This document shows positions 1 to 64,000 of a DNA stretch of 64,000 nt, in pieces. A program made the position numbers and the translations under genes. The notes below the pieces were generated by a model. It worked only from the letters and a program-made list of their open reading frames with translations, had not been told where the DNA came from and made no database searches. The stretch is taken from positions 1,612,001-1,676,000 of the forward strand of contig NZ_CP060497.1 in NCBI RefSeq assembly GCF_014334135.1. The letters are read 5' to 3'. Every line of letters starts with the position of its first letter. Positions within the stretch are counted from its first letter, which is position 1. The DNA comes from Olivibacter sp. SDN3 (GTDB lineage Bacteria > Bacteroidota > Bacteroidia > Sphingobacteriales > Sphingobacteriaceae).

Positions 1-296
1 TAGCGGAAGCAATGGAAGATATCAACAGGTTGAGATTACGTGCGGGAATCGCTCCTTTAAGTATGGCGGATATTAGCCGGGAGGCTATTTGGAATGAAAG
101 GCGCGTTGAGCTCGGAATGGAGCACGATCGATACTTTGATTTAGTAAGGCAGGAAGCCATACAGCCCGGAAGAGCGGTACAAGCCTTTGAAGCCGACGGA
201 AAAGTTTGGGTGAAAGGAAGACATGAGCTTTTCCCTATACCCCAGAACCAGATACAGTTGAGCGAAGGAGAATTGGCTCAGAATCCAGGATACTAA
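1..296 (+). CDS. RagB/SusD family nutrient-binding lipoprotein, C-terminal fragment (5' end outside window)
   Basis: The reading frame is open from the left edge and ends at 294-296, so only the last ~98 residues are present. They carry the conserved SusD C-terminus: an Arg/Glu-rich helix (NERRVELGMEHDRYFDLVR) followed by the 'lfPIPqnQI...NPGY' ending, which matches the end of the complete SusD at 4739-6244. SusD proteins sit on the outer surface and hand glycans to a SusC transporter; its partner should lie just to the left. The gene belongs to a different locus from the SusC/D pair downstream, because a metallophosphoesterase gene and a terminator separate them. The in-frame ATG at 12 is internal, not a start. 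Confidence 0.93.
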   Translation, partial: AEAMEDINRLRLRAGIAPLSMADISREAIWNERRVELGMEHDRYFDLVRQEAIQPGRAVQAFEADGKVWVKGRHELFPIPQNQIQLSEGELAQNPGY

Positions 297-338
297 TAGC
301 GTAATGACTGCTAGACTGAGAATGACAAACAAATAATA

Positions 339-1346
339 ATGAAGAATTTGATGAACGTAAGAAAAAAAACAGTGTTATACCTTATGCTCTGTTTCCTGCT
401 GGTGGCTTGCCAACAGGAAACAGAGGAGATTACTTTTGTGTTACTCCCCGATACGCAAACCTATGCGGAAAAATACCCCGAGATCTTAGATGCCCAGATT
501 AGCTGGATTGAAGAAAATACGGAAAACATTGACCTAGTGTTGCAGCAAGGCGACCTCACACAAAACAATAATGATATCGAGTGGCAACGCGTGCAAAAGA
601 GCTTTCAACGCCTAGATAACAAGGTGCCCTATGTATTGGCGGTGGGTAATCATGATATGGGAAGCGGACCAGGGAATTTTGCTGATGAAAGAAACACAAC
701 CCTGTTCAACAAGTATTTCCCCCTAGACAAAATGTCGGCTTTACCGGCCTATGGAGGAACATTTGAAGATCAAAAGTTAGATAATACCTATTATGTCCTA
801 GAAACCGGCAGACAGAAATGGCTGATCCTTTCTTTGGAGTTCGGCCCTAGAGAAGCGGTGTTGGAATGGGCCAATGAAATAGTTGCCAAACATCAGGATA
901 AATTGATTATTCTAAATACACACAGCTATATGTACTCGGATAGTACTCGGCAAGGGTATGGTGATAATTGGCGGGCACAAGGTTATGGCGTTGGGCAGGA
1001 TGAAGGACAAGACGCGGTAAACGATGGAGAACAGATTTGGGAGAAATTTGTGAAAAAACATCCCAATGTACGTTTCGTGTTCTCCGGTCATATCTTAAAC
1101 AATGGCGTAGGAACCCTGGTAAGTGTAAATGATGCCGGTTTTCCGGTTTATCAATTTCTTGCTAACTATCAAGAAGGAGTAAAAGGGTCTGTCAAAGGCG
1201 GGAATGGTTGGTTGAGGATCTTAAAATTAAGACCAAAGGAAAAGCGTATAAAAGTAGAAACCTATTCCCCGTATATCAACGAATATATGGATGATGAAGC
1301 GCATAGTTTTCACATAAAAGAGGTATTTCTGCGGAGTGGATATTGA
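339..1346 (+). CDS. Calcineurin-like metallophosphoesterase lipoprotein
   Basis: 335 residues with an N-terminal lipoprotein signal (hydrophobic segment ending LLVAC, acylated Cys24), so probably anchored in an outer or periplasmic leaflet. The dinuclear-metal phosphoesterase motifs appear in order: PDTQ at ~37-40 (DxQ in place of the usual DxH), GD at 71-72, GNHD at 103-106, an NTHSY His near 194 and SGH near 249. It follows the truncated SusD by 42 nt and is closed by a terminator, so it is probably the last gene of that polysaccharide locus. It could remove phosphate or cleave a phosphodiester in the imported glycan; the substrate cannot be read from sequence. Family assignment is firm, role is inference. 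Confidence 0.85.
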   Translation: MKNLMNVRKKTVLYLMLCFLLVACQQETEEITFVLLPDTQTYAEKYPEILDAQISWIEENTENIDLVLQQGDLTQNNNDIEWQRVQKSFQRLDNKVPYVLAVGNHDMGSGPGNFADERNTTLFNKYFPLDKMSALPAYGGTFEDQKLDNTYYVLETGRQKWLILSLEFGPREAVLEWANEIVAKHQDKLIILNTHSYMYSDSTRQGYGDNWRAQGYGVGQDEGQDAVNDGEQIWEKFVKKHPNVRFVFSGHILNNGVGTLVSVNDAGFPVYQFLANYQEGVKGSVKGGNGWLRILKLRPKEKRIKVETYSPYINEYMDDEAHSFHIKEVFLRSGY

Positions 1347-1405
1347 AGATCGTGAAATAGCGACTCTTTTTTAAATGAAAATACCTCACTAGACAGTACA
1401 TCATT

Positions 1406-1465
1406 ACCTCTCATCGTTAATTGTGTACTTGATACACAATTTAACGATTTCTGAGAGGTGTTTTT
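1406..1465 (+). terminator. Long imperfect hairpin with T-run after the metallophosphoesterase
   Basis: ACCTCTCA pairs with TGAGAGGT, and inside them CGTTAA.TGTGTA pairs with TACACA..TTAACG, followed by TGTTTTTAA. The shape is a rho-independent terminator 60 nt after the phosphoesterase stop. It separates the left-hand SusD locus from the SusC locus that starts at 1694. Confidence 0.75.
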
Positions 1466-1586
1466 AATTGTTAAACGTTTGATTTATAGTTGTTTGATTT
1501 TTTTTATGTGTATTGGTTGAGAAAAAAAAGTAGATTGATGTATGAATGTTGAGGATAACAATATGAAGTTTTCCAAAACAACCTAG

Positions 1587-1594
1587 CACCTTTG
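1587..1594 (+). promoter_or_regulatory. Candidate -7 box of the SusC/SusD operon
   Basis: CACCTTTG resembles the Bacteroidota -7 consensus TAnnTTTG with one substitution, about 100 nt upstream of the SusC start. A T-rich TTTTCC lies about 18 nt further upstream where a -33 box would be. It is the best candidate in the 1466-1693 interval but imperfect. Confidence 0.35.
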
Positions 1595-1607
1595 TTTTGT
1601 TAACCAT

Positions 1608-1661
1608 AGACGACAGGGAATGCCGTAGGTAGTTAAAACCTAAAATATGTCTACTTCGTCT
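1608..1661 (+). promoter_or_regulatory. 5' UTR hairpin upstream of susC
   Basis: AGACGA (1608-1613) can pair with TCGTCT (1656-1661), and GTAG (1625-1628) with CTAC (1651-1654). The structure lies between the candidate promoter and the SusC ATG, so it would form in the mRNA leader. There is no T-run, so it is not an obvious terminator; a role in RNA stability or translation is speculative. Confidence 0.35.
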
Positions 1662-1693
1662 TTAACTAGTATTAACCAATAAAGAATTAAACA

Positions 1694-4600
1694 ATGAGGA
1701 ATAAATTTACTTATTACCTACTGGTAGTATTTATTCTTTTTGCAAGTAGTGTTTTTGCACAAGATGAAATTACTATTCAGGGTAAGGTGGTTGATTCACT
1801 TGATGGTCTGGGTATACCGGGTGTAAGTGTACTGATCAAAGGAACCACCACGGGAACACAAACGGACGCGGAGGGCAATTACCGTATTACTGCGTCATCT
1901 GATGCCACACTAACATTTAGCTTTATTAGCTACAAAAGGCAGGAAATACCTATCAATGATCAAACCACTATTAATGTAACCATGGAAAGCGAGAGTGAGC
2001 AGCTGGACCAAGTGGTGGTGATTGGTTATGGTACAGCGGCAAAACGCGACTTGACCGGGTCGATTGCGCGTATTAGCGGAGAAGAGATTGCAGAGCGGCC
2101 CGCTATGAACCCGGTTGCCAATATCCAAGGTCGCGTGGCAGGTGTTCAGATAACGAATTCAGGTAGACCGGGAGCACAGCCCGATGTTAGGATACGAGGA
2201 ACGAATTCCATTAACGGTGCGGCACCTCTATATGTTGTCGATGGGATTCTTAACGATAATATTGACTTTGTAAACCCTGCGGATATCGAATCGATGGAAG
2301 TATTGAAAGATCCTTCTTCACTAGCCATTTTTGGTGTACGTGGTGCAAATGGAGTGATTGCCATTACTACCAAAAAAGCCAAAGAAGGACAGATTAATTT
2401 TAACTTCAATACTAACACGGGATTCAGAAATGTTGCAGACCGTATGAAATTGGCTAACGGTGATCAATTTCGCACCTTATTTGATGAGCAGCGTCGTAAT
2501 GAGGGAGCAGACCCCTATGATTATTCTCTGTATAATGCCAATACCGATTGGCAGGATGAGATCTTCCAAACGGGCGCTATTACGTTAAACAACCTAAGTG
2601 TAAGTGGCGCTACGGAAAAGAACAAGTTCTATATGGGATTAGGTTATCAATACGAAGAAGGGATGATAAAAAATGAAGCCTTGAACCGTATCAACGTAAC
2701 CATTAATGACCAACTGGAAGTTACCGATAATTTTAGAGCAGGAATAAATTTTACCGGATATCGTGCTGAATTGCCTTTTGAGCGTAATGTGGAAGGAGCT
2801 ATACGTGCGGCCCCTATTTCGCCTGTTTATAATGAGCAATACGATGCCTTTTACTCTTTGCCGGACTTTCAGCGGCCACAGATTCGGAATCCGATGGCGG
2901 CTGTTGAAGTACTTGATAACACACAGGTCATGAAAAACTACCGTGCCGTAGGAAGTGTATTTGCCGAGGTTGATTTCTTAGAGCACTTTACCTTCAGGAC
3001 GAACCTTCTTGCCGACTATGGGTTTAGTCAACGGAGAGCCTACACACCAATCATTGACTTGCTCATTCCAACAGCATCGGGGGAACCCGATTTTCAACGG
3101 GTAGAGCAAATTACCAGAGTGGAAGCACATCAGAATATTTATAGCAAAGTTCAAACAGACTGGTTATTAACATATAAAAATAGTTTTGGCGACCATAATT
3201 TGACTGCTACTGCTGGTTTTACTTCATATTATGATAGTTTTGAGCAAGTGGCTGCGGGAAGAACACAGGGGCAAGGTGCACCTATTCCTAATGATCCTCG
3301 GTTTAACTATGTCGGAATGGGATCCTTGGATTCACAAACTGGAGACGGTTTCGCTTGGGAAAGAGCTACTTTGTCGTACCTCGTTCGCGGACTTTACAAT
3401 TATAAGGGGAAATACCTGTTAAATGCCTCGTTCAGGCGTGATGGTAGCTCTGCTTTCAGAAGTGCTGGCAATCGATGGCAAAATTTCGGCTCCATTGGGG
3501 CTGCGTGGGTATTGAGTGAAGAGGATTTTATGCAGTCGCTTGAATTTATTAATAACCTGAAATTAAAAGGTTCTTATGGTATCTTGGGTAGTCAAAATAC
3601 GGGAACTGGCGCTGCTTCTGATGACAATGAAAATCGCTACCCAGCCTATCCTATTTTGGTTGCTAACTCATCAGCTGTTTTTGGCAATGCTTTATACCCT
3701 GCTTACGAACCGGAATACATTGCCGATCCAAACTTACGTTGGGAATCTATCCGGTCCTGGGAAGTCGGGTTGGAGTTTAATGCCTTTAACAATCAGTTGT
3801 ATGTAGAGGGAGCGTATTACAATAAAGATACGCGCGACATGTTGGTAACTGTTCCAGGTATCTTGGGTACCAGGCCAGGGTTATCGAACGTGGGTAGCAT
3901 TCGTAATAGTGGCATTGAGCTTGCTGCAAGTTGGGATCAGCGGATTGACGAAGACTGGTCGTATAATATTAGCGGAAATATCACAACGATAAACAACGAA
4001 GTTGTTAATCTCGCCGGCGAAGGGTATCAAATATTCGATGGTATATCGCGTACTACTGCAGGCTTTCCTATAGGTTATTTCTTTGGATATGAAATGGATG
4101 GGGTTTATCAGAATGAAGCAGAAGTAGCGGCATTACCTAATAATATTAACCCTGCAGCACCAGGAGACATACGTTTTCGTGATCTCAATGGAGACGGTGT
4201 TATTACCGAAGCAGACCGTACCATCATCGGTAACCCAAGCCCGGATTTTACCTTTGGCTTCTCTGCTAGGGTAAAGTACAAACAGTTTGACCTGGGTGCC
4301 GAATTCATGGGGGTATATGGTAATGACATATTTCGAAATTGGAACCGACAGGCCTTTACACAGTTTAATTTTCAAGAACATCAATTAGGGCGTTGGACTG
4401 GTGAAGGCAGCACCAACACCGAACCGCTTTTAAGTAACACCCGGCCAAACAATCGCTTAGTCTCATCCTATTGGATTGAGGACGGCAGCTTTATGCGTTT
4501 AAGAAACTTGCAAATAGGATACAACTTTAGTCAGGAGTTTCTGCAGAAGACCAGATTGAAGGCGTTAAGAGTGTATCTGAATGCGCAGAATCCATTCACC

Positions 4601-4720
4601 TGGGCGCGTAATACGGGTTTCACCCCTGAAATAGGAGGAAGTGCGATTTCTTTCGGTGTCGATACAGGAACTTATCCGGTACCGGCAGTGTATACCTTAG
4701 GATTAAATCTTAATTTCTAA
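1694..4720 (+). CDS. SusC/RagA family TonB-linked outer-membrane transporter
   Basis: 1008 residues. A signal peptide (to about residue 22, ...SSVFAQ) precedes a carboxypeptidase-regulatory-like beta domain (GKVVDSLDGLGIPGVSVLIKG, ~30-105), the SusC plug signature (QVVVIGYGTAAKRDLTGSI, ~105-125), a plug domain, and a ~750-residue beta barrel ending in the aromatic terminus LGLNLNF. It forms the TonB-driven channel that imports the glycan captured by SusD. The SusD partner starts 18 nt downstream, so the two are co-transcribed. Length and order are typical. There is no N-terminal secretin/STN extension, which argues against direct FecR/ECF-sigma signalling through this receptor. Confidence 0.96.
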   Translation: MRNKFTYYLLVVFILFASSVFAQDEITIQGKVVDSLDGLGIPGVSVLIKGTTTGTQTDAEGNYRITASSDATLTFSFISYKRQEIPINDQTTINVTMESESEQLDQVVVIGYGTAAKRDLTGSIARISGEEIAERPAMNPVANIQGRVAGVQITNSGRPGAQPDVRIRGTNSINGAAPLYVVDGILNDNIDFVNPADIESMEVLKDPSSLAIFGVRGANGVIAITTKKAKEGQINFNFNTNTGFRNVADRMKLANGDQFRTLFDEQRRNEGADPYDYSLYNANTDWQDEIFQTGAITLNNLSVSGATEKNKFYMGLGYQYEEGMIKNEALNRINVTINDQLEVTDNFRAGINFTGYRAELPFERNVEGAIRAAPISPVYNEQYDAFYSLPDFQRPQIRNPMAAVEVLDNTQVMKNYRAVGSVFAEVDFLEHFTFRTNLLADYGFSQRRAYTPIIDLLIPTASGEPDFQRVEQITRVEAHQNIYSKVQTDWLLTYKNSFGDHNLTATAGFTSYYDSFEQVAAGRTQGQGAPIPNDPRFNYVGMGSLDSQTGDGFAWERATLSYLVRGLYNYKGKYLLNASFRRDGSSAFRSAGNRWQNFGSIGAAWVLSEEDFMQSLEFINNLKLKGSYGILGSQNTGTGAASDDNENRYPAYPILVANSSAVFGNALYPAYEPEYIADPNLRWESIRSWEVGLEFNAFNNQLYVEGAYYNKDTRDMLVTVPGILGTRPGLSNVGSIRNSGIELAASWDQRIDEDWSYNISGNITTINNEVVNLAGEGYQIFDGISRTTAGFPIGYFFGYEMDGVYQNEAEVAALPNNINPAAPGDIRFRDLNGDGVITEADRTIIGNPSPDFTFGFSARVKYKQFDLGAEFMGVYGNDIFRNWNRQAFTQFNFQEHQLGRWTGEGSTNTEPLLSNTRPNNRLVSSYWIEDGSFMRLRNLQIGYNFSQEFLQKTRLKALRVYLNAQNPFTWARNTGFTPEIGGSAISFGVDTGTYPVPAVYTLGLNLNF

Positions 4721-4738
4721 TTCATTGAGAGAAAAAAG

Positions 4739-6244
4739 ATGAAAACATTAAATATATTGAAACAAAGTTGGCCTGTCGTAATTCTGCTGTTAACAACCGT
4801 AATTATTACTTCATGTAAAAAAGATTTTCTTGACAGAAAGCCATTAGGAGAGTATATAGAGGAAGACATTCCTCCGGGCGATTTGAACGCGCAAGTATAT
4901 GCTATTTATGCGGCCCTGCGTGAAGATGGAATCAGCAGCTTACCCTACATCGCGGTACATAATATCCGTTCGGATGATGCGGATAAAGGCAGTACGGTAT
5001 CAGATGGTGCCGATGCTGAAGCTATTTTTGATAATTTTCAGTATACGACCGACTTTTGGTTGATAAACCAATATTGGTCTGACCATTACAACCTGATAGC
5101 GATGGCCAATAACGTGATTGATGCGGTCGATTCCGTAGGGTTGGAAAGCGAAGTAACAAGGGTGAATCTTGGAGAAGCTAAATTCTTTCGGGCCTATGCT
5201 TATTTTGATATGGTCAGGGCCTTTGGCGAAGTACCCTTGATTGACTTCCGAATTCTTAGGCAAGAAGATGCCATAAAACCCAAAGCAACCGTAGCAGATA
5301 TATATGGGTTAATAGATGAAGATTTGGAAGAGGCTATCGCTTACTTACCTACCAATTGGGATCCTTCTTTCATTGGACGGGTAACAAAAGGAAGTGCATT
5401 AACGTTAAGAACCAAATCGTATATGGCTCGCCAGATGTATGGACAGGCTTTATCTACCGCTCGTATGGTCATGGAAAGTGGCGAATATAACCTGAACATG
5501 TCTTATGAACAGATATTCAGGGAATCTGGCGAAAATGGCAGTGAATCCATTTTTGAAATACAGGCCCTTTACACGCAGAACCAAACCGATGTAGGTTTAA
5601 ACTACGCCAGTAGACAAGGCGTGCGAGGCGGGGGAGTTTGGGATTTGGGCTGGGGCTGGAACACACCAAATGAGCGTTTAGCCGCGGCTTTTGAAGAAGG
5701 AGATCCGCGTAAGGATGAAACCCTTTTGTATTCTGGTCAGATAAATACACCTTATGGAGAGGAGGTCCCAGCGGCTACTTCTGAACTTCCACGGCCATAT
5801 TGGAGTAAAAAAGTATACACGGATCCGGCGATCCGGCGCTCAGCTGGTAGTTTACAAGGGCAATGGTTTAATATGCGGGTGTATCGCTATGCAGATTTAG
5901 TACTGCTTGCCGCTGAAGCGGCCAATGAGACAGGTGACCGGGTGTCGGCATTAAATTACCTGGAAACGGTAAGAGCAAGAGCTAGGGGAAACAACGAGGA
6001 AGTGTTACCGGAAGTAACCGCCGAAGACCAAGTAGAACTTCGCGAAGCTATTAGACATGAACGGCAAGTAGAGTTGGGAATGGAAAATGAGCGTTTCTTT
6101 GACCTAGTAAGATGGGGTATTGACATAGAGGTGATGCATGAAGCGGGTAAAACCGGATACCAAGAACGTCATCGATATTTACCTATCCCGCAGCCTGAAA
6201 TTGATCGTTCAGGCGGTGTACTCGTGCAAAATCCAAATTATTAA
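4739..6244 (+). CDS. RagB/SusD family nutrient-binding outer-membrane lipoprotein
   Basis: 501 residues with a lipobox (VIITSC, Cys26). The N-terminal half contains the helix-rich TPR-like SusD fold (LGEAKFFRAYAYFDMVRAFG near 143-162), and the C-terminus has the RagB signature (RHERQVELGMENERFFDLVRWG near 440-461). It is the surface glycan-binding partner of the SusC above. A 15-bp perfect inverted repeat (6260-6312) lies just behind it and separates the SusCD pair from the enzyme genes, so transcript levels of the two parts may differ. Confidence 0.96.
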   Translation: MKTLNILKQSWPVVILLLTTVIITSCKKDFLDRKPLGEYIEEDIPPGDLNAQVYAIYAALREDGISSLPYIAVHNIRSDDADKGSTVSDGADAEAIFDNFQYTTDFWLINQYWSDHYNLIAMANNVIDAVDSVGLESEVTRVNLGEAKFFRAYAYFDMVRAFGEVPLIDFRILRQEDAIKPKATVADIYGLIDEDLEEAIAYLPTNWDPSFIGRVTKGSALTLRTKSYMARQMYGQALSTARMVMESGEYNLNMSYEQIFRESGENGSESIFEIQALYTQNQTDVGLNYASRQGVRGGGVWDLGWGWNTPNERLAAAFEEGDPRKDETLLYSGQINTPYGEEVPAATSELPRPYWSKKVYTDPAIRRSAGSLQGQWFNMRVYRYADLVLLAAEAANETGDRVSALNYLETVRARARGNNEEVLPEVTAEDQVELREAIRHERQVELGMENERFFDLVRWGIDIEVMHEAGKTGYQERHRYLPIPQPEIDRSGGVLVQNPNY

Positions 6245-6259
6245 TAAAGTATTGGGAAA

Positions 6260-6312
6260 CAACGAATAATACCGAAGCGGTTAAGATCAGTTTAAAGCGG
6301 TATTATTCGTTG
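6260..6312 (+). promoter_or_regulatory. 15-bp perfect stem-loop between susD and the glucanase gene
   Basis: CAACGAATAATACCG (6260-6274) is exactly complementary to CGGTATTATTCGTTG (6298-6312) with a 23-nt loop. There is no T-run, so full termination is unlikely. Its place right after susD suggests protection of the susCD 3' end or mRNA processing, as seen in other operons where the transporter pair is made in excess over the enzymes. Function is inference. Confidence 0.5.
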
Positions 6313-6357
6313 AAGAACCAATTGATCAGCATGTCATTTACTAAAAGCTAAACCTTT

Positions 6358-7752
6358 ATGTTACTAAAACAAACGATGCAACTGAAGAAAAATCTAATGA
6401 AACTATTGTCGCTATTTGCAGTGCTTTTTTTTGCGGCGTGTAATACAAATCAAAATGGTCGAACCGAAGATTCCGGCGAAGCAAAAAACGACAGCCTTTC
6501 AGACGACTCCCTACTAACCTTAGTTCAACAGCAAACCTTTCAATACTTCTGGGAAGGAGCTGAAGAGACATCGGGGCTTGCACGGGAGCGCATTCATATC
6601 GATGGTGAGTACCCGCAGAACGACTATGACGTCGTGACTACAGGCGGTGGCGGCTTTGGGGTCATGGCTATTCTTGTCGGAATGGAACGAGGCTTTATCA
6701 CACGGCAAGAAGGCGTTGAACGTCTCAGAAAAATTGTTGATTACCTCGAAAAAGCCGACCGTTTTCACGGAGCTTGGCCGCATTGGCTGCATGGGCCTAC
6801 GGGTAAAGTCAAGCCTTTTGGCCAGAAAGATAATGGTGGTGATCTCGTAGAGACGGCCTTTATGGCACAGAGCCTCATCTGCGTAAGACAATATCTGGAA
6901 GCAGGAAATGACGAAGAGAGACAGCTGGCCGCAAAGGCCGATGAACTTTGGAAATCCATTGAATGGGACTGGTACCGAAAAGACGGCGAAAACGTATTGT
7001 ATTGGCACTGGAGCCCTGAATACGGATGGGACATGAATTTTCCTGTTGAAGGCTATAATGAATGCTTGATTATGTATGTATTGGCCGCCGCTTCGCCGAC
7101 ACATGGTGTACCTGCGGAGGTTTATCATGAAGGGTGGGCTAGAAGTGGTAAAATTAAATCGGATGCCGAGCAGTATGGCCTCAAGGTGGAATTGAACCAT
7201 AATTTCCATGATGGAAGTGTAGGACCGATGTTCTGGGCACATTATTCTTACCTAGGACTAGATCCACGAGGCTTAAAAGATCAGTATGCGGATTACTGGG
7301 AACTTAATAGAAACCATACCCTTATACAGCGGGAATACTGTATTGAAAACCCCAAAAAATTCAAGGGTTATGGCGAACAGGCTTGGGGCCTTACCGCTAG
7401 CTATTCGGTGAAAGGTTATGCCGCACATAGCCCGAAAGAAGATGAGGGCGTGATCACACCTACAGCAGCCTTATCATCTTTCCCTTATACGCCGGAGTAT
7501 AGTATGGACGTTATCCGGTACCTGTATGATGAACTTGGCGATAAAGTGTGGGGAAAATATGGTTTCTATGATGCTTATAGTGAAACAGACAACTGGTTTC
7601 CACAACGTTATCTAGCCATCGACCAGGGGCCTATTCCAGTGATGATTGAAAACCATCGAAGCGGATTATTATGGAAGCTGTTTATGAGTGCACCAGAGGT
7701 GAAAGTAGGTTTAAAAAAATTAGGTTTTGCTAGTTCGCAACATAACTTGTAG
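6358..7752 (+). CDS. GH144-type 'glucoamylase family' lipoprotein, probable endo-beta-1,2-glucanase
   Basis: 464 residues with a lipobox (FFAAC, Cys28). The rest is an (alpha/alpha)6-type glycoside hydrolase of the Pfam Glycoamylase/GH144 group. Diagnostic stretches include an early QYFWEGAEETSGLARER, GGGGFGVMAILVGMERGF, WPHWLHGPTG and NGGDLVETAFMAQSL, and the later WGKYGFYDAY and IDQGPIPVMIENHRSG. Characterised Bacteroidota members cleave beta-1,2-glucan internally. As a lipoprotein it probably acts on the cell surface or in the periplasm next to SusC/D. The GH3 enzyme encoded at 11523 would finish the resulting gluco-oligosaccharides. Family call is strong; the exact linkage is inferred. 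A 240-codon antisense ORF overlaps it but has no protein-like features. Confidence 0.85.
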   Translation: MLLKQTMQLKKNLMKLLSLFAVLFFAACNTNQNGRTEDSGEAKNDSLSDDSLLTLVQQQTFQYFWEGAEETSGLARERIHIDGEYPQNDYDVVTTGGGGFGVMAILVGMERGFITRQEGVERLRKIVDYLEKADRFHGAWPHWLHGPTGKVKPFGQKDNGGDLVETAFMAQSLICVRQYLEAGNDEERQLAAKADELWKSIEWDWYRKDGENVLYWHWSPEYGWDMNFPVEGYNECLIMYVLAAASPTHGVPAEVYHEGWARSGKIKSDAEQYGLKVELNHNFHDGSVGPMFWAHYSYLGLDPRGLKDQYADYWELNRNHTLIQREYCIENPKKFKGYGEQAWGLTASYSVKGYAAHSPKEDEGVITPTAALSSFPYTPEYSMDVIRYLYDELGDKVWGKYGFYDAYSETDNWFPQRYLAIDQGPIPVMIENHRSGLLWKLFMSAPEVKVGLKKLGFASSQHNL

Positions 7753-7973
7753 GTAAAGAGGGTTCCTGTATAAGATCAACAATTTAAACAGGAGCCTAAA
7801 ACTTCAGGAAATAGCGAAGAACTGGAAGAAAAAGGAACGAGATTTCTTTTACTGACGGCATGGAAATCCTGTTTAAGAAAGTCAGAAAAGCATCAGCGAT
7901 CTATACGGAGGAACCTTGTAGCGAAAACCGTAAAAACAGTCAATACTATTTAGTTAAAAAAGATTATCCTGAA

Positions 7974-9680
7974 ATGAAATCTATTTATTGCTTGATTTGG
8001 AGTGTGCTCATGATCGTAAATACGACCTTTGGGCAGTCTACTTATTGTAATCCGCTCAACTTAGATTATACTTACGCCACTCGCTTTGATAGCATTTCTT
8101 ACCGTTCAGGCGCGGATCCGGCTGTCGTAGAATTCAGAGGAGAATATTATATGTTTGTCACTCGCTCGATGGGCTATTGGCATTCCACTGATTTAAGCAA
8201 TTGGAGCTTTATCACACCCGAAAAATGGTACTTTGAAGGTTCTAACGCTCCGGCCGCACATAATTATAAAGACTCTGTTTTGTATGTAACCGGTAATCCT
8301 TCGGGTTCTATGGCGGTACTTTATACGGATAATCCCAAGAAGGGCGACTGGAAAGCGGTCCCCTCAGTTTTAAATCAATTGCAAGACCCTGATCTATTTA
8401 TCGATGATGACGGACAGGCTTATATGTTCTGGGGTTCTTCGAATAAATTCCCTATACGTGGAAAAAAGCTAGATCGAACAAACCGTTTTCTACCGTCTAA
8501 AGAAGTGCACGAACTTTTTAACCTTGATGGCGATAAACATGGTTGGGAGCGCTTTGGTGAAAATCATTCGGATACCGTGTTGAGGGGATACATTGAAGGC
8601 CCTTGGTTAACCAAACATGATAATAAATATTATATGCAATATGCAGCTCCAGGGACGGAGTTTAATGTGTATGGCGATGGGGTCTATGTGAGCGACGATC
8701 CCTTAGGACCTTATCATTATGCCCCGAATAACCCCATCGTTTACAAGCCAGGAGGTTATGCCAATGGAGCTGGTCATGGTAGTACCGTGAAGGGGCCTGC
8801 CGGGCAATATTGGCACTTCGGAACCATGGCGGTAGCGGCGAATGTGGGATGGGAACGGCGCATTGGTGTGTTCCCTACTTATTTTGATGCAGACGGACTG
8901 ATGTATTCAGACACTTATTTTGGAGATTATCCGCATTATACTCCTGCCACCCCGATAAAAAGAGGCCAATTTACAGGCTGGATGTTGCTTTCTTATAAAA
9001 AACCAGTTAAGGCCTCTTCGCAGAAAGGTAAACATGAAGCACAAAATATAGTGGACGAAGAGATGAAAACTTTCTGGTTAGCGGCCGACAATAGCGATCA
9101 ACAATGGATAGAAATTGATCTACTTGCTCCGTCTAACGTTTATGCTCTTCAGATCAATTATCACGACTACCAGTCCAATCTGTTTGGGCGGGTTCCCAAC
9201 TTATATCATCGGTACGTTATTGAAGGGTCCGTTGATGGACACCATTGGGAAGTAATTATCGATAAACACAATAGTTTTAAAGATACACCTAATGATTACG
9301 TACAGTTGGAAGCTCCGGCGAAAACACGGTACATACGATATAAAAATGTCCATGTGCCCACGCCTCACCTGGCGATTTCGGGCTTAAGGGTTTTCGGTCT
9401 GGGCGAAGGGAAGCAGCCAAAAGAGGTGAAGGGCTTTTCTGTGCAACGTAGCGATGATCCGCGTGACGCTATGATTACCTGGAACGGCCAGGAAAATGCG
9501 CAGGGATACAACATCTTTTGGGGTATTGCTCCAGATAAACTTTATAGCTCGTGGATGGTTTATGATAATGATGCGCTTGAGTTAAAGAGTCTGACAGCAG
9601 GGCAAACCTATTACTTCACCATAGAAGCATTTAATGAAAATGGCGTTTCGGAACGTACTAAAGTGCAGGAAGTAAAATGA
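7974..9680 (+). CDS. GH43-family protein with discoidin (F5/8C) and FN3-like C-terminal domains
   Basis: I start the gene at the ATG at 7974, where a signal peptide begins (MKSIYCLIW...FGQ); the frame is open upstream to 7860 but encodes no signal there. The five-bladed propeller carries the three GH43 acidic positions: RSGADP (general base, ~Asp48), QDPDLFIDDDG (middle Asp, ~138) and YIEGPWL (general acid, ~Glu203). A discoidin-like carbohydrate-binding module follows (~335-480, from KPVKASSQKG to LAISGLRVFG), then an FN3-like domain ending in ENGVSERTKVQEVK. It is paralogous to the next gene and overlaps it by 4 nt. GH43 enzymes usually remove arabinose, xylose or galactose; subfamily and specificity cannot be fixed here. 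Confidence 0.85.
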   Translation: MKSIYCLIWSVLMIVNTTFGQSTYCNPLNLDYTYATRFDSISYRSGADPAVVEFRGEYYMFVTRSMGYWHSTDLSNWSFITPEKWYFEGSNAPAAHNYKDSVLYVTGNPSGSMAVLYTDNPKKGDWKAVPSVLNQLQDPDLFIDDDGQAYMFWGSSNKFPIRGKKLDRTNRFLPSKEVHELFNLDGDKHGWERFGENHSDTVLRGYIEGPWLTKHDNKYYMQYAAPGTEFNVYGDGVYVSDDPLGPYHYAPNNPIVYKPGGYANGAGHGSTVKGPAGQYWHFGTMAVAANVGWERRIGVFPTYFDADGLMYSDTYFGDYPHYTPATPIKRGQFTGWMLLSYKKPVKASSQKGKHEAQNIVDEEMKTFWLAADNSDQQWIEIDLLAPSNVYALQINYHDYQSNLFGRVPNLYHRYVIEGSVDGHHWEVIIDKHNSFKDTPNDYVQLEAPAKTRYIRYKNVHVPTPHLAISGLRVFGLGEGKQPKEVKGFSVQRSDDPRDAMITWNGQENAQGYNIFWGIAPDKLYSSWMVYDNDALELKSLTAGQTYYFTIEAFNENGVSERTKVQEVK

Positions 9681-11473
9681 TACTATCGGAGATACCACAA
9701 ATTCACTTGAAAGCATATCGATATATGCTGATGAAAGCATTTTTGATGCTGGGGCTAATGATAGTTACGGCTGGCGTCCGGGCACAACAACAGCCAAAAA
9801 CCTATTGTAACCCCATCAATCTGGATTATGCTTTTTTGCCTATTCCCAATTTTGCCGAATGGGGAAAGCACCGGGCGACAGCAGATCCGGTTATTGTTAC
9901 CTATCAAGGAGATTATTACCTGTTTTCTACCAACCAGTGGGGCTATTGGTGGAGCAGCGATATGTTAAACTGGAACTTTGTTTCCCGGTCGTTCTTAAGA
10001 GCGGAGCACGACGTGTACGACGACCTCTGTGCGCCAGCTGTGTGGGTGCAGGGCGATACCTTATTGGTGATGGGTTCTACGTATGCGACTAACTTTCCTA
10101 TATGGATGAGTACCAACCCGAAGGCCAACGCATGGGAAGAAGCGATCCATGCGTATGAAATCGGCGGTTGGGACCCCGACTTTTTTGTGGATGATGACGG
10201 TAAACTCTATCAGTTCAATGGCAGTAGTAATGTGTATCCCCTTTACGGTGTAGAGGTGAATAGAAAAACCTTTCAACCTATTGGTGCACGTAAAGAGCTG
10301 CTCTTACTGGACGATAATCGTTTGGGTTGGCACCGCTTCGGTGAATATAACGATAATACTTTTCTAAAGCCCTTTATGGAAGGCGCGCACATGACCAAAC
10401 ACAAGGGTAAATACTATTTACAGTATGCTGCTCCAGGGACAGAATTCAGTGGCTACGCAGATGGAGTAGCCATTTCGGATAAACCACTGGGTTTTTATGA
10501 ACATCAGTCGCTTCCGCTTAGCTATAAACCGGGAGGTTTCGCCCGTGGCGCAGGCCATGGTGCAACCTATCAGGATATATATGGTAATTATTGGCACGTT
10601 TCTTCCATCGTAATCGGTGTAAAGAACAATTTTGAGCGACGTCTGGGTATTTGGCCGGCGGGTTTCGATCAAGATGACGTGATGTATACCAACACCGCTT
10701 TTGGCGACTATCCACATTACCTACCAAACGATGGTGCCGATCACTTGGAAAGTCGTTTTACTGGCTGGATGTTGCTGAACTTCAATAAACCGGTGCGGGT
10801 TTCTTCTACCTTAGGCGCAGCATACGGCGCCAATAATGCAGTGGATGAAGATATCAAAACCTATTGGAGCGCTGCAACGGGCGATAAAGGAGAGTGGTTG
10901 GAAAGCGATTTGGGAGCAGTTTCCGAAGTTCGAGCTGTACAGCTCAATTATGCCGATCAGGATGCCGAATTTCTTGGCAAGCAGGAAGGGTTTTATCACC
11001 AATATAAGTTGCATCACTCGATTGACGGTAAATCGTGGAAAGTGCTCGTGGATAAGAGCCAAAACAAGAAAGATGTTCCGCATGACTATATCGAACTGGA
11101 AAAGCCGGTTAAAGCACGTTATCTGAAATTGGAAAACGTACATGTGCCTACAGGAAAGTTTGCGATCAGTGGATTACGGGTTTTTGGCAATGGTCTTGGG
11201 GAAAAACCGGAAGCCGTAAGAGAGTTCTTGGTCTTGCGCGGAGAAGAGGATAAGCGCAGTGCCTGGTTGAAGTGGCGGCCCGTAGATGACGCCTACGCCT
11301 ATAATATTCATTTAGGCATCCATCCCGATAAGCTTTATAATACGATTATGGTATATAATGGCAACGATTATTGGTATAAGGGGATGGATAAAAATAAGAC
11401 CTATTACTTCTGTATCGAGGCCATTAATGAGAACGGCGTTTCCGAACGCACAGCAATTCAGGAAGTGAAATAA
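9677..11473 (+). CDS. GH43-family protein with discoidin and FN3-like domains, paralogue of the preceding gene
   Basis: The ATG at 9677 overlaps the upstream stop (ATGA), indicating translational coupling. The signal peptide begins only at residue 17 or 19 (MLMKAFLMLGLMIVTAG...), so starts at 9725 or 9731 are equally plausible. Domain order matches the previous gene: propeller with ATADP, WDPDFFVDDDG and FMEGAHM acidic motifs, a discoidin-like domain (KPVRVSSTLG to FAISGLRVFG) and a C-terminal FN3-like domain ending ENGVSERTAIQEVK. The shared CNPxNLDY opening, YYLQYAAPGTEF and FGDYPHY blocks show that the two arose by tandem duplication, but they are clearly diverged, consistent with different specificities on one glycan. 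Confidence 0.85.
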   Translation: MILSEIPQIHLKAYRYMLMKAFLMLGLMIVTAGVRAQQQPKTYCNPINLDYAFLPIPNFAEWGKHRATADPVIVTYQGDYYLFSTNQWGYWWSSDMLNWNFVSRSFLRAEHDVYDDLCAPAVWVQGDTLLVMGSTYATNFPIWMSTNPKANAWEEAIHAYEIGGWDPDFFVDDDGKLYQFNGSSNVYPLYGVEVNRKTFQPIGARKELLLLDDNRLGWHRFGEYNDNTFLKPFMEGAHMTKHKGKYYLQYAAPGTEFSGYADGVAISDKPLGFYEHQSLPLSYKPGGFARGAGHGATYQDIYGNYWHVSSIVIGVKNNFERRLGIWPAGFDQDDVMYTNTAFGDYPHYLPNDGADHLESRFTGWMLLNFNKPVRVSSTLGAAYGANNAVDEDIKTYWSAATGDKGEWLESDLGAVSEVRAVQLNYADQDAEFLGKQEGFYHQYKLHHSIDGKSWKVLVDKSQNKKDVPHDYIELEKPVKARYLKLENVHVPTGKFAISGLRVFGNGLGEKPEAVREFLVLRGEEDKRSAWLKWRPVDDAYAYNIHLGIHPDKLYNTIMVYNGNDYWYKGMDKNKTYYFCIEAINENGVSERTAIQEVK

Positions 11474-11522
11474 GCAATCAACATATTCCTACTGATAGGT
11501 AGGCACCTATAATTATATTAAA

Positions 11523-13853
11523 ATGATGAAGAAAATAATCATACCAACCCTGGTCGCAGCATTGTTTTTAGCAGAGCCAATAACAGTGCAAGCGCAGCGA
11601 AAAACAACTAAGAAGCTGACATCCTTATCGAAACCTGTCGACCAACCGATGGACGCCTTTGTTTCGGATCTCCTAGCGAAGATGACGCTAGAGGAAAAAA
11701 TCGGCCAACTGAACCTTCCAACGGGAGGGGAAGCAACCACCGGGTCGGCGGTCAACACGGATCTGGAAAAGAAAATCAGAGCAGGGGAAGTGGGGGGTGT
11801 ATTCAGCTTAACTACACCAGACCGTGTGCGCAAAACACAGGAGTTGGCCGTTAACCATAGCCGCTTAAAAATTCCGCTCATCTTCGGACAAGATGTTATT
11901 CATGGCTATAAAACACTGTTTCCCATACCTTTAGGTTTGTCGGCTACCTGGGACATGCAACTTATTGAGCGTACTGCCCGTGTAGCCGCTACCGAAGCCA
12001 GTGCAGATGGGTTGAACTGGGCCTTTTCGCCTATGGTAGACATTTCCCGTGATCCCCGTTGGGGCCGTATCTCCGAAGGCAGCGGCGAAGATACTTACCT
12101 TGGCGCCGAAATTGCCGCAGCCATGGTAAAGGGGCTGCAGGGCAATGACCTCGGCGCTCCCAACACGCTAATGGCCTGTGTGAAGCATTTTGCCTTATAC
12201 GGCGCGGCAGAAGCCGGTCGCGATTATAATACCACCGACATGAGTTTGCATCGGATGTACAATGAATATCTACCACCGTATAAAGCAGCGGTCGATGCAG
12301 GCGCAGGAAGCATAATGACTTCTTTTAATGACATTAACGGCCTTCCCGCATCTGCAAATCCTTGGTTATTGACGGATGTACTGCGCAAACAGTGGGGCTT
12401 TAAAGGCTTAGTGGTAACCGATTATACCGCCATCAACGAATTGATTGATCATGGCTTGGGCGACCTGCAGCAGGTATCTGCATTATCTTTAAAAGCGGGC
12501 GTAGACATGGATATGGTGGGAGAAGGTTTTTTGACCACGCTTAAACAATCCTTGGAAGAGGGTAAGGTGAGCGAGGAAGAAATTGATCGAGCCTGTAGAA
12601 TGGTGTTAGAAGCAAAGTATAAACTTGGGTTATTTGAAGACCCTTTTCGCTATTGTAATGAAGAGCGGGCTAAAAAAGAGATTCTCTCGGAAGATCACCG
12701 CTCTTTAGCACGGCAGGTAGCAGGAGAGTCTTTTGTGTTATTGAAAAACGAAAAAAACACCTTGCCACTTCAAAAAACAGGAACGGTAGCGCTGATCGGT
12801 CCCCTCGCCAATACCGGTAGTAATATGCCCGGTACCTGGAGTGTCAATGCCGACCTGGAGCATACGCAATCCTTATTGGAAGGAATGAAAGAAGTATTGG
12901 GAAGTCAGGTAAATATATTACATAGCGTTGGATCCAACCTATTGGATGATGCAAGCTATCAGGAGCGAGCCACCATGTTTGGCCGTGAAATACCGAGAGA
13001 CAGCCGCCCGGAAGAAGAGATTATTCAAGAAGCCCTTGCAACGGCACAACAAGCAGATGTGGTTATTGCGGCTCTGGGCGAGAGCTCGGAGATGAGTGGT
13101 GAAAGCTCTAGCCGTACAGATTTGGATATCCCATCCGGACAACAGCGCTTACTGGCTGAATTATTAAAAACGGGAAAACCAGTGGTATTGGTATTGTTTA
13201 CCGGTCGACCGTTAACCCTTATTTGGGAAGAAGAAAATGTTCCAGCTATACTCAATGTATGGTTCGGTGGTACAGAAGCGGGCAAAGCGATTACCGATGT
13301 GGTGTTCGGTGATGTAAATCCCTCGGGAAAACTGACAGCAACTTTCCCCAAAAATGTGGGGCAGATTCCTTTGTATTATAGCCACAAAAACACCGGAAGA
13401 CCACTTGTCGAAGGAAAATGGTTCGAGAAGTTCCGATCCAACTATTTGGATGTAGATAATGAACCGCTTTATCCCTTTGGATACGGTTTAAGCTATACGT
13501 CCTTCTCTTATAGTGATATTAGCTTGAGCAAAGATAGTTTTGCAGCAGGCGATTCGGTTACTGCAACTGTTACCGTAACCAACACCGGTAATCTTGAAGG
13601 CAAAGAAGTGGTACAACTTTATACGCAGGATTTGGTCGGTAGTGTTACACGTCCGGTAAAAGAACTGAAAGGCTTTCAGAAAGTTTCACTAAAACCAAAT
13701 GAAAGTAAAGCTGTTGAGTTTAAAATAGGGGTCGACGATTTAAAGTTTTATAATGCCAATTTGGATTATGTCGCGGAGCCGGGAGCTTTTAAAGTATACA
13801 TTGGCGGAAATGCCAGAGATGTAAAGGAAGCACAATTTACATTGAATGAGTGA
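11523..13853 (+). CDS. GH3 family beta-glucosidase (BglX-like), periplasmic
   Basis: 776 residues with an N-terminal signal peptide (MMKKIIIPTLVAALFL...VQA). The GH3 TIM barrel contains FGQDVIHGYKTLFPIPLG and CVKHFALYGAAEAGRDYN, with the nucleophile Asp in VVTDYTAINELIDHG (~residue 300). The alpha/beta sandwich carries the acid/base Glu in GESSEMSGESSSR (~522-534), and an FN3-like domain closes the protein (DSVTATVTVTNTGNLEGKEVVQLY). The length matches BglX. It would release glucose from the non-reducing end of oligosaccharides produced by the GH144 enzyme. It lies 49 nt after the second GH43 gene, probably in the same transcript. Confidence 0.93.
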   Translation: MMKKIIIPTLVAALFLAEPITVQAQRKTTKKLTSLSKPVDQPMDAFVSDLLAKMTLEEKIGQLNLPTGGEATTGSAVNTDLEKKIRAGEVGGVFSLTTPDRVRKTQELAVNHSRLKIPLIFGQDVIHGYKTLFPIPLGLSATWDMQLIERTARVAATEASADGLNWAFSPMVDISRDPRWGRISEGSGEDTYLGAEIAAAMVKGLQGNDLGAPNTLMACVKHFALYGAAEAGRDYNTTDMSLHRMYNEYLPPYKAAVDAGAGSIMTSFNDINGLPASANPWLLTDVLRKQWGFKGLVVTDYTAINELIDHGLGDLQQVSALSLKAGVDMDMVGEGFLTTLKQSLEEGKVSEEEIDRACRMVLEAKYKLGLFEDPFRYCNEERAKKEILSEDHRSLARQVAGESFVLLKNEKNTLPLQKTGTVALIGPLANTGSNMPGTWSVNADLEHTQSLLEGMKEVLGSQVNILHSVGSNLLDDASYQERATMFGREIPRDSRPEEEIIQEALATAQQADVVIAALGESSEMSGESSSRTDLDIPSGQQRLLAELLKTGKPVVLVLFTGRPLTLIWEEENVPAILNVWFGGTEAGKAITDVVFGDVNPSGKLTATFPKNVGQIPLYYSHKNTGRPLVEGKWFEKFRSNYLDVDNEPLYPFGYGLSYTSFSYSDISLSKDSFAAGDSVTATVTVTNTGNLEGKEVVQLYTQDLVGSVTRPVKELKGFQKVSLKPNESKAVEFKIGVDDLKFYNANLDYVAEPGAFKVYIGGNARDVKEAQFTLNE

Positions 13854-13995
13854 CCGGTGCAAACAAAATGATTTAACCAATACCAAAGAAGACTGTAGCT
13901 TTTTAAGGATTTCTCTCGTTTACCAGTCGTATTGTTAGCAGCATAGAAAATAAATTAATTGAATATATACTAAACTAACGATTAAAAAAAACGAT

Positions 13996-14721
13996 ATGAA
14001 TATTAAAAACTATTTAGTCTTACTGGTAACTATGCTTACCGGGGGACTGGCTTTTCAAGCTTGTAATACAGACTCTGATCCGGTTTATATGCCGACCGCC
14101 TATGTAAATTTTGTAAATGCTTATGCTGGTGCAGATGCGTTAGGTATTATGTTAGACAATAATAACATCAATACGGCTACAGGAGGGCAACCTCTGGAGT
14201 ATGGGAAATATATTGGCTATTTGCCCGCCTATCCTGGATCGAGGTTATTAAGTGCTGGTATACCCGGGACTAACACGACTGTTGTGGATAGTACCATCAC
14301 ACTGGAAGATAGTACGTTTTATACCTCTTTCTTTTACGGTCATCAGGATACTGTTTCGAGCATTTTGGTTGCAGACAAGACACCGGAAGATTATGATCAG
14401 AGCAACGCCTATGTGCGCTTTTTTCATTTATCCGAAAATACACCGGAGGTCAATGTAAATCTTATTAACAGTGGAACACCAACGGAGGTGTTCAGCAATC
14501 GTGCTATTGATGATCAGGCATCGGCAGAAGCAAATGCAGATTTTACAGCGGTTGACGAAGGATCTTATACCATACAGGTGACCGATACTGACGGAACAGA
14601 GCTTGCCCTTCGTGATGAAGTTATTGCCCTCAACGCAGGTAAATACTATACCATTTTGACGAGAGGGATTATAGATACAACGCAAACACCGTTAGTTGTG
14701 GGTGTTTTCCAACATCAATAA
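13996..14721 (+). CDS. DUF4397 domain lipoprotein
   Basis: 241 residues with a lipobox (LAFQAC, Cys23). The body has the DUF4397 pattern: an opening YVNFVNAYAGADALGIMLDN, then two beta-sandwich repeats, the second starting AYVRFFHLSENTPEVNVNLI. The function of the family is unknown; members are exported beta-rich proteins. It lies 142 nt behind the GH3 gene on the same strand and is closed by a terminator at 14805-14840, so it is probably the last gene of the glycan locus, though an independent promoter cannot be excluded. Confidence 0.82.
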   Translation: MNIKNYLVLLVTMLTGGLAFQACNTDSDPVYMPTAYVNFVNAYAGADALGIMLDNNNINTATGGQPLEYGKYIGYLPAYPGSRLLSAGIPGTNTTVVDSTITLEDSTFYTSFFYGHQDTVSSILVADKTPEDYDQSNAYVRFFHLSENTPEVNVNLINSGTPTEVFSNRAIDDQASAEANADFTAVDEGSYTIQVTDTDGTELALRDEVIALNAGKYYTILTRGIIDTTQTPLVVGVFQHQ

Positions 14722-14725
14722 CATG

Positions 14726-14878
14726 TCAATTAAACAAGGCATACAGCCATTTACCTAATAGAAATCCAAACTTAAGCGATAAAGCAATAATCATTAACAG
14801 GAAAGCCAATCCAAATGCATATTTGTAGATTGGCTTTTTTAATTCTTCTTGTAGTTTATCCTTAAAATCACTGGCCAT
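14726..14878 (-). CDS. 50-residue single-pass membrane protein, hypothetical
   Basis: An unlisted short ORF (ATG 14878, stop 14726-14728) downstream of doxX. The product begins with a charged amphipathic segment (MASDFKDKLQEELKKP) followed by a hydrophobic helix (~residues 21-40, YAFGLAFLLMIIALSL) and ends KWLYALFN. A purine-rich ribosome-binding site (GGGAG) sits 7 nt before the ATG, and doxX ends only 23 nt upstream, so the two are probably co-transcribed. The 3' end meets the DUF4397 stop with a 4-nt gap, and the plus-strand terminator of that gene lies inside this ORF. I do not recognise a family. Confidence 0.65.
   Translation of the reverse strand: MASDFKDKLQEELKKPIYKYAFGLAFLLMIIALSLKFGFLLGKWLYALFN
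14805..14840 (+). terminator. Rho-independent terminator of the glycan locus, embedded in the antisense small ORF
   Basis: GCCAATC (14805-14811) pairs with GATTGGC (14828-14834), followed by TTTTTT; AAAT/ATTT can extend pairing in the loop. It lies 84 nt after the DUF4397 stop on the plus strand, inside the coding sequence of the minus-strand small membrane protein. Confidence 0.75.
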
Positions 14879-14901
14879 CTTTGTGCTCCCTCTTTTTCTT
14901 T

Positions 14902-15306
14902 TTAACGTTTATCGACACTGTATTTTCCTGGCCCGATCAAGGCTAGACCGATAAAGATAAAACCTAGCTCGATAGGGTGCGATGCAGACATAAAACCTTC
15001 TGTTTTGTAGTGGAAAAGCGCTGCTATGAACATCACAAAAGCTAATAATAATGTTGCTGGACGAAAAGCAAAGCCGATGATCAATAAAAAGCCACCTAGC
15101 GTTTCAGTAAGGGCAGCCAAAAAGCCCCAAAAAGAATGTCCAAACGTAATGCCTACATTGCCCATAGCAGCGCCTACACCTTTCCACATCTCTGGGCCCC
15201 CTGCTATTTTTGGATATCCGTACATGATAAACATGATGCCTAATACTGCACGTATTAGCAGTAAGCCAGTATTTCTGTAATTTCCTAGAGTTGATAATAT
15301 TGCCAT
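14902..15306 (-). CDS. DoxX family membrane protein
   Basis: 134 residues forming four predicted membrane helices. The DoxX pattern is visible: TGLLLIRAVLGIMFIMYGYPKIAGG near the start, then GFLAALTETLGGFLLIIGFAFRPATLLLAFVMFIAALFHY and the closing ELGFIFIGLALIGPGKYSVDKR. DoxX-like proteins are inner-membrane proteins linked to respiratory or sulfur redox chemistry; a specific role cannot be assigned. It is transcribed towards the small membrane protein. Confidence 0.9.
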   Translation of the reverse strand: MAILSTLGNYRNTGLLLIRAVLGIMFIMYGYPKIAGGPEMWKGVGAAMGNVGITFGHSFWGFLAALTETLGGFLLIIGFAFRPATLLLAFVMFIAALFHYKTEGFMSASHPIELGFIFIGLALIGPGKYSVDKR

Positions 15307-15372
15307 ATCTAATTTTTATTATTACATGTTATAAATATCGTGTCAAGGTTCGGTAACGATAACATCGCTAAG

Positions 15373-16272
15373 CTATATATAGCGTAGAGAAACTGTATCC
15401 TGTGTTACCTTTAAAGTGGCTTCCCGGCCCAAAATCAAGGTATAATTATCGTCGATATGTCCCGCAGGAAAATCGAACGCAATAGGATATCCGTATGCGC
15501 CAACGATATCTTTAATAAGCTCGGAAATATGCCACCCGAAAGCTACCTTATTATCTTTCAAATTTGTAAAACCACCTACAATCAACCCTTGGAGTTTAGC
15601 TAATTTACCGGCACGTTTAAGTGTATATAACATGCGGTCAATAGCATAATAAAACTCGCCTACATCTTCGATAAATAAAATTTTACCGTCATAGTCCATA
15701 TCAGAAACTGAACCCAACACACTTACGAGCAATGCCAGATTACCGCCTATCACGGGCGCTGTAGCCTCACCTGGTACATGCGGCGCTTTGCTTTTATATG
15801 TATAGAACGGTTTCTTGCCAAAAAGCGTATCTTGCAGACTGTTTAATGATGCTTTAGTGGCATCTGGAATAGTCAGGGGCATTTGCCCATGTATGGTAGG
15901 AATAGCGAATAATTGATGGATATGACTGTGAATAACGGTAATATCGCTAAAGCCAATAATCCATTTGGGATCTTTTTCGAAAGAAGTAAAATCTATCTCA
16001 TCAATTATACGGACCGAGCCATAACCTCCCCTGGCAGCAAATATGGCTTTTATCTCATCGCTATCTAACATGTTTTGAAAATCTGCTGTACGTAGTTCGT
16101 CGCTTCCGGCGTACTGTCGATAACTACTATGAACAGTTTTTCCTATAATAACTCCCAACCCCCAAGCTTCCAGTAACTTAATTGCGGGATTAATGTCTGT
16201 TTCTGCCTTCCATGCCGGACATACAATTCCTACCTTATCGCCTTTTTTTAAGTATGCTGGTGTTTTCGTCAT
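15373..16272 (-). CDS. LD-carboxypeptidase (peptidase family S66)
   Basis: 299 residues from the ATG at 16272 (MTKTPAYLKKGDKVGIVCPAW), the usual S66 start; the frame is open 17 codons further but that extension is not family-like. Catalytic candidates are Ser in GFSDITVIHS (~110), Glu in LFIEDVGEFYYAIDRML (~210) and His in FPAGHIDDNYTLILG (~280). The family cleaves the L-Lys/DAP-D-Ala bond of tetrapeptide muropeptides during cell-wall recycling; MccF-type immunity proteins share the fold. No signal peptide, so cytoplasmic. It stands between doxX and the divergent metG. Confidence 0.9.
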   Translation of the reverse strand: MTKTPAYLKKGDKVGIVCPAWKAETDINPAIKLLEAWGLGVIIGKTVHSSYRQYAGSDELRTADFQNMLDSDEIKAIFAARGGYGSVRIIDEIDFTSFEKDPKWIIGFSDITVIHSHIHQLFAIPTIHGQMPLTIPDATKASLNSLQDTLFGKKPFYTYKSKAPHVPGEATAPVIGGNLALLVSVLGSVSDMDYDGKILFIEDVGEFYYAIDRMLYTLKRAGKLAKLQGLIVGGFTNLKDNKVAFGWHISELIKDIVGAYGYPIAFDFPAGHIDDNYTLILGREATLKVTQDTVSLRYI

Positions 16273-16303
16273 ATCTATTTTATTAGGAAACCGCAAATTG
16301 ATG

Positions 16304-16311
16304 TATCTTTG
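16304..16311 (+). promoter_or_regulatory. Candidate -7 box for metG
   Basis: TATCTTTG matches TAnnTTTG exactly in the divergent interval. No clear TTG is found 19-21 nt upstream. If used it gives a leader of about 165 nt before metG, unusually long, and nothing recognisable is seen in that leader. Confidence 0.4.
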
Positions 16312-16482
16312 CCGGAATAGCAAATCATTTTTGAAATTAGTGCGTTGGGTTTGTTGCGTGAGTTTAATAAGTAATAAATTGTTAAGGGAAATGCATGGAG
16401 ATAGCTGGCAGAAGTTGCGGTTAGCTTCTAATCCCTAGTTTCGATGCTTATAGTTATTGGAACGAATACCTAAAATCCATAG

Positions 16483-18552
16483 ATGAAAACAAAAGATTTT
16501 AAACGTTATACCATTACATCGGCCCTTCCTTACGCTAATGGGCCTTTACACATAGGGCATTTAGCAGGGGCCTACATCCCTGCCGATATATTTGTTCGTT
16601 TTCTTCGAATGAATAATAAGGATGTGGCTTTTGTCTGTGGCTCGGACGAGCATGGAGCGGCCATTACCATAAAAGCCAAAAAGGAAGGAATAAGTCCGCA
16701 GGAAATCATTGATAAGTACCATACACAGATAAAAGAAAGCTTCGATAGTTTTGGTATTTCTTTTGATATTTATCACCGAACATCGGCTAAAATACATCAT
16801 GAACTCTCGCAGGAGTTCTTTCTTAACCTGTACCACAAGAACGAGTTTATTGAAAGGTTCTCTGAGCAATATTATGATGAAGAGTTCCATCAGTTTTTGG
16901 CAGACAGATATATTGTGGGAACTTGTCCAAATTGTCATAATGAAGGAGCCTACGGCGATCAATGCGAGAAATGTGGCACTTCATTGAGCCCAACCGATCT
17001 AATTAACCCGAAATCTACCTTAAGTGGGAAAACGCCTGTACTCAGAGAAACGAAACACTGGTATCTTCCGTTGGATAAATATCAAACCTGGCTGGAAGAG
17101 TGGTTATTGGTGGGTAAAAAAGATATTCTAAAATCAAATGTTTACGGACAATGTAGTTCTTGGTTGAAGTCGGGGCTCCAGGCTAGATCGATGACGCGCG
17201 ACCTGGATTGGGGGGTAGATGTTCCGCTGGAAGAAGCACAGGGGAAAAAGTTGTATGTATGGCTGGATGCACCCATAGGCTATATCTCGGCAACCAAACA
17301 ATGGGCGGCAGATACAGGGAACGACTGGGAGAAATACTGGAAAAAGCAGGAAGACCCTACGGATGACGCCTGTTTGATCCATTTTATCGGAAAAGATAAC
17401 ATTGTTTTCCATTGTATTATTTTTCCGGCAATACTACATGCACACGGCGAGTATATATTGCCGGAGAATATACCGGCAAATGAATTTTTAAATTTAGAAG
17501 GCGATAAGTTATCCACTTCCAGAAACCATGCGGTATGGTTGCACGAGTATTTGGCTGATTTCCCAAATAAACAAGATGAACTACGCTATGTGCTGGCTTC
17601 TATTTTACCGGAAACTTCCGACAGCGAATTCACCTGGAAAGATTTTCAGGCGCGTGTAAATAACGAGCTGGTAGCTATCTTCGGCAATTTTGTGAATAGG
17701 GTGTTGGTACTTTCCCATAAATATTTTGGTGGTACGGTGATGCCCGCGACAAAGCTCACCGAGAAAGATAAATTGGTGTTGTCTGAGCTTGAACGTTATC
17801 CAAAAGCCATTAAATCGTCTTTGCAACAGTATCGATTCCGGGAGGCGCTGGCCCATTTTATGAATATCGCCCGATTAGGTAATAAATACTTGGCAGACGA
17901 AGAGCCTTGGAAGCTGATAAAAACAGATGAAGAAAGGGTCAAGACCGTATTGAATATCAGTTTGCAAATAGCGGCTAACCTAGCGGTTCTTTCGCAACCA
18001 TTTTTACCGTTTACGGCCGATAAACTTTTCGATATGTTGAATTTTAACGATCGCTCGTGGGACACGGCCGGGAATGCGCAACTGTTGGCAGAAGGGCACC
18101 TCTTGGGACAAACGCAGCTTTTGTTTGAAAAAATTACGGATGAGCAGGTGGATGCACAGCTGGCCAAGCTGGCTCAGGCGAAACTTGATAATGCTAAGGA
18201 TACGGCAGTTGCTGAACCGGCAAAAGCAAATATCAGCTTTGATCAGTTTACACCCTTGGATATCCGAACAGGTAAAATCTTAACGGCTGAAAAGGTTGCT
18301 AAAACAAAAAAATTATTAAAAATGACCATTGATACCGGTATCGATCAGCGAACAGTGGTTTCCGGTATCGCCGAATTCTTTAAACCAGAAGATATTGTGG
18401 GAAAACAGGTCTCGGTTCTCGTGAACCTCGAAGCTCGTGAAATCAAAGGAATTCTTTCTCAGGGCATGATCTTAATGGCTGAAGATGTCGATGGGCGATT
18501 GGATTTTGTAGCTCCCCAGTCTGCCATAAAGCCGGGAAGTATTATCCGGTAG
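16483..18552 (+). CDS. metG: Methionine-tRNA ligase
   Basis: 689 residues. The Rossmann catalytic core has the HIGH-type motif [12 protein letters not shown] (~20-31) and the KMSKS-type motif as [10 protein letters not shown] (~345-354). Between them is a zinc knuckle CPNC...CEKC (~147-164) of the single-knuckle form. The C-terminus (~580-689) is an EMAP-II/Trbp111-like tRNA-binding domain ([26 protein letters not shown], later VVSGIAEFF). It charges tRNA-Met for initiation and elongation. It converges on thrC with a shared hairpin in between. Confidence 0.98.
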
Positions 18553-18569
18553 TTTGTGAAGAGACTATT

Positions 18570-18618
18570 TATTTAGGTGTCATAAATGTGTTAAACTTAT
18601 GGCTATGACACCTAAATA
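18570..18618. terminator. Bidirectional hairpin between convergent metG and thrC
   Basis: TATTTAGGTGTCAT (18570-18583) is perfectly complementary to ATGACACCTAAATA (18605-18618). The 14-bp stem lies 17 nt after metG and ends 4 nt from the thrC stop, so it can serve both genes. T-runs are short on both sides. Confidence 0.65.
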
Positions 18619-18622
18619 GTAC

Positions 18623-19936
18623 TTATCGATTAGCCAACAGCCATTGCTTAAAACCTTGAAAAGCTGTGCCTAATTCTTCTTTCTTACTGGGTCTGCTAGC
18701 TAAAGATTTTACTTGTTCCGGCGTATCGATTGCAGCTAATATTTCCGGAGGAAAAACTTCCGGAAACTTACAGGGATGAGCAGTAGCTAAAAACACCGCA
18801 GTATAGTCGCCAGGGTTTTTCTCTTTGTATGCTTCTGTCGCCAAATAAGCTATTGCAGTATGCGGACAAGCAATATAGCCATAATCCGTATACAATTCTT
18901 CAATACCTCTTCGGGTATCTTCGTCGCTGAAAGCATAAGCGGTTACTTTTTCCTTGAGTAGGCTACTGTCTTTCTCAAACAGATCCATAATACGGATCCA
19001 GTTGCTGGGATTACCCACATCCATGGCGTTCGACAATGTCTGTATAGATGGCTTAGGTTCATAGCTGTCGGTTTCCAGAAAGCGCGGTACGGTATCGTTG
19101 CTATTGGTGGCCGCTAAAAAGTGTTTAACGGGAAGGCCCATTTTATGGGCTACGAGTCCGGCACCGATGTTGCCAAAGTTGCCGCTGGGAACAGCAAATA
19201 CGATATTTTTTATGCCTTGTCGCAGCAGTTGGGCATAGGCATGAAAATAGTAGAATGTTTGAGGGATTAGCCGAGCTATGTTAATGGAATTAGCTGAAGT
19301 GAGGCGAAAAGCGGAAGCTAATTCGGGATCATTAAAGGCTTCTTTCACTAAGGTTTGGCAGTCATCGAAAGTGCCATCAATGGCTATTGCGCGTATATTT
19401 TGGTCATTGCTGGTGAGTTGCTGCTCTTGTACAGGGCTAACCTTTCCCTTTGGATAGAGAATAGTTACCCGGGTACCGGCTACTCCCAGAAAACCCAAGG
19501 CTACCGCTCCGCCGGTATCGCCAGAGGTAGCCACCAGTACGTCAAGTACTTTATGGTTTTTTTCTTCTTTGGATAGGTAGGCCATAACCCGACTCATAAA
19601 GCGGGCACCAAAATCTTTGAAGGCCAATGAGGGGCCATGGAAGAGTTCCAGAACAGCGGTATGTTTATCAAGAAAAACTACCGGAGCGTCAAAGTTCAGC
19701 GCTTCGGCGATCAGGGCATTCAGATCTGCCGCTGGAATCGGATTTCCAATGAGATTTTTTGCCACTTCAAGGGCAATTTCCTGTAAAGAGTATTGGTCGA
19801 GCTTAGCAATAAAATCGGAAGAAAGCGAAGGAATTTCAACCGGCATATACAAGCCTTTGTCGGAAGGTAAACTGTTAAATACGGCTTCTCTAAAAGAAAC
19901 CGATAGGTCTTTGTTATTGGTACTGTATAACTTCAT
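18623..19936 (-). CDS. thrC: Threonine synthase
   Basis: 437 residues, the long Bacteroidota/E. coli-type enzyme. The PLP lysine lies in FHGPSLAFKDFGARFM (~105-120), and the phosphate-binding Gly-rich loops in VLVATSGDTGGAVALGF and FAVPSGNFGNIGAG. It converts O-phosphohomoserine to threonine, the last step of the pathway. It is the third gene of thrA-thrB-thrC, 96 nt after thrB; that gap holds a 16-bp palindrome but no T-run, so read-through from the leader at 23.7 kb is expected. Confidence 0.97.
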   Translation of the reverse strand: MKLYSTNNKDLSVSFREAVFNSLPSDKGLYMPVEIPSLSSDFIAKLDQYSLQEIALEVAKNLIGNPIPAADLNALIAEALNFDAPVVFLDKHTAVLELFHGPSLAFKDFGARFMSRVMAYLSKEEKNHKVLDVLVATSGDTGGAVALGFLGVAGTRVTILYPKGKVSPVQEQQLTSNDQNIRAIAIDGTFDDCQTLVKEAFNDPELASAFRLTSANSINIARLIPQTFYYFHAYAQLLRQGIKNIVFAVPSGNFGNIGAGLVAHKMGLPVKHFLAATNSNDTVPRFLETDSYEPKPSIQTLSNAMDVGNPSNWIRIMDLFEKDSSLLKEKVTAYAFSDEDTRRGIEELYTDYGYIACPHTAIAYLATEAYKEKNPGDYTAVFLATAHPCKFPEVFPPEILAAIDTPEQVKSLASRPSKKEELGTAFQGFKQWLLANR

Positions 19937-19987
19937 CCGTATATAATCATTTTGTTAGTGTTTAATTTTTAACGGGACTCATGAATC

Positions 19988-20003
19988 GAAAAGCATGCTT
20001 TTC
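19988..20003. repeat. 16-bp perfect palindrome between thrB and thrC
   Basis: GAAAAGCATGCTTTTC is its own reverse complement. It lies in the 96-nt gap of the threonine operon. It could be a small RNA hairpin or a protein-binding palindrome; there is no T-run to make it a terminator. Confidence 0.4.
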
Positions 20004-20032
20004 TCATTATGATTGTCGTTTTCACATAAACA

Positions 20033-21010
20033 CTAAAATTCTTTCGGCCCCTGCATATTTACTGCCGATGTATATCCATTGCTGTCAATATTTTTGAATT
20101 TTAGGTGTTCACTTAGCTGTGCGGTTATGGTGGCGGCAGTCGCTTTGCTGGTGGAGAAGGCAAAAACAGATGGTCCTGAGCCAGAGATACCAAAGCCCAA
20201 TGCTCCCGCAGCCAGGGCAACTTCCCGCATTTCGTAAAATTCAGGGATAAGGATTGCTCGTGTAGGCTCTATTAGCACGTCTTTCATGCTGCGACCAATC
20301 AGTCCATAGTCATTCATAAAAAGACCGCTGATCAGCCCGGCAATGTTACCCCATTGTACCACGGCTTCCTTTAGTTCTACCTTAGAGCGGATCATTTGCC
20401 GTGCTGCCCGGGTGGGCACATCTACATGAGGAAAAACTACCGAACAGTAAAGGTCTTTCGGCACGGGAAGATTGATTACTTCCAAGGGTTCATAGCTTTT
20501 GATCAAGGTAATACCTCCAAAAAGTGAGGGCGCGACATTGTCGGCATGGCCATGGCCACAGGCTAACTCTTCCCCCTTTAAAGCAAAAGGCAAAAGTTCC
20601 TGTTTACTCAGGGGGCTGCCCAACAGTTGATTGATCGCATAAAGCCCAGCCACTGTACTGGCAGCACTGGAGCCAAGACCGCTGCCAATGGGCATTTGCT
20701 TATGCAAACTTATTTCTACACCAACATCTTCTCTCCCGATGTGCGTCAATAGCAGTTGTACACAAGCGCTAACGGTGTTTTTCGTTGGGTCAAGCGGCAA
20801 CCTTCCGTCGTCGCCGGTTATCTTTACAAGTCGCACTCCGGGTTCTCCGGCACGTACCATCACTACCTCATCACCAGGCTCATCGAGCGCCAATCCTAAA
20901 ATATCGTAACCACATACCAAGTTGGCCGCCGTGGCGGGTGCAAATACATGTACTTTGTCTTTTTCTTTACCGGTATTGTTTACCGATGTTTTTGCTGTTG
21001 TTAGTTCCAT
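20033..21010 (-). CDS. thrB: Homoserine kinase (GHMP family)
   Basis: 325 residues with the GHMP kinase ATP loop PIGSGLGSSAAST (~105-117), the N-terminal VHVFAPATAANLVCGYDILGLAL block and the C-terminal ALGFGISGSGPSVFAFS motif. It phosphorylates homoserine to O-phosphohomoserine, the substrate of ThrC. It starts 26 nt behind thrA in the same operon. Confidence 0.97.
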   Translation of the reverse strand: MELTTAKTSVNNTGKEKDKVHVFAPATAANLVCGYDILGLALDEPGDEVVMVRAGEPGVRLVKITGDDGRLPLDPTKNTVSACVQLLLTHIGREDVGVEISLHKQMPIGSGLGSSAASTVAGLYAINQLLGSPLSKQELLPFALKGEELACGHGHADNVAPSLFGGITLIKSYEPLEVINLPVPKDLYCSVVFPHVDVPTRAARQMIRSKVELKEAVVQWGNIAGLISGLFMNDYGLIGRSMKDVLIEPTRAILIPEFYEMREVALAAGALGFGISGSGPSVFAFSTSKATAATITAQLSEHLKFKNIDSNGYTSAVNMQGPKEF

Positions 21011-21036
21011 CTTATATCATCATACTTTACAAGCAA

Positions 21037-23484
21037 TTATGCCCCGACATTTATCAAGTCGGCAAATACGCCTCCCGCGGTAACCTCGCTTCCTGCACCA
21101 GGGCCTTTTACTACAAGTGGGCGTTCTTTATACCGCTCAGTAGTAAACGAAATAATATTGTCGCTTCCCGATAAATTGTAAAAAGGATGGCTTTCATCAA
21201 CCAATTCTAAATCAATTGATGCCCGACCGTTCACTAATTTACCGATATACCTGATGGCTTTGTTTTCCTTTGTTGCTTTTTCTTTTAAATCGTTAAAATA
21301 GGGATCTGCTTTTTTAAGCTCCTCATAAAAAGCAGCAACGGTAGGCGCCTGAAGGCAGGCCTCTGGTAAAATTGATCCCAATTGTACATCGGCTGGTTCG
21401 ATAACATCTCCACCATCTCTAGCTAAAATGAGCATTTTTCGCATAAAATCTGTGCCTCGCAAATCGTCCCTTGGATCGGGTTCGGTATAACCCAGTTCCT
21501 GTGCCGTTTTTACAATATCATGAAAAGAGGCATCGCCTGTGAAATTGTTAAAGATGTAAGATATGGTGCCCGAAAGGATGGCTTCGATGCGAATGATACG
21601 GTCGCCACTGGTCATCAAGTCTTTTAGCGTACGAACAATCGGAAGGCCTGCACCAACGTTGGTCTCATAGTAAAAGTCCACGCCATGCTTCCGTGCGGTA
21701 TCACGTAAAAGTTTATATTGTCCGTAGCTAGAAGAGTTGGCTATCTTGTTACAGGTAACAATGGAAATGTTCGATTCGAAAATCGGCAGGTAATAGTTTA
21801 TGGGTGCTTCACTGGCGGTGTTGTCAACGAAAATACAATTTGGAAGATTGAGTTTTTGCATCCGATCGATAAATATCGCCAGATCGGCTTTTTCTCCTTG
21901 TTGATCAAGCGCTTCCTGCCAGGAGTTTAGGTTAACCCCCTCGTTGTTAAAGAGCATTTTTCGAGAGTTACTAATTCCTACTATCTTCACCTGTATATCG
22001 TTATTGTCGCGCAGAAAATCTTTCTGCTCCAATAGTTGTCTGAAAAGTGTAGATCCAATATTGCCAGTTCCCAGACAGAACGCATGTAAGGTTTTTTTCA
22101 GCGCAGTAAAGAAAGCATCATGTACGGCGTTAAGGGCTTTTGAGAGGTCTGCCTGATTGATAATAACCGATATATTATATTCAGATGAGCCCTGAGCAAT
22201 TGCCCTGACGTTTATGCCGTTACGGCCTAAAGCATAAAATAATTTGCCCGACATCCCAGGTGTTTGTTTCATGTTTTCGCCAACAATGGCTAAAACAGAC
22301 AAATCATGCTCTATTACGGGTGCTTCCAGTTTTTTTGCGATTAACTCCAGCTCGAATTCCGACTCGATCAGTTGTTGTGCCCGAAGTGCATCTGTCGGAT
22401 GAATCGCAAAGGTGATGCTGTGTTCAGAGGACGATTGCGTGATAAGCACTACATTGATTTGCTTTCGTGCCAAAAGTGAAAATAGGCGTCCACTGAAACC
22501 TGCCTTGCCAATCATGCCACTACCCGTAAGGTTGATTACACTAATAGCGTTGATAGATGATATACCCTTGATGGGAAAGTGTGTTTGGCCGCTGTCCTGT
22601 TGAATAAGCGTGCCAGGGAAATTGGGGTTGAAAGTGTTCCTGATAACGATAGGCACCTTCTTCATGAATGCCGGAATCATGGTTGGAGGATAGATAACCT
22701 TGGCTCCGAAATAAGACAGTTCCATAGCTTCGGTATACGACAGTATAGGTAGTGGAAAAGCTTTCTTTACCATTCTAGGGTCTGCCGTAAGCATGCCATC
22801 CACATCGGTCCAGATCTCAATTGATTCTGCCTGTAGAGCGGCTCCAAAGATAGCCGCAGTATAATCGCTCCCTCCTCTACCAAGCGTTGTTACCCTACCG
22901 TTTTCATTAGAGGCGATATATCCGGTAACGAAAAGAAAGCGCTGGGGATGTTGTTGCACAAAGTGCCGGATAATTTGTTCACTCAGCGAAAGATCAACGC
23001 GCGCATTACCAAAAGAACTGTCTGTTTTAATGAGTGAAGTAGCTTCTACAAAGAGACTTTCCGGGAAGTACTGTTCGGCAATTTTTGAGATCAGAAAGGC
23101 AGCGCAGCGTTCTCCATAACTTACAATTAAATCCTTACTCTGCAGACTTAATTCCCGTAGATTAAGTACGCCCTGTAAAAGATCTTCCAGCTCATTTAGG
23201 AAGATTTTTAACTGGGTAAAAACAGGATTCTGATTTTTAAGCTGTATCAGCTGTTTCACAACGGTGAAGTGTTTCAGCTCCAGCTCTTTCAATGCGTGGT
23301 TAAAGCTTATGCCTTTTTCTGCCTCCTCGGCCATCTGAGTGAGCAGATTCGTAACCCCACTCATGGCCGATAGAACAACAACTGGTTTCTCTCCCTGGGC
23401 ATATCCTTGCTTTAAAATTTCCAGTAGGTTGTTGATGCTTTTCACTGAACCTACTGAGGTGCCACCGAACTTTAGTACCTTCAT
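21037..23484 (-). CDS. thrA: Bifunctional aspartate kinase / homoserine dehydrogenase I
   Basis: 815 residues. The aspartokinase half starts KFGGTSVGS (4-12) and includes the GRGGSDYTAAIFGAAL active-site loop; two ACT-type regulatory stretches follow (e.g. NLTGSGMIGKAGFSGRLFSLLARKQINV and GRNGINVRAIAQGSSEYN). The C-terminal homoserine dehydrogenase shows the NAD(P)-binding FCLGTGNIGSTLFRQLL (~468-484) and YYETNVGAGLPIVRTL. It commits aspartate to threonine synthesis and is expected to be inhibited by threonine. First structural gene of the operon; transcription is predicted to be attenuated through the leader at 23580-23721. Confidence 0.97.
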   Translation of the reverse strand: MKVLKFGGTSVGSVKSINNLLEILKQGYAQGEKPVVVLSAMSGVTNLLTQMAEEAEKGISFNHALKELELKHFTVVKQLIQLKNQNPVFTQLKIFLNELEDLLQGVLNLRELSLQSKDLIVSYGERCAAFLISKIAEQYFPESLFVEATSLIKTDSSFGNARVDLSLSEQIIRHFVQQHPQRFLFVTGYIASNENGRVTTLGRGGSDYTAAIFGAALQAESIEIWTDVDGMLTADPRMVKKAFPLPILSYTEAMELSYFGAKVIYPPTMIPAFMKKVPIVIRNTFNPNFPGTLIQQDSGQTHFPIKGISSINAISVINLTGSGMIGKAGFSGRLFSLLARKQINVVLITQSSSEHSITFAIHPTDALRAQQLIESEFELELIAKKLEAPVIEHDLSVLAIVGENMKQTPGMSGKLFYALGRNGINVRAIAQGSSEYNISVIINQADLSKALNAVHDAFFTALKKTLHAFCLGTGNIGSTLFRQLLEQKDFLRDNNDIQVKIVGISNSRKMLFNNEGVNLNSWQEALDQQGEKADLAIFIDRMQKLNLPNCIFVDNTASEAPINYYLPIFESNISIVTCNKIANSSSYGQYKLLRDTARKHGVDFYYETNVGAGLPIVRTLKDLMTSGDRIIRIEAILSGTISYIFNNFTGDASFHDIVKTAQELGYTEPDPRDDLRGTDFMRKMLILARDGGDVIEPADVQLGSILPEACLQAPTVAAFYEELKKADPYFNDLKEKATKENKAIRYIGKLVNGRASIDLELVDESHPFYNLSGSDNIISFTTERYKERPLVVKGPGAGSEVTAGGVFADLINVGA

Positions 23485-23579
23485 CTAATTTGTTTAATAA
23501 TCGTTTTATAAAAAGTTTTAACAGTAAAAGCCGCTAAAATGATAACACACCGCTCTTCGACTTTAAAAATTTGGTCATT

Positions 23580-23616
23580 AAAAAAGGCGCTTTCTCATGG
23601 AGAGAAGCGCCTTTTT
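23580..23616 (-). terminator. Attenuator terminator of the thr operon
   Basis: On the minus strand AAAAAGGCGCTT..CTC pairs with GAG.AAAGCGCCTTTTTT (one bulged A), loop TCCAT, followed by the T-run. It lies 33 nt after the Thr/Ile leader ORF and about 95 nt before the thrA ATG, the position of a transcription attenuator rather than the end of a gene. Confidence 0.8.
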
Positions 23617-23649
23617 ATGTCCTTTATCGCTGTTATTACAACATAAAAA

Positions 23650-23721
23650 TTACTTCCCTCGGTGACACGGTGTCCCGGTGGTGGTAATAATGGATGTTGT
23701 AATAATAGTGTTTGTTTTCAT
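23650..23721 (-). CDS. thrL: thr operon leader peptide (transcription attenuation)
   Basis: A 23-codon ORF, ATG at 23721 and stop TAA at 23650-23652, too short for usual gene calling. The product begins MKTNTIITTSIITTTGT: nine Thr and four Ile among the first 17 residues, the same logic as the E. coli thr leader. It is followed by the terminator at 23580-23616 and then thrA. When Thr-tRNA or Ile-tRNA is scarce, ribosome stalling in this run should favour an antiterminator and transcription of thrABC. The segment just after the Thr run contains the palindrome GACACCGTGTC, which may take part in the alternative fold. The ATG lies 15 nt after the candidate -7 box; no strong SD is seen. Confidence 0.85.
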   Translation of the reverse strand: MKTNTIITTSIITTTGTPCHRGK

Positions 23722-23736
23722 TTTTTGTTATTGGCA

Positions 23737-23768
23737 GTAAAGTAAGTGTTTTATTTTTAATTTATCAA
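23737..23768 (-). promoter_or_regulatory. thrLp: Candidate promoter of the thr operon
   Basis: On the minus strand TTG (23766-23768) and TACTTTAC (23737-23744) are spaced by 21 nt, fitting the Bacteroidota -33/-7 pattern with one change in the last base of TAnnTTTG. The start point would fall just ahead of the leader peptide ATG at 23721. Confidence 0.45.
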
Positions 23769-23908
23769 GATATATTGAAAAAAATTTAAAATTCTAAAAA
23801 CGCAGACGATTGTTTAAGGATACGTTTTTAAACGCGTGTATACCTAATTACGCAAGATGATCAATCAGCGATTTCTTGGCAGACATCACATACTGGATAC
23901 GCGGTACA

Positions 23909-23924
23909 TGTTTCGCGTGAAACG
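23909..23924. promoter_or_regulatory. parS: parS-like ParB-binding palindrome
   Basis: TGTTTCGCGTGAAACG differs from the widely conserved chromosomal parS sequence TGTTTCACGTGAAACA at two positions (7 and 16). It lies in the non-coding gap between the thr operon and frr. Only one copy is seen in the window. parS sites usually lie near the replication origin, which cannot be verified here; no parAB genes are present. Confidence 0.45.
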
Positions 23925-23953
23925 TAGAATTGAATCTACTGATAAATGCTTGT

Positions 23954-23983
23954 TTTGCCATTGAATAAAAAACCTTATTTTTG
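23954..23983 (+). promoter_or_regulatory. Promoter of frr
   Basis: TTTG (23954-23957), an 18-nt spacer and TATTTTTG (23976-23983), a full TAnnTTTG match. It gives a leader of roughly 90 nt that contains the inverted repeat at 24004-24050. Confidence 0.6.
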
Positions 23984-24003
23984 AGCGAAATCTTTGCGAT
24001 ATC

Positions 24004-24050
24004 ATGAAATATTCATGTCTCCTTCCATGTGCATAGCATGAATATTTCAT
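24004..24050 (+). promoter_or_regulatory. 14-bp perfect inverted repeat in the frr leader
   Basis: ATGAAATATTCATG (24004-24017) is exactly complementary to CATGAATATTTCAT (24037-24050), loop 19 nt. It ends 28 nt before the frr ATG at 24079, within the predicted mRNA leader. No T-run, so not a terminator. The left arm starts with an ATG that opens a 10-codon ORF ending in the loop. Confidence 0.5.
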
Positions 24051-24078
24051 ATGGCCTTAAAAAAACTTTTATATACAT

Positions 24079-24642
24079 ATGAATGACCTCATAAAGTTAC
24101 AATTAGAAGAAGCAAGCGATGCTATGGAAAAAGCGATTACCCATACCGAGTCGGAGCTTACAAAAATTCGCGCAGGTAAAGCGATGCCATCGATGTTAGA
24201 TGGAATCAATGTAGACTATTACGGAACCCCAACACCTTTGGCTCAGGTGGGTACCATTAATACCCCAGACCCACGTAGCTTGGTTATTCAGCCTTGGGAA
24301 AAGAGTATGCTTCCGGTGATAGAGAAGGCAATTATTGATTCAAACATCGGGCTAAATCCTCAAAACGATGGTAACATCATTCGTTTGGCCGTTCCACCGC
24401 TAACGGAAGAACGGAGAAAAGAATTAGTACGAAAAGTAAAAGAAGAAACGGAGAAAGGAAAAGTTGCTGTCCGTAATATTCGTAAGGAAGCTAATGATGG
24501 CATTAAGAAATTGAAAAACGATGGTCTTTCTGAAGATGAAATAAAAATCGGTGAAGGAGAGGTACAGAAGCTTACGGATATCTTTATAGCAAAGGTTGAT
24601 AAACTTGCTGAAGTTAAAGAGAAGGATATTATGACCGTTTAA
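24079..24642 (+). CDS. frr: Ribosome recycling factor
   Basis: 187 residues, normal length. Family blocks: LTKIRAGKAMPSMLDGINVDYYG near the start, PLAQVGTINTPDPRSLVIQPW in the middle, and NDGNIIRLAVPPLTEERRKELV. Together with EF-G it splits post-termination ribosomes. The usual partner pyrH is not next to it here; the gene stands alone between a divergent thr operon and an S9 peptidase, with its own promoter and terminator. Confidence 0.98.
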   Translation: MNDLIKLQLEEASDAMEKAITHTESELTKIRAGKAMPSMLDGINVDYYGTPTPLAQVGTINTPDPRSLVIQPWEKSMLPVIEKAIIDSNIGLNPQNDGNIIRLAVPPLTEERRKELVRKVKEETEKGKVAVRNIRKEANDGIKKLKNDGLSEDEIKIGEGEVQKLTDIFIAKVDKLAEVKEKDIMTV

Positions 24643-24691
24643 GGCCTAAACAGCAGATTATAATTTAAGTTTTACATAATTATAAATGGAG

Positions 24692-24724
24692 ATCTGTGAG
24701 CCATCGCTCACAGATTTTTTTATG
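24692..24724 (+). terminator. Rho-independent terminator of frr
   Basis: ATCTGTGAGC (24692-24701), loop CATC, GCTCACAGAT (24706-24715), then a run of Ts. A textbook stem 50 nt after the frr stop. Confidence 0.9.
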
Positions 24725-24843
24725 GATTTTCAGCACATATTGTACGATTTTTACCTTTCCGTAAAAGGATATTCAAATTGTTGCTCAAGAAAAGATGTCG
24801 CTTTAAAAAATGCTTGTATTTTAGGGCAAATTTTGGAAATATC

Positions 24844-27213
24844 ATGAAACACCTCGTACCTTATCTCCTCTTTTTTTTTCTGAACCCCCTATTTGCACAG
24901 CAAAAATCAACCTTAACAGTTGAAAAAATTATGCGTGACCCAAAATGGATGGGCGTATTTCCGGAAGATATTTCTTGGGATGCTTTTAATGGCAAATTAT
25001 ATTTTAGATGGAATCCTGATTTGAAAGCATATAACCCCCTCTACAGTATTGATGTGCGGGAGTTAGCTCCCAAGGAGTTGGCGGAAGATTTTGTACAGAC
25101 TTTTGCCACGCAGGTACAATATACAGATGACAGGAAAAAGGCCGTATATATACGCAATGGTGACGTTTTTTTGCGGGATGTCAAATCCCAGAAGGAAAGA
25201 CAAATAACCCAAACCGTAGAAAAAGAATCACTTCCGCAATTTACTGCTAATGGAAAAGGGATTCTTTTTAAAAGAGGCGACAACATTTTTTTACGAGCAC
25301 TGGATGACCATGGGGAAAAACAACTGACAAACTTTGTCAAGGGCAACAGGAGAAACCGTGAAGAGCAGGAGCATTCGGCACAGAATCAATGGCTAAAAGA
25401 AGATCAACTCCGATTATTTGAGGTGTTACAGAGTCGGCGCACACAAGAAATTGTCAAGGACTCGCTGGAGAAATTGAAAAAACCAGCAGAACTTCATGAA
25501 CTGGCAATAGATGAGGATGAGTTGCTTCGTAATGTATTTGCCAGTCCTGATGCCCAGCACGTTGCTTACCTAAAGCATCGTACAACGAAAGATAACAATA
25601 ACACCGTTGTACCTAATTACGTTACTGTTTCAGGCTATACAGAAGATATGCAAACACGTACTAAAGTGGGGGATAACCAAGGAGGTGCCACCGCTGGTTT
25701 TGTTTATAGCGTAGATCGAGATACCGCAATGCAGATAGTAACATCACAGCTGGAAGGAATGTACGATATACCGTCTTTTTATGAAGATTATCCTGCAAAG
25801 AAAGATTCTTTGCTGCAGTTAAATCCTGAGCGGGAAGTGAATGTAACCGGTGTATACTGGAGCCCAAAGGGAAGCCACGCAGTAGTTGTTGTGGTAGCCC
25901 AAGATCATAAAGATCGCTGGATCACCAAGTTGAGTCCGCAGACCGGGGTGCTTGAACTATTGGACAGGCAACATGATGACGCTTGGGTTGCGGGGCCGGG
26001 TATTGGCGGTTGGAACGGAGGAACTGTAGGTTGGGTAGACGATGAGTTATTTTATTTCCAAAGCGAAGTTTCCGGCTTCTCTCATTTGTATACGGTAAAC
26101 ATGCATACAAAAGAGAAAAAACAGCTTACAGCTGGAAATTTTGAAGTGCAATCTGTTCAACTTTCGAAGGATAAAAGCAGATTTTACATCACCGCAAATA
26201 AAGAACATCCAGGAGTTACCCATTTTTACCACTTACCTGTTAGGGGTGGCGACATGCGTCAGATCACCCAAATGAAAGGTGGAAATGAAGTGCAGCTTTC
26301 TCCCGATGAAAAATGGTTGGCTATACGTTATTCAAATAGTCATACACCTTGGGAGTTGTATTTACAGGAAAACAAAGCGGGGGCAGAAGCTGTACAAATA
26401 ACAGAATCCCGGTCGGAGGCATTTAAATCCTATGCTTGGAAGACACCTGAAGTAATTAATTTCTCCAATAGGTACGGTGATACGATATATGCCCGGTTGT
26501 TTCAGCCCCAACAACCCAAAGAAAGTAGACCTGCCGTTGTTTTTGTACATGGGGCAGGGTACCTACAGAATGTACACCACTGGTGGAGTTCTTATTTTAG
26601 GGAGTATATGTTCCATAATCTGCTGGTCGATCTAGGGTATACCGTATTGGACATCGATTATACGGCTAGTGCAGGTTACGGGCGAAATCATCGAACGGGC
26701 ATTTATCGACATATGGGTGGAAAGGATTTGACCGATCAGGAGGATGGTGTTAAATTGCTTGTTGATAAATATGGCGTGAACCCCAGCAATGTGGGAATCT
26801 ACGGAGGTTCGTACGGTGGGTTTATTACGCTTATGGCCTTGTTCAACTTGCCGGATGTTTTTGCTGCGGGAGCAGCCTTACGCTCAGTTACCGACTGGGC
26901 ACATTACAATCATGGTTATACGTCCAATATTTTAAATACACCTTATAACGATCCCAAAGCCTATGAAAGATCATCTCCTATAAATTTTGCTGATGGTTTA
27001 CAGGGGCACTTGCTCATGTGTCATGGAATGGTTGACGTGAACGTGCATTTTCAGGATATCGTACGTTTGAGCCAGCGCTTAATTGAGCTGGAAAAAGAGA
27101 ACTGGGAATTAGCTGTTTTTCCCGTAGAAGATCATGGTTTTGTGGAAGCTAGTAGCTGGACAGATGAATATAAACGTATCTTAAAACTCTTTGAAGAAAG
27201 ACTGAATAATTAG
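24844..27213 (+). CDS. S9 family peptidase (dipeptidyl-peptidase IV-like), exported
   Basis: 789 residues from the ATG at 24844, where a signal peptide begins (MKHLVPYLLFFFLNPLFAQ); an in-frame TTG at 24778 would add 22 residues ahead of the signal and is rejected. A beta-propeller region (~25-540) precedes the alpha/beta hydrolase domain with the nucleophile in YGGSYGGF (GxSxGG), the Asp in HGMVDVNVHFQD and the His in VEDHGFVE near the C-terminus. It should remove dipeptides or oligopeptides in the periplasm. Convergent with rsgA. Confidence 0.92.
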   Translation: MKHLVPYLLFFFLNPLFAQQKSTLTVEKIMRDPKWMGVFPEDISWDAFNGKLYFRWNPDLKAYNPLYSIDVRELAPKELAEDFVQTFATQVQYTDDRKKAVYIRNGDVFLRDVKSQKERQITQTVEKESLPQFTANGKGILFKRGDNIFLRALDDHGEKQLTNFVKGNRRNREEQEHSAQNQWLKEDQLRLFEVLQSRRTQEIVKDSLEKLKKPAELHELAIDEDELLRNVFASPDAQHVAYLKHRTTKDNNNTVVPNYVTVSGYTEDMQTRTKVGDNQGGATAGFVYSVDRDTAMQIVTSQLEGMYDIPSFYEDYPAKKDSLLQLNPEREVNVTGVYWSPKGSHAVVVVVAQDHKDRWITKLSPQTGVLELLDRQHDDAWVAGPGIGGWNGGTVGWVDDELFYFQSEVSGFSHLYTVNMHTKEKKQLTAGNFEVQSVQLSKDKSRFYITANKEHPGVTHFYHLPVRGGDMRQITQMKGGNEVQLSPDEKWLAIRYSNSHTPWELYLQENKAGAEAVQITESRSEAFKSYAWKTPEVINFSNRYGDTIYARLFQPQQPKESRPAVVFVHGAGYLQNVHHWWSSYFREYMFHNLLVDLGYTVLDIDYTASAGYGRNHRTGIYRHMGGKDLTDQEDGVKLLVDKYGVNPSNVGIYGGSYGGFITLMALFNLPDVFAAGAALRSVTDWAHYNHGYTSNILNTPYNDPKAYERSSPINFADGLQGHLLMCHGMVDVNVHFQDIVRLSQRLIELEKENWELAVFPVEDHGFVEASSWTDEYKRILKLFEERLNN

Positions 27214-27283
27214 CCCTTTAAGTAGGTTTTATCGGCTTGGACGGGATTTAATTATCCGTGTTTAGCCCGTTTCGTCATATCTG

Positions 27284-28204
27284 TTAATTCCTACTATCAT
27301 GGCCGTGATAAATGCTTAAATAACTGTCGTATCTGCTTGGGCTTATACGACCATCGTCTAGCGCGCTCAATACGGCACACCCGGGTTCGTTGATATGCCG
27401 ACAGTTGTTGAAACGACAGTCTGGCATCAACTCACGCATTTCGGGAAAAAAATGTCCGAGTTCCTGTTGCTCGATATCTATTACGCCTAGTTCTTGTATG
27501 CCCGGTGTGTCAATGATATAACTTCCTTTGTTTATCATAATCATCTCGGCAAATGTAGTGGTGTGCTTGCCTTTGTCCGACCAGTTGGAGATCTTTCCTG
27601 TACGTAATGAGGCCTCGGGAACCAATCGGTTAATAAGGGTAGATTTTCCAACACCACTATGTCCGGAAATTAACGTCACTTTATTGGCAAGAGACGCCGC
27701 AATAGTTTCCACATTCGTTCCGATTAAGGCTGACACCTCAAAACATGGATAACCTAAATCCTCGTAAATAACACGATATTCTTCAAGAATAGCAAGGCCT
27801 TCATCGCTAAATAAATCCAGCTTATTAAAAATGACGCCAGCAGGAATGTCATACGCTTCTGCGGTTACTAAAAACCGGTCTATGAACCCCAGTGATGTGG
27901 GAGGAGATGCCAGTGTGACGACCAAATATGCCTGATCGAGGTTAGCAGCAATAATTTGAGCCTGTTTGGATAGGTTGATAGACTTTCGGATCATATAGTT
28001 CTTCCGATCGTGCAGGTGGGTAATAATGGCTGTTTGCTGCTCGGGTTCGAGTGTAATATCAACCCAGTCTCCAACAGCTATCGGGTTGGTGGTTTTTATG
28101 TCCTTTGTTCGGAATTTTCCTTTGATACGGCAATCATAGCGTTTGCCATCGGTTGTTTGTACCGTATACCAGCTACCGGTAGATTTTGTTACGAGCCCTT
28201 TCAT
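27284..28204 (-). CDS. rsgA: Ribosome small-subunit-dependent GTPase A
   Basis: 306 residues. An OB-fold (VTKSTGSWYTVQTTDGKRYDCRIKGKFR) is followed by a circularly permuted GTPase: NKLD (G4) comes before the P-loop GHSGVGKSTLIN (~180-191) and DTPGIQE (G3). The C-terminal zinc site is CRFNNCRHINEPGC. It checks late 30S maturation. It begins 11 nt after gltX and is co-transcribed with it. Confidence 0.97.
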   Translation of the reverse strand: MKGLVTKSTGSWYTVQTTDGKRYDCRIKGKFRTKDIKTTNPIAVGDWVDITLEPEQQTAIITHLHDRKNYMIRKSINLSKQAQIIAANLDQAYLVVTLASPPTSLGFIDRFLVTAEAYDIPAGVIFNKLDLFSDEGLAILEEYRVIYEDLGYPCFEVSALIGTNVETIAASLANKVTLISGHSGVGKSTLINRLVPEASLRTGKISNWSDKGKHTTTFAEMIMINKGSYIIDTPGIQELGVIDIEQQELGHFFPEMRELMPDCRFNNCRHINEPGCAVLSALDDGRISPSRYDSYLSIYHGHDSRN

Positions 28205-28215
28205 TGTTTATTGGC

Positions 28216-29739
28216 TTAGGCTAATATTGCCGCTAGTCCCTTTTTCATCCGTGCAATGGTCTCATCACGACCAAGCAGCGAGGCAATATCAAAAACATGT
28301 GGTCCATATTTGCCTCCTACAAGCATCACACGAAACGGCAACATCAACTCTCCCAACTTTAATCCGCTTGATTGAATAGCGAGTTTATAAAAATGCTCTA
28401 ACTCTTCAGTGCGCCATGGCTCAAAAGCCTCGAGTTGGGGGATAATCGACTGGAAAAAGTCAGTTTTTTCATCGTTCCATTTTTTTTGAATAGCATCCAG
28501 ATCGTAATTTGCCGGACGTACGAAAAAGAAAGCGGCTTGTTCCCAAAAGTCGTCCATAAAGATAAGGCGATCTTTGACTAGGGATAATACACTGTATAGA
28601 TATTTTTCATCTTCTACAACCACTTCATGAGCGGCCAACAAACGTTTAATGTAAGGGCCAAGATCAGCATTGTCCAAACGCTTAATCCATTCGTGGTTAA
28701 ACCATTTGGCTTTTTCGAAATCAAATTTGGCACCGGCTTTACTGATTCTGTCTATGGTGAATTTGTTGGCGAGTTCTTGTAAGGAGAATAGTTCCTGTTC
28801 GGTACCATCATTCCAACCTAACAGTGCCAGCATATTGATAAATGCCTCTGGTAAAAAACCAAGTTCTTTGAATCCTTGGGTAAGTATTCCCGTTTGTGGA
28901 TCCTTCCAGTTCATCGCATATACCGGAAAACCTAGACGGTCGCCATCTCTTTTACTGAGCTTTCCATGGCCATCTGGTTTTAGAATTAGTGGAAAATGTG
29001 CCCATTGAGGCATTTCCTCGCTCCAGCCCAAATACTCCCATAGCAAGACATGAACAGGAGCTGACGGTAACCACTCTTCCCCTCTGAAGGCATGCGTTAT
29101 TTTCATTTGGTAATCATCCACCACAACGGCCAAGTGATAGGTGGGCATTCCGTCTGCCTTCAGTAATACTTTATCGTCCACCAGTGAGGTGTCAAAGCTT
29201 ACATTTCCCCGGATCATATCGTCGAAACTAACGGTTTCATTGATGGGCATTTTTATCCGGATAACATAAGGTGCTCCGCTAGCTATGAGTGAGCTAACTT
29301 CAGCCTCATCGATAGTAAGCGAATTTCTTAATTGATTTCTGTTTTCGTGGCTGTACTTAAAATTCGGGACCGATTTACGCTGCGCGTCCAGTTCCTCGGG
29401 AGTGTCGAAAGCATAGTAGGCGTAGCCATCGGCAACGAGTTGCTCTGCAAAACCTTTATAACGAGATTTACGTTCACTTTGACGATAGGGACCATAATTA
29501 CCGCCCTTTTCAGGGCTTTCATCGGGTTCCAGTCCACACCACTTTAAGCAGGTATTAATGTATTCCTCGGCCCCGGCAACATAACGGGTCTGATCGGTGT
29601 CTTCAATGCGTAATATAAATTGGCCGCCATGGCTCTTCGCAAATAGATAGTTGAACAAAACCGTGCGAACGCCTCCCAAGTGTAATCCACCGGTAGGGCT
29701 GGGTGCAAACCGTACCCTTACTTTCTTTTCTGTAGACAT
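28216..29739 (-). CDS. gltX: Glutamate-tRNA ligase
   Basis: 507 residues, class I synthetase: RFAPSPTGGLHLGGVRT (HIGH-type motif, ~10-26) and KLSKRDGD (KMSKS-type, ~258-265), with the anticodon-binding helical C-terminus. The start MSTEKKVRVRFAPSPTG is the normal family start, so the ATG at 29739 is secure. A strong promoter (-7 box at 29744-29751) ends only 4 nt before this ATG, predicting a leaderless or nearly leaderless transcript. A second, weaker promoter-like copy lies about 100 nt further upstream within the repeat at 29744-29860. Confidence 0.97.
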   Translation of the reverse strand: MSTEKKVRVRFAPSPTGGLHLGGVRTVLFNYLFAKSHGGQFILRIEDTDQTRYVAGAEEYINTCLKWCGLEPDESPEKGGNYGPYRQSERKSRYKGFAEQLVADGYAYYAFDTPEELDAQRKSVPNFKYSHENRNQLRNSLTIDEAEVSSLIASGAPYVIRIKMPINETVSFDDMIRGNVSFDTSLVDDKVLLKADGMPTYHLAVVVDDYQMKITHAFRGEEWLPSAPVHVLLWEYLGWSEEMPQWAHFPLILKPDGHGKLSKRDGDRLGFPVYAMNWKDPQTGILTQGFKELGFLPEAFINMLALLGWNDGTEQELFSLQELANKFTIDRISKAGAKFDFEKAKWFNHEWIKRLDNADLGPYIKRLLAAHEVVVEDEKYLYSVLSLVKDRLIFMDDFWEQAAFFFVRPANYDLDAIQKKWNDEKTDFFQSIIPQLEAFEPWRTEELEHFYKLAIQSSGLKLGELMLPFRVMLVGGKYGPHVFDIASLLGRDETIARMKKGLAAILA

Positions 29740-29743
29740 AGCG

Positions 29744-29774
29744 CAAACTTAGATAAATTGCTTTTATATGCAAA
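29744..29774 (-). promoter_or_regulatory. Promoter immediately before gltX
   Basis: On the minus strand TTTG (29771-29774), a 19-nt spacer and TAAGTTTG (29744-29751) match both Bacteroidota boxes exactly. The extended block TTTATCTAAGTTTG is shared with the promoters ahead of prfA and pheS. Confidence 0.75.
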
Positions 29775-29860
29775 ATACTAAATAGCATATAAAAGCTGTT
29801 TGCCGATCTCTCATCTGCCGATGAGAACTTTGTTTACAGATAAACTTAGATAAAACGCTT
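29744..29860 (-). repeat. Interspersed ~120-bp promoter-bearing repeat, copy 1 (upstream of gltX)
   Basis: About 80-85% identical by eye to 46710-46830, in the same orientation relative to the gene behind it. Both ends carry the direct repeat AAACTTAGATAAA (plus strand). Inside are a perfect 12-bp inverted repeat GCTTTTATATGC/GCATATAAAAGC (29760-29771, 29785-29796) and a small hairpin CTCATC/GATGAG (29810-29815, 29820-29825). The remaining 29861-30125 before the histidine kinase shows nothing recognisable. Confidence 0.75.
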
Positions 29861-30125
29861 TGCATATGCAACCAGAGAGAAGCATATCGTATCCGTTTTA
29901 TTTGAAGGTTAACAGCCTTTGAAAATGCCCTATTCGATTCAACGATAATTTTGTAAATAGCCATTGCCCTAAACCTTGTAGTTAATGGTATAAAATTGTA
30001 CTTTGCATGGATTTAGTAAAATAGTTTAAGATGTAGTGGTTAAAGGAGGACAGTAGTGGCTGTGCATAAACTTTATGCGTTCTTTTGTCTTGGATCCTGC
30101 CGGTTACATCTTCCTTGTTAGAAAT

Positions 30126-31361
30126 ATGAATCCATATCAATATAACCAGCGGTGGAAGTTTTTGCTGCTCATATTTGCTGCGATCATTGCCGCTGCTTCG
30201 TTGTGGTATACGAATTTCCTGGTGCAAAACTTATCGGAAGCCGAGAGAACGAAAGCCTCAGTATGGGCCATTAGCACTAAAAATATGTATGCTATGCCCG
30301 ACGTGAACGACGAGTACATCACCTACATTTATAGCGTGCGCGATAGTTTGAAGGTACCGGCTATTATTACGGATACAAAAGATAGTATCATTTATTATCG
30401 CGGCCTTGATTCTACTAAAACGCCGTATAACATGGGGTCAGATATTCAGCTAGAGAATAGTAATCTGCCGAAATATGACCCGGGATATTTTCAGACGCAG
30501 TTGGCCTTAATGAAAGAATTGCATCCGCCAATTGTTATTGATCTTACAGGGGGGGAAAAATGGTACGTTTATTATAAAGACTCGCTGCTCCTTACACAAT
30601 TGCGGGTGTTTCCGTACGTTCAACTTACATTGATTGCCATTTTTTTGGGAATTGCTTACACGGTATTCAACAGCATGCGTAAATCTGAACAGAATCAGGT
30701 ATGGGTAGGCCTGGCAAAAGAAACCGCTCATCAGCTCGGTACGCCCATCTCGTCTTTAATGGCTTGGGTAGAACTTATGAAGGTAAAGTTTGATGCTGAA
30801 GAGGATCCCCTACTTAGCGAAATGGAAAATGATGTCCGGAGGTTGGAGATCGTGGCGGATCGCTTCTCCAAAATAGGCTCAAAGCCAAATTTAGAAAATC
30901 ATGCCGTATACCCCGTAGTTAATAGTTTTGTACGCTATTTTAAAGTGCGTACAAGTGATAAAATAAAATTTACCGTGTCGGGGGATAAAACAGTTGAAGC
31001 ACAACTTAGCGTTCCGTTGTTCGACTGGGTTATCGAAAATATCTTAAAGAACGCCGCAAATGCAATCGAATCGGCTGGAGAAATAAATATATTAATTAGT
31101 GAAAATATTGCTAAAGAGCAGATATTTATAGATATTAGCGACACGGGGAAAGGCATTCCCAGAAATAAGTTTGATGCTATATTCCAGCCAGGTTATACTA
31201 CCCGCAAGCGGGGGTGGGGACTTGGACTTTCACTCACTAAACGAATTGTTGAAAATTATCATAAAGGACAAATTTTTGTAAAGGACTCTGAAGTAGGTAA
31301 AGGCACCACCTTCAGAATAATATTAAAAAGTAGCTTAACTTATGAACCCGCTAAAATCTGA
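30126..31361 (+). CDS. Membrane sensor histidine kinase (orphan)
   Basis: 411 residues from the ATG at 30126 (MNPYQYNQRWKF), directly before the first membrane helix; an upstream in-frame ATG at 30075 is possible. Helix 1 (~12-33) and helix 2 (~170-190, VQLTLIAIFLGIAYTVF) enclose a ~135-residue periplasmic sensor region. The H-box is AKETAHQLGTPISSL (His ~208, with Gln-Leu-Gly-Thr replacing the common E-L-R-T), the N-box NILKNAANAIESAG, then DTGKGIP and GWGLGLSLTKRIV. No response regulator is adjacent; instead it overlaps a DinB gene by 20 nt. Ligand unknown. Confidence 0.9.
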   Translation: MNPYQYNQRWKFLLLIFAAIIAAASLWYTNFLVQNLSEAERTKASVWAISTKNMYAMPDVNDEYITYIYSVRDSLKVPAIITDTKDSIIYYRGLDSTKTPYNMGSDIQLENSNLPKYDPGYFQTQLALMKELHPPIVIDLTGGEKWYVYYKDSLLLTQLRVFPYVQLTLIAIFLGIAYTVFNSMRKSEQNQVWVGLAKETAHQLGTPISSLMAWVELMKVKFDAEEDPLLSEMENDVRRLEIVADRFSKIGSKPNLENHAVYPVVNSFVRYFKVRTSDKIKFTVSGDKTVEAQLSVPLFDWVIENILKNAANAIESAGEINILISENIAKEQIFIDISDTGKGIPRNKFDAIFQPGYTTRKRGWGLGLSLTKRIVENYHKGQIFVKDSEVGKGTTFRIILKSSLTYEPAKI

Positions 31362-31860
31362 TGAATTTCCTTCCTTTTATGCAGCATACGTTGATACCGT
31401 CATAGGCGACGTTAAGGAGGTGCTGAACGAACAAATCGTTAGCTTTCCTGCTTTTTTAGATGCAATACCCGCAGGAAGATCGGAGTATGCCTATGCTGAA
31501 GGCAAATGGACAATCAAAGAAATTGTAGGTCATGTGATCGACACGGAACGCATAATGGCTTATCGGGCGCTCCGTTTTGCCCGAAATGATACAAAAGCTC
31601 TGCCGGGGTTTGAACAGGAAGACTATGTGACTAACGCCCGGTTCAAAGAACGTAGCTTGGGCAGCTTGGCAGAAGAGTTTATACTGGTAAGGAAAGCAAA
31701 TATGGCCCTTTTCGAGTCATTCAACGAAATCGAACTGACACGGAAAGGCCTGGCATCAGACAGACTAATAAGTGTCAGAGCTTTCCTGTATATTGTGGCA
31801 GGACATCTTAACCACCATCGAAATATAATAAAAGAACGTTACTTAGAACCGGTTAAATGA
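31342..31860 (+). CDS. DinB-superfamily protein
   Basis: 172 residues, four-helix DinB/YfiT-like fold. Metal-ligand candidates are His in VGHVIDTERIMAYRALRFAR (~63) and the pair in AGHLNHHRNIIKERYL (His ~154 and ~158). Such proteins are putative metal-dependent hydrolases or thiol transferases. The start overlaps the kinase by 20 nt and the stop overlaps the thioesterase start (ATGA), so the three are translationally coupled. Substrate unknown. Confidence 0.88.
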   Translation: MNPLKSDEFPSFYAAYVDTVIGDVKEVLNEQIVSFPAFLDAIPAGRSEYAYAEGKWTIKEIVGHVIDTERIMAYRALRFARNDTKALPGFEQEDYVTNARFKERSLGSLAEEFILVRKANMALFESFNEIELTRKGLASDRLISVRAFLYIVAGHLNHHRNIIKERYLEPVK

Positions 31861-32279
31861 TTTGGAATAGCGTATATACTATAGACGAATTAAATGACAG
31901 ACCTGCTAACCATATTGGAGCACTGCTAGATATTAAGTTTACGGAGATTACAGAAAATAGCCTAACGGCCACGATGCCTGTAGACGATCGGACCAGACAA
32001 CCGGCAGGAATTTTGCACGGAGGCGCTTCAGTTGTGTTGGCAGAGACAGTAGGTAGTGTCGCTTCCAATTTAGTGGTAGACGGACGAAAATATATGGGTG
32101 TTGGATTGGAAGTGAATGCAAATCATCTCCGACCGGTAAAGGAAGGGCTTGTAAAAGCTGTTTGTACCCCTCTTCACATAGGGGCAAAAACGCACATCTG
32201 GGATGTTAAACTGTATAATGAAAAAGATAAACTTACCTGCGTAAGTAGGTTAACGGTAGCAATAGTGCCTAAAAGCTAA
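31857..32279 (+). CDS. Hotdog-fold acyl-CoA thioesterase (PaaI/YdiI-like)
   Basis: 140 residues. The hotdog signature includes the catalytic-site segment PAGILHGGASVVLAETVGS (~50-68) and EVNANHLRPVKEG. It resembles PaaI, YdiI and MenI thioesterases; in this phylum the menaquinone-pathway DHNA-CoA hydrolase has this fold, but no men genes are nearby. Overlaps DinB by 4 nt; a terminator follows at 32396. Confidence 0.9.
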   Translation: MIWNSVYTIDELNDRPANHIGALLDIKFTEITENSLTATMPVDDRTRQPAGILHGGASVVLAETVGSVASNLVVDGRKYMGVGLEVNANHLRPVKEGLVKAVCTPLHIGAKTHIWDVKLYNEKDKLTCVSRLTVAIVPKS

Positions 32280-32395
32280 TATATAACTGCGATTTTTTCT
32301 AATGAAGTTTTAATTTTAAAACTATTTAAAAAATCAAATGTTCTATAGATATCAATAAAGCCAGGTAATGGTTTTGTGATAAGGTTTAGGTTTTT

Positions 32396-32433
32396 GAGGC
32401 GCCACGATGGATTATCGGGGCGCTTCTTTTTTT
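32396..32433 (+). terminator. Terminator of the kinase-DinB-thioesterase operon
   Basis: GAGGCGCC pairs with GGGGCGCTTC (one G-T wobble), then TTTTTTT. It lies 117 nt after the thioesterase stop in the 313-nt gap 32280-32592; the rest of that gap is A/T-rich with only a weak promoter-like TATATTTA ahead of the transporter. Confidence 0.75.
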
Positions 32434-32592
32434 AAGAAAAAGAGCCCCGAAGATTTGTTCTGTTTTAAGCAAACGGTTGCATACAGGTTTTAATTTAAAA
32501 AATCAAATTATTTTATTAGCCTTGTAAAGACATTATGAAATCATTGTTATATTTACAAATTGTCTTAGAGATTCTTAAACTAATTCTTTCAC

Positions 32593-33873
32593 ATGAACCA
32601 ACACTCCAGTACCGACAATATCGGTAAAAGCGCCATTAACCCTATTGTTATCATCGGCGCATTGTTCTTTATTTTCGGATTCGTTACTTGGTTAAATTCC
32701 GTATTGATTCCTTATCTGAAAATCGCTTGCGAACTCAATCACTTTCAATCTTATCTAGTTGCCTTTGCTTTCTATATTGCCTATTTTGTTATGGCACCAT
32801 TGTCTACAAAGACACTGAAAGTGTTCGGGTTTAAAAATGGTATGTCGGTAGGGCTTATTATTATGGCTATCGGTGCATTGCTCTTTATTCCTGCTGCAAT
32901 GGCGCGGACGTACGCGCTTTTTCTAATAGGTCTTTTTATACAGGGAAGTGGCTTAGCTATTTTACAAACAGCGTCAAACCCTTATATAACTATTTTGGGA
33001 CCACCGGAAAGTGCAGCGAAGCGTATCAGTATTATGGGAATATGCAATAAACTGGCGGGTGGGGTGGCACCAATAGTGTTGGGCGCAGTAGTGTTGAGTG
33101 ATGCTGATGCATTAACAGAAAGAATTGAATCCATGCCGGAAGTCCAGAAAATTGTAGAATTAAATGAGCTGGCTTCTCGCGTAATTTTCCCCTATATTTG
33201 TATTATCCTCGTGCTCGCTGTACTTGCTTTTCTAATATATCGGTCGAACTTACCGGAAATTGATACAGATAAAGAGGATCAAACTGCTGTGACCGCTAAT
33301 CAAGGGAAAACGAGTTTATTTAACTTTCCTCATCTTATTCTAGGCTTTATCACGATGTTTTTATACGTTGGTGTGGAAGTTATTGCTGGAGATACCATTA
33401 TCAGTTATGGGTCATCTCAGGGGATAAAACTAGATGTGGCGAAGTTTTTCACTATGGGGACGATGATTTGCATGATACTGGGATATTTAGCGGGAATTGT
33501 ATTGATCCCTAAATATATTAAGCAGGAAAATGCAATGAAAATATGTGGGATTTTGGGTGTTATCTTTAGTTTGGGTGCTATTTTTACCCAAAGTTATGTG
33601 TCGGTAGCGTTCATCGCATTGCTGGGTTTGGCAAACTCTTTGGTGTATCCAGCAATATGGCCTTTGGCTATTGTAGGCCTAGGGAGATTCACCAAAGCAG
33701 CCTCATCGTTGCTGGTGATGGGTTTAGCAGGTGGAGCCGTTGTCCCTTTAATTTATGGTGCGCTGGCAGACTCTTGGAATCCCCGACAGGCCTACTGGGT
33801 AATGATACCTTGCTATTTAGTAATTTTTTATTATGCAGTAGCCGGACATAAATTGGGCAAAAAACAACCATAG
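32593..33873 (+). CDS. FucP-family sugar:H+ symporter (MFS)
   Basis: 426 residues with about twelve membrane helices. The family pattern is clear: FFIFGFVTWLNSVLIPYLKIACELNHFQSYLVAFAFYIAYFVMA near the start, and GSGLAILQTASNPYITILGP in helix 4/5, typical of FucP/GlcP-type glucose/galactose/fucose transporters. It would move a monosaccharide across the inner membrane. The DUF4091 hydrolase starts 29 nt downstream, so transporter and hydrolase likely serve the same sugar. Confidence 0.93.
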   Translation: MNQHSSTDNIGKSAINPIVIIGALFFIFGFVTWLNSVLIPYLKIACELNHFQSYLVAFAFYIAYFVMAPLSTKTLKVFGFKNGMSVGLIIMAIGALLFIPAAMARTYALFLIGLFIQGSGLAILQTASNPYITILGPPESAAKRISIMGICNKLAGGVAPIVLGAVVLSDADALTERIESMPEVQKIVELNELASRVIFPYICIILVLAVLAFLIYRSNLPEIDTDKEDQTAVTANQGKTSLFNFPHLILGFITMFLYVGVEVIAGDTIISYGSSQGIKLDVAKFFTMGTMICMILGYLAGIVLIPKYIKQENAMKICGILGVIFSLGAIFTQSYVSVAFIALLGLANSLVYPAIWPLAIVGLGRFTKAASSLLVMGLAGGAVVPLIYGALADSWNPRQAYWVMIPCYLVIFYYAVAGHKLGKKQP

Positions 33874-33902
33874 AACCTTTTTTACCTAAAATTGAGATAA
33901 AG

Positions 33903-35651
33903 ATGAGCCGATTAATCTTGCTAGCTGTTTTTCTAGTAAATGGTTTTTTATGTAACGCGCAATTACCTGAATATAAGGAAGCTGTTGAGTTAGTTGATCC
34001 TTATCCGGAAGATAACAGTGTTTGGAGCGATGTGGGGGGAGGTATTAATAGTAGTTTTGTATCTGTCGACGAGTCTTTTAAACGGTCGGCACCTCCTCAG
34101 AAAGAGCAATTGACCAACGAGTGGAAGATAAAAGCCTGGAAAGGTGAAAAAGTACATACACAGGCATTGGTATGGGCAAAGGAAGATCTCCACGACATTA
34201 CCCTTCAGGTTTCCGACCTAGTGGCCGAAAATGGCAATAAGATTGCAGCTGACGCCGCGAAAGCCAAATTCATTCGTTATGTGTTAACCGATCATTTAGG
34301 AGAACTGGAGTCTGGTTGTGGTATTCCGCAAGGACTCGACACTTCTTTAGTGGCCGATTTAATCGATGATGTAGCGTCCTTGTCGATAGAGAATCATACC
34401 AGTAGGCCTATTTGGTTGAGTGTAGAGGTGCCTGAATCGTCGAAAGCGGGCGTATACCGGGGTGCCTTGACGATCTCTTCAGCAGATCAGGAAACTCAAA
34501 CACTGCCGTTTGAGGTCGAAGTACTTGCTCATACGCTACCTAAACCTAGTGAATGGTCATATCATCTGGACCTTTGGCAAAATCCGTACGCAGTAGCTAG
34601 AGTATATGGTATAGAACCATGGTCGGAAGAGCATTTCGAGGCTATGCGACCTTACATGCAGCTGTTAGCGGACGCTGGCCAGAAAGTTATTACGGCCAGT
34701 ATTATTTATGACCCCTGGAACGGGCAAACATACGACATATATGAAAGTATGATCCAATGGGTAAAGAAAGAAGACGGGTCTTGGTTTTATGACTATAGTG
34801 CCTTTGACAGGTGGGTGGAATACATGATGAGTTTTGGAGTAGATAAATTTATCGAATGCTACAGTATGATACCATGGGATCTACAATTCTATTATTTCGA
34901 TGAAGCTAGTGGGGAACAGGTTTTTTTAAAGGCCAAACCTGGGGAGAATAGCTACAAGGAACATTGGAAACCGATGCTGGTAGATTTCGCAAAGCACCTG
35001 AAGGAAAAGGGGTGGTTTGAAAAGACAACCATTGCCATGGACGAACGGGAGATGAAAGACATGCAACGGGCGATAGCCATTATAAAAGAGGCAGACCCGC
35101 AATTCAATATTTCATTGGCTGGTGGAGATCATCCCGAGTTGTACAATGAATTGATAGATTATTGTGTGGCGCTGCGCTATGAGCTCAGTAAGGACTTAAT
35201 ACAGGAACGAAGAGATAAGGGATATACCACAACTTTTTATACCTGTTGTACAGAACCTTATCCGAATACCTTTACATCTTCTTCTTCCGCAGAAGCTACT
35301 TGGCTTGCCTGGTATGCATTGAATAAAGATTTTGATGGCTATTTACGCTGGGCTTACAATTGCTGGGGTCCAAAACCTCTACAAGATACCAGGGTAGGAA
35401 CATGGTCGGCGGGAGATGCATGGCTCGTTTATCCCGGAGCACGTAGTTCCATTCGATTTGAACGGCTAATAGAAGGTATACAGGATTTTGAGAAAGCAAA
35501 AATTCTCCGGGCATCTTTCGAAAAACAGGGCAAAAATGATGAACTAAAAAAATTAAATGAGGCGATAACACCTTTTGAGTTTAAGGCGCTTGATCATATG
35601 CCCGCGTCGCAGGTTGTCAATCAAGCAAAGGAAGTATTGAATAGCTTTTAA
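33903..35651 (+). CDS. DUF4091 / GH123-like glycoside hydrolase, exported
   Basis: 582 residues with a signal peptide (MSRLILLAVFLVNGFLCNA). An N-terminal beta-sandwich (~25-215) precedes a TIM-barrel-like domain containing TIAMDEREMKDM (~380), which matches the paired Asp-Glu of GH123 N-acetyl-beta-galactosaminidases. The C-terminal DUF4091 part reads DGYLRWAYNCWG...TWSAGDAWLVYPG...SSIRFERLIEGIQDFE. The putative substrate is a hexosaminide or a related sugar; this is family inference. Probably co-transcribed with the FucP-type transporter. Confidence 0.85.
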   Translation: MSRLILLAVFLVNGFLCNAQLPEYKEAVELVDPYPEDNSVWSDVGGGINSSFVSVDESFKRSAPPQKEQLTNEWKIKAWKGEKVHTQALVWAKEDLHDITLQVSDLVAENGNKIAADAAKAKFIRYVLTDHLGELESGCGIPQGLDTSLVADLIDDVASLSIENHTSRPIWLSVEVPESSKAGVYRGALTISSADQETQTLPFEVEVLAHTLPKPSEWSYHLDLWQNPYAVARVYGIEPWSEEHFEAMRPYMQLLADAGQKVITASIIYDPWNGQTYDIYESMIQWVKKEDGSWFYDYSAFDRWVEYMMSFGVDKFIECYSMIPWDLQFYYFDEASGEQVFLKAKPGENSYKEHWKPMLVDFAKHLKEKGWFEKTTIAMDEREMKDMQRAIAIIKEADPQFNISLAGGDHPELYNELIDYCVALRYELSKDLIQERRDKGYTTTFYTCCTEPYPNTFTSSSSAEATWLAWYALNKDFDGYLRWAYNCWGPKPLQDTRVGTWSAGDAWLVYPGARSSIRFERLIEGIQDFEKAKILRASFEKQGKNDELKKLNEAITPFEFKALDHMPASQVVNQAKEVLNSF

Positions 35652-35770
35652 TGTAACCTGAAATTTATAGTTAATGTATTAGACGATCTCAGGATTGTTT
35701 TTTTATCTTCGAAGAAAAATAATAAGGTTTCACGCTACGCTGTAACCTATAAACATCAAAATAAATCTAA

Positions 35771-36622
35771 ATGAAAAGAACTTTTTTATGTATAGCTACT
35801 GCTATGCTGTTTGCTTCTTTACTGAGCATAGAGACATCTTTTGCACAAACCGTAAAGCTTCCTGCTGCTAGTAGTAAACAAGTCGTTACGCAAGATCTTG
35901 GTATCAGTCAGGTTACGCTAACTTATGCGCGTCCCAATACTAAGGGGCGGAAAATTTTTGGTGGTCTTGAACCTTATGGTGAAGTGTGGCGAACAGGGGC
36001 TAACGGTGCAACCACCTTAGCTTTTAGTGGTGATGTCATTATTGATGGCAAAAAAGTTGCCGCGGGTACTTATGGTTTGTTTACCATACCTGATAAAAAT
36101 GAATGGACAATCATTCTGAACAAGAAAAGCGATCAATGGGGAGCATATGAATATAACCAGTCAGACGATGTTCTTCGTTTTAAGGTTAAGCCCGAAAAGA
36201 CAAAAAATAAAGTGGAAACGTTCACGATAGATTTTCCTGAAGTAACAGCTAAGCAGGCGAAGCTTAGCATTCGCTGGGAAGACACCGCAGTGGCATTTGA
36301 CATAAACGTTGATCAGGACCAAGAAATTATGGCTTCTATAGATGAGGCCATGCAAAGTGAGAAAAAACCTTATTTGGCTGCCGCACAGTATTATTTCAAT
36401 AATGATAAAGACCTCGATAAAGCATTGATTTGGGCAGATGAAGCCCTGAAAGCTAATCCGGCATTACCGTATCCATACTATTGGAAGGCTCAGATTCAAC
36501 TGAAAAAAGGCGATAAGGCTGGAGCGAAAGCCACTGCGGAGCTGGGGAGACAAGCGGCAGAAAAGGCTGATAGTGAAGAATATATACGATTGAATAACCA
36601 GGTTATAGAGAAGGCAAAATAA
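35771..36622 (+). CDS. DUF2911 domain protein, exported
   Basis: 283 residues with a signal peptide ending ...IETSFA. The DUF2911 domain spans ~25-170 (QVTLTYARPNTKGRKIFGGLEPYGEVWRTGANGATTLAF, DGKKVAAGTYGLFTIP). The C-terminal ~90 residues form a TPR-like pair of helices (AAQYYFNNDKDLDKALIWADEALKANPALPYPYYWKAQI). Function unknown. It stands alone, with 119 nt behind the GH123-like gene and ffh's promoter right after it. Confidence 0.87.
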   Translation: MKRTFLCIATAMLFASLLSIETSFAQTVKLPAASSKQVVTQDLGISQVTLTYARPNTKGRKIFGGLEPYGEVWRTGANGATTLAFSGDVIIDGKKVAAGTYGLFTIPDKNEWTIILNKKSDQWGAYEYNQSDDVLRFKVKPEKTKNKVETFTIDFPEVTAKQAKLSIRWEDTAVAFDINVDQDQEIMASIDEAMQSEKKPYLAAAQYYFNNDKDLDKALIWADEALKANPALPYPYYWKAQIQLKKGDKAGAKATAELGRQAAEKADSEEYIRLNNQVIEKAK

Positions 36623-36627
36623 TTCTG

Positions 36628-36635
36628 TATCTTTG
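36628..36635 (+). promoter_or_regulatory. Candidate -7 box for ffh
   Basis: TATCTTTG is an exact TAnnTTTG match 77 nt before the ffh ATG and right behind the DUF2911 stop. No clear -33 TTG at the usual distance. Confidence 0.5.
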
Positions 36636-36712
36636 TGCCTTTGTCACAATGGTCCATGCAATTTTCTCGTTGTGGCAGATAAATACTTGGAATCATTTTT
36701 TTTACTTAATCT

Positions 36713-38053
36713 ATGTTTGATAATCTACAGGATAAGTTAGATAGAGCCTTTAAAGTTTTAAAAGGTCAGGGCAATATTACGGAAATCAACGTTGCAGAGA
36801 CCATTAAGGAGATTCGTAAGGCCTTATTGGATGCCGACGTCAATTATAAAACTGCAAAGGCTTTTACCGATGAGGTAAAACAGAAGGCTCTGGGAGAAAA
36901 TGTGTTGAATAGCGTTTCTCCTGGGCAGTTGCTGACCAAGATCATGAATGATGAGCTTACAGCACTCATGGGCGGATCGGTTACAGAGCTGGAAACCACT
37001 AAAAACCCAACAGTAATATTGATTGCTGGTCTGAACGGAGCAGGTAAGACTACGTTTACAGGTAAACTGGCAAAATACCTGAAAGAAAATAAAGGAAAAA
37101 AACCGCTTTTGGTTGCGGGTGACGTTTATCGTCCGGCGGCAATCGATCAGTTGGAAGTGCTCGCTCAGCAAGTAGATGTACCGGTATATACTAACCGCGA
37201 TTCAGCGGATCCGATTGCGATTGCTGAGGAAGGAGTTACCGAAGCCAAAAGAAACGGGAACAACATCGTTATCGTCGATACTGCTGGTCGTCTAGCTATC
37301 GATGAGGCTTTGATGAACGAAATCAGTGCTGTTAAAGATGCCACCCAACCGCACGAGATCCTCTTTGTAGTAGATGCCATGACTGGTCAGGATGCGGTAA
37401 ACACGGCAAAGGCCTTTAATGATCGTTTAGACTTTACCGGAGTGGTGTTAACCAAGTTAGATGGAGACACTCGTGGTGGTGCAGCCTTGTCTATAAAATC
37501 AGTTGTCAATAAACCGATCAAGTTTATCGGTACAGGCGAGAAGATGGAGGCCTTGGATGTGTTTCATCCAGATCGTATGGCTTCCCGTATTTTGGGTATG
37601 GGCGATGTGGTTTCTTTGGTTGAACGTGCACAACAGCAGTTTGATGAAAAAGAAGCCGCGGCGCTGCAGAAAAAAATCCGCAAAAATAAATTTGATTTCA
37701 ATGATTTCGTCAGTCAGATACAACAGATCAAGAAGATGGGTAATATGAAGGATCTGATGGGGATGATTCCTGGCGTGGGTAAAGCGATCAAAGACGTTGA
37801 TATTGATGACGATGCTTTCAAACCTATTGAGGCGATCATTGGTTCTATGACACCATATGAACGGGAAAACCCGGACGTAATTGATCAAAAGCGTCGTATG
37901 CGTATAGCTAGTGGCTCTGGAACAGATATTAATGATGTCAATAAGTTGATGAAGCAATTTAGTGATATGCGAAAGATGATGAAACAGTTCTCGAATCCCG
38001 CAGCTGCGGCAAAGATGATGCGAGGCATGCCTAAGATGCCTTTTGGTAGATAA
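36713..38053 (+). CDS. ffh: Signal recognition particle protein Ffh
   Basis: 446 residues. Helical N domain, then the SRP GTPase: GLNGAGKTTFTGKLA (P-loop, ~105-119), DTAGRLAIDEALM, TKLDGDTRGGAAL. The methionine-rich M domain ends MRGMPKMPFGR. With the 4.5S RNA it delivers nascent membrane proteins to the translocon. Single-gene unit with promoter upstream and terminator downstream. Confidence 0.98.
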   Translation: MFDNLQDKLDRAFKVLKGQGNITEINVAETIKEIRKALLDADVNYKTAKAFTDEVKQKALGENVLNSVSPGQLLTKIMNDELTALMGGSVTELETTKNPTVILIAGLNGAGKTTFTGKLAKYLKENKGKKPLLVAGDVYRPAAIDQLEVLAQQVDVPVYTNRDSADPIAIAEEGVTEAKRNGNNIVIVDTAGRLAIDEALMNEISAVKDATQPHEILFVVDAMTGQDAVNTAKAFNDRLDFTGVVLTKLDGDTRGGAALSIKSVVNKPIKFIGTGEKMEALDVFHPDRMASRILGMGDVVSLVERAQQQFDEKEAAALQKKIRKNKFDFNDFVSQIQQIKKMGNMKDLMGMIPGVGKAIKDVDIDDDAFKPIEAIIGSMTPYERENPDVIDQKRRMRIASGSGTDINDVNKLMKQFSDMRKMMKQFSNPAAAAKMMRGMPKMPFGR

Positions 38054-38081
38054 TATTTAGTGCACAAAATGAACAGCAGAA

Positions 38082-38117
38082 GGCGCTACCTTTTCTAAGA
38101 AAGATAGCGCTTTTTTT
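38082..38117 (+). terminator. Terminator of ffh
   Basis: GGCGCTA.CTTT pairs with AAAG.TAGCGC(T), followed by TTTTTTT, about 30 nt after the ffh stop. Confidence 0.88.
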
Positions 38118-38152
38118 ATTATTTTGCCTTTATACATCATCACCTGAACATC

Positions 38153-39691
38153 ATGTTAGTCAAAGTATTCAGCAGTGCGGTATACGGAATTGAGGCAACG
38201 ACCATCACCATTGAAGTCAATATATCTGCGGGAACACAATATTTTATTGTAGGCCTCCCCGATAGCGCGATTAAGGAAAGTACTTTTAGGGTAGAAAGTG
38301 CACTACAAAGTGCGAACTATCGGATGCCCCGGCAGAAGATTGTGATTAATATGGCACCTGCTGATATTAAGAAAGAAGGCTCGGCTTATGACCTGGCAAT
38401 TGCCATAGGTGTGCTCGCCGCGTCGGGACAAATCAAAACGGATAGACTGGCTGATTTCCTTATCTTAGGTGAATTGTCCCTGGATGGTGGTGTCCAAGCC
38501 ATCAAAGGCGCTTTACCCATTGCACTACAAGCCAGAAAAGAGCAGTTTAAAGGCATAATACTACCAAAAGCAAATGCTAGGGAGGCGGCTGTTGTAAATG
38601 ATTTAGAAGTATACGGGGTTGATAATATTCTCGAAGTTGTTCAATTTATGAACGAGGAGAAAGGGCTGACGCAAACAATGGTAGATACCCGAGAAGAATT
38701 TCTTTCCAATATCAATAATTATGCGTTTGATTTTTCGGATGTGCACGGACAGGAGAATATCAAGCGAGCTTTGGAAATCGCAGCAGCGGGAGGCCACAAT
38801 GTAGTGCTGATTGGTCCGCCCGGCGCCGGGAAGACGATGTTGGCTAAGCGGTTGCCCTCCATTCTGCCACCATTAAGTCTTTACGAATCGCTTGAAACCA
38901 CGAAAATTCATTCCGTAGCTGGAAAGCTAACTGCTAAAGATGCATTGATGACCGTCCGTCCTTTTCGGGCACCACATCATACCGTGAGTGATGTTGCGCT
39001 GGTAGGTGGAGGAGGAAATCCGCAACCAGGTGAAATTTCCCTTGCGCACAATGGCGTATTGTTTTTAGATGAGTTACCGGAGTTTAAGCGTGCCGTATTG
39101 GAGGTTCTAAGGCAGCCACTGGAAGAGCGGCAGATTACTATTTCACGAGCGAAATTAACCGTTGATTATCCAGCTAGTTTTATGCTGATAGCATCAATGA
39201 ATCCCTGCCCTTGCGGCTATTACAACCATCCTGAAAAAGATTGTGTGTGTGCTCCCGCGCTTGTTCAGAAATATCTTAGTAAAGTTTCCGGGCCGCTTTT
39301 GGATCGAATTGACCTACATGTGGAAGTCACGCCAGTTGATTTTGGTGCGCTAACAGCAAAGACAGACATTGAAAAAAGTAATTGCATTAGAGAACGGGTA
39401 ATCTCCGCCAGAAATATACAAGAAATACGGTTCAAGAATGAAGAAAATGTACACAGCAATGCACAAATGGGTTCAAAGAAAGTGAGGGAAATCTGTACGA
39501 TCACGGATGGGGGAAAGACCTTACTGAAGAATGCGATGGAGCGCCTGGGACTGTCTGCCAGGGCCTACGATCGAATATTAAAAGTAGCCCGTACAATTGC
39601 GGATTTAGATAGTAGCGACACCATAGCGATGGAGCATCTTGCCGAGGCCATTCATTTTAGAAGTTTGGATCGGGAGCATTGGGCAGGGTGA
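38153..39691 (+). CDS. YifB/ComM family Mg-chelatase-like AAA+ ATPase
   Basis: 512 residues. An N-terminal Lon-protease-like (ChlI) domain (FIVGLPDSAIKESTFRVESAL) precedes the AAA+ core with Walker A GPPGAGKTMLAKRLPS (~222-237), Walker B LFLDELPEF and FMLIASMNPCPCGYY, and the C-terminal Mg_chelatase_C region (ARAYDRILKVARTIADL). ComM homologues are hexameric helicases that promote branch migration during natural transformation. No competence genes are adjacent. Confidence 0.95.
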   Translation: MLVKVFSSAVYGIEATTITIEVNISAGTQYFIVGLPDSAIKESTFRVESALQSANYRMPRQKIVINMAPADIKKEGSAYDLAIAIGVLAASGQIKTDRLADFLILGELSLDGGVQAIKGALPIALQARKEQFKGIILPKANAREAAVVNDLEVYGVDNILEVVQFMNEEKGLTQTMVDTREEFLSNINNYAFDFSDVHGQENIKRALEIAAAGGHNVVLIGPPGAGKTMLAKRLPSILPPLSLYESLETTKIHSVAGKLTAKDALMTVRPFRAPHHTVSDVALVGGGGNPQPGEISLAHNGVLFLDELPEFKRAVLEVLRQPLEERQITISRAKLTVDYPASFMLIASMNPCPCGYYNHPEKDCVCAPALVQKYLSKVSGPLLDRIDLHVEVTPVDFGALTAKTDIEKSNCIRERVISARNIQEIRFKNEENVHSNAQMGSKKVREICTITDGGKTLLKNAMERLGLSARAYDRILKVARTIADLDSSDTIAMEHLAEAIHFRSLDREHWAG

Positions 39692-39701
39692 TCCACGTAA
39701 A

Positions 39702-40025
39702 TTAACTTGTCGTGCACGACCACCATACGTTTTTTTGAAATTCCGCTTCTTCATAAAATAGATCTATTTCCTCCCGGCTTAATTCAAGCTCGTTGCCATG
39801 TTGGTCAACAAAGCGTGGCACCCAATTACAGGCGGGACCTCTAAAACCGAAAAAGTAAACGGTTATATTCTGCCATTGATACTGATCAATATAAGGATCA
39901 CATGTGCAATTGGGATCGTCCATTCTTTCCAAAACTTGCGAAGGTAGGTTTTCTGCTAATCGCTCTTCCTTTGCACAGGACAAGCAAACGATAAGCAAAA
40001 TCGGGATAAGTAAATTTCTTGTCAT
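39702..40025 (-). CDS. Small hypothetical lipoprotein
   Basis: 107 residues with a lipobox (IVCLSC, Cys17). The mature part has four further Cys, including a CTC pair (PNCTCDPYIDQYQWQNITVY) and a C-terminal SCTTS, suggesting disulfides or a small stable exported domain. I do not recognise the family. It converges on the YifB gene with a 10-nt gap and stands alone 150 nt downstream of tsf on the same strand. Confidence 0.75.
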   Translation of the reverse strand: MTRNLLIPILLIVCLSCAKEERLAENLPSQVLERMDDPNCTCDPYIDQYQWQNITVYFFGFRGPACNWVPRFVDQHGNELELSREEIDLFYEEAEFQKNVWWSCTTS

Positions 40026-40097
40026 AATAAAGGTTTTATCGCTTATAACGGAAATGTGCGGGGAATAGTGACAGGGAGAAGTGTTTTTCTATACATA

Positions 40098-40138
40098 CAA
40101 CAAATCCCTTCCCGGCATAGCTGAGAAGGGATTTGTTG
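40098..40138 (-). terminator. 14-bp perfect hairpin after tsf
   Basis: CAACAAATCCCTTC (40098-40111) and GAAGGGATTTGTTG (40125-40138) are exact complements with a 13-nt loop. It lies about 40 nt past the tsf stop. The following sequence is only moderately T-rich, so it may be a weak terminator or a 3'-end stabiliser. Confidence 0.6.
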
Positions 40139-40175
40139 AGGTTTTCTAAAAACCGCTTGGATGGTTTGAAATACC

Positions 40176-41015
40176 TTATGCGCCTAATTGAACGCGTTTA
40201 AATGCAGTTACTGTCAAACCTTTAGCAACGCTGTCAAGGAATTGGCCTACATTTTTAGAACCGTCTTTTACAAAATCCTGGTTTAATAGGGTAGACTCTT
40301 TGTAGAATTTATTCAATTTACCTTGAGCAATTTTCTCGATCATATTTTCTGGCTTGCCTTCCGCACGGATTTGTTCTTTGGCAATCTCCAATTCATGTTC
40401 AATGGTTTTCGAGTCGACGCCATCTTTATCAATAGCAAGTGGATTCATTGCGGCAATTTGCATTGCGACATCTTTACCTGCTTCTTCTGCGGCGTCAACA
40501 TCAGCACTAAGCCCTACCAATACACCTAAACGATAATTTCCGTGAATATAAGGAACAACTTTCTCTGCAGTAATGACCTCGTACTTTGATACTTCGATTT
40601 TTTCGCCAATTTTGCCGGTTTGGTCAATCAGTAGATCGGCGATTTTAATACCATCGATAGCCAGTGCCTTTAAGTCTTCTAAGCTAGCAGGAGATTCATT
40701 AACGGCAACATCGGCAACACGTTCAGCAAAAGCAACGAAATCAGCATTTTTTGCTACAAAGTCCGTTTCGCAGTTTACTTCAACGACAACACCGCGTTTT
40801 CCATCTGCAGTGGTTTTGGCAATAACCACGCCTTCGTTAGAGTCGCGGTCCTGACGACTGGCAGCAACCTTGGCCCCCTTTTTACGCAGGTAGTCAATAG
40901 CAGCGTCGAAGTCGCCATTTGCTTCTACCAATGCTTTTTTACAATCCATCATACCGGCACCGGTTTGTTGGCGCAACTTATTTACGTCTGATGCAGAAAT
41001 TTGTACTGTAGACAT
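40176..41015 (-). CDS. tsf: Elongation factor Ts
   Basis: 279 residues. UBA-like N-terminus (VNKLRQQTGAGMMDCKKALVEANGDFDAAIDYLRKKG) followed by the EF-Tu-binding core with TDFVAKN (the conserved TDFVA motif). It recycles EF-Tu-GDP. Last gene of rplM-rpsI-rpsB-tsf; the 111-nt gap from rpsB contains a strong hairpin. Confidence 0.98.
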   Translation of the reverse strand: MSTVQISASDVNKLRQQTGAGMMDCKKALVEANGDFDAAIDYLRKKGAKVAASRQDRDSNEGVVIAKTTADGKRGVVVEVNCETDFVAKNADFVAFAERVADVAVNESPASLEDLKALAIDGIKIADLLIDQTGKIGEKIEVSKYEVITAEKVVPYIHGNYRLGVLVGLSADVDAAEEAGKDVAMQIAAMNPLAIDKDGVDSKTIEHELEIAKEQIRAEGKPENMIEKIAQGKLNKFYKESTLLNQDFVKDGSKNVGQFLDSVAKGLTVTAFKRVQLGA

Positions 41016-41055
41016 TTTATTTTTCCTTTAATTTAATATGCTTTCTAAAAATTTA

Positions 41056-41111
41056 TGGGTTATGGATTACGTATTGCAAACGAAAACTTGCAGACGGTAA
41101 TCCCTAACCCA
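41056..41111 (-). promoter_or_regulatory. Long hairpin in the rpsB-tsf intergenic region
   Basis: TGGGTTA-TG-GATTAC (41056-41070) pairs with GTAATC-CC-TAACCCA (41097-41111), broken by one two-base mismatch; inside, TGCAA/TTGCA adds a second stem. There is no T-run. It lies in the operon and may adjust the tsf:rpsB ratio by processing or partial termination. Confidence 0.5.
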
Positions 41112-41126
41112 ATAAACAAGATTTAA

Positions 41127-41954
41127 CTATTTTTCTTCCTTAGTTTCTGTTGCTTCGGCTTTACGCTCACGCGCAGGAGCAGCAGGTTCTGGAGCAGCCT
41201 CTTCGCCACTATCTATTTTAGCTTTTGCGGCGGCAGCTTCTTTTTCTGCTTCTTCTTCTTTATCACGTTTACGTTCTTCCAACCCCTCAACAATCGCTTG
41301 TTTAATTACATTAGTGATTAAATTGATTGACTTGGTAGCATCGTCGTTCGATGGAATAGGAAAATCGATATTTGTCGGATCGGAATTGGTATCTACCATA
41401 GCAAACGTAGGGATGTTCAGTTTCAAAGCCTCGCTAACAGCAATATGCTCTTTCTTTACATCAATAATGAATAAAGCCGCTGGTAGACGGTTTAAATCAG
41501 CGATACCGCCCAATAAGTTTTCTAATTTAACGCGCTCGCGTTGAATCATTAACTTCTCTTTTTTAGATAATACATCGTAGGTACCGTCTTTTGTCATCTT
41601 GTCTATATTAGACATTTTTTTGATAGACTTACGTACGGTAGCAAAGTTGGTTAACATTCCTCCCAGCCAGCGTTCAGTAACATAAGGCATGTTTACTGCC
41701 TTCGCTTGGTCAGCAACGATGTCTTTTGCTTGTTTTTTGGTCGCAACAAATAAAACTTTACGGCCAGATTTAACGATTTGTTTGATGGCAGAAGATGCTT
41801 CTTCCAATTTTGCCAAAGTTTTGTTCAAATCGATGATGTGGATGCCATTACGCTCCATGAAAATGTACTTAGCCATTTTCGGATCCCATTTACGGGTAAG
41901 GTGACCAAAGTGTACACCTGCATCCAGTAGTTCCTGATATGTTGTTCTTGCCAT
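41127..41954 (-). CDS. rpsB: 30S ribosomal protein S2
   Basis: 275 residues: TYQELLDAGVHFGHLTRKWDPKMAKYIF at the N-terminus, VTERWLGGMLTNFATVRKSI and the PTFAMVDTNSDPTNIDFPIPSNDDA block are diagnostic. The C-terminal ~45 residues are a charged Glu/Ala/Lys-rich tail, longer than in E. coli. The gene follows rpsI by 18 nt. Confidence 0.98.
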   Translation of the reverse strand: MARTTYQELLDAGVHFGHLTRKWDPKMAKYIFMERNGIHIIDLNKTLAKLEEASSAIKQIVKSGRKVLFVATKKQAKDIVADQAKAVNMPYVTERWLGGMLTNFATVRKSIKKMSNIDKMTKDGTYDVLSKKEKLMIQRERVKLENLLGGIADLNRLPAALFIIDVKKEHIAVSEALKLNIPTFAMVDTNSDPTNIDFPIPSNDDATKSINLITNVIKQAIVEGLEERKRDKEEEAEKEAAAAKAKIDSGEEAAPEPAAPARERKAEATETKEEK

Positions 41955-41972
41955 TGATTGATCCTCCTTAAA

Positions 41973-42359
41973 TTAACGTTTACTAAATTGAAATCTTCTG
42001 CGAGCTTTACGGCGGCCTGGTTTTTTACGCTCAACCATACGGTCGTCGCGGGTCATTAAACCTTTCGCACGTAATGCAGATTTTACCTCTGGGTCTAGCT
42101 CAACCAATGCTTTAGCAATAGCTAAACGCACCGCTTCGGCCTGGCCTTTAACGCCTCCACCAGCTACGTTAACTTTCACATCGTAGTTACCGGCAACGCC
42201 AGCAACTTCTGTGCTTTGAGTAACAATGTATTGCAAGGGCAATGTAGGGAAATACTCTTTGTAGTCTTTACCGTTTACGGTAATGTTGCCGCTACCTGCA
42301 GATAAATAAATGCGGGCAACAGCGGTTTTTCTTCTTCCTGAAGTGTTAGTTGTTGACAT
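41973..42359 (-). CDS. rpsI: 30S ribosomal protein S9
   Basis: 128 residues, with GRRKTAVARIYLSAGSGNITVNGKDYKEYFP near the N-terminus and the basic C-terminal tail RKARRRFQFSKR that reaches the P-site tRNA. Preceded by rplM (11-nt gap). Confidence 0.98.
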   Translation of the reverse strand: MSTTNTSGRRKTAVARIYLSAGSGNITVNGKDYKEYFPTLPLQYIVTQSTEVAGVAGNYDVKVNVAGGGVKGQAEAVRLAIAKALVELDPEVKSALRAKGLMTRDDRMVERKKPGRRKARRRFQFSKR

Positions 42360-42370
42360 TTCTTTTCTCC

Positions 42371-42814
42371 TTAGAATTTAACGGTTTTCGGATTCTGTGC
42401 GGCATGTGGGTGTTCTGGCCCAGCATACACAAATAAGTTCTTGTATAAAGCACGACCTAAACGGTTTTTAGGTAGCATACCACGTACCGCTTTTTCTACA
42501 ATACGGGTAGGATGCTTCGCCAATAAATCTTTTGGAGAAATGAAACGCTGACCACCAGGGTAACCCGTGTATGAAACATACTGCTTTTCTCCCAGTTTGT
42601 TTCCAGTCAACTTAATCTTGTCTGCATTGATAACAATCACGTTATCTCCGCAGTCTACGTGTGGGGTGTACGTAGGCTTGTGTTTCCCTCTAATTACCTT
42701 GGCAATCTGAGATGACAAGCGCCCCAAAATCTCACCTTCAGCGTCAACAACGATCCATTCTTTGTTAACGGTGTTTTTGTTGGCTGAGACAGTTTTGTAA
42801 CTTAACGTATTCAC
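42371..42814 (-). CDS. rplM: 50S ribosomal protein L13
   Basis: 147 residues: NKEWIVVDAEGEILGRLSSQIAKVIRGKHKPTYTPHVDCGDNVIVINA and KAVRGMLPKNRLG are the family signatures. The start codon at 42814 is GTG, giving the usual NTLSYKTVSANK N-terminus; no ATG offers that start. First gene of the ribosomal operon, with a 50-60-nt leader containing a small hairpin. Confidence 0.97.
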   Translation of the reverse strand: MNTLSYKTVSANKNTVNKEWIVVDAEGEILGRLSSQIAKVIRGKHKPTYTPHVDCGDNVIVINADKIKLTGNKLGEKQYVSYTGYPGGQRFISPKDLLAKHPTRIVEKAVRGMLPKNRLGRALYKNLFVYAGPEHPHAAQNPKTVKF

Positions 42815-42877
42815 TTGCTTGATTTTGAATTAATTAAACAATATACTTTTGTCCTTATTTTAAGGACTGCAAAGGTA
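42815..42877 (-). promoter_or_regulatory. rplM promoter -7 box and leader hairpin
   Basis: TACCTTTG (42870-42877, minus) matches TAnnTTTG exactly. The leader starts CAGTCCTTAAAATAAGGAC, whose GTCCTT/AAGGAC (42851-42867) forms a short hairpin right at the predicted transcript start. L13 autoregulatory leaders are known in Bacteroidia; whether this short element belongs to that family needs a covariance-model search. Confidence 0.55.
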
Positions 42878-43014
42878 GAGAGAATTTTTTGTATTCGGAA
42901 ACTTATTGAGAAAAATCTTTGATTATGAGTGCTTTTCTGAACAGTATGATGTAAAAAGACAATTGTTGATATTCCCATTTATAATCAGGATCTTTAGCAA
43001 AATCACGCACATAT

Positions 43015-43713
43015 ATGAGATTTGTGGAGCTTTTTCTGGTTGTACTTTTTGGTATACTATCAACATTTTTCTGGTGTTCGGGACAAGAGCAGCTTGGAGC
43101 AAAATACGGAGTCCGGGCGGTCTCGACCGTTGAGGACTATAAGAGAACCTGTCAGCAAGACACGAATCAGTGTTTAGTAGCCCTAAAAGACATTATCCCG
43201 GAAGTGGTGCTGGATATAAAGTATGCCAGTGAGCAAAATTTCATGAAGAAAAAAATGTATTCACGGGCAGGCGCTTACTTACGTCTTCCTGCGGCACGTG
43301 CGTTGCGAGCTGTTCAGCAAGAGTTAAATGCACGAGGATTGGGACTGAAAGTATTTGATGCTTATAGGCCATATCGTGTAACAGTAGCCTTTTACGAACA
43401 AACAAAAGACACGGTTTATGTCGCTTCTCCACGGAAAGGCTCACGGCATAACCGAGGATGTGCAGTGGACCTTACCTTAATAGACTTGAAAAGCGGTTCT
43501 GAATTGGCCATGCCTACTTCTTTTGATGCGTTTACACCACAGGCACATGCCGATTACCCAGATTTGCCAAAAGAAATACGCGAAAACCGTGCCTTGTTAA
43601 AGGCAGTTATGACCAAACACGGTTTTCGGGTGTATCCAGAAGAATGGTGGCATTTTGACTATAAAAACTGGTCGGATTTTGAGCTCCTGGACATCGCTTT
43701 TGATGACCTTTAA
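43015..43713 (+). CDS. VanX/DdpX-like D-Ala-D-Ala dipeptidase (peptidase M15D)
   Basis: 232 residues with an N-terminal membrane/signal segment (MRFVELFLVVLFGILSTFFWCSG), so exported. The zinc site is SRHNRGCAVDLTL (His ~143, Asp ~150) and EEWWHFDY (Glu ~208 catalytic, His ~211); LKVFDAYRPYRV supplies the catalytic Arg. VanX-type enzymes cleave D-Ala-D-Ala; exported housekeeping versions act in wall turnover rather than vancomycin resistance, and no vanHA genes are near. Convergent with the MATE gene. Confidence 0.9.
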   Translation: MRFVELFLVVLFGILSTFFWCSGQEQLGAKYGVRAVSTVEDYKRTCQQDTNQCLVALKDIIPEVVLDIKYASEQNFMKKKMYSRAGAYLRLPAARALRAVQQELNARGLGLKVFDAYRPYRVTVAFYEQTKDTVYVASPRKGSRHNRGCAVDLTLIDLKSGSELAMPTSFDAFTPQAHADYPDLPKEIRENRALLKAVMTKHGFRVYPEEWWHFDYKNWSDFELLDIAFDDL

Positions 43714-43722
43714 CCACTTAGA

Positions 43723-45075
43723 TTATTGTGCGATTTTTATGTTTCGCTTTAATCGAAGAAACCTAATGGTTAGGAACACCGAAACTAAACCGAGTCCAAT
43801 AATAAGGCCCGTCCAAATGCCCGGCGCACGCATGTCAAAATGGAATGCGAGAATATAGCCAACAGGTAAGCCTATTACCCAATAAGCAACACCTACCAGC
43901 AGTGTAGGTATTTTTACGTCCTTAGCACCACGGAGCAAACCTACGCCCACCGCCTGCGTAGCGTCCGAAATTTGGAAAATTGCGGCAAAAATCAGCAAAT
44001 ATGAAGCTAAGGCGACCACGGCCGTATTATCGTTAAATAATCGGGGCAGATGGCCGTTGAAAAAGATAAATACCAGAAAGCAGAGCACCCCGTATATGAG
44101 AGCGGTAATCATGCTGCTTTTTCCGATTGCCAAAATTTTATACCAGTCATGACGTCCGTATGCGTTGCTTACACGGATAGCGCCCCCCTGAGCTAAACCC
44201 ATGGATACCATAAAGGTGAATGCGGCACAGTTCATGGCTATTTGATGTGCTGCTTGCTCTATAGCACCTATGGTGCCTACGAGTATGGCAGAAACGGCAA
44301 ATACACCTACTTCCATTCCTGCTTGTAAACTGCTGGGAATACCTATTCTTAAAAGTTCACGGATGGTTTGCCAACTGAACTTCCAATGGTTACGTCTCGC
44401 CATCACATATCTGCGGAATGTTTTATGGTTAAAAACTAGGTAGGCTAACACGACAAACATCAATGTCCGGGTAATCAGGGTGCCCCATGCTGCACCCACC
44501 AACTCCATACGAGGAAAACCCCAGTTTCCAAAAATGAGCAACCAGTTGAGAAAAGCATTCACCGGAAGAGCAACCAAAGAAAGCGTCATGGCTGTCCGAG
44601 TGTATTCTAAGCCATCGGTGAATTGCTTTAATGTCATAAATAAAAGCATCGGGATAAGCGAAAGGCTTATTATCCTTAAAAATGGTACGGCCATCACCGC
44701 AACTTCTGGATCTTGTTTTAGATGAAAAAGGATGTCTTTGCCAAGCTCTAGTCCGACGACGATTATGAGGGCAGTAAAGGCGCATAATAAAAAGCCATTA
44801 TATAAATAGTGTGAAACACGCTGCGCATCATTGCGACCATGTGCCATGGCTACCAATTGGGAAACAGACATGGTCATTCCTATTCCCAATACAAAGGGAA
44901 TATTAACAACGCTCATTACCAATGCAGCGGCGGCCAGCTGTTTATAACTTACGGCGCCTACCATAGCGGTATCTATCAGACTTAGCGCCATTTGTGCTAA
45001 TTCTCCGAAGATAATTGGACCGGCGAGCTTCAAAGTTTTGCCCGCTTCGTTACGTAGCAATCCTAATCCGTGCAT
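43723..45075 (-). CDS. MATE family efflux transporter
   Basis: 450 residues, twelve membrane helices in two MatE halves: AGPIIFGELAQMALSLIDTAMVGAVSYKQLAAAALV (first half) and RIGIPSSLQAGMEVGVFAVSAILVGTIGAIEQAAHQIAMN (second half). NorM-like Na+ or H+ coupled drug/toxin exporter; substrate not predictable. Downstream of the tRNA-Asp pair but separated by a terminator. Confidence 0.95.
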   Translation of the reverse strand: MHGLGLLRNEAGKTLKLAGPIIFGELAQMALSLIDTAMVGAVSYKQLAAAALVMSVVNIPFVLGIGMTMSVSQLVAMAHGRNDAQRVSHYLYNGFLLCAFTALIIVVGLELGKDILFHLKQDPEVAVMAVPFLRIISLSLIPMLLFMTLKQFTDGLEYTRTAMTLSLVALPVNAFLNWLLIFGNWGFPRMELVGAAWGTLITRTLMFVVLAYLVFNHKTFRRYVMARRNHWKFSWQTIRELLRIGIPSSLQAGMEVGVFAVSAILVGTIGAIEQAAHQIAMNCAAFTFMVSMGLAQGGAIRVSNAYGRHDWYKILAIGKSSMITALIYGVLCFLVFIFFNGHLPRLFNDNTAVVALASYLLIFAAIFQISDATQAVGVGLLRGAKDVKIPTLLVGVAYWVIGLPVGYILAFHFDMRAPGIWTGLIIGLGLVSVFLTIRFLRLKRNIKIAQ

Positions 45076-45269
45076 ATTAATTAATCAATAAGAATAAAAA
45101 AAGTAACAAGCTTAACTTGCGCCTGTCGCGAGGTGCAATACCAACAAGTATAAGTCCATTATACGTTGGTGCATTTTGAATGATAAACTTAGTCTAATAT
45201 AGATAGCTTTGTTTTTACCCTTTCTTCCATCAGAAAATGTCACACGTTTAGAAGAAGAAAAAATGGGAG

Positions 45270-45303
45270 AAAAAAAAATCCCTGGAACAAAAAAACCAGA
45301 GAT
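45270..45303 (-). terminator. Terminator after the tRNA-Asp pair
   Basis: On the minus strand ATCTCTGG pairs with CCAGGGAT (one wobble), followed by TTTTTTTT, 7 nt after the downstream tRNA. Confidence 0.85.
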
Positions 45304-45310
45304 TTAAAAG

Positions 45311-45384
45311 CGGTCCGGACGGGACTCGAACCCGCGACCCCATGCGTGACAGGCATGTATTCTAACCAGCTGAACTACCGGACC
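45311..45384 (-). tRNA. tRNA-Asp (anticodon GTC), downstream copy
   Basis: The acceptor stem GGTCCGG/CCGGACC, anticodon arm CATGC-CTGTCAC-GCATG with anticodon GTC, T-arm GCGGGTTCGAGTCCCGT and discriminator G all fit tRNA-Asp. CCA is not encoded. It is identical along its length to the copy at 45439-45512. Confidence 0.95.
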
Positions 45385-45438
45385 AATATTATTACGATGT
45401 TAAAAGAACGAGGAAAGCTGTATTTTGCTTTCCTTCAG

Positions 45439-45512
45439 CGGTCCGGACGGGACTCGAACCCGCGACCCCATGCGTGACAGGCATGTATTCTAACCAGCTG
45501 AACTACCGGACC
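45439..45512 (-). tRNA. tRNA-Asp (anticodon GTC), upstream copy
   Basis: Same sequence and cloverleaf as the next copy, 54 nt apart, in the same orientation and transcript. A promoter -7 box TATATTTG (45535-45542, minus) lies 22 nt upstream. Confidence 0.95.
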
Positions 45513-45534
45513 TCTTCCTCTCTTTTGAGGACTG

Positions 45535-45542
45535 CAAATATA
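45535..45542 (-). promoter_or_regulatory. Promoter -7 box of the tRNA-Asp genes
   Basis: TATATTTG matches TAnnTTTG; it continues as TTTGCAGTCCT, the same discriminator region found at the rplM promoter (42862-42877), suggesting common control of stable-RNA and ribosomal genes. Confidence 0.55.
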
Positions 45543-45581
45543 GTGCGATTTTTTAAAATTAGAATCTTTTTATTAAAAAAA

Positions 45582-46655
45582 TTATTCGAGGCCCCCTTCT
45601 TTCATTTTTTCGGCATTCTCCGCAAATTGCAGCGCGTCGATAATCTCCTGAATATCACCATCCATTACAGACGGTAAGTTGTACATAGTTAATCCTATCC
45701 TATGTTCCGTTACACGTCCTTGAGGGTAATTGTAGGTGCGAATTTTTGCTGACCGGTCGCCCGTTGATACCATCGTCTTTCGTTTTGCGGCAATATCTCC
45801 CTGTTTTTTTTGCAGTTCTAACTCATAAAGTTTGGTTCTTAACATCTCCATGGCAAGCTCACGATTTGCCAATTGCGATCGTTCCACTTGACAAACCACC
45901 ACAATACCGCTGGGTTTGTGCGTTAACTGCACCTTGGTCTCTACCTTGTTTACATTTTGGCCTCCCGCACCGCCCGATCGCGATGTCTGTAGCTCGACGT
46001 CTGCCGGGTTGATTTCTACATCTACCTCTTCCGCCTCCGGTAAAACGGCTACAGAAGCGGCAGAAGTATGTACACGACCCTGTGTTTCGGTGTCGGGAAC
46101 ACGTTGCACACGGTGTACGCCCGACTCATATTTCAATTGACCATACACGTCTTCACCACTTACTTTAAGAATGACTTCCTTATAGCCTCCGGCAGTTCCT
46201 TCTGTCACGTCCATTACTTCTACTCGCCATCCTTTCTGATCGAAATAGCGGGTATACATGCGGTAGAGGTCACCAGCAAATAAAGCTGCTTCATCGCCTC
46301 CAGTTCCTCCTCTAATCTCAAAAATGGCATTTTTGCTATCTTCTGGATCTTTTGGAATCATCATTAGTCTTACTTTCTCCTCTTTCTCTTCTTTCTGTAT
46401 AAGCAGCGCATCGAGATCTTCTTTGGCCATTTCTCTTAACTCTTGGTCTTTCTCATTGACCAAAATGTCTTTATTGGTTTCTATATTGCTGATGATGTTT
46501 TTGTAGACATGATATTCATCAACAATTTTTCCCAGGTCTTTATATTCTTTGTTAAGTTTTGCGAACCGCTTCATGTCGTTTACCGTATCCGGATTACTCA
46601 ATTCACGTTCTACTTCTTCCCAACGTAATTTTATAGCTTCTAACTTCTCTAACAT
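45582..46655 (-). CDS. prfA: Peptide chain release factor 1
   Basis: 357 residues. The GGQ catalytic motif lies in [21 protein letters not shown] (~228-248) and the stop-codon reading region contains the RF1-type P-D-T in [16 protein letters not shown]. No programmed frameshift (that is an RF2 feature). It terminates translation at UAA and UAG. The gene is headed by the promoter-bearing repeat at 46710-46830. Confidence 0.97.
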
Positions 46656-46709
46656 AGTGGTATGATTTGCACTTGATGCCTAAACACTAAAATGTTTGGC
46701 AAAATTTCA

Positions 46710-46830
46710 CAAACTTAGATAAAATGCCCTTTATATGCAAAATACGAAAACAGCATATAAAAGCAATTTATCGATCTCTCATCTGCCAACGAGAGCTTTA
46801 TTTATAAATGAAAACTTAGATAAAATGCTT
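46710..46830 (-). repeat. Interspersed ~120-bp promoter-bearing repeat, copy 2 (upstream of prfA)
   Basis: Partner of 29744-29860. On the minus strand it holds TTTTG (46738-46742), a 20-nt spacer and TAAGTTTG (46710-46717), a full promoter 54 nt ahead of the prfA ATG, plus the TATATGC/GCATATA inverted repeat. The small hairpin differs from copy 1 (CTCTC/GAGAG at 46776-46780/46791-46795 instead of CTCATC/GATGAG). The outer AAACTTAGATAAA direct repeats are kept. Confidence 0.75.
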
Positions 46831-46860
46831 TTTTTTCACAATCGTTCGCCAATTGTACCA

Positions 46861-46945
46861 GGGATTTTAAGCATTTCGGATACGCCACGCAAGTGAAACG
46901 CTCGCGCTGCCCACGCACAAGCTTGCTTATGCGTATCCAAAAGTC
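46861..46945. repeat. Inverted-repeat element, family B copy 1
   Basis: GGATACGC (46878-46885) pairs with GCGTATCC (46931-46938), and GCAAG (46889-46893) with CTTGC (46922-46926); GGGA.TTTT and AAAAGTCCC form an outer stem. The block TTTTAAGCATTTCGGATACG from 46865 recurs, inverted and with one mismatch, at 60290-60310. It lies between lpxH and prfA, about 75 nt past the lpxH stop, so it may end lpxH transcription; 46946-47020 shows nothing further. Confidence 0.6.
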
Positions 46946-47020
46946 CCGGAGACCCTAATAGGTTTTGAGTCTGTCGGCAGACACGGCCTAGAAGACGGCA
47001 TCCATGCTTAACTCCGTAAC

Positions 47021-47770
47021 TTAGTCTTCGAATGCCTTCACTGACACGGTATTACCATCAAAAACGGCGTAGGTATTGTAATTTACCCATTCGCCTAGGT
47101 TGATATACCTGCTGTTACTTCCTAGATCAATGTCAAGAGGCAAATGCCGATGTCCGAAGATAAGGTAATCGAAATATTCTTTTTGAAGCAGTTCTTTGGA
47201 ATATATCACCAGCCATTCTTGCTCGACCTTTTTTCGCCATTCTTTTTTACCACCGCTTATCCGGCTGTTATGCGACCATCGCAAGGCTATTCCAATGCCT
47301 AAGTTGGGGTGTATACGGGCAAACAGCCATTGGCAGAACTTGCTTCTAAAAAACTTTTTTAAGAATTTGTACTTCGTATCCCCTGGCCCCAGCCCATCTC
47401 CATGGTGTAGGTAAAATTTTTTGCCATTGCGCTCAATAATCAGCTCGTCCGAAATAATGGTTGCCCCAAGCTCGTCTTCAAGATATCCAAACATCCACAT
47501 GTCGTGATTACCTTTGAAAAAGGTTATTTTGACTCCAGCATCTGAGAGTTCTGCTAATTTGCCTAAAAAGCGGACAAAACCTTTCGGTACAGCCGTAGCG
47601 TATTCGAACCAAAAATCAAAAATATCGCCCATTAGATAAAGTTCCGCTGCATCGTGTTTAATGGAATCTAACCAGCGTACCAATCGGGCCTCACGGGCTC
47701 TGCTCTTTTCGTAGGTAGGTACTCCCAAGTGGAAGTCGGACGCAAAGTAAATTTTCTTTTGATCAGCCAT
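47021..47770 (-). CDS. lpxH: UDP-2,3-diacylglucosamine diphosphatase
   Basis: 249 residues, calcineurin-like metallophosphoesterase with SDFHLG (11-16), GDIFDFWFEY (~48-57), KGNHDMW (~82-88) and HHGDGL. The DFWFEY segment and the RHPNxG-like region (ARIHPNLGIGIALRW) are typical of LpxH. It hydrolyses UDP-2,3-diacylglucosamine to lipid X in lipid A synthesis. It lies downstream of the GH2 gene (97-nt gap). Confidence 0.92.
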   Translation of the reverse strand: MADQKKIYFASDFHLGVPTYEKSRAREARLVRWLDSIKHDAAELYLMGDIFDFWFEYATAVPKGFVRFLGKLAELSDAGVKITFFKGNHDMWMFGYLEDELGATIISDELIIERNGKKFYLHHGDGLGPGDTKYKFLKKFFRSKFCQWLFARIHPNLGIGIALRWSHNSRISGGKKEWRKKVEQEWLVIYSKELLQKEYFDYLIFGHRHLPLDIDLGSNSRYINLGEWVNYNTYAVFDGNTVSVKAFED

Positions 47771-47867
47771 TGATGCGAAAGTAAAAAAAAAGACGATTTA
47801 ATTAGCACCTGTTTAAATTTATATCGAGGGAAAATAAGCAGACCGCTAGACGAATTAACGGCGACGC

Positions 47868-50537
47868 TTAACTTATCGGTATATATATTGTATCCACGTT
47901 CCACCCTTCCACGGCTACAGACATTGCAGAATCAATCTTTTCTTTTGGGCAGCTGATTTTGATGGTTTTGCTGCCCCCGGGAGGGATAGATACATAATTG
48001 TCGTCATAAAACGTCGGTAATATTCGTTGTTTTTGTCCCTGATCCACCAATGAGATCCTATTAAAAAAAGCTACAGGGTTTTCTGGTGAGTTATGTAATG
48101 TCACTTCATATTCGCCAGGCATTTTCGTTTGTACCTGTACATCCAACGGCACCTTCTTTAATTGTTGCAAGCCACTATATTGGCCATCCTCGTTGGGAAG
48201 CCAATAAAAGTTATCACTTAATAGCTCCTTGTTTGCAGAAAGTAATTGCACATTTAGAAACAGTCCTTCCTGAAGACCAATTTTTTGGAGTTGCTGTTTC
48301 AATGGGAGAATTTTTTTGACTGATGAAGGCTCCATATAAATGAACACTTGGTTAAGTGGGTGAACTTCGCCTTCCATATCATAGGCTTTAACAGACAACA
48401 TCACATTGTTCTTGCTCTCCAAAAGGTTGTTGGCAACCATAATAAAGCCGTCAACCGGATCGTACATCACGTGTAGGGGTTCGCTACCTTTACGTAATCC
48501 ATAGAGACCGGCATTGGGATCAAGGTAATAATCGTATAGTTGCCCGCGCATGGAAGTCCAGGGGTTTTGGGTTTTCCATATAATTGTTCCGGTATACCAC
48601 TCCCACATATGTGAAGAAAAGCCCTCAATTAAACCCCGATATTGATTATAGTTCACTAATTGTGCCTTTTTAGCAAAATCTTCCACATCGGTCACCGTGC
48701 CGTAAGGTGCGATGTGTTTACCGTATCCGATGTAGGTATGGTACTTCCAAACACTATCGACTTCCTCTGATGATGTGCCAAGCGTTTCGTCATGCGTGTA
48801 GATGGGTGCAACTAAATTTTTCTTGGGAAGGAATCGTTCCAGCGATTCCATATCACCAATACCAACAGACCCTACTTCAGAATTGAATGGCCAGGTGCGG
48901 TCTGCCCAGAATGTTTCTATATCTTGAATACCATATGGTCCATCGCCGTTACCACCAATGAAATTATAAGACATTTCATCCGAATTGGAATAATCTATGA
49001 ACCAGCGTGTCCCGTCAAGCTGCGGCATAATGGAGTCTTTCAGCGCAACTAAAATATCGTCTGGAGGAGTGATTTCATTGCCTCCGCACCAAATGGCCAG
49101 TGAGGGGTGGTTTCGGATCATTTTGATCATATCTGCGGCTGAAGCCAGGAAAAGCGAATGGTCGTCAGGGTACTGCCTTCTCGTCCACTGATCGTCCAGT
49201 TTTTTTGGATCCTCCCACCGGCCATTACAGTCTCCAGACATCCAGAAGTCTTGTATAACAAGCAGTCCATAACGATCGCAAGCTTCATAAAATTCCGGTC
49301 GTTCCGTAAGTGCTCCTCCCCAAACCCTAATTAGGTTGAGATTCATGTCGCGGTGAAAGCGTATCTCGGCATCGTAGCGCTCTTTAGAAAAACGCAGCAT
49401 CGCATCCGATACGATCCAGTTACCACCTTTGATAAATATTTTTTGGCCGTTGACTGCAATTTCCTTACTTCTAGTGGTCGGGTTCCAATAGGTCTGGATT
49501 TCGCGTACACCAAAAGCTATTTGCTGTTGATCGCTTATTTCCTTATTGGTTAAAAATTCCAAGCTCGATGTGTACAAATGCTGATCGCCATAATTTGCGG
49601 GCCACCACAGTTTAGGATTTTTTAGGATGTGATCGGGGAAAGCAACGTCTATGGTGCCTTTCGGGCCGATGGTCACCTCCTTACTGATTTTTTCCCCTGC
49701 AACAGAGAATTGCAAAGTTCCACTTACCGATCTACTAGTAGCATTTTGTAAGGTGGTGGAGACTTTAATTGTGGCGGGAGCCTGATCTCCCGATGTTTTT
49801 CTTTTCCCAGGAAGTAGGGTGACGATATGTGGATCTTTTATGGCTATTGGGCCTGTTTTCTCTATAAAAACCTTATCCCATATGCCTGTATTGCGATCTC
49901 TAATAGGCTGTATCCAATCCCATCCCGCGGTATATTGAAGCCCAACATTTTTTGCAATGGTGCCATCACCTCCCTGTCCGCCATTGGGGTTTCCTACTAC
50001 GTCGGGCGGAAATACCAGCACAGCGAGTCTGTTTTTGCCATCTTTGGATAAATAGTCAGTAATATTAAATGATTGACGAAGGTACATTCCCTTGACGGTC
50101 GTTGGATTGACCTTATTCCCGTTTAAGAATATTTCACAGCTATAATTGATCCCACGGAAGTTTAACCACACCTGTTGATCTCCGCTAACAACCTTCTCGT
50201 CAAAATCATTGACAAACCAGTAGGTATAATGATCTTTTCCAATAGCATAAATATCCGGAATTTTTTCGTTGTTCATGCCGAAAAAAGGATCAGGAATTTC
50301 ACCATTTTCGAGCATTGTTGTCAATATTGTTCCAGGGACGACGGCGGGTTTCCAGTTGTGGATAGGATGGTTTATAACAGAAAGGTTTTCTCCTACGTCT
50401 TTAACCAATTTGTAATTCAGGCACTTCCAATTGTTATTCAACTCATATGATTCTTGTGCAAATAAGTGCAAAGTGCTTAATAAAAGGCTGAAAAAAGCTA
50501 AATAGAAACGTTTCTTTTGAACGGAAAAAGTATGCAT
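47868..50537 (-). CDS. GH2 family exo-glycosidase (beta-mannosidase / exo-glucosaminidase-like)
   Basis: 889 residues from the ATG at 50537, where a signal peptide starts (MHTFSVQKKRFYLAFFSLLLSTLHLFAQ); the frame is open 29 codons upstream. Domains: galactose-binding sandwich (~30-210), immunoglobulin-like domain, TIM barrel with the acid/base in LAIWCGGNEITPP (~470) and the nucleophile Glu candidate in WPFNSEVGSVG (~540), and C-terminal beta-sandwiches. The architecture is that of mannosylglycoprotein endo-beta-mannosidase and exo-beta-D-glucosaminidase relatives. Exact sugar unclear. It stands outside any SusCD locus. Confidence 0.88.
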   Translation of the reverse strand: MHTFSVQKKRFYLAFFSLLLSTLHLFAQESYELNNNWKCLNYKLVKDVGENLSVINHPIHNWKPAVVPGTILTTMLENGEIPDPFFGMNNEKIPDIYAIGKDHYTYWFVNDFDEKVVSGDQQVWLNFRGINYSCEIFLNGNKVNPTTVKGMYLRQSFNITDYLSKDGKNRLAVLVFPPDVVGNPNGGQGGDGTIAKNVGLQYTAGWDWIQPIRDRNTGIWDKVFIEKTGPIAIKDPHIVTLLPGKRKTSGDQAPATIKVSTTLQNATSRSVSGTLQFSVAGEKISKEVTIGPKGTIDVAFPDHILKNPKLWWPANYGDQHLYTSSLEFLTNKEISDQQQIAFGVREIQTYWNPTTRSKEIAVNGQKIFIKGGNWIVSDAMLRFSKERYDAEIRFHRDMNLNLIRVWGGALTERPEFYEACDRYGLLVIQDFWMSGDCNGRWEDPKKLDDQWTRRQYPDDHSLFLASAADMIKMIRNHPSLAIWCGGNEITPPDDILVALKDSIMPQLDGTRWFIDYSNSDEMSYNFIGGNGDGPYGIQDIETFWADRTWPFNSEVGSVGIGDMESLERFLPKKNLVAPIYTHDETLGTSSEEVDSVWKYHTYIGYGKHIAPYGTVTDVEDFAKKAQLVNYNQYRGLIEGFSSHMWEWYTGTIIWKTQNPWTSMRGQLYDYYLDPNAGLYGLRKGSEPLHVMYDPVDGFIMVANNLLESKNNVMLSVKAYDMEGEVHPLNQVFIYMEPSSVKKILPLKQQLQKIGLQEGLFLNVQLLSANKELLSDNFYWLPNEDGQYSGLQQLKKVPLDVQVQTKMPGEYEVTLHNSPENPVAFFNRISLVDQGQKQRILPTFYDDNYVSIPPGGSKTIKISCPKEKIDSAMSVAVEGWNVDTIYIPIS

Positions 50538-51067
50538 GCCGCAACGATTGATTATTTGTTGACCTGATTTAACCAAGATCAGCATTAGCTCATTACCTAC
50601 AATGAAATACCCCTTTACATCCATGTCAATACCTCAACCGCCAGACAGCCGTAAGTCCCATTAGGACTCGTGTTGTTTTCGGTGTCCATGAACTCCCTTT
50701 GGTCGGTTCGGTTTTTCATCGATATATTTTTTTAGGTGATGAAGCCTGTATAAAGCCGTCCGGCTCATAATCTTTTGAGGGCGGTAGCTTATGCAGGTTT
50801 CATGCCTGTTTTGGATCATCTCATTCGTTTGGATTCCTAACGCAGAATCTGGGTTTAAGTATTTTATGTTAAAGGTGAGGAAAAAATAAAAAAATACATA
50901 ATATTGAGTTAATTTTTACAATTATTTTAACGTAGTGTGTAAACAAAGAAAAGATAGACCAAAAAAAACTTTTACCTTTCTGCCTTCGAAAGAACACCAG
51001 CACCTCTTTTTTGTGTTTTTATTTTGTAATATTGGGCGAATATTCAGTAATCATATAATTTATTCAC
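50538..51067. other. 530-nt non-coding divergent region
   Basis: Separates the GH2 gene (minus) from the prolyl oligopeptidase (plus). I see no convincing gene, terminator or exact promoter. On the minus strand a 35-codon ORF (ATG 50768, stop 50661) gives a basic peptide without family features. The 50750-50810 part holds small hairpins (AGCC-ggac-GGCT; CAGG..CCTG). The right-hand 190 nt are very A/T-rich. Confidence 0.4.
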
Positions 51068-53215
51068 ATGTTAAAAACATACGTAGGATTATTATTATTA
51101 GGGGCGACAATAACTGCTTGTAACAATAATCAAAAAACCATTGAACCAAAGGACGACATGAAACTAGAACCTTATCCGGAGACAAAAAAAGAAGAGGTGG
51201 TAGATAATTATTTCGGAAAAGAAGTGGCTGATCCTTACCGTTGGCTGGAGAATGATACTGCTGCTGATACCAAAGCTTGGGTTGCAGCAGAGAATAAGGT
51301 AACCAATGATTATCTCTCGCAGATACCCTTTCGTGATGCTATGAAAGAGCGTTTAGAAAAACTATGGAACTACGAAAAAGTTTCTGCACCTTTTAAAGAA
51401 GGCGCTTATACCTATTATTTCAAAAATGATGGGCTACAAAACCAGTCGGTCTTGTATCGAGAGAAAGAGGGCAAGGATGATGGTGAGGTTTTTCTTGATC
51501 CAAATAAATTTTCGTCGGATGGGACAACCTCCTTGGCGGGAATTAATTTTAGCAAAGATGGCAGTTTGGTTGCCTACCAAATTTCCGAGGGCGGGTCTGA
51601 TTGGCGTAAAGTAATTGTCTTAAAGGCTGAAGATAAATCGGTAGTTGGCGACACGCTGGTCGATATCAAATTTTCTGGCCTCGCCTGGAAAGGTAATGAA
51701 GGTTTTTATTACAGTAGTTATGATAAACCGAAAGATGGGAGCGCTTTGTCGGGATTAACACAATATCATAAATTGTATTTCCATAAACTGGGAACGTCAC
51801 AAACAGAAGATAAGCTGATTTTCGGCGACGCCGCTACGCCACGGAGGTATGTTGGTGCTTACCTTACTGAAGATGAGCGCTTTTTAGTGATATCTGCTGC
51901 AAATACTACCAGCGGAAATGAACTGTATGTGCAAGATTTAACTAAGGCTGATGCGAAAATCGTTCAGGTTGTGGATAATTTTGATAAGGATCATAGCGTT
52001 TTGGATAACGATGGTGAAAAGCTTTTTATTTATACCAATTTTGAAGCACCTAATTACCGATTGGTAACGGCAGATAGTAATAATCCTAAGCCAGAAACAT
52101 GGGAAGACCTTATCCCGGAAACAGAAGACGTAATGAGCATAAACATTGGCGGCGACAAGCTTTTTGCCAATTACCTTAAGGATGCTACTTCCCTTGTGAA
52201 GCAATTTGATAGAAATGGTAATGAGGAAAGGACAATTGAGCTTCCAGGCGTTGGTACAGCCAATGGGTTCAGTGCAAAAAAAACAGAAAAGGAATTATAT
52301 TATTCGTTTACGTCCTATATTTATCCTGCTACTATTTTCAAATATGATATCGCGTCTGGAACTTCTGATGTATACAAAAAGCCAGACGTACAATTTAATC
52401 CGGATGATTATGAATCGAAGCAGGTTTTTTATACCTCTAAAGACGGCACGAAGATACCGATGATTATTACACATAAGAAAGGCATTGTTTTAGATAGCGG
52501 CAACCCGACTATGTTGTACGGTTACGGCGGATTTAATGTCAGTTTAACGCCGTCTTTCAATGTCTCAACCGTGCTGTTGTTGGAACAGGGAGGTGTTTAT
52601 GCTGTAGCCAATTTAAGAGGTGGGGGTGAGTACGGTGAAGAGTGGCATACGGCGGGGACAAAACTTCAAAAGCAAAATGTGTTTGATGATTTTATCGCTG
52701 CAGCAGAATACCTGATAGAGGAGAACTACACATCAAAAGATAATTTAGCTATTTCTGGTGGATCAAACGGAGGGTTGTTGGTCGGAGCGGCTATGACCCA
52801 GCAACCGGAGTTGTTTAAAGTTGCTTTCCCAGCTGTAGGCGTACTTGATATGTTAAGGTATCATAAATTTACGGCGGGAGCTGGTTGGGCCTTTGATTAC
52901 GGTACTGCCGATGAAAGTGGGGAAATGTTTTCATATTTGTACCAGTATTCGCCCTATCATGCATTAAAGGAGGGAACGGAATATCCCGCAACGATGGTTA
53001 CCACTGCAGACCACGATGATCGTGTGGTGCCAGCACATAGTTTTAAGTTTGCTGCCCGCTTACAGGAATACCACAAAGGAGAAAATCCGGTGCTCATCCG
53101 CGTTGAAACAAAAGCGGGACATGGAGCCGGTAAGCCTACTGCGATGATTATTCAGGAACAGGCCGATAAGTGGGCATTCATGTTTCAGAATATGAATCAT
53201 TCCTATACGGAATAA
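51068..53215 (+). CDS. Prolyl oligopeptidase (S9A) lipoprotein
   Basis: 715 residues with a lipobox (TITAC, Cys18). The N-terminus (PYPETKKEEVVDNYFGKEVADPYRWLEND) and the seven-bladed propeller are typical of S9A. The catalytic triad is Ser in SGGSNGGLL (~555), Asp in TADHDDRVVPAHS (~640) and His in KAGHGAGKPT (~680). It cleaves short peptides after proline, here on the periplasmic or outer face. Convergent with the TraB/GumN gene. Confidence 0.95.
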   Translation: MLKTYVGLLLLGATITACNNNQKTIEPKDDMKLEPYPETKKEEVVDNYFGKEVADPYRWLENDTAADTKAWVAAENKVTNDYLSQIPFRDAMKERLEKLWNYEKVSAPFKEGAYTYYFKNDGLQNQSVLYREKEGKDDGEVFLDPNKFSSDGTTSLAGINFSKDGSLVAYQISEGGSDWRKVIVLKAEDKSVVGDTLVDIKFSGLAWKGNEGFYYSSYDKPKDGSALSGLTQYHKLYFHKLGTSQTEDKLIFGDAATPRRYVGAYLTEDERFLVISAANTTSGNELYVQDLTKADAKIVQVVDNFDKDHSVLDNDGEKLFIYTNFEAPNYRLVTADSNNPKPETWEDLIPETEDVMSINIGGDKLFANYLKDATSLVKQFDRNGNEERTIELPGVGTANGFSAKKTEKELYYSFTSYIYPATIFKYDIASGTSDVYKKPDVQFNPDDYESKQVFYTSKDGTKIPMIITHKKGIVLDSGNPTMLYGYGGFNVSLTPSFNVSTVLLLEQGGVYAVANLRGGGEYGEEWHTAGTKLQKQNVFDDFIAAAEYLIEENYTSKDNLAISGGSNGGLLVGAAMTQQPELFKVAFPAVGVLDMLRYHKFTAGAGWAFDYGTADESGEMFSYLYQYSPYHALKEGTEYPATMVTTADHDDRVVPAHSFKFAARLQEYHKGENPVLIRVETKAGHGAGKPTAMIIQEQADKWAFMFQNMNHSYTE

Positions 53216-53260
53216 AATAACGGTGGGCAGTAAATAAAATCGATCTGTCCACCATTATTT
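53216..53260. terminator. Bidirectional terminator between the S9A peptidase and the TraB/GumN gene
   Basis: AATAA.GGTGG.CAG pairs with CTG.CCACC.TTATT (one mismatch, one wobble), flanked by TTTTAG on the right and A-rich sequence on the left. It directly follows the peptidase stop and ends 9 nt before the convergent gene's stop. Confidence 0.75.
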
Positions 53261-53268
53261 TAGTTTTG

Positions 53269-54138
53269 CTATTCTTCTAAAATTGGTGAAACAATATACC
53301 CGTTTTTTCTTAAAAGGGCGATAACACCTTTATCTCCTCCCAGGTGACCGGCGCCAAAGGCAAAAAAAGTTGAGGCTTCTTTAGCTTGCTGGATAATGGT
53401 AGAGATCCACTGGGTGTTCCGGTCATATAACATCGGGCCTAAAAATCGTTCCATTAACGGATCGTTTGTTATCCTGTTATGCATAGCCTGTATGTTTTGG
53501 TCCTTATAAATAGTAATTAAATGCTGAATCTCCCCGCGGGTACTGTCTATATTAAAGGCCATTTCCTTTAATTGTCTCGCCTGTAAAATATAGGGGATGC
53601 GGTCAAAAATTGCGGCTTGACCCTCAACGGTTTCTAAGCCGTTAATCTGCATGTTCTTTTCTTGGGCCATCTTTACCAAATTCAGTTCCCAGCTAGCTGG
53701 TTGGCATTCCAGCGCGCCCATCAGAATAACAGCATACAGGCCAAAAGGCTTTGTTTTGTTAAACATTTCAAGGCCTACATGTGTTGTCCTTTCTATTACC
53801 CTACTCACGCTGTCATAAGTTTCCTGATCATATAGATCATGTAAAGTGGTGTCGTTGCGCATGGTCATTGCCTGGGTCATCTGCACACCTATATTTGGGT
53901 TTGAAAAATCTATTTCTAGGAATAACTGACGTGTTTTATCAAATCGCTTTTTTAAGGTATTGCTAACCTGGAGATCTTCCGGACATAATAGGTGGAAAGT
54001 TCCAAATAAATAAGAAGGTTCTTTTAGATCTTTACCACTTATTTTCCACAGGTTGGTTTTTTCCGTAGGTGATTGAGCGAATGAGTAAAAAAATACAACT
54101 AGCAGCTGGAGTGTAAATAAGGGGAGCATTCTTTTCAT
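53269..54138 (-). CDS. TraB/GumN family protein
   Basis: 289 residues with a signal peptide (MKRMLPLFTLQLLVVFFYSFA). The family signature is SYLFGTFHLLCPEDL (~42-56, GxxH) and the C-terminal FFAFGAGHLGGDKGVIALLRKNGY (second GxxH, ~260-283); an LFLEIDF Glu lies between. Tiki/TraB relatives are metal-dependent peptidases, but the bacterial role is open. It lies 114 nt beyond the xseB stop on the same strand. Confidence 0.9.
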   Translation of the reverse strand: MKRMLPLFTLQLLVVFFYSFAQSPTEKTNLWKISGKDLKEPSYLFGTFHLLCPEDLQVSNTLKKRFDKTRQLFLEIDFSNPNIGVQMTQAMTMRNDTTLHDLYDQETYDSVSRVIERTTHVGLEMFNKTKPFGLYAVILMGALECQPASWELNLVKMAQEKNMQINGLETVEGQAAIFDRIPYILQARQLKEMAFNIDSTRGEIQHLITIYKDQNIQAMHNRITNDPLMERFLGPMLYDRNTQWISTIIQQAKEASTFFAFGAGHLGGDKGVIALLRKNGYIVSPILEE

Positions 54139-54252
54139 CCGTTTCTTTTTTTTGGTTTCGGCTTATTTTGCATGCTGTTCGTTCTTAATTCTTTTGTAAG
54201 AACGGGTTAAGTGATTAGATAGGAAAAGAAAAATTATAACAGAAACAAGATT

Positions 54253-54471
54253 TTAAGATTCTTCTCCGGTACCCTCGCGATCTAAGTCCTCCAGGATTTT
54301 GTTTACATCAGCTTCGGTTTCCGTTAACTTACTCTTACATATTTTGATGAGTAAAGCAGCTCTCTTTACCTTGTCAGAAAGATCGTCAACGGTTATTTCT
54401 CCATCTTCAATTTCTTCTACGATGGTCTTTAATTCTTCAAAAGCTGCTGTATAGGATAATTGATTACTCAT
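54253..54471 (-). CDS. xseB: Exodeoxyribonuclease VII small subunit
   Basis: 72 residues forming two helices (SYTAAFEELKTIVEEIEDGEITVDDLSDKVKRAALLIKICKSKL), the XseB pattern. Its start overlaps the end of xseA by 8 nt, as in most genomes, so the subunits are translationally coupled. Confidence 0.95.
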   Translation of the reverse strand: MSNQLSYTAAFEELKTIVEEIEDGEITVDDLSDKVKRAALLIKICKSKLTETEADVNKILEDLDREGTGEES

Positions 54472-56011
54472 GAGTGTCTGTTTTTTTGCTTGCTTTTACA
54501 AAGGTAACCTCACTTTGAACTTCTCCAAAGGCAAAAATAGTTTTTATTTGGTTTCCCATATTGACCGTTGATGCATCAGTGATGGCCTTGCCTGCTTTAA
54601 GTGTAATACTATACCCCCTTTTAAGTACCTGATGGGGGTCGAGTAGAGACAAGTGACGTTCCCAGCTGCCTATGTCTTTTTGCTTAAGCTGTAAATACGA
54701 TTTACTTTGTAGAGAGAGACGGTGTTCTGCGTCCTTAAGCACGGATTGATTTTCTGTCGAGGTTAATTCTACTTGGGCGGTAAGCCTGTCCTTTAATTGT
54801 AGCAGGTTGTTCTTAAAATGCTTTCCTAAATGTACGTTCTCCCTTTTTAGCCGTTGCGCTAAATGGCCGATATTACTTTGTCCGTTAATGATAACGTGTT
54901 TGGTCTGAACCAATAACTGGTTTTCATTTTGTCTAAATGTACTTCGCACGTGGGCCAAACGGTACTTACTGTGTTGCAGCAGGTAGATGAGTAGTGAAGA
55001 GGTCTGTTGTTTATGATGTTTAACGATATTCAGGGTTGAGATTCTAAAATATTTAATAGTGCTTTCTAAAGCTTCGTTTTTCTCACGCAAGAGTTGTTTA
55101 GTTTTCAGCTGCAATACTTTTTCTGCATTTGTTATTGGTTGCGCAAAGCGATGAAAATGCTGCATGAGATAGTCTGCAAGCTCACTCGGGGTAATCGCGT
55201 TTTTATAAGCTACCATCTCAGAAACAGTTTCATTGGTAGCGTGACCTATGCCAGTAATTACAGGAATAGGAAAAGTGGCGATGGCTGTGGCCAAATCCAA
55301 ATGATTATAGGAGGATAGGCCTATTTCACCCCCTCCACCACGGATAATAGCAACAACGTCAAAATGGTCAGCATGTTTAGCAACTTCTTTAAGTTGTTTG
55401 ATGATGGAAGAAACGGATTTATCACCTTGTAACAAAGCTGGAAATAGCTGATGTTCAAAATAATAACCATAAGGGTTTCCGTCTATTATTTTCAGAAAAT
55501 CCGCATACCCTTTACTTGTTTCTACGGAGATGATGGCTATCCGTTTTGGAAGCAGGGGAAAAGATAGTTGTTTGTTGTTATCAAATATGCCATGACTTTT
55601 GAGCGTTTCGATGCTGAGCTGCTTCTCCCGCTCCAGCTCTCCCAAAGAAAACGAAGGATCAATGTCTACGATATGCAAACTCAACCCATGAATCGGGTCA
55701 TAGGTAATGGATGCTTGGAGTAACACTCGGATACCGTTTTTTAAAGGTTCTTTAGTAAGCTCCAAAAAGTGCTGATTGATGCGCTGGTAATCCCCCTTCC
55801 ATAAGGTGGAACGTATTTCTGCAATTACCTTTCCATCTTTTTTTTCCAATAGCTCAGGATAGCAGTGCCCGGAATGCGAATAATGATTAAGTTTGTTCAT
55901 TTCGGCTTTGATCCAATAAACACTCCGATAACGATCTTGAAGGGTTTTCTGGATACTGCGTGCTACCTCCGCTAAAGTGAAAATGGTTTTCTCTGCTATG
56001 ATCTCGGGCAT
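54464..56011 (-). CDS. xseA: Exodeoxyribonuclease VII large subunit
   Basis: 515 residues from the ATG at 56011 (MPEIIAEKTIFTLAEV); two codons upstream there is a TTG that overlaps a promoter box and is not used in my call. N-terminal OB-fold (VYWIKAEMNKLNHYSHSGHCYPEL), catalytic core with AIISVETSKGYADFLKII and AIIRGGGGEIGLSSYNHLDLATAIATFPIPVITGIGHATNETVSEMVAYKNA, then a long coiled-coil region. It degrades single-stranded DNA. The -7 box TATCTTTG (56015-56022) ends 3 nt before the ATG, predicting a leaderless mRNA. Confidence 0.95.
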   Translation of the reverse strand: MPEIIAEKTIFTLAEVARSIQKTLQDRYRSVYWIKAEMNKLNHYSHSGHCYPELLEKKDGKVIAEIRSTLWKGDYQRINQHFLELTKEPLKNGIRVLLQASITYDPIHGLSLHIVDIDPSFSLGELEREKQLSIETLKSHGIFDNNKQLSFPLLPKRIAIISVETSKGYADFLKIIDGNPYGYYFEHQLFPALLQGDKSVSSIIKQLKEVAKHADHFDVVAIIRGGGGEIGLSSYNHLDLATAIATFPIPVITGIGHATNETVSEMVAYKNAITPSELADYLMQHFHRFAQPITNAEKVLQLKTKQLLREKNEALESTIKYFRISTLNIVKHHKQQTSSLLIYLLQHSKYRLAHVRSTFRQNENQLLVQTKHVIINGQSNIGHLAQRLKRENVHLGKHFKNNLLQLKDRLTAQVELTSTENQSVLKDAEHRLSLQSKSYLQLKQKDIGSWERHLSLLDPHQVLKRGYSITLKAGKAITDASTVNMGNQIKTIFAFGEVQSEVTFVKASKKTDTHE

Positions 56012-56014
56012 GAT

Positions 56015-56039
56015 CAAAGATAATCAAATACCGGTATTT
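56015..56039 (-). promoter_or_regulatory. xseA promoter -7 box overlapping the start region, with adjacent palindrome
   Basis: TATCTTTG (56015-56022, minus) is an exact TAnnTTTG. Immediately upstream, in the promoter spacer, lies the 14-bp perfect palindrome AAATACCGGTATTT (56026-56039), well placed for a repressor. No clear -33 TTG. Confidence 0.45.
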
Positions 56040-56073
56040 TTAATCGGCTTTTATTAAGCTAGCGAAAAACTAC

Positions 56074-56103
56074 TTTTCAGCTACCGAATGAGTAGCTGGA
56101 AAA
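56074..56103 (-). terminator. Terminator candidate after the DUF5686 gene
   Basis: On the minus strand TTTTCCAGCTAC pairs with GTAGCTGAAAA (one bulged C), loop TCATTCG, followed after a few bases by GTTTTTCG. It lies ~160 nt past the DUF5686 stop and ~50 nt before the xseA promoter. Nothing else is seen in 56104-56261. Confidence 0.5.
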
Positions 56104-56261
56104 TGCGACCGCTGTACGAGCACCAATGAGGTTTAGGTGTGGACTTGATATGAAATCCTAAAAAATAGAAAAATGAGTTGGATAAAGCGTTCGGAGCGTC
56201 CAAGCAAATTTTCGGCATGCAAAAATGTCAAGAGAATTAATCCATGTTGGACTTAGTCTTC

Positions 56262-58724
56262 TTAAAATAATTTTAACCCGATCCGTATGGTATTCGTCCC
56301 GTTCAATAGCGAGTGATTACTTCTGCCATGTGCATAGATTACACGAAGCACTTTCCACTGCAGGCCCGCATGCAGTTCGCCGTAATCGCCTAACTCAGGA
56401 GTATGTAAGTAGTGTAAGCCAATGATCTCTTCCAGCTTGAACTTTCGTAACAACGGGACTTTACTGGTTAATAAACCGGCTAGATTATATTCGGTATGAG
56501 CTTCAAGGAAACTTGATCTTGTGCTGAATTGATAGTAATCCAGTGCCAGGAAAGAGCTTAACTGTTGGTCTACAAATAAAATTTGGTTGCCGTTAAAATG
56601 CCTGTAATCGGGGTAAAATAAGGTGTTGTTACGGAGAAATTTTCCAGCGTGAGCTGCAAAGGAAAGCTTACCCATCATACCTAGGACAATATCGCTTTTA
56701 TAAGCACTCAGTGTCAATAGGTCGTAATCTACGTCCGAACCTAATATCCCCTTTAGCCCTTTGGTATAATGTAAACTAAGTGTAGGGTACTTTGATGGCA
56801 AATACCGTTTGCCGGTTGGGTATGTCTCGTAACGGTTGGAGAAGTTATAGCTGAGATTAACATCGATTTTTGCAGCATCATTATCCTCAAAGAGGGGAAC
56901 AGCTGTAGTTGGCGAGAGCGGATTGTTTGATGTTAGCTTCTGCCGGTTACGATCCCAAAAGGTAAATGCTGTAGCATTTGGTAGCCAATGCCTGCGGGCC
57001 CATTCTGCCTGTAGCCCTAGGCGGACGTTACCTGGTAGTGTATAGTCCCAATGTGCGGTCGCGAAGGTCTTTTCATACAGTTTCTGATAGTTTTCGCCAG
57101 CAAACAGGGTGTACAAGCTATTAAAGAGCACAGGTAGTGATCCGCGATTGTTCAGGTCTAACACATCGCGACCACCTGAAAAGGTCAAGCTATGGCCGTT
57201 TAAAGGGATGTTAGCTTGGACGTTTGCATGGAGACGTTTATTCGCAAAACCGTAACGAATCCGACCACCCACACGCAGGTAACGATTAAAGGTGCTGTCG
57301 ATCTGTCGGGAATAATTCACCTGATAATTGACCGCTAAACCTTCGACGCTATTGAAAAGTAATGAAGGAAGTAAGCCTCCAAAATGACTATACTCCTTTT
57401 TATAACGGTTGCGGTGATTATAACCTCCCAGAAGAAAACCCAAGGGTTTGAAACGATTGTTTTTCTGATCGATTGAGTCGAGATAGGCTTTCGATTCACG
57501 TCGCTGGCGTAGACTATCTTTAAAAGTATAATCGTTTACTTCTTCCATTGTCAATGGTATAGGTCTATTGCCGTTCCAATAATCTGTATCTTTTTTGTTG
57601 ACTTCCCGACTGATGTTCAAGGCTTCTTTGAATGTTCTTTTATGTATAGTATCGATAAACGCGTAGTCTTGATAAATGGCCGTGAAGTAACCACCCACAT
57701 GAAAGCCCAATGCCCCTGCCTTAAAATCCAATTGAATATTCGATGGCATCCATACATCATTGGTTATGGGCGTGAATAACTGCTTAATGTTTAATGAGTC
57801 AACGAAGTTTATACTCGACTTTTTGTCGAGCAGCAAGTTCACGCTATGGATACGCCAATCATTTTCTACAATATAAATATCCCCTTTATAGAGCGGCTCT
57901 GCAGGTCTTTTTGGAATAACCTTGATTTTATTGATGATAAGACCGTCCTCATCTGAGGAACCGAGGTACTCATAACGGTAATACGAGAAGGCGTTGTCGG
58001 CAATAGGTGAAACAAAAGGTCTGTTGCTGAGCCCTTCGATAATCTGCTGGTAATTTTCATAAAAATTTAGTTGAAGCTCAGATGCTCTGTTAAAGCTAAA
58101 AGCCCTATTATCTCCCGAAACTTTTGAACTGATCATTTTTTCTTTAAAATCTTTGGGAGGGTTGACGGTAATGTTCGATTCCGATTCTGATAAATAGATA
58201 ATACCTTGCCTATTGGAGTCTAAGCCTATTTCTTGACCTATTTCATCGATATCTACACCAAGAAACTTCCTGGGGGCTTTTATTAAACGTTGTAAGCCTT
58301 TAATATATACATGCGCATGATATGGGCCTGATTCATTTAGGTGATGGGAACGCTTTTTTATGGCCTGACGAATAATGGCATATGCGGGGTCTTCGGTATT
58401 ACCAATAACCACCTCTTGCAGCATGTACGATGCCATTGCAAGCTGGATAACAAGCGAATCCTTAATAGATGCGTTTGCCTGGATAGTTTTTGGATGATAA
58501 CCTACAGCAGTAGCCACCAGCTCTGTCATTGGTTCTGTCAATTTTAGTTTAAAGTAACCGTCGCTGTTAGCCGATGTACCTACGCTTGTATTGGCTTTAA
58601 AAACACTGGCAAAAGGAATGGGATTTCCTTGCTGATCGACTATTTTTCCACTGATTAGATACGTTTGAGCAGCTGTTGTATAGATAATAAAAAAGAGCAA
58701 GTTGAGCGTAAAAAGGGGCTTCAT
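56262..58724 (-). CDS. DUF5686 outer-membrane protein with carboxypeptidase-regulatory-like domain
   Basis: 820 residues from the ATG at 58724, where the signal peptide begins (MKPLFTLNLLFFIIYTTAA); the frame is open 12 codons upstream. A CarboxypepD_reg-like domain (GKIVDQQGNPIPFASVFKANTSVGTSANSDGYFKL, ~25-110) is followed by the DUF5686 region, rich in aromatic alternating strands and ending in a barrel-like terminus (NTIRIGLKLF). Members are predicted TonB-independent outer-membrane barrels of unknown function, widespread in Bacteroidota. Single gene. Confidence 0.9.
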   Translation of the reverse strand: MKPLFTLNLLFFIIYTTAAQTYLISGKIVDQQGNPIPFASVFKANTSVGTSANSDGYFKLKLTEPMTELVATAVGYHPKTIQANASIKDSLVIQLAMASYMLQEVVIGNTEDPAYAIIRQAIKKRSHHLNESGPYHAHVYIKGLQRLIKAPRKFLGVDIDEIGQEIGLDSNRQGIIYLSESESNITVNPPKDFKEKMISSKVSGDNRAFSFNRASELQLNFYENYQQIIEGLSNRPFVSPIADNAFSYYRYEYLGSSDEDGLIINKIKVIPKRPAEPLYKGDIYIVENDWRIHSVNLLLDKKSSINFVDSLNIKQLFTPITNDVWMPSNIQLDFKAGALGFHVGGYFTAIYQDYAFIDTIHKRTFKEALNISREVNKKDTDYWNGNRPIPLTMEEVNDYTFKDSLRQRRESKAYLDSIDQKNNRFKPLGFLLGGYNHRNRYKKEYSHFGGLLPSLLFNSVEGLAVNYQVNYSRQIDSTFNRYLRVGGRIRYGFANKRLHANVQANIPLNGHSLTFSGGRDVLDLNNRGSLPVLFNSLYTLFAGENYQKLYEKTFATAHWDYTLPGNVRLGLQAEWARRHWLPNATAFTFWDRNRQKLTSNNPLSPTTAVPLFEDNDAAKIDVNLSYNFSNRYETYPTGKRYLPSKYPTLSLHYTKGLKGILGSDVDYDLLTLSAYKSDIVLGMMGKLSFAAHAGKFLRNNTLFYPDYRHFNGNQILFVDQQLSSFLALDYYQFSTRSSFLEAHTEYNLAGLLTSKVPLLRKFKLEEIIGLHYLHTPELGDYGELHAGLQWKVLRVIYAHGRSNHSLLNGTNTIRIGLKLF

Positions 58725-58885
58725 CCGTTTCGCGTTTATTGTATAAGATGAAAAAAACATAGAAAACGTTACGCATATTAGCCGTTAAATTATGTTAAAG
58801 TAGCGTATCTTCAGTTTTTTATCGCGGGAAATAGATCCAAAAGATGAAAAATAATTGTAGTGACGCCTAAATCACCGAACCTAGG

Positions 58886-59458
58886 TTAAGAAATTCGTTT
58901 TCTGATCCTGCTCAGGGCTTGCGGTGTAATACCGATATAAGAAGCAATGTATTTCAACGGAATATGCTGTATAATCTCCGGCCGCTGCTTGAAAAGGTGG
59001 TAATAGCGTTGTTCTGCAGTTTCATTTAAAAGGGATAGTTCCCGTTTAATCTTTTTGCAGAAAAGATCTTCCGCTGCAAGTCGGCCAATGGTATTGCCAA
59101 TCTTTGTATTCCGATAAACATCCTGTAAATCAACATGGCCGATCTGCCAGACGATGGTGTCGGTTAAGGTTTCAATAAAATAGGTAGATGGACTTCTCGT
59201 GAGAAACGAATCATAAGCACTGAAGAAATCGCCGGCAAAAACAAAGGAAAAGGTGTTTTCCTCTCCTTCGGCATTCTTCATATAAAAGCGTACGGACCCT
59301 TGCTCAATGAACGCTAAGTAGTTTTCTATATCGCCCGCAGCAAGCAGAACAGTTTTTTTTGGAACGACTTTTTTAGTGAGTTTATTGATGAAAACTCCCC
59401 ATTCATCTGAAGGATGGCCTGTTTTTTTTTCAAAATAATCTTCAATCTTATAAGTCAT
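58886..59458 (-). CDS. Crp/Fnr family transcriptional regulator
   Basis: 190 residues. A cyclic-nucleotide-binding-like beta roll (~30-125: VLLAAGDIENYLAFIEQGSVRFYMKNAEGEENTFSFVFAGDFF) and a C-terminal winged helix (IPLKYIASYIGITPQALSRIRKRIS, ~165-190). The FNR cysteines are absent, so no Fe-S cluster; the cNMP Arg/Glu signature is not conserved either, so the effector is unknown. Transcribed alone. Confidence 0.9.
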   Translation of the reverse strand: MTYKIEDYFEKKTGHPSDEWGVFINKLTKKVVPKKTVLLAAGDIENYLAFIEQGSVRFYMKNAEGEENTFSFVFAGDFFSAYDSFLTRSPSTYFIETLTDTIVWQIGHVDLQDVYRNTKIGNTIGRLAAEDLFCKKIKRELSLLNETAEQRYYHLFKQRPEIIQHIPLKYIASYIGITPQALSRIRKRIS

Positions 59459-59524
59459 AAATGCTTGTGTATATCAATGGCGAGTAAGAGATCATAAACT
59501 GTTTCTGCAGCTTGTTTATGTTGG

Positions 59525-59532
59525 CAAAGTTA
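59525..59532 (-). promoter_or_regulatory. Candidate -7 box of the Crp/Fnr gene
   Basis: TAACTTTG on the minus strand is an exact TAnnTTTG, 66 nt before the ATG at 59458. No clear -33 box. Confidence 0.4.
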
Positions 59533-59636
59533 AGGAGTTATACAAAAAGTGGATATTCGGGTAAAACGGCTTTTAGCTAAAATTATTGCAAATCAGATTC
59601 CTTAAAATTATGTTATAACAAGGTGCTGTATTGCTC

Positions 59637-60119
59637 TTATGCTTGGATTTTCAATAGTTTAATAGCAATACCTATTTGCCCTAAGTGATAACAGTCGTGA
59701 TGAATCATACCGTCTAGGAAATATTGATATGTGTAAGACGTGTCAAGATATTTTTGCGCTAAAAACTGATCATCCTTAACTTCTATAAGACGAATCAGAT
59801 TATACTGCGAAGCATAAAAGTCTTTTTTCAATTGCTTCCATCCTATTTTCTTTAGTTCATCATTAGATTTCCAATTTTCTGGGCTCTTTTCTGTCAGCGT
59901 GCTAGCCCCTCCATTTAATTTAATGATCGTTGACTTGCGCCATTCCAATAAGTGAGAAATGATTTCGGCTACACTATGCATTTCAGGTATGGGTCTCATT
60001 AGGGCCTCATCTTCTTCTAAATGGTCAATTTTTTTACTGAAATTTTCATCAATCCATAGATCACCGTCCTGCACTTCCTGAAGCTGTTTTACAAGATTTT
60101 TTATCAAAGGGTTGTTCAT
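59637..60119 (-). CDS. DinB-superfamily protein
   Basis: 160 residues, DinB/YfiT-like four-helix bundle. Metal-ligand candidates are His in MHSVAEIISHLLEWRKSTI (~47-56) and the C-terminal DGMIHHDCYHLGQIGIAIKLL (~132-152), with the spacing typical of the family. Only distantly similar to the DinB protein at 31342. Likely a metal-dependent stress-linked enzyme of unknown substrate. Confidence 0.88.
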   Translation of the reverse strand: MNNPLIKNLVKQLQEVQDGDLWIDENFSKKIDHLEEDEALMRPIPEMHSVAEIISHLLEWRKSTIIKLNGGASTLTEKSPENWKSNDELKKIGWKQLKKDFYASQYNLIRLIEVKDDQFLAQKYLDTSYTYQYFLDGMIHHDCYHLGQIGIAIKLLKIQA

Positions 60120-60213
60120 AAAATATAGGTTTTAAAATATGTGCAACGTACTAAGCCGCGAGGCGTAAAGATAAAAAATCATTTAATATCTTTACAAGGC
60201 TGGCTGTTGCCGC

Positions 60214-60321
60214 TGGAATTTCGCTTTTTACAAAATTGGTTTTGTGCCCGTTGCCCCACGTCTGGATCTGGGCACGCTCCGCTGCCGTAGCGTATCCAAA
60301 ATGCTTAAAAGCGAAATTCCA
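60214..60321. repeat. Inverted-repeat element, family B copy 2
   Basis: TGGAATTTCGCTTTT (60214-60228) is exactly complementary to AAAAGCGAAATTCCA (60307-60321). Inside, TGCCC and GGGCA form a second stem. The right half holds GCGTATCCAAAATGCTTAAA (from 60290), shared inverted with 46865-46885 (one mismatch). It lies between the divergent DinB gene and kbl; a 60-codon antisense ORF across it is an artefact of the repeat. Confidence 0.6.
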
Positions 60322-60388
60322 AACCATTGACACTAAACCTTTCGGCTTTTCTTATGAATTCTGTATTTTTACCCCAAATCTTAGATAT

Positions 60389-61579
60389 ATGTACAAAACA
60401 CTTCAACCCGTATTACAGAAAGAGTTGGCCGATATAGAGCAGGCTGGTTTATATAAGCGTGAACGTATCATTGTTTCTCCACAGGGAGCAGATATAAAAG
60501 TTCAGGGTGATGCGGAAGTAGTAAATTTCTGCGCAAATAATTATTTGGGTCTATCTTCCCATCCAACGGTGATCGCCGCGGCAAAAGACGCAATTGATAC
60601 GTATGGCTACGGTATGTCTTCTGTGAGATTTATCTGTGGCACGCAGGATATACATAAGGAACTGGAAACGAAGATTTCTCAGTTTTTGGGCACGGAAGAT
60701 ACGATTTTGTATGCAGCGGCTTTTGATGCAAACGGTGGAGTTTTTGAACCCTTATTTACAGCAGAAGACGCTATCATTTCTGATGAGTTGAACCATGCTT
60801 CGATTATTGATGGCGTTCGTTTGTGTAAAGCGCAACGTTTCCGCTATAAAAATGCAGATATGGAGGACTTGGAAAAGCAACTGATCGCGGCTAAAGATGC
60901 ACGGCATCGCATTATTGTCACCGATGGTGCTTTTTCCATGGACGGTGTGATCGCTCCTCTTGACAAGATTTGCGACTTAGCTGATAAGTATGAGGCATTG
61001 GTAATGATTGATGAGTCTCACTGTACTGGTTTTATAGGAAAAACAGGTAGAGGTACACATGAACATTTTAATGTAATCGATAGGGTAGATATTATCACAG
61101 GTACCTTAGGTAAGGCGTTAGGCGGTGCATCAGGAGGTTTTACTTCCGGGAAAAAAGAAATTATAGATATGTTGAGACAGCGTTCAAGACCTTATCTGTT
61201 TTCCAATACATTAGCTCCTGCCATTGCTGGCGCTTCCGTTGCTGTGCTTGATATGCTAAGTGAGACAACCGAGCTGCGCGATCAATTGGAGTATAATACC
61301 AAATATTTCAGAGAGCAAATGACGGCTGCCGGTTTTGACATAAAACCAGGCTTCCATCCTATCGTGCCCGTAATGCTTTATGATGCAAAGTTGGCACAGA
61401 AATTTGCAGCCAGAATGTTGGAAGAAGGTATTTATGTTATAGGTTTTTACTACCCCGTGGTGCCAAAAGAGAAAGCCCGCATTCGTGTGCAGCTGTCAGC
61501 AGCCCACAATCAAACACATTTAGACAAAGCAATTGCCGCGTTTACTAAAGTAGGAAAGGAATTGGGGGTAATAAATTAG
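60389..61579 (+). CDS. kbl: Glycine C-acetyltransferase (2-amino-3-ketobutyrate CoA ligase)
   Basis: 396 residues from the ATG at 60389 ([22 protein letters not shown]); the open frame upstream crosses a repeat and is rejected. It matches E. coli Kbl over its whole length: [48 protein letters not shown], with the PLP lysine in [15 protein letters not shown] (~240-254). It cleaves 2-amino-3-ketobutyrate with CoA to glycine and acetyl-CoA in threonine breakdown. The partner tdh is not next to it. Serine palmitoyltransferase shares the fold, but the Kbl-like motifs favour this call. Confidence 0.93.
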
Positions 61580-61605
61580 TCATATCACCTGCAAGGGTTT
61601 TAAAC

Positions 61606-61636
61606 TTGCACGTGAAGGTGAGTTTATCTAAGTTTG
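61606..61636 (+). promoter_or_regulatory. Promoter of pheS
   Basis: TTG (61606-61608), a 20-nt spacer and TAAGTTTG (61629-61636). The block TTTATCTAAGTTTG is identical to that in the gltX and prfA promoters, but the rest of the 120-bp repeat is absent. The leader is about 80 nt. Confidence 0.7.
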
Positions 61637-61718
61637 CACACACAATAAATGCAGGGTGCCTCTTCGAAAAAATGAGAGATATCTGCTCGCAAATTATCCC
61701 AAGATATCTGTGAAAAAA

Positions 61719-62765
61719 ATGAGTAATATACAAGAGAAAATAGATCACTATACCGCAGAGTTAAAAAACTGGAAACCAACATCTGCGCAGGAGGTGGAAG
61801 ACTTTAGGTTAAGGTTCTTGGTGGCAAAGGGTATTCTGAAAAATTTGTTCGAAGAGTTTAAGGGAGTTTCGAATGAAGAAAAACGTGTGTTGGGGAAAGT
61901 GCTCAATGGGTTTAAACAAGCCGTAGAGGCAAGGTTTAACGAGATGAAAGTAAAATTTGGCGAAACACAATTGTCAACCAAACAAAATGTTTCACAGGAC
62001 TTAACATTGCCTGGACCAGGATTTACTATTGGCGGCCGCCACCCACTTTCGTTGGTTAGAAAAGAGATTGTGGAGATTTTTAAAAAGCTTGGATTTATAG
62101 TTGCAGAGGGACCGGAGATTGAAGATGATTGGCATAATTTTACGGCACTGAATTTTCCAGAAGAACATCCTGCGCGCGATATGCAGGATACCTTTTTTAT
62201 CCGGAAGCAACAAGGGAACGATATTGCATTGCGTACACATACTTCTTCGGTACAAGTTCGTATGATGGAAAATGGTAAACCGCCCTTCCGAGCAATTATG
62301 CCGGGAAGGGTTTATAGAAACGAGGCTATTTCTGCCCGAGCCCATTGTTTTTTCCACCAGATAGAGGGCTTGTATATAGATGAAGGGGTTTCGTTTGCTG
62401 ACTTGAAGCAAACCCTTTTCCACTTTGTACAGGAGCTTTATGGAGAGGGTACCAAGGTGCGTTTCAGACCTTCTTATTTTCCCTTTACCGAGCCTTCGGC
62501 GGAGATGGATATTTCTTGTACTATCTGTAAGGGTGCAGGATGTAATATGTGTAAATACACAGGTTGGGTGGAGATTCTAGGTTGTGGGATGGTAGACCCC
62601 AATGTATTGGAAAATAGTGGTATAGACTCGAAAAAATATACAGGATTTGCTTTTGGGATGGGAATTGAGCGCATTGCCAACTTAAAATACGAAATTAAAG
62701 ATTTAAGGTTGTTTTCAGAAAATGACATTCGTTTCCTAAGACAGTTCGAAACGGAAATTATTTAG
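61719..62765 (+). CDS. pheS: Phenylalanine-tRNA ligase alpha subunit
   Basis: 348 residues from the ATG at 61719 (MSNIQEKIDHYTAELKNW); an in-frame GTG at 61656 would add 21 unrelated residues. N-terminal coiled coil, then class II motifs: TLPGPGFTIGGRHPLSLVRKEIVEIFKKLGF, GPEIEDDWHNFTALNFPEEHPARDMQDTFF, RTHTSSVQVRMM, and motif 3 in GFAFGMGIERIANLKY. pheT is not adjacent in this window, which is common in this phylum. A lipoprotein gene follows after 10 nt. Confidence 0.97.
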   Translation: MSNIQEKIDHYTAELKNWKPTSAQEVEDFRLRFLVAKGILKNLFEEFKGVSNEEKRVLGKVLNGFKQAVEARFNEMKVKFGETQLSTKQNVSQDLTLPGPGFTIGGRHPLSLVRKEIVEIFKKLGFIVAEGPEIEDDWHNFTALNFPEEHPARDMQDTFFIRKQQGNDIALRTHTSSVQVRMMENGKPPFRAIMPGRVYRNEAISARAHCFFHQIEGLYIDEGVSFADLKQTLFHFVQELYGEGTKVRFRPSYFPFTEPSAEMDISCTICKGAGCNMCKYTGWVEILGCGMVDPNVLENSGIDSKKYTGFAFGMGIERIANLKYEIKDLRLFSENDIRFLRQFETEII

Positions 62766-62775
62766 GTGAAAAACA

Positions 62776-63183
62776 ATGAAAACGCTTCGCTGCTTGTTCG
62801 TCCCTTTGGTTTTGGCGATTTGTGCCTGCCAAAAGGATTATTACGGTATTCCGGAAGTGTTCGTGAATGAAGTTTTTTCCTTAAATGAATATCACCAGTT
62901 AGTTGCGGCAGGGGGCTATGCAACTTCTGCCAGAGGAGGTGTTGCTGGTATTTTGGTTTATAATACGGGGAACGGTATTGTGGCTTTTGATAGGTGTAGT
63001 ACTGTTAATCCAGAAAAAAGATGTGCTGTGGAAGTCGATTCAACAGGGATTATCATAGTTGATCCATGTAGCGAAGCGAAGTTTGATATCAGAAATGGTA
63101 TGCCCTCAAAAGCACCGGCTGAGCGGCCACTGAAACCTTACGAAGTTAGATGGGAGGGAAACATTATTAGAGTTTTAAACTAG
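62776..63183 (+). CDS. Rieske-like lipoprotein lacking cluster ligands
   Basis: 135 residues with a lipobox (AICAC, Cys18). The second half follows the layout of the small Rieske-domain lipoproteins of Bacteroidota: GGVAGILVYNTGNGIVAFDRCSTVNPEKRC, VEVDSTGIIIVDPCSEAKFDIRNG, then PAERPLKPYEVRWEGNIIRV. In a functional Rieske site CxH and CxxH bind the cluster; here they read CST and CSEA, so both His are missing. A structural domain without a [2Fe-2S] cluster is likely. It lies 10 nt after pheS and 4 nt before the TetR gene. Fold assignment is my inference. Confidence 0.65.
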   Translation: MKTLRCLFVPLVLAICACQKDYYGIPEVFVNEVFSLNEYHQLVAAGGYATSARGGVAGILVYNTGNGIVAFDRCSTVNPEKRCAVEVDSTGIIIVDPCSEAKFDIRNGMPSKAPAERPLKPYEVRWEGNIIRVLN

Positions 63184-63187
63184 CTAG

Positions 63188-63769
63188 ATGGAAGCAGATA
63201 AAATAAAAGAAAGCATTAAACGATCGGCCAAAGAGCTTTTTAGGCGTTACGGTTACAATAAAACCAGCGTAAATGAAATCGCGAAAAAAGCAAAAATTGC
63301 TAAAGCGACCATTTATAAATATTTTGACAGTAAAGAGATGGTGCTACATGCCATCCTAATGGATTATATACGCGTTGGTGTTGATGATTTAATTCATAAC
63401 CCGAGTACGGAGACAGATCAGGAAACGTACTTAAGTAACCTTATCCTAAAGGTTAGTAGGCTGACTTACACCATTTGCAATGAGTTTATTGGATGGGATT
63501 TTATACGCGAATCAGCCAATGCGCAGGAGTACCTAAAAACACTCTCAGATGATTTGGAAAATTTACTGATCAGCTCTTTTAATGAAAGTAGCGTAATAGA
63601 TTCCCGTATACCTAAGGAAAACCTAGTGTTCCTGATAAAATCAAGTAAGAGTATTGTTTTTTCTTTTGCTTTTACTGCAGTCAGTGTAGCCGACGTGCGC
63701 AAGTATTTTGTTTCTTTCCAAAAAGAATTGCTACCGTACCTTGTGAAAGCTACTGTAAGGAACAGTTAG
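63188..63769 (+). CDS. TetR/AcrR family transcriptional regulator
   Basis: 193 residues. The N-terminal HTH is canonical: AKELFRRYGYNKTSVNEIAKKAKIAKATIYKYFDSKEMVLHAIL (~13-56). The C-terminal ligand domain is all-helical and not informative. It starts 4 nt after the Rieske-like gene, so it appears to be co-transcribed with pheS; its targets are not evident. Convergent with the symporter gene. Confidence 0.93.
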   Translation: MEADKIKESIKRSAKELFRRYGYNKTSVNEIAKKAKIAKATIYKYFDSKEMVLHAILMDYIRVGVDDLIHNPSTETDQETYLSNLILKVSRLTYTICNEFIGWDFIRESANAQEYLKTLSDDLENLLISSFNESSVIDSRIPKENLVFLIKSSKSIVFSFAFTAVSVADVRKYFVSFQKELLPYLVKATVRNS

Positions 63770-63788
63770 CCGAAGAAAGACAGTTTCG

Positions 63789-64000
63789 TTACCGATTTGG
63801 TAATTCGCTTGGCCGGCCTAAAATGTTTCTGATATATTGTATCATTAAAGCAATGATCACGACAAAAACGCAACCTACCAAATTGAGCCATAAAAATGCC
63901 ATCAGATCAAATTTCCAGCATAAAATAACGAGCGCTTCTGTAAGGATGGCAGCAACGAACGTAGCTGTTCCTTGGACGTATTTCAGGTAAAAGGCGACAA
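63789..64000 (-). CDS. Sodium:solute symporter family protein, C-terminal fragment (5' end outside window)
   Basis: Minus-strand frame open from the right edge to the stop at 63789-63791; 69 residues. It shows two C-terminal membrane helices (FVAAILTEALVILCW and FLWLNLVGCVFVVIIALMI) after FYLKYVQGTA, a pattern typical of the end of SSS-family Na+/solute symporters, and a short basic cytoplasmic tail. Substrate cannot be told from this part. Confidence 0.7.
   Translation of the reverse strand, partial: VAFYLKYVQGTATFVAAILTEALVILCWKFDLMAFLWLNLVGCVFVVIIALMIQYIRNILGRPSELPNR

Follow-up and report, generated by a model that had tools for sequence, protein, structure and literature searches.

In Escherichia coli, the thr operon is preceded by a leader in which a Thr/Ile-rich peptide, together with attenuation, serves as an amino-acid sensor, and Bacteroid-trp is likewise an attenuator. 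A 2004 survey by Vitreschak and others in FEMS Microbiology Letters reportedly touched on the Bacteroidetes, and we therefore claim no priority for what follows. Bacteroid-trp (RF01692) appears in the available part of its description as a candidate cis-regulatory motif in Bacteroidetes (PMC2864571). The accessible sections of two other studies report that long 5′ UTRs of Bacteroides thetaiotaomicron contain short ORFs which recall attenuation (PMC7366714), and give hints that leader peptides attenuate amino-acid operons in Flavobacterium psychrophilum, with pheA and hisG among the conserved structured 5′ elements (PMC9723704); the word 'threonine' is absent from the main text of the latter, as available. 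These three cases share with the locus described here the phylum and the general principle. According to the available part of PMC2965389, its authors were in 2010 aware of no leader-peptide systems beyond Proteobacteria and Actinobacteria, ermC aside, except their own finding in Firmicutes. The initial annotation of this DNA held that such attenuators are little described in Bacteroidota, which is roughly true of the literature found, but the idea itself is in print (PMC9723704, in its available sections). Among the literature matches listed, as far as their available text goes, no paper deals with a thr attenuator in Sphingobacteriaceae. Going by this literature, what is new about the locus is the instance and the comparative case that it provides in its group; the mechanism itself is known.

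We analysed a window of 64,000 nt that is part of the 6.1-Mb single-contig genome of Olivibacter sp. SDN3. Upstream of thrABC it contains what is very probably a classical ribosome-mediated transcription attenuator, sensing charged tRNA-Thr and probably also tRNA-Ile. Attenuation of thrABC by a Thr/Ile leader had been proposed in the initial annotation, and conservation, predicted mutually exclusive structures and co-variation of the strands involved all support it. As with enterobacterial thrL, a short Thr/Ile-rich leader peptide lies directly upstream of thrABC with a bifunctional ThrA, an antiterminator is predicted to compete with a terminator, and the covariance model of the Rfam family Thr_leader (RF00506) matches from end to end (model positions 1-118 of 118, window positions 23711-23580 on the minus strand, 34.0 bits, E 1.2e-4 in a 501-base search). 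At E 0.01 or better, the same model matched 12 of 20 relatives, with up to 49.2 bits, and none of the other 8; three more relatives scored 46.3, 38.3 and 26.2 bits, the weakest of these with E 0.47. Unlike the enterobacterial leader, the window and all 23 same-architecture relatives scanned score below the curated threshold of 55 bits, which is compatible with common descent or with convergence, and the antiterminator strand is here located in the last leader codons. In our reading the locus works like the enterobacterial thr leader and lies outside the curated membership of RF00506.

A Thr/Ile-rich leader and a terminator upstream of thrABC

On the minus strand of the window, the order is leader ORF, 33 nt, terminator hairpin with its U run, 95 nt, thrA, thrB and thrC (Table 1). 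The ORF of 23 codons, the T-tailed hairpin and thrA were all found where the initial annotation had placed them; of its residue count for the first 17 residues, the four Ile held, but eight Thr were found and not nine. Between the last Thr and the stop codon lie six codons; the leader peptide had no match to any Pfam or NCBIfam model. The hairpin, AAAAAGGCGCUUCUC-UCCAU-GAGAAAGCGCCUUUUU, occupies 23616-23581, with the U run at 23585-23580.

Table 1. Features of the thrABC locus in the window
Feature	Position	Strand	Remarks
Leader ORF, thrL-like, MKTNTIITTSIITTTGTPCHRGK	23721-23650	minus	ATG at 23721, TAA 23652-23650; 23 codons plus stop
Regulatory codons, 8 Thr and 4 Ile, codons 3 to 17	23715-23671	minus	read from sequence
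Segment 1 (protector strand) UUAUUACAACAU, Ile/Thr codons	23705-23694	minus	predicted 12-bp helix with 23644-23633
Antiterminator 5′ strand GAGGGAAGU, last leader codons and first stop base	23660-23652	minus	predicted to pair with 23608-23600
Antiterminator inner extension UUUUUAUGU	23649-23641	minus	65.7% of cells paired, less conserved than core
Segment 2 AUGUUGUAAUAA, downstream of leader stop	23644-23633	minus	overlaps antiterminator extension at 23644-23641
Antiterminator inner extension, partner ACAUAAAAA	23620-23612	minus	predicted to pair with 23649-23641
Intrinsic terminator hairpin and U run	23616-23580	minus	23640-23575 folds at -21.2 kcal/mol, z -4.74
Antiterminator 3′ strand GCUUCUCUC, within terminator 5′ arm and loop	23608-23600	minus	predicted to pair with 23660-23652
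thrA, bifunctional aspartate kinase/homoserine dehydrogenase I	23484-21037	minus	NCBIfam NF006959, 1016 bits; also Pfam
thrB, homoserine kinase	21010-20033	minus	NCBIfam NF002288, 375 bits
thrC, threonine synthase	19936-18623	minus	TIGR00260, 287 bits

Bacteroidota-type promoters have the consensus TTG, about 20 nt, TAnnTTTG. Of 101 upstream regions, 11 contain a strict pattern built on this consensus, which occurs in 0.35% of shuffles. A relaxed pattern (21 of 101, against 6.8% of shuffles) and another variant with both boxes (14 of 101, against 1.6%) are both absent from the window. Elsewhere in the window, two tandem tRNA genes lie on the minus strand at 45311-45384 and 45439-45512, 54 nt apart and with 67.1 bits each; they were the only matches in a scan of the whole window with Rfam at gathering score.

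The position of the hairpin bears on whether control could be translational, that is, whether the leader ribosome would expose or hide the thrA start, the hairpin being only part of that fold. Such an arrangement has precedent, as a structure hiding the ribosome-binding site replaces the terminator in some attenuators elsewhere (PMC9413887, in its available part). The hairpin in the window, however, has a T run and stands 95 nt before thrA, and the distance from the end of the stem to thrA varies from 13 to 196 nt over 101 loci (median 28), which suits a terminator better than a start-site blocker. We consider translational control very improbable.

Conservation of the leader and terminator

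Regions upstream of thrA were taken from 80 named genome contigs, from 30 loci of a 121-genome family search, from 40 stretches of family genomes, from 60 representatives picked from a 296-genome phylum search, and from six further loci of the latter search. Among 219 loci, 215 had a usable thrA start; 191 of these were distinct, and in 189 the upstream region reached 300 nt or more. Two other aspartate kinases (L002, L003) and two loci in which no thrA start was found (L004, L203) were left out before the shuffle comparison, and two with less than 300 nt upstream (L037, L062) were left out of the leader and terminator counts. Three loci of doubtful leader or terminator assignment (L084, L160, L188) were dropped later and are still included in the means for ribosome position given below (104 loci). 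For the shuffle test, a leader was defined as an ORF of 8-60 codons in the 300-nt upstream region with at least 6 Thr in 15 residues. The terminator rule asked for a T-tailed hairpin before thrA with a folding energy of -12 kcal/mol or better. ThrA identity to the window was taken over the whole gene for some loci and over only about the first 66 codons for the 1-kb stretches, and the divide at 57% used below is hence rough. The closest named relatives by ThrA are Olivibacter (86, 84 and 83% identity), with O. sitiensis at 76%. The final 250 nt upstream of thrA in these four loci recur unchanged in four genomes that are listed under the genus of the window, which agrees with its placement in Olivibacter.

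A Thr-run ORF was found in 80 of the 189 real upstream regions and in 6 of 3780 dinucleotide shuffles. The same test with other residues gave 34 regions for Ile (36 of 3780 shuffles), 14 for Leu and 0 to 5 for each remaining amino acid. When ThrA was at least 57% identical (105 distinct regions, window included), 100 regions had the leader, 102 the terminator and 98 both, so that the alignment of relatives proposed in the initial annotation came out in its favour: the Thr/Ile run and the hairpin are kept alongside a similar ThrA. Six of the seven regions failing the rule for both parts are near-misses. One has an Ile-rich leader with 2 Thr (L105), in three the Thr/Ile run sits in a longer open frame (L110, L128, L136), and in two the hairpin is present with a broken U run (L009, L024). 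The seventh, from Pontibacter ummariensis (L055), is alone among the 105 in having no leader at all. Its ThrA is 68% identical and its best hairpin (-11.8 kcal/mol) is below the terminator threshold; perhaps the operon was transferred without its switch. A locus of Chishuiella changwenlii (L059), a genus which we take to belong to Flavobacteriales, has a ThrA 63% identical and a Thr/Ile leader and terminator of the window's kind, and here the operon was perhaps transferred together with its switch.

With ThrA below 57% (84 regions), the leader rule selected 37 regions, the terminator rule 17 and both rules 7; two loci just under the divide (L145, L146) do have leader and terminator. No such leader was found in the named loci of Runella, Dyadobacter, Telluribacter and Arcicella, nor in the named MAG loci of Cytophagales, Cytophagaceae and Chitinophagaceae. 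Among the 40 stretches from family genomes, three (L147, L148, L153) have neither the leader nor a strong terminator, and four of one genus code (L149-L152) have a thr leader of the second kind described below, with a hairpin on the stop codon. The 57% cut therefore differs from the family boundary and excludes some genomes of the same family that do not have the window's architecture. What is kept, across many genera around Olivibacter and Pedobacter, is a classical Thr/Ile attenuator, in a phylum for which the literature found describes few such switches.

To see which residues and codons are retained, 82 pairs of leaders of equal length and at least 60% alike were compared. Thr was aligned with Thr in 455 comparisons, and the codon differed in 99 of these; in 73 more comparisons Thr stood opposite another residue, 42 times Ile. 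All four Thr codons are in use among similar leaders. These counts bear on the possibility that the hairpin is an ordinary terminator and that the Thr/Ile ORF arose by chance, the operon being constitutive or controlled elsewhere. T-tailed hairpins are indeed common between genes, but recurrence of the leader by a fixed rule in 100 of 105 regions, the rarity of such Thr-rich ORFs in shuffles, the synonymous changes of Thr codons and the co-variation of leader and terminator strands (see below) leave this explanation hardly any probability.

The composition of the run varies. Ile exceeds Thr, or nearly so, in leaders of Sphingobacterium hungaricum (L016) and five other loci (L099, L102, L104-L106), and in three leaders (L020, L067, L111) 10 to 12 of 15 residues are Thr and Ile is scarce. 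From these sequences, the mixture of Thr and Ile that is sensed seems to drift by lineage.

Predicted competing RNA structures

The initial annotation had proposed folding the region in search of mutually exclusive structures, and the predictions for the window bear it out: antiterminator and terminator share the strand 23608-23600 and are predicted to exclude each other. The RNA from 23670 to 23597 folds into the antiterminator at -20.1 kcal/mol (z -3.05; 2 of 200 shuffles were as low). Once the 3′ arm of the terminator is included (23670-23575, -28.8 kcal/mol), the terminator fold wins, so that the predicted switch would need kinetic coupling. A 12-bp helix between segments 1 and 2 (the 1:2 helix) would complete the classical three-way switch in the window. 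As this helix is predicted to form there without translation, termination would be the default. In a 13-row alignment of near relatives, 89% of the cells of the helix are paired and 4 of its 12 pairs changed on both sides. The exact strands are now defined for mutation.

The palindrome GACACCGTGTC, which the initial annotation had put forward as the possible switching segment, is present in the window. This role is not borne out, as near relatives do not conserve the palindrome, and we rejected it because its columns vary among them. The predicted switching strand is instead GAGGGAAGU, just before and into the stop codon.

A structure of this kind could in principle be read by something other than a ribosome (a riboswitch, a T-box or an RNA-binding protein), and the strong overall fold of the leader RNA (23730-23575, z -7.75) would agree with that, but the window has no riboswitch or T-box match at gathering score, the best match in a permissive search of 23400-23900 is Thr_leader, and what the leaders have in common is a run of codons for the products of the operon itself, which makes such a reader scarcely credible.

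Co-variation of leader and terminator strands

If the leader strand and the terminator arm pair as antiterminator, each leader should pair best with the arm of its own locus. Over 101 loci, the mean duplex energy was -16.1 kcal/mol for matched leaders and arms, -14.0 kcal/mol with the arms of other loci and -9.9 kcal/mol with shuffled leader strands. For the 95 distinct pairs, the matched mean was -15.9 against -13.8 (sd 0.23) after permutation, and none of 5000 permutations reached the matched value. As the permutation ignores shared ancestry, the existence of several arm types is the better argument. Leader strands and arms co-vary as GGAGGAAG with CUUCCUCC, GAGGGAAGU with GCUUCUCUC, GCUAUCGGGA with UCCCGAUAGC, UAUCGGGAGC with GCUCCCGAUA, and GGAAGGU with GCCUUCC, and the 3′ arm of the terminator changes along with the arm type. 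By group means, leaders of the CUUCCU (78 loci), CUUCUC (5 loci) and UCCCGA (9 loci) types pair best with their own arms. Leaders of the CUUCCG type (5 loci) pair better with CUUCCU arms (-14.2 against -12.5 with their own), as do the mixed remaining leaders (4 loci, -13.9 against -12.8).

Column-wise counts in the 13-row alignment are weaker. For the terminator, 55.6% of cells are paired and a slide by +3 has a higher covariation score, a poor count which in our opinion is due to mis-registration of the 3′ arm. The antiterminator core has 88.9% of cells paired, with covariation only modestly above shuffles and slides, which match or exceed it on several measures. The argument for terminator and antiterminator therefore rests on the duplex energies and the permutation test.

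Predicted effect of ribosome position

We folded the nascent RNA of 104 loci up to the 3′ arm of the terminator, hiding the stretches covered by a ribosome. On average, the predicted fraction of the terminator 5′ arm paired upstream was 0.68 with the ribosome at the last Thr codon and 0.73 at the middle Thr, and the arm was at least half paired in 91 and 101 of the 104 loci, respectively. With shuffled spacers and the ribosome stalled at the last Thr, the value was 0.42. It fell to 0.06 with the ribosome at the stop codon, a value kept low in part by the short stretch of RNA then left upstream of the arm, and was 0.58 with no ribosome. In the window, the corresponding values were 0.80 (last Thr), 0.80 (middle Thr), 0.47 (shuffled), 0.27 (stop) and 0.27 (no ribosome), the last because UUAUUACAACAU is predicted to pair with AUGUUGUAAUAA. 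This protection is not general: in 76 of the 104 loci, half or more of the arm stays paired upstream even with no ribosome, and two of the five Olivibacter rows (L007 and L008, 0.69 and 0.90) are among them.

The mechanism that we propose for the window is as follows. When tRNA-Thr and tRNA-Ile are plentiful, the ribosome would reach the leader stop codon and cover the antiterminator strand 23660-23652; the terminator 23616-23580 would then form and RNA polymerase would stop 95 nt before thrA. Under shortage of Thr or Ile, it would instead stall in the codon run 23715-23671, which would break the 23705-23694/23644-23633 helix and free GAGGGAAGU to pair with GCUUCUCUC before the 3′ arm of the terminator is made, resulting in read-through. 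Translation of the leader, stalling of the ribosome and the effect on transcription are what we infer from the arrangement of the parts. Attenuation needs a ribosome close behind RNA polymerase, and a functional test of the switch would therefore also probe transcription-translation coupling in Bacteroidota, on which we know of little work.

Other amino-acid leaders and a second kind of thr leader

Leaders of this sort are not restricted to thrABC in the same genome. Upstream of trpE (L243) lies a leader ORF, MTVETKDIRNWWWHAKRSAGSIY, with three Trp in a row, and upstream of pheA (L245) a Phe/Tyr-rich one, MKYTTAYWFFGYFYFSSKSRD, each with a T-tailed hairpin by eye. The His-rich leader ORF upstream of hisG (L240), MIKVFTHHIHFHHRPCGDM, has a hairpin near its stop codon with no clear T tail by eye. 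Directly upstream of two ilvD-type genes of the same genome there is no such leader. A class-wide search for hisG gave a match in 36 of 80 genomes and a readable gene start in 14 of 29 fetched loci; in nine of the 14 there is a leader that reaches 4 or more His within 12 residues, accompanied, as judged by eye, by a T-tailed hairpin. From the trp, phe and his leaders and the hisG survey, attenuation seems to be in common use here.

A second architecture was explored in 102 loci with ThrA below 57% identity, L145 and L146 being set aside and 20 loci having been fetched later. In 40 of them (among L149-L204 and L220-L233), at least 3 of the last 9 leader codons are Thr, and the final Thr lies 1 to 4 codons ahead of the stop. 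A compact hairpin lies on the stop region of these 40 (mean z -3.18; -3 kcal/mol or better in 34), and its arms show matched differences between groups: ACCCC/GGGGU, ACAACCC/GGGUUGU and ACGGGG/CCCGU. The stop region of 101 window-type leaders gives no hairpin signal (mean z 0.10). In 38 of the 40 (26 of 28 earlier and 12 of 12 later loci), no T-tailed hairpin upstream of thrA reaches -12 kcal/mol, L195 and L204 being the two exceptions, and folding of the first 60 nt beyond the stop is scarcely stronger than expected by chance (mean z -0.41). Applied to small groups of these leaders, RNAalifold recovered the stop-codon hairpin in most groups and no consistent terminator. A CATAT-type motif, chosen after viewing these sequences, follows within 45 nt downstream in 21 of the 40, against 1.4% of shuffles and 1 of 104 window-type loci.

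Both kinds of leader are thus Thr-rich and lie upstream of thrA. They differ in that the Thr codons of the second kind end 1-4 codons before the stop, whereas six codons follow the last Thr in the window, which also has a strong terminator. One tentative reading, which we hold to be rather unlikely, is that Thr leaders are an old and widespread layer in this bacterial class, with two mechanisms: terminator against antiterminator in Olivibacter, Parapedobacter, Pedobacter, Mucilaginibacter and kin, and, in many more distant genomes, a terminator-poor switch at the stop-codon hairpin. Leaders of the second kind may depend on Rho, or the terminating ribosome may itself exert the control. An argument for Rho from base bias was discarded, the excess of C over G after the stop (459 to 321 in the 40 loci) being too weak. 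If true, the stop-codon-hairpin mechanism would be an undescribed form of leader-peptide control. The contrast between the two kinds of thr leader allows a direct test of whether the mechanism has changed while the sensor peptide stayed the same.

Some of the leaders with a stop-codon hairpin, L168-L172 among them, show, by eye, a weak A/U-rich hairpin before a T run (-6.9 kcal/mol in L170), and because of such hairpins a weak terminator is possible in some leaders of this kind. In another locus, a near-threshold match to the Flavo-1 RNA (L130:297-424, 39.7 bits, threshold 42) lies in the same stretch as the thr leader, outside the leader itself.
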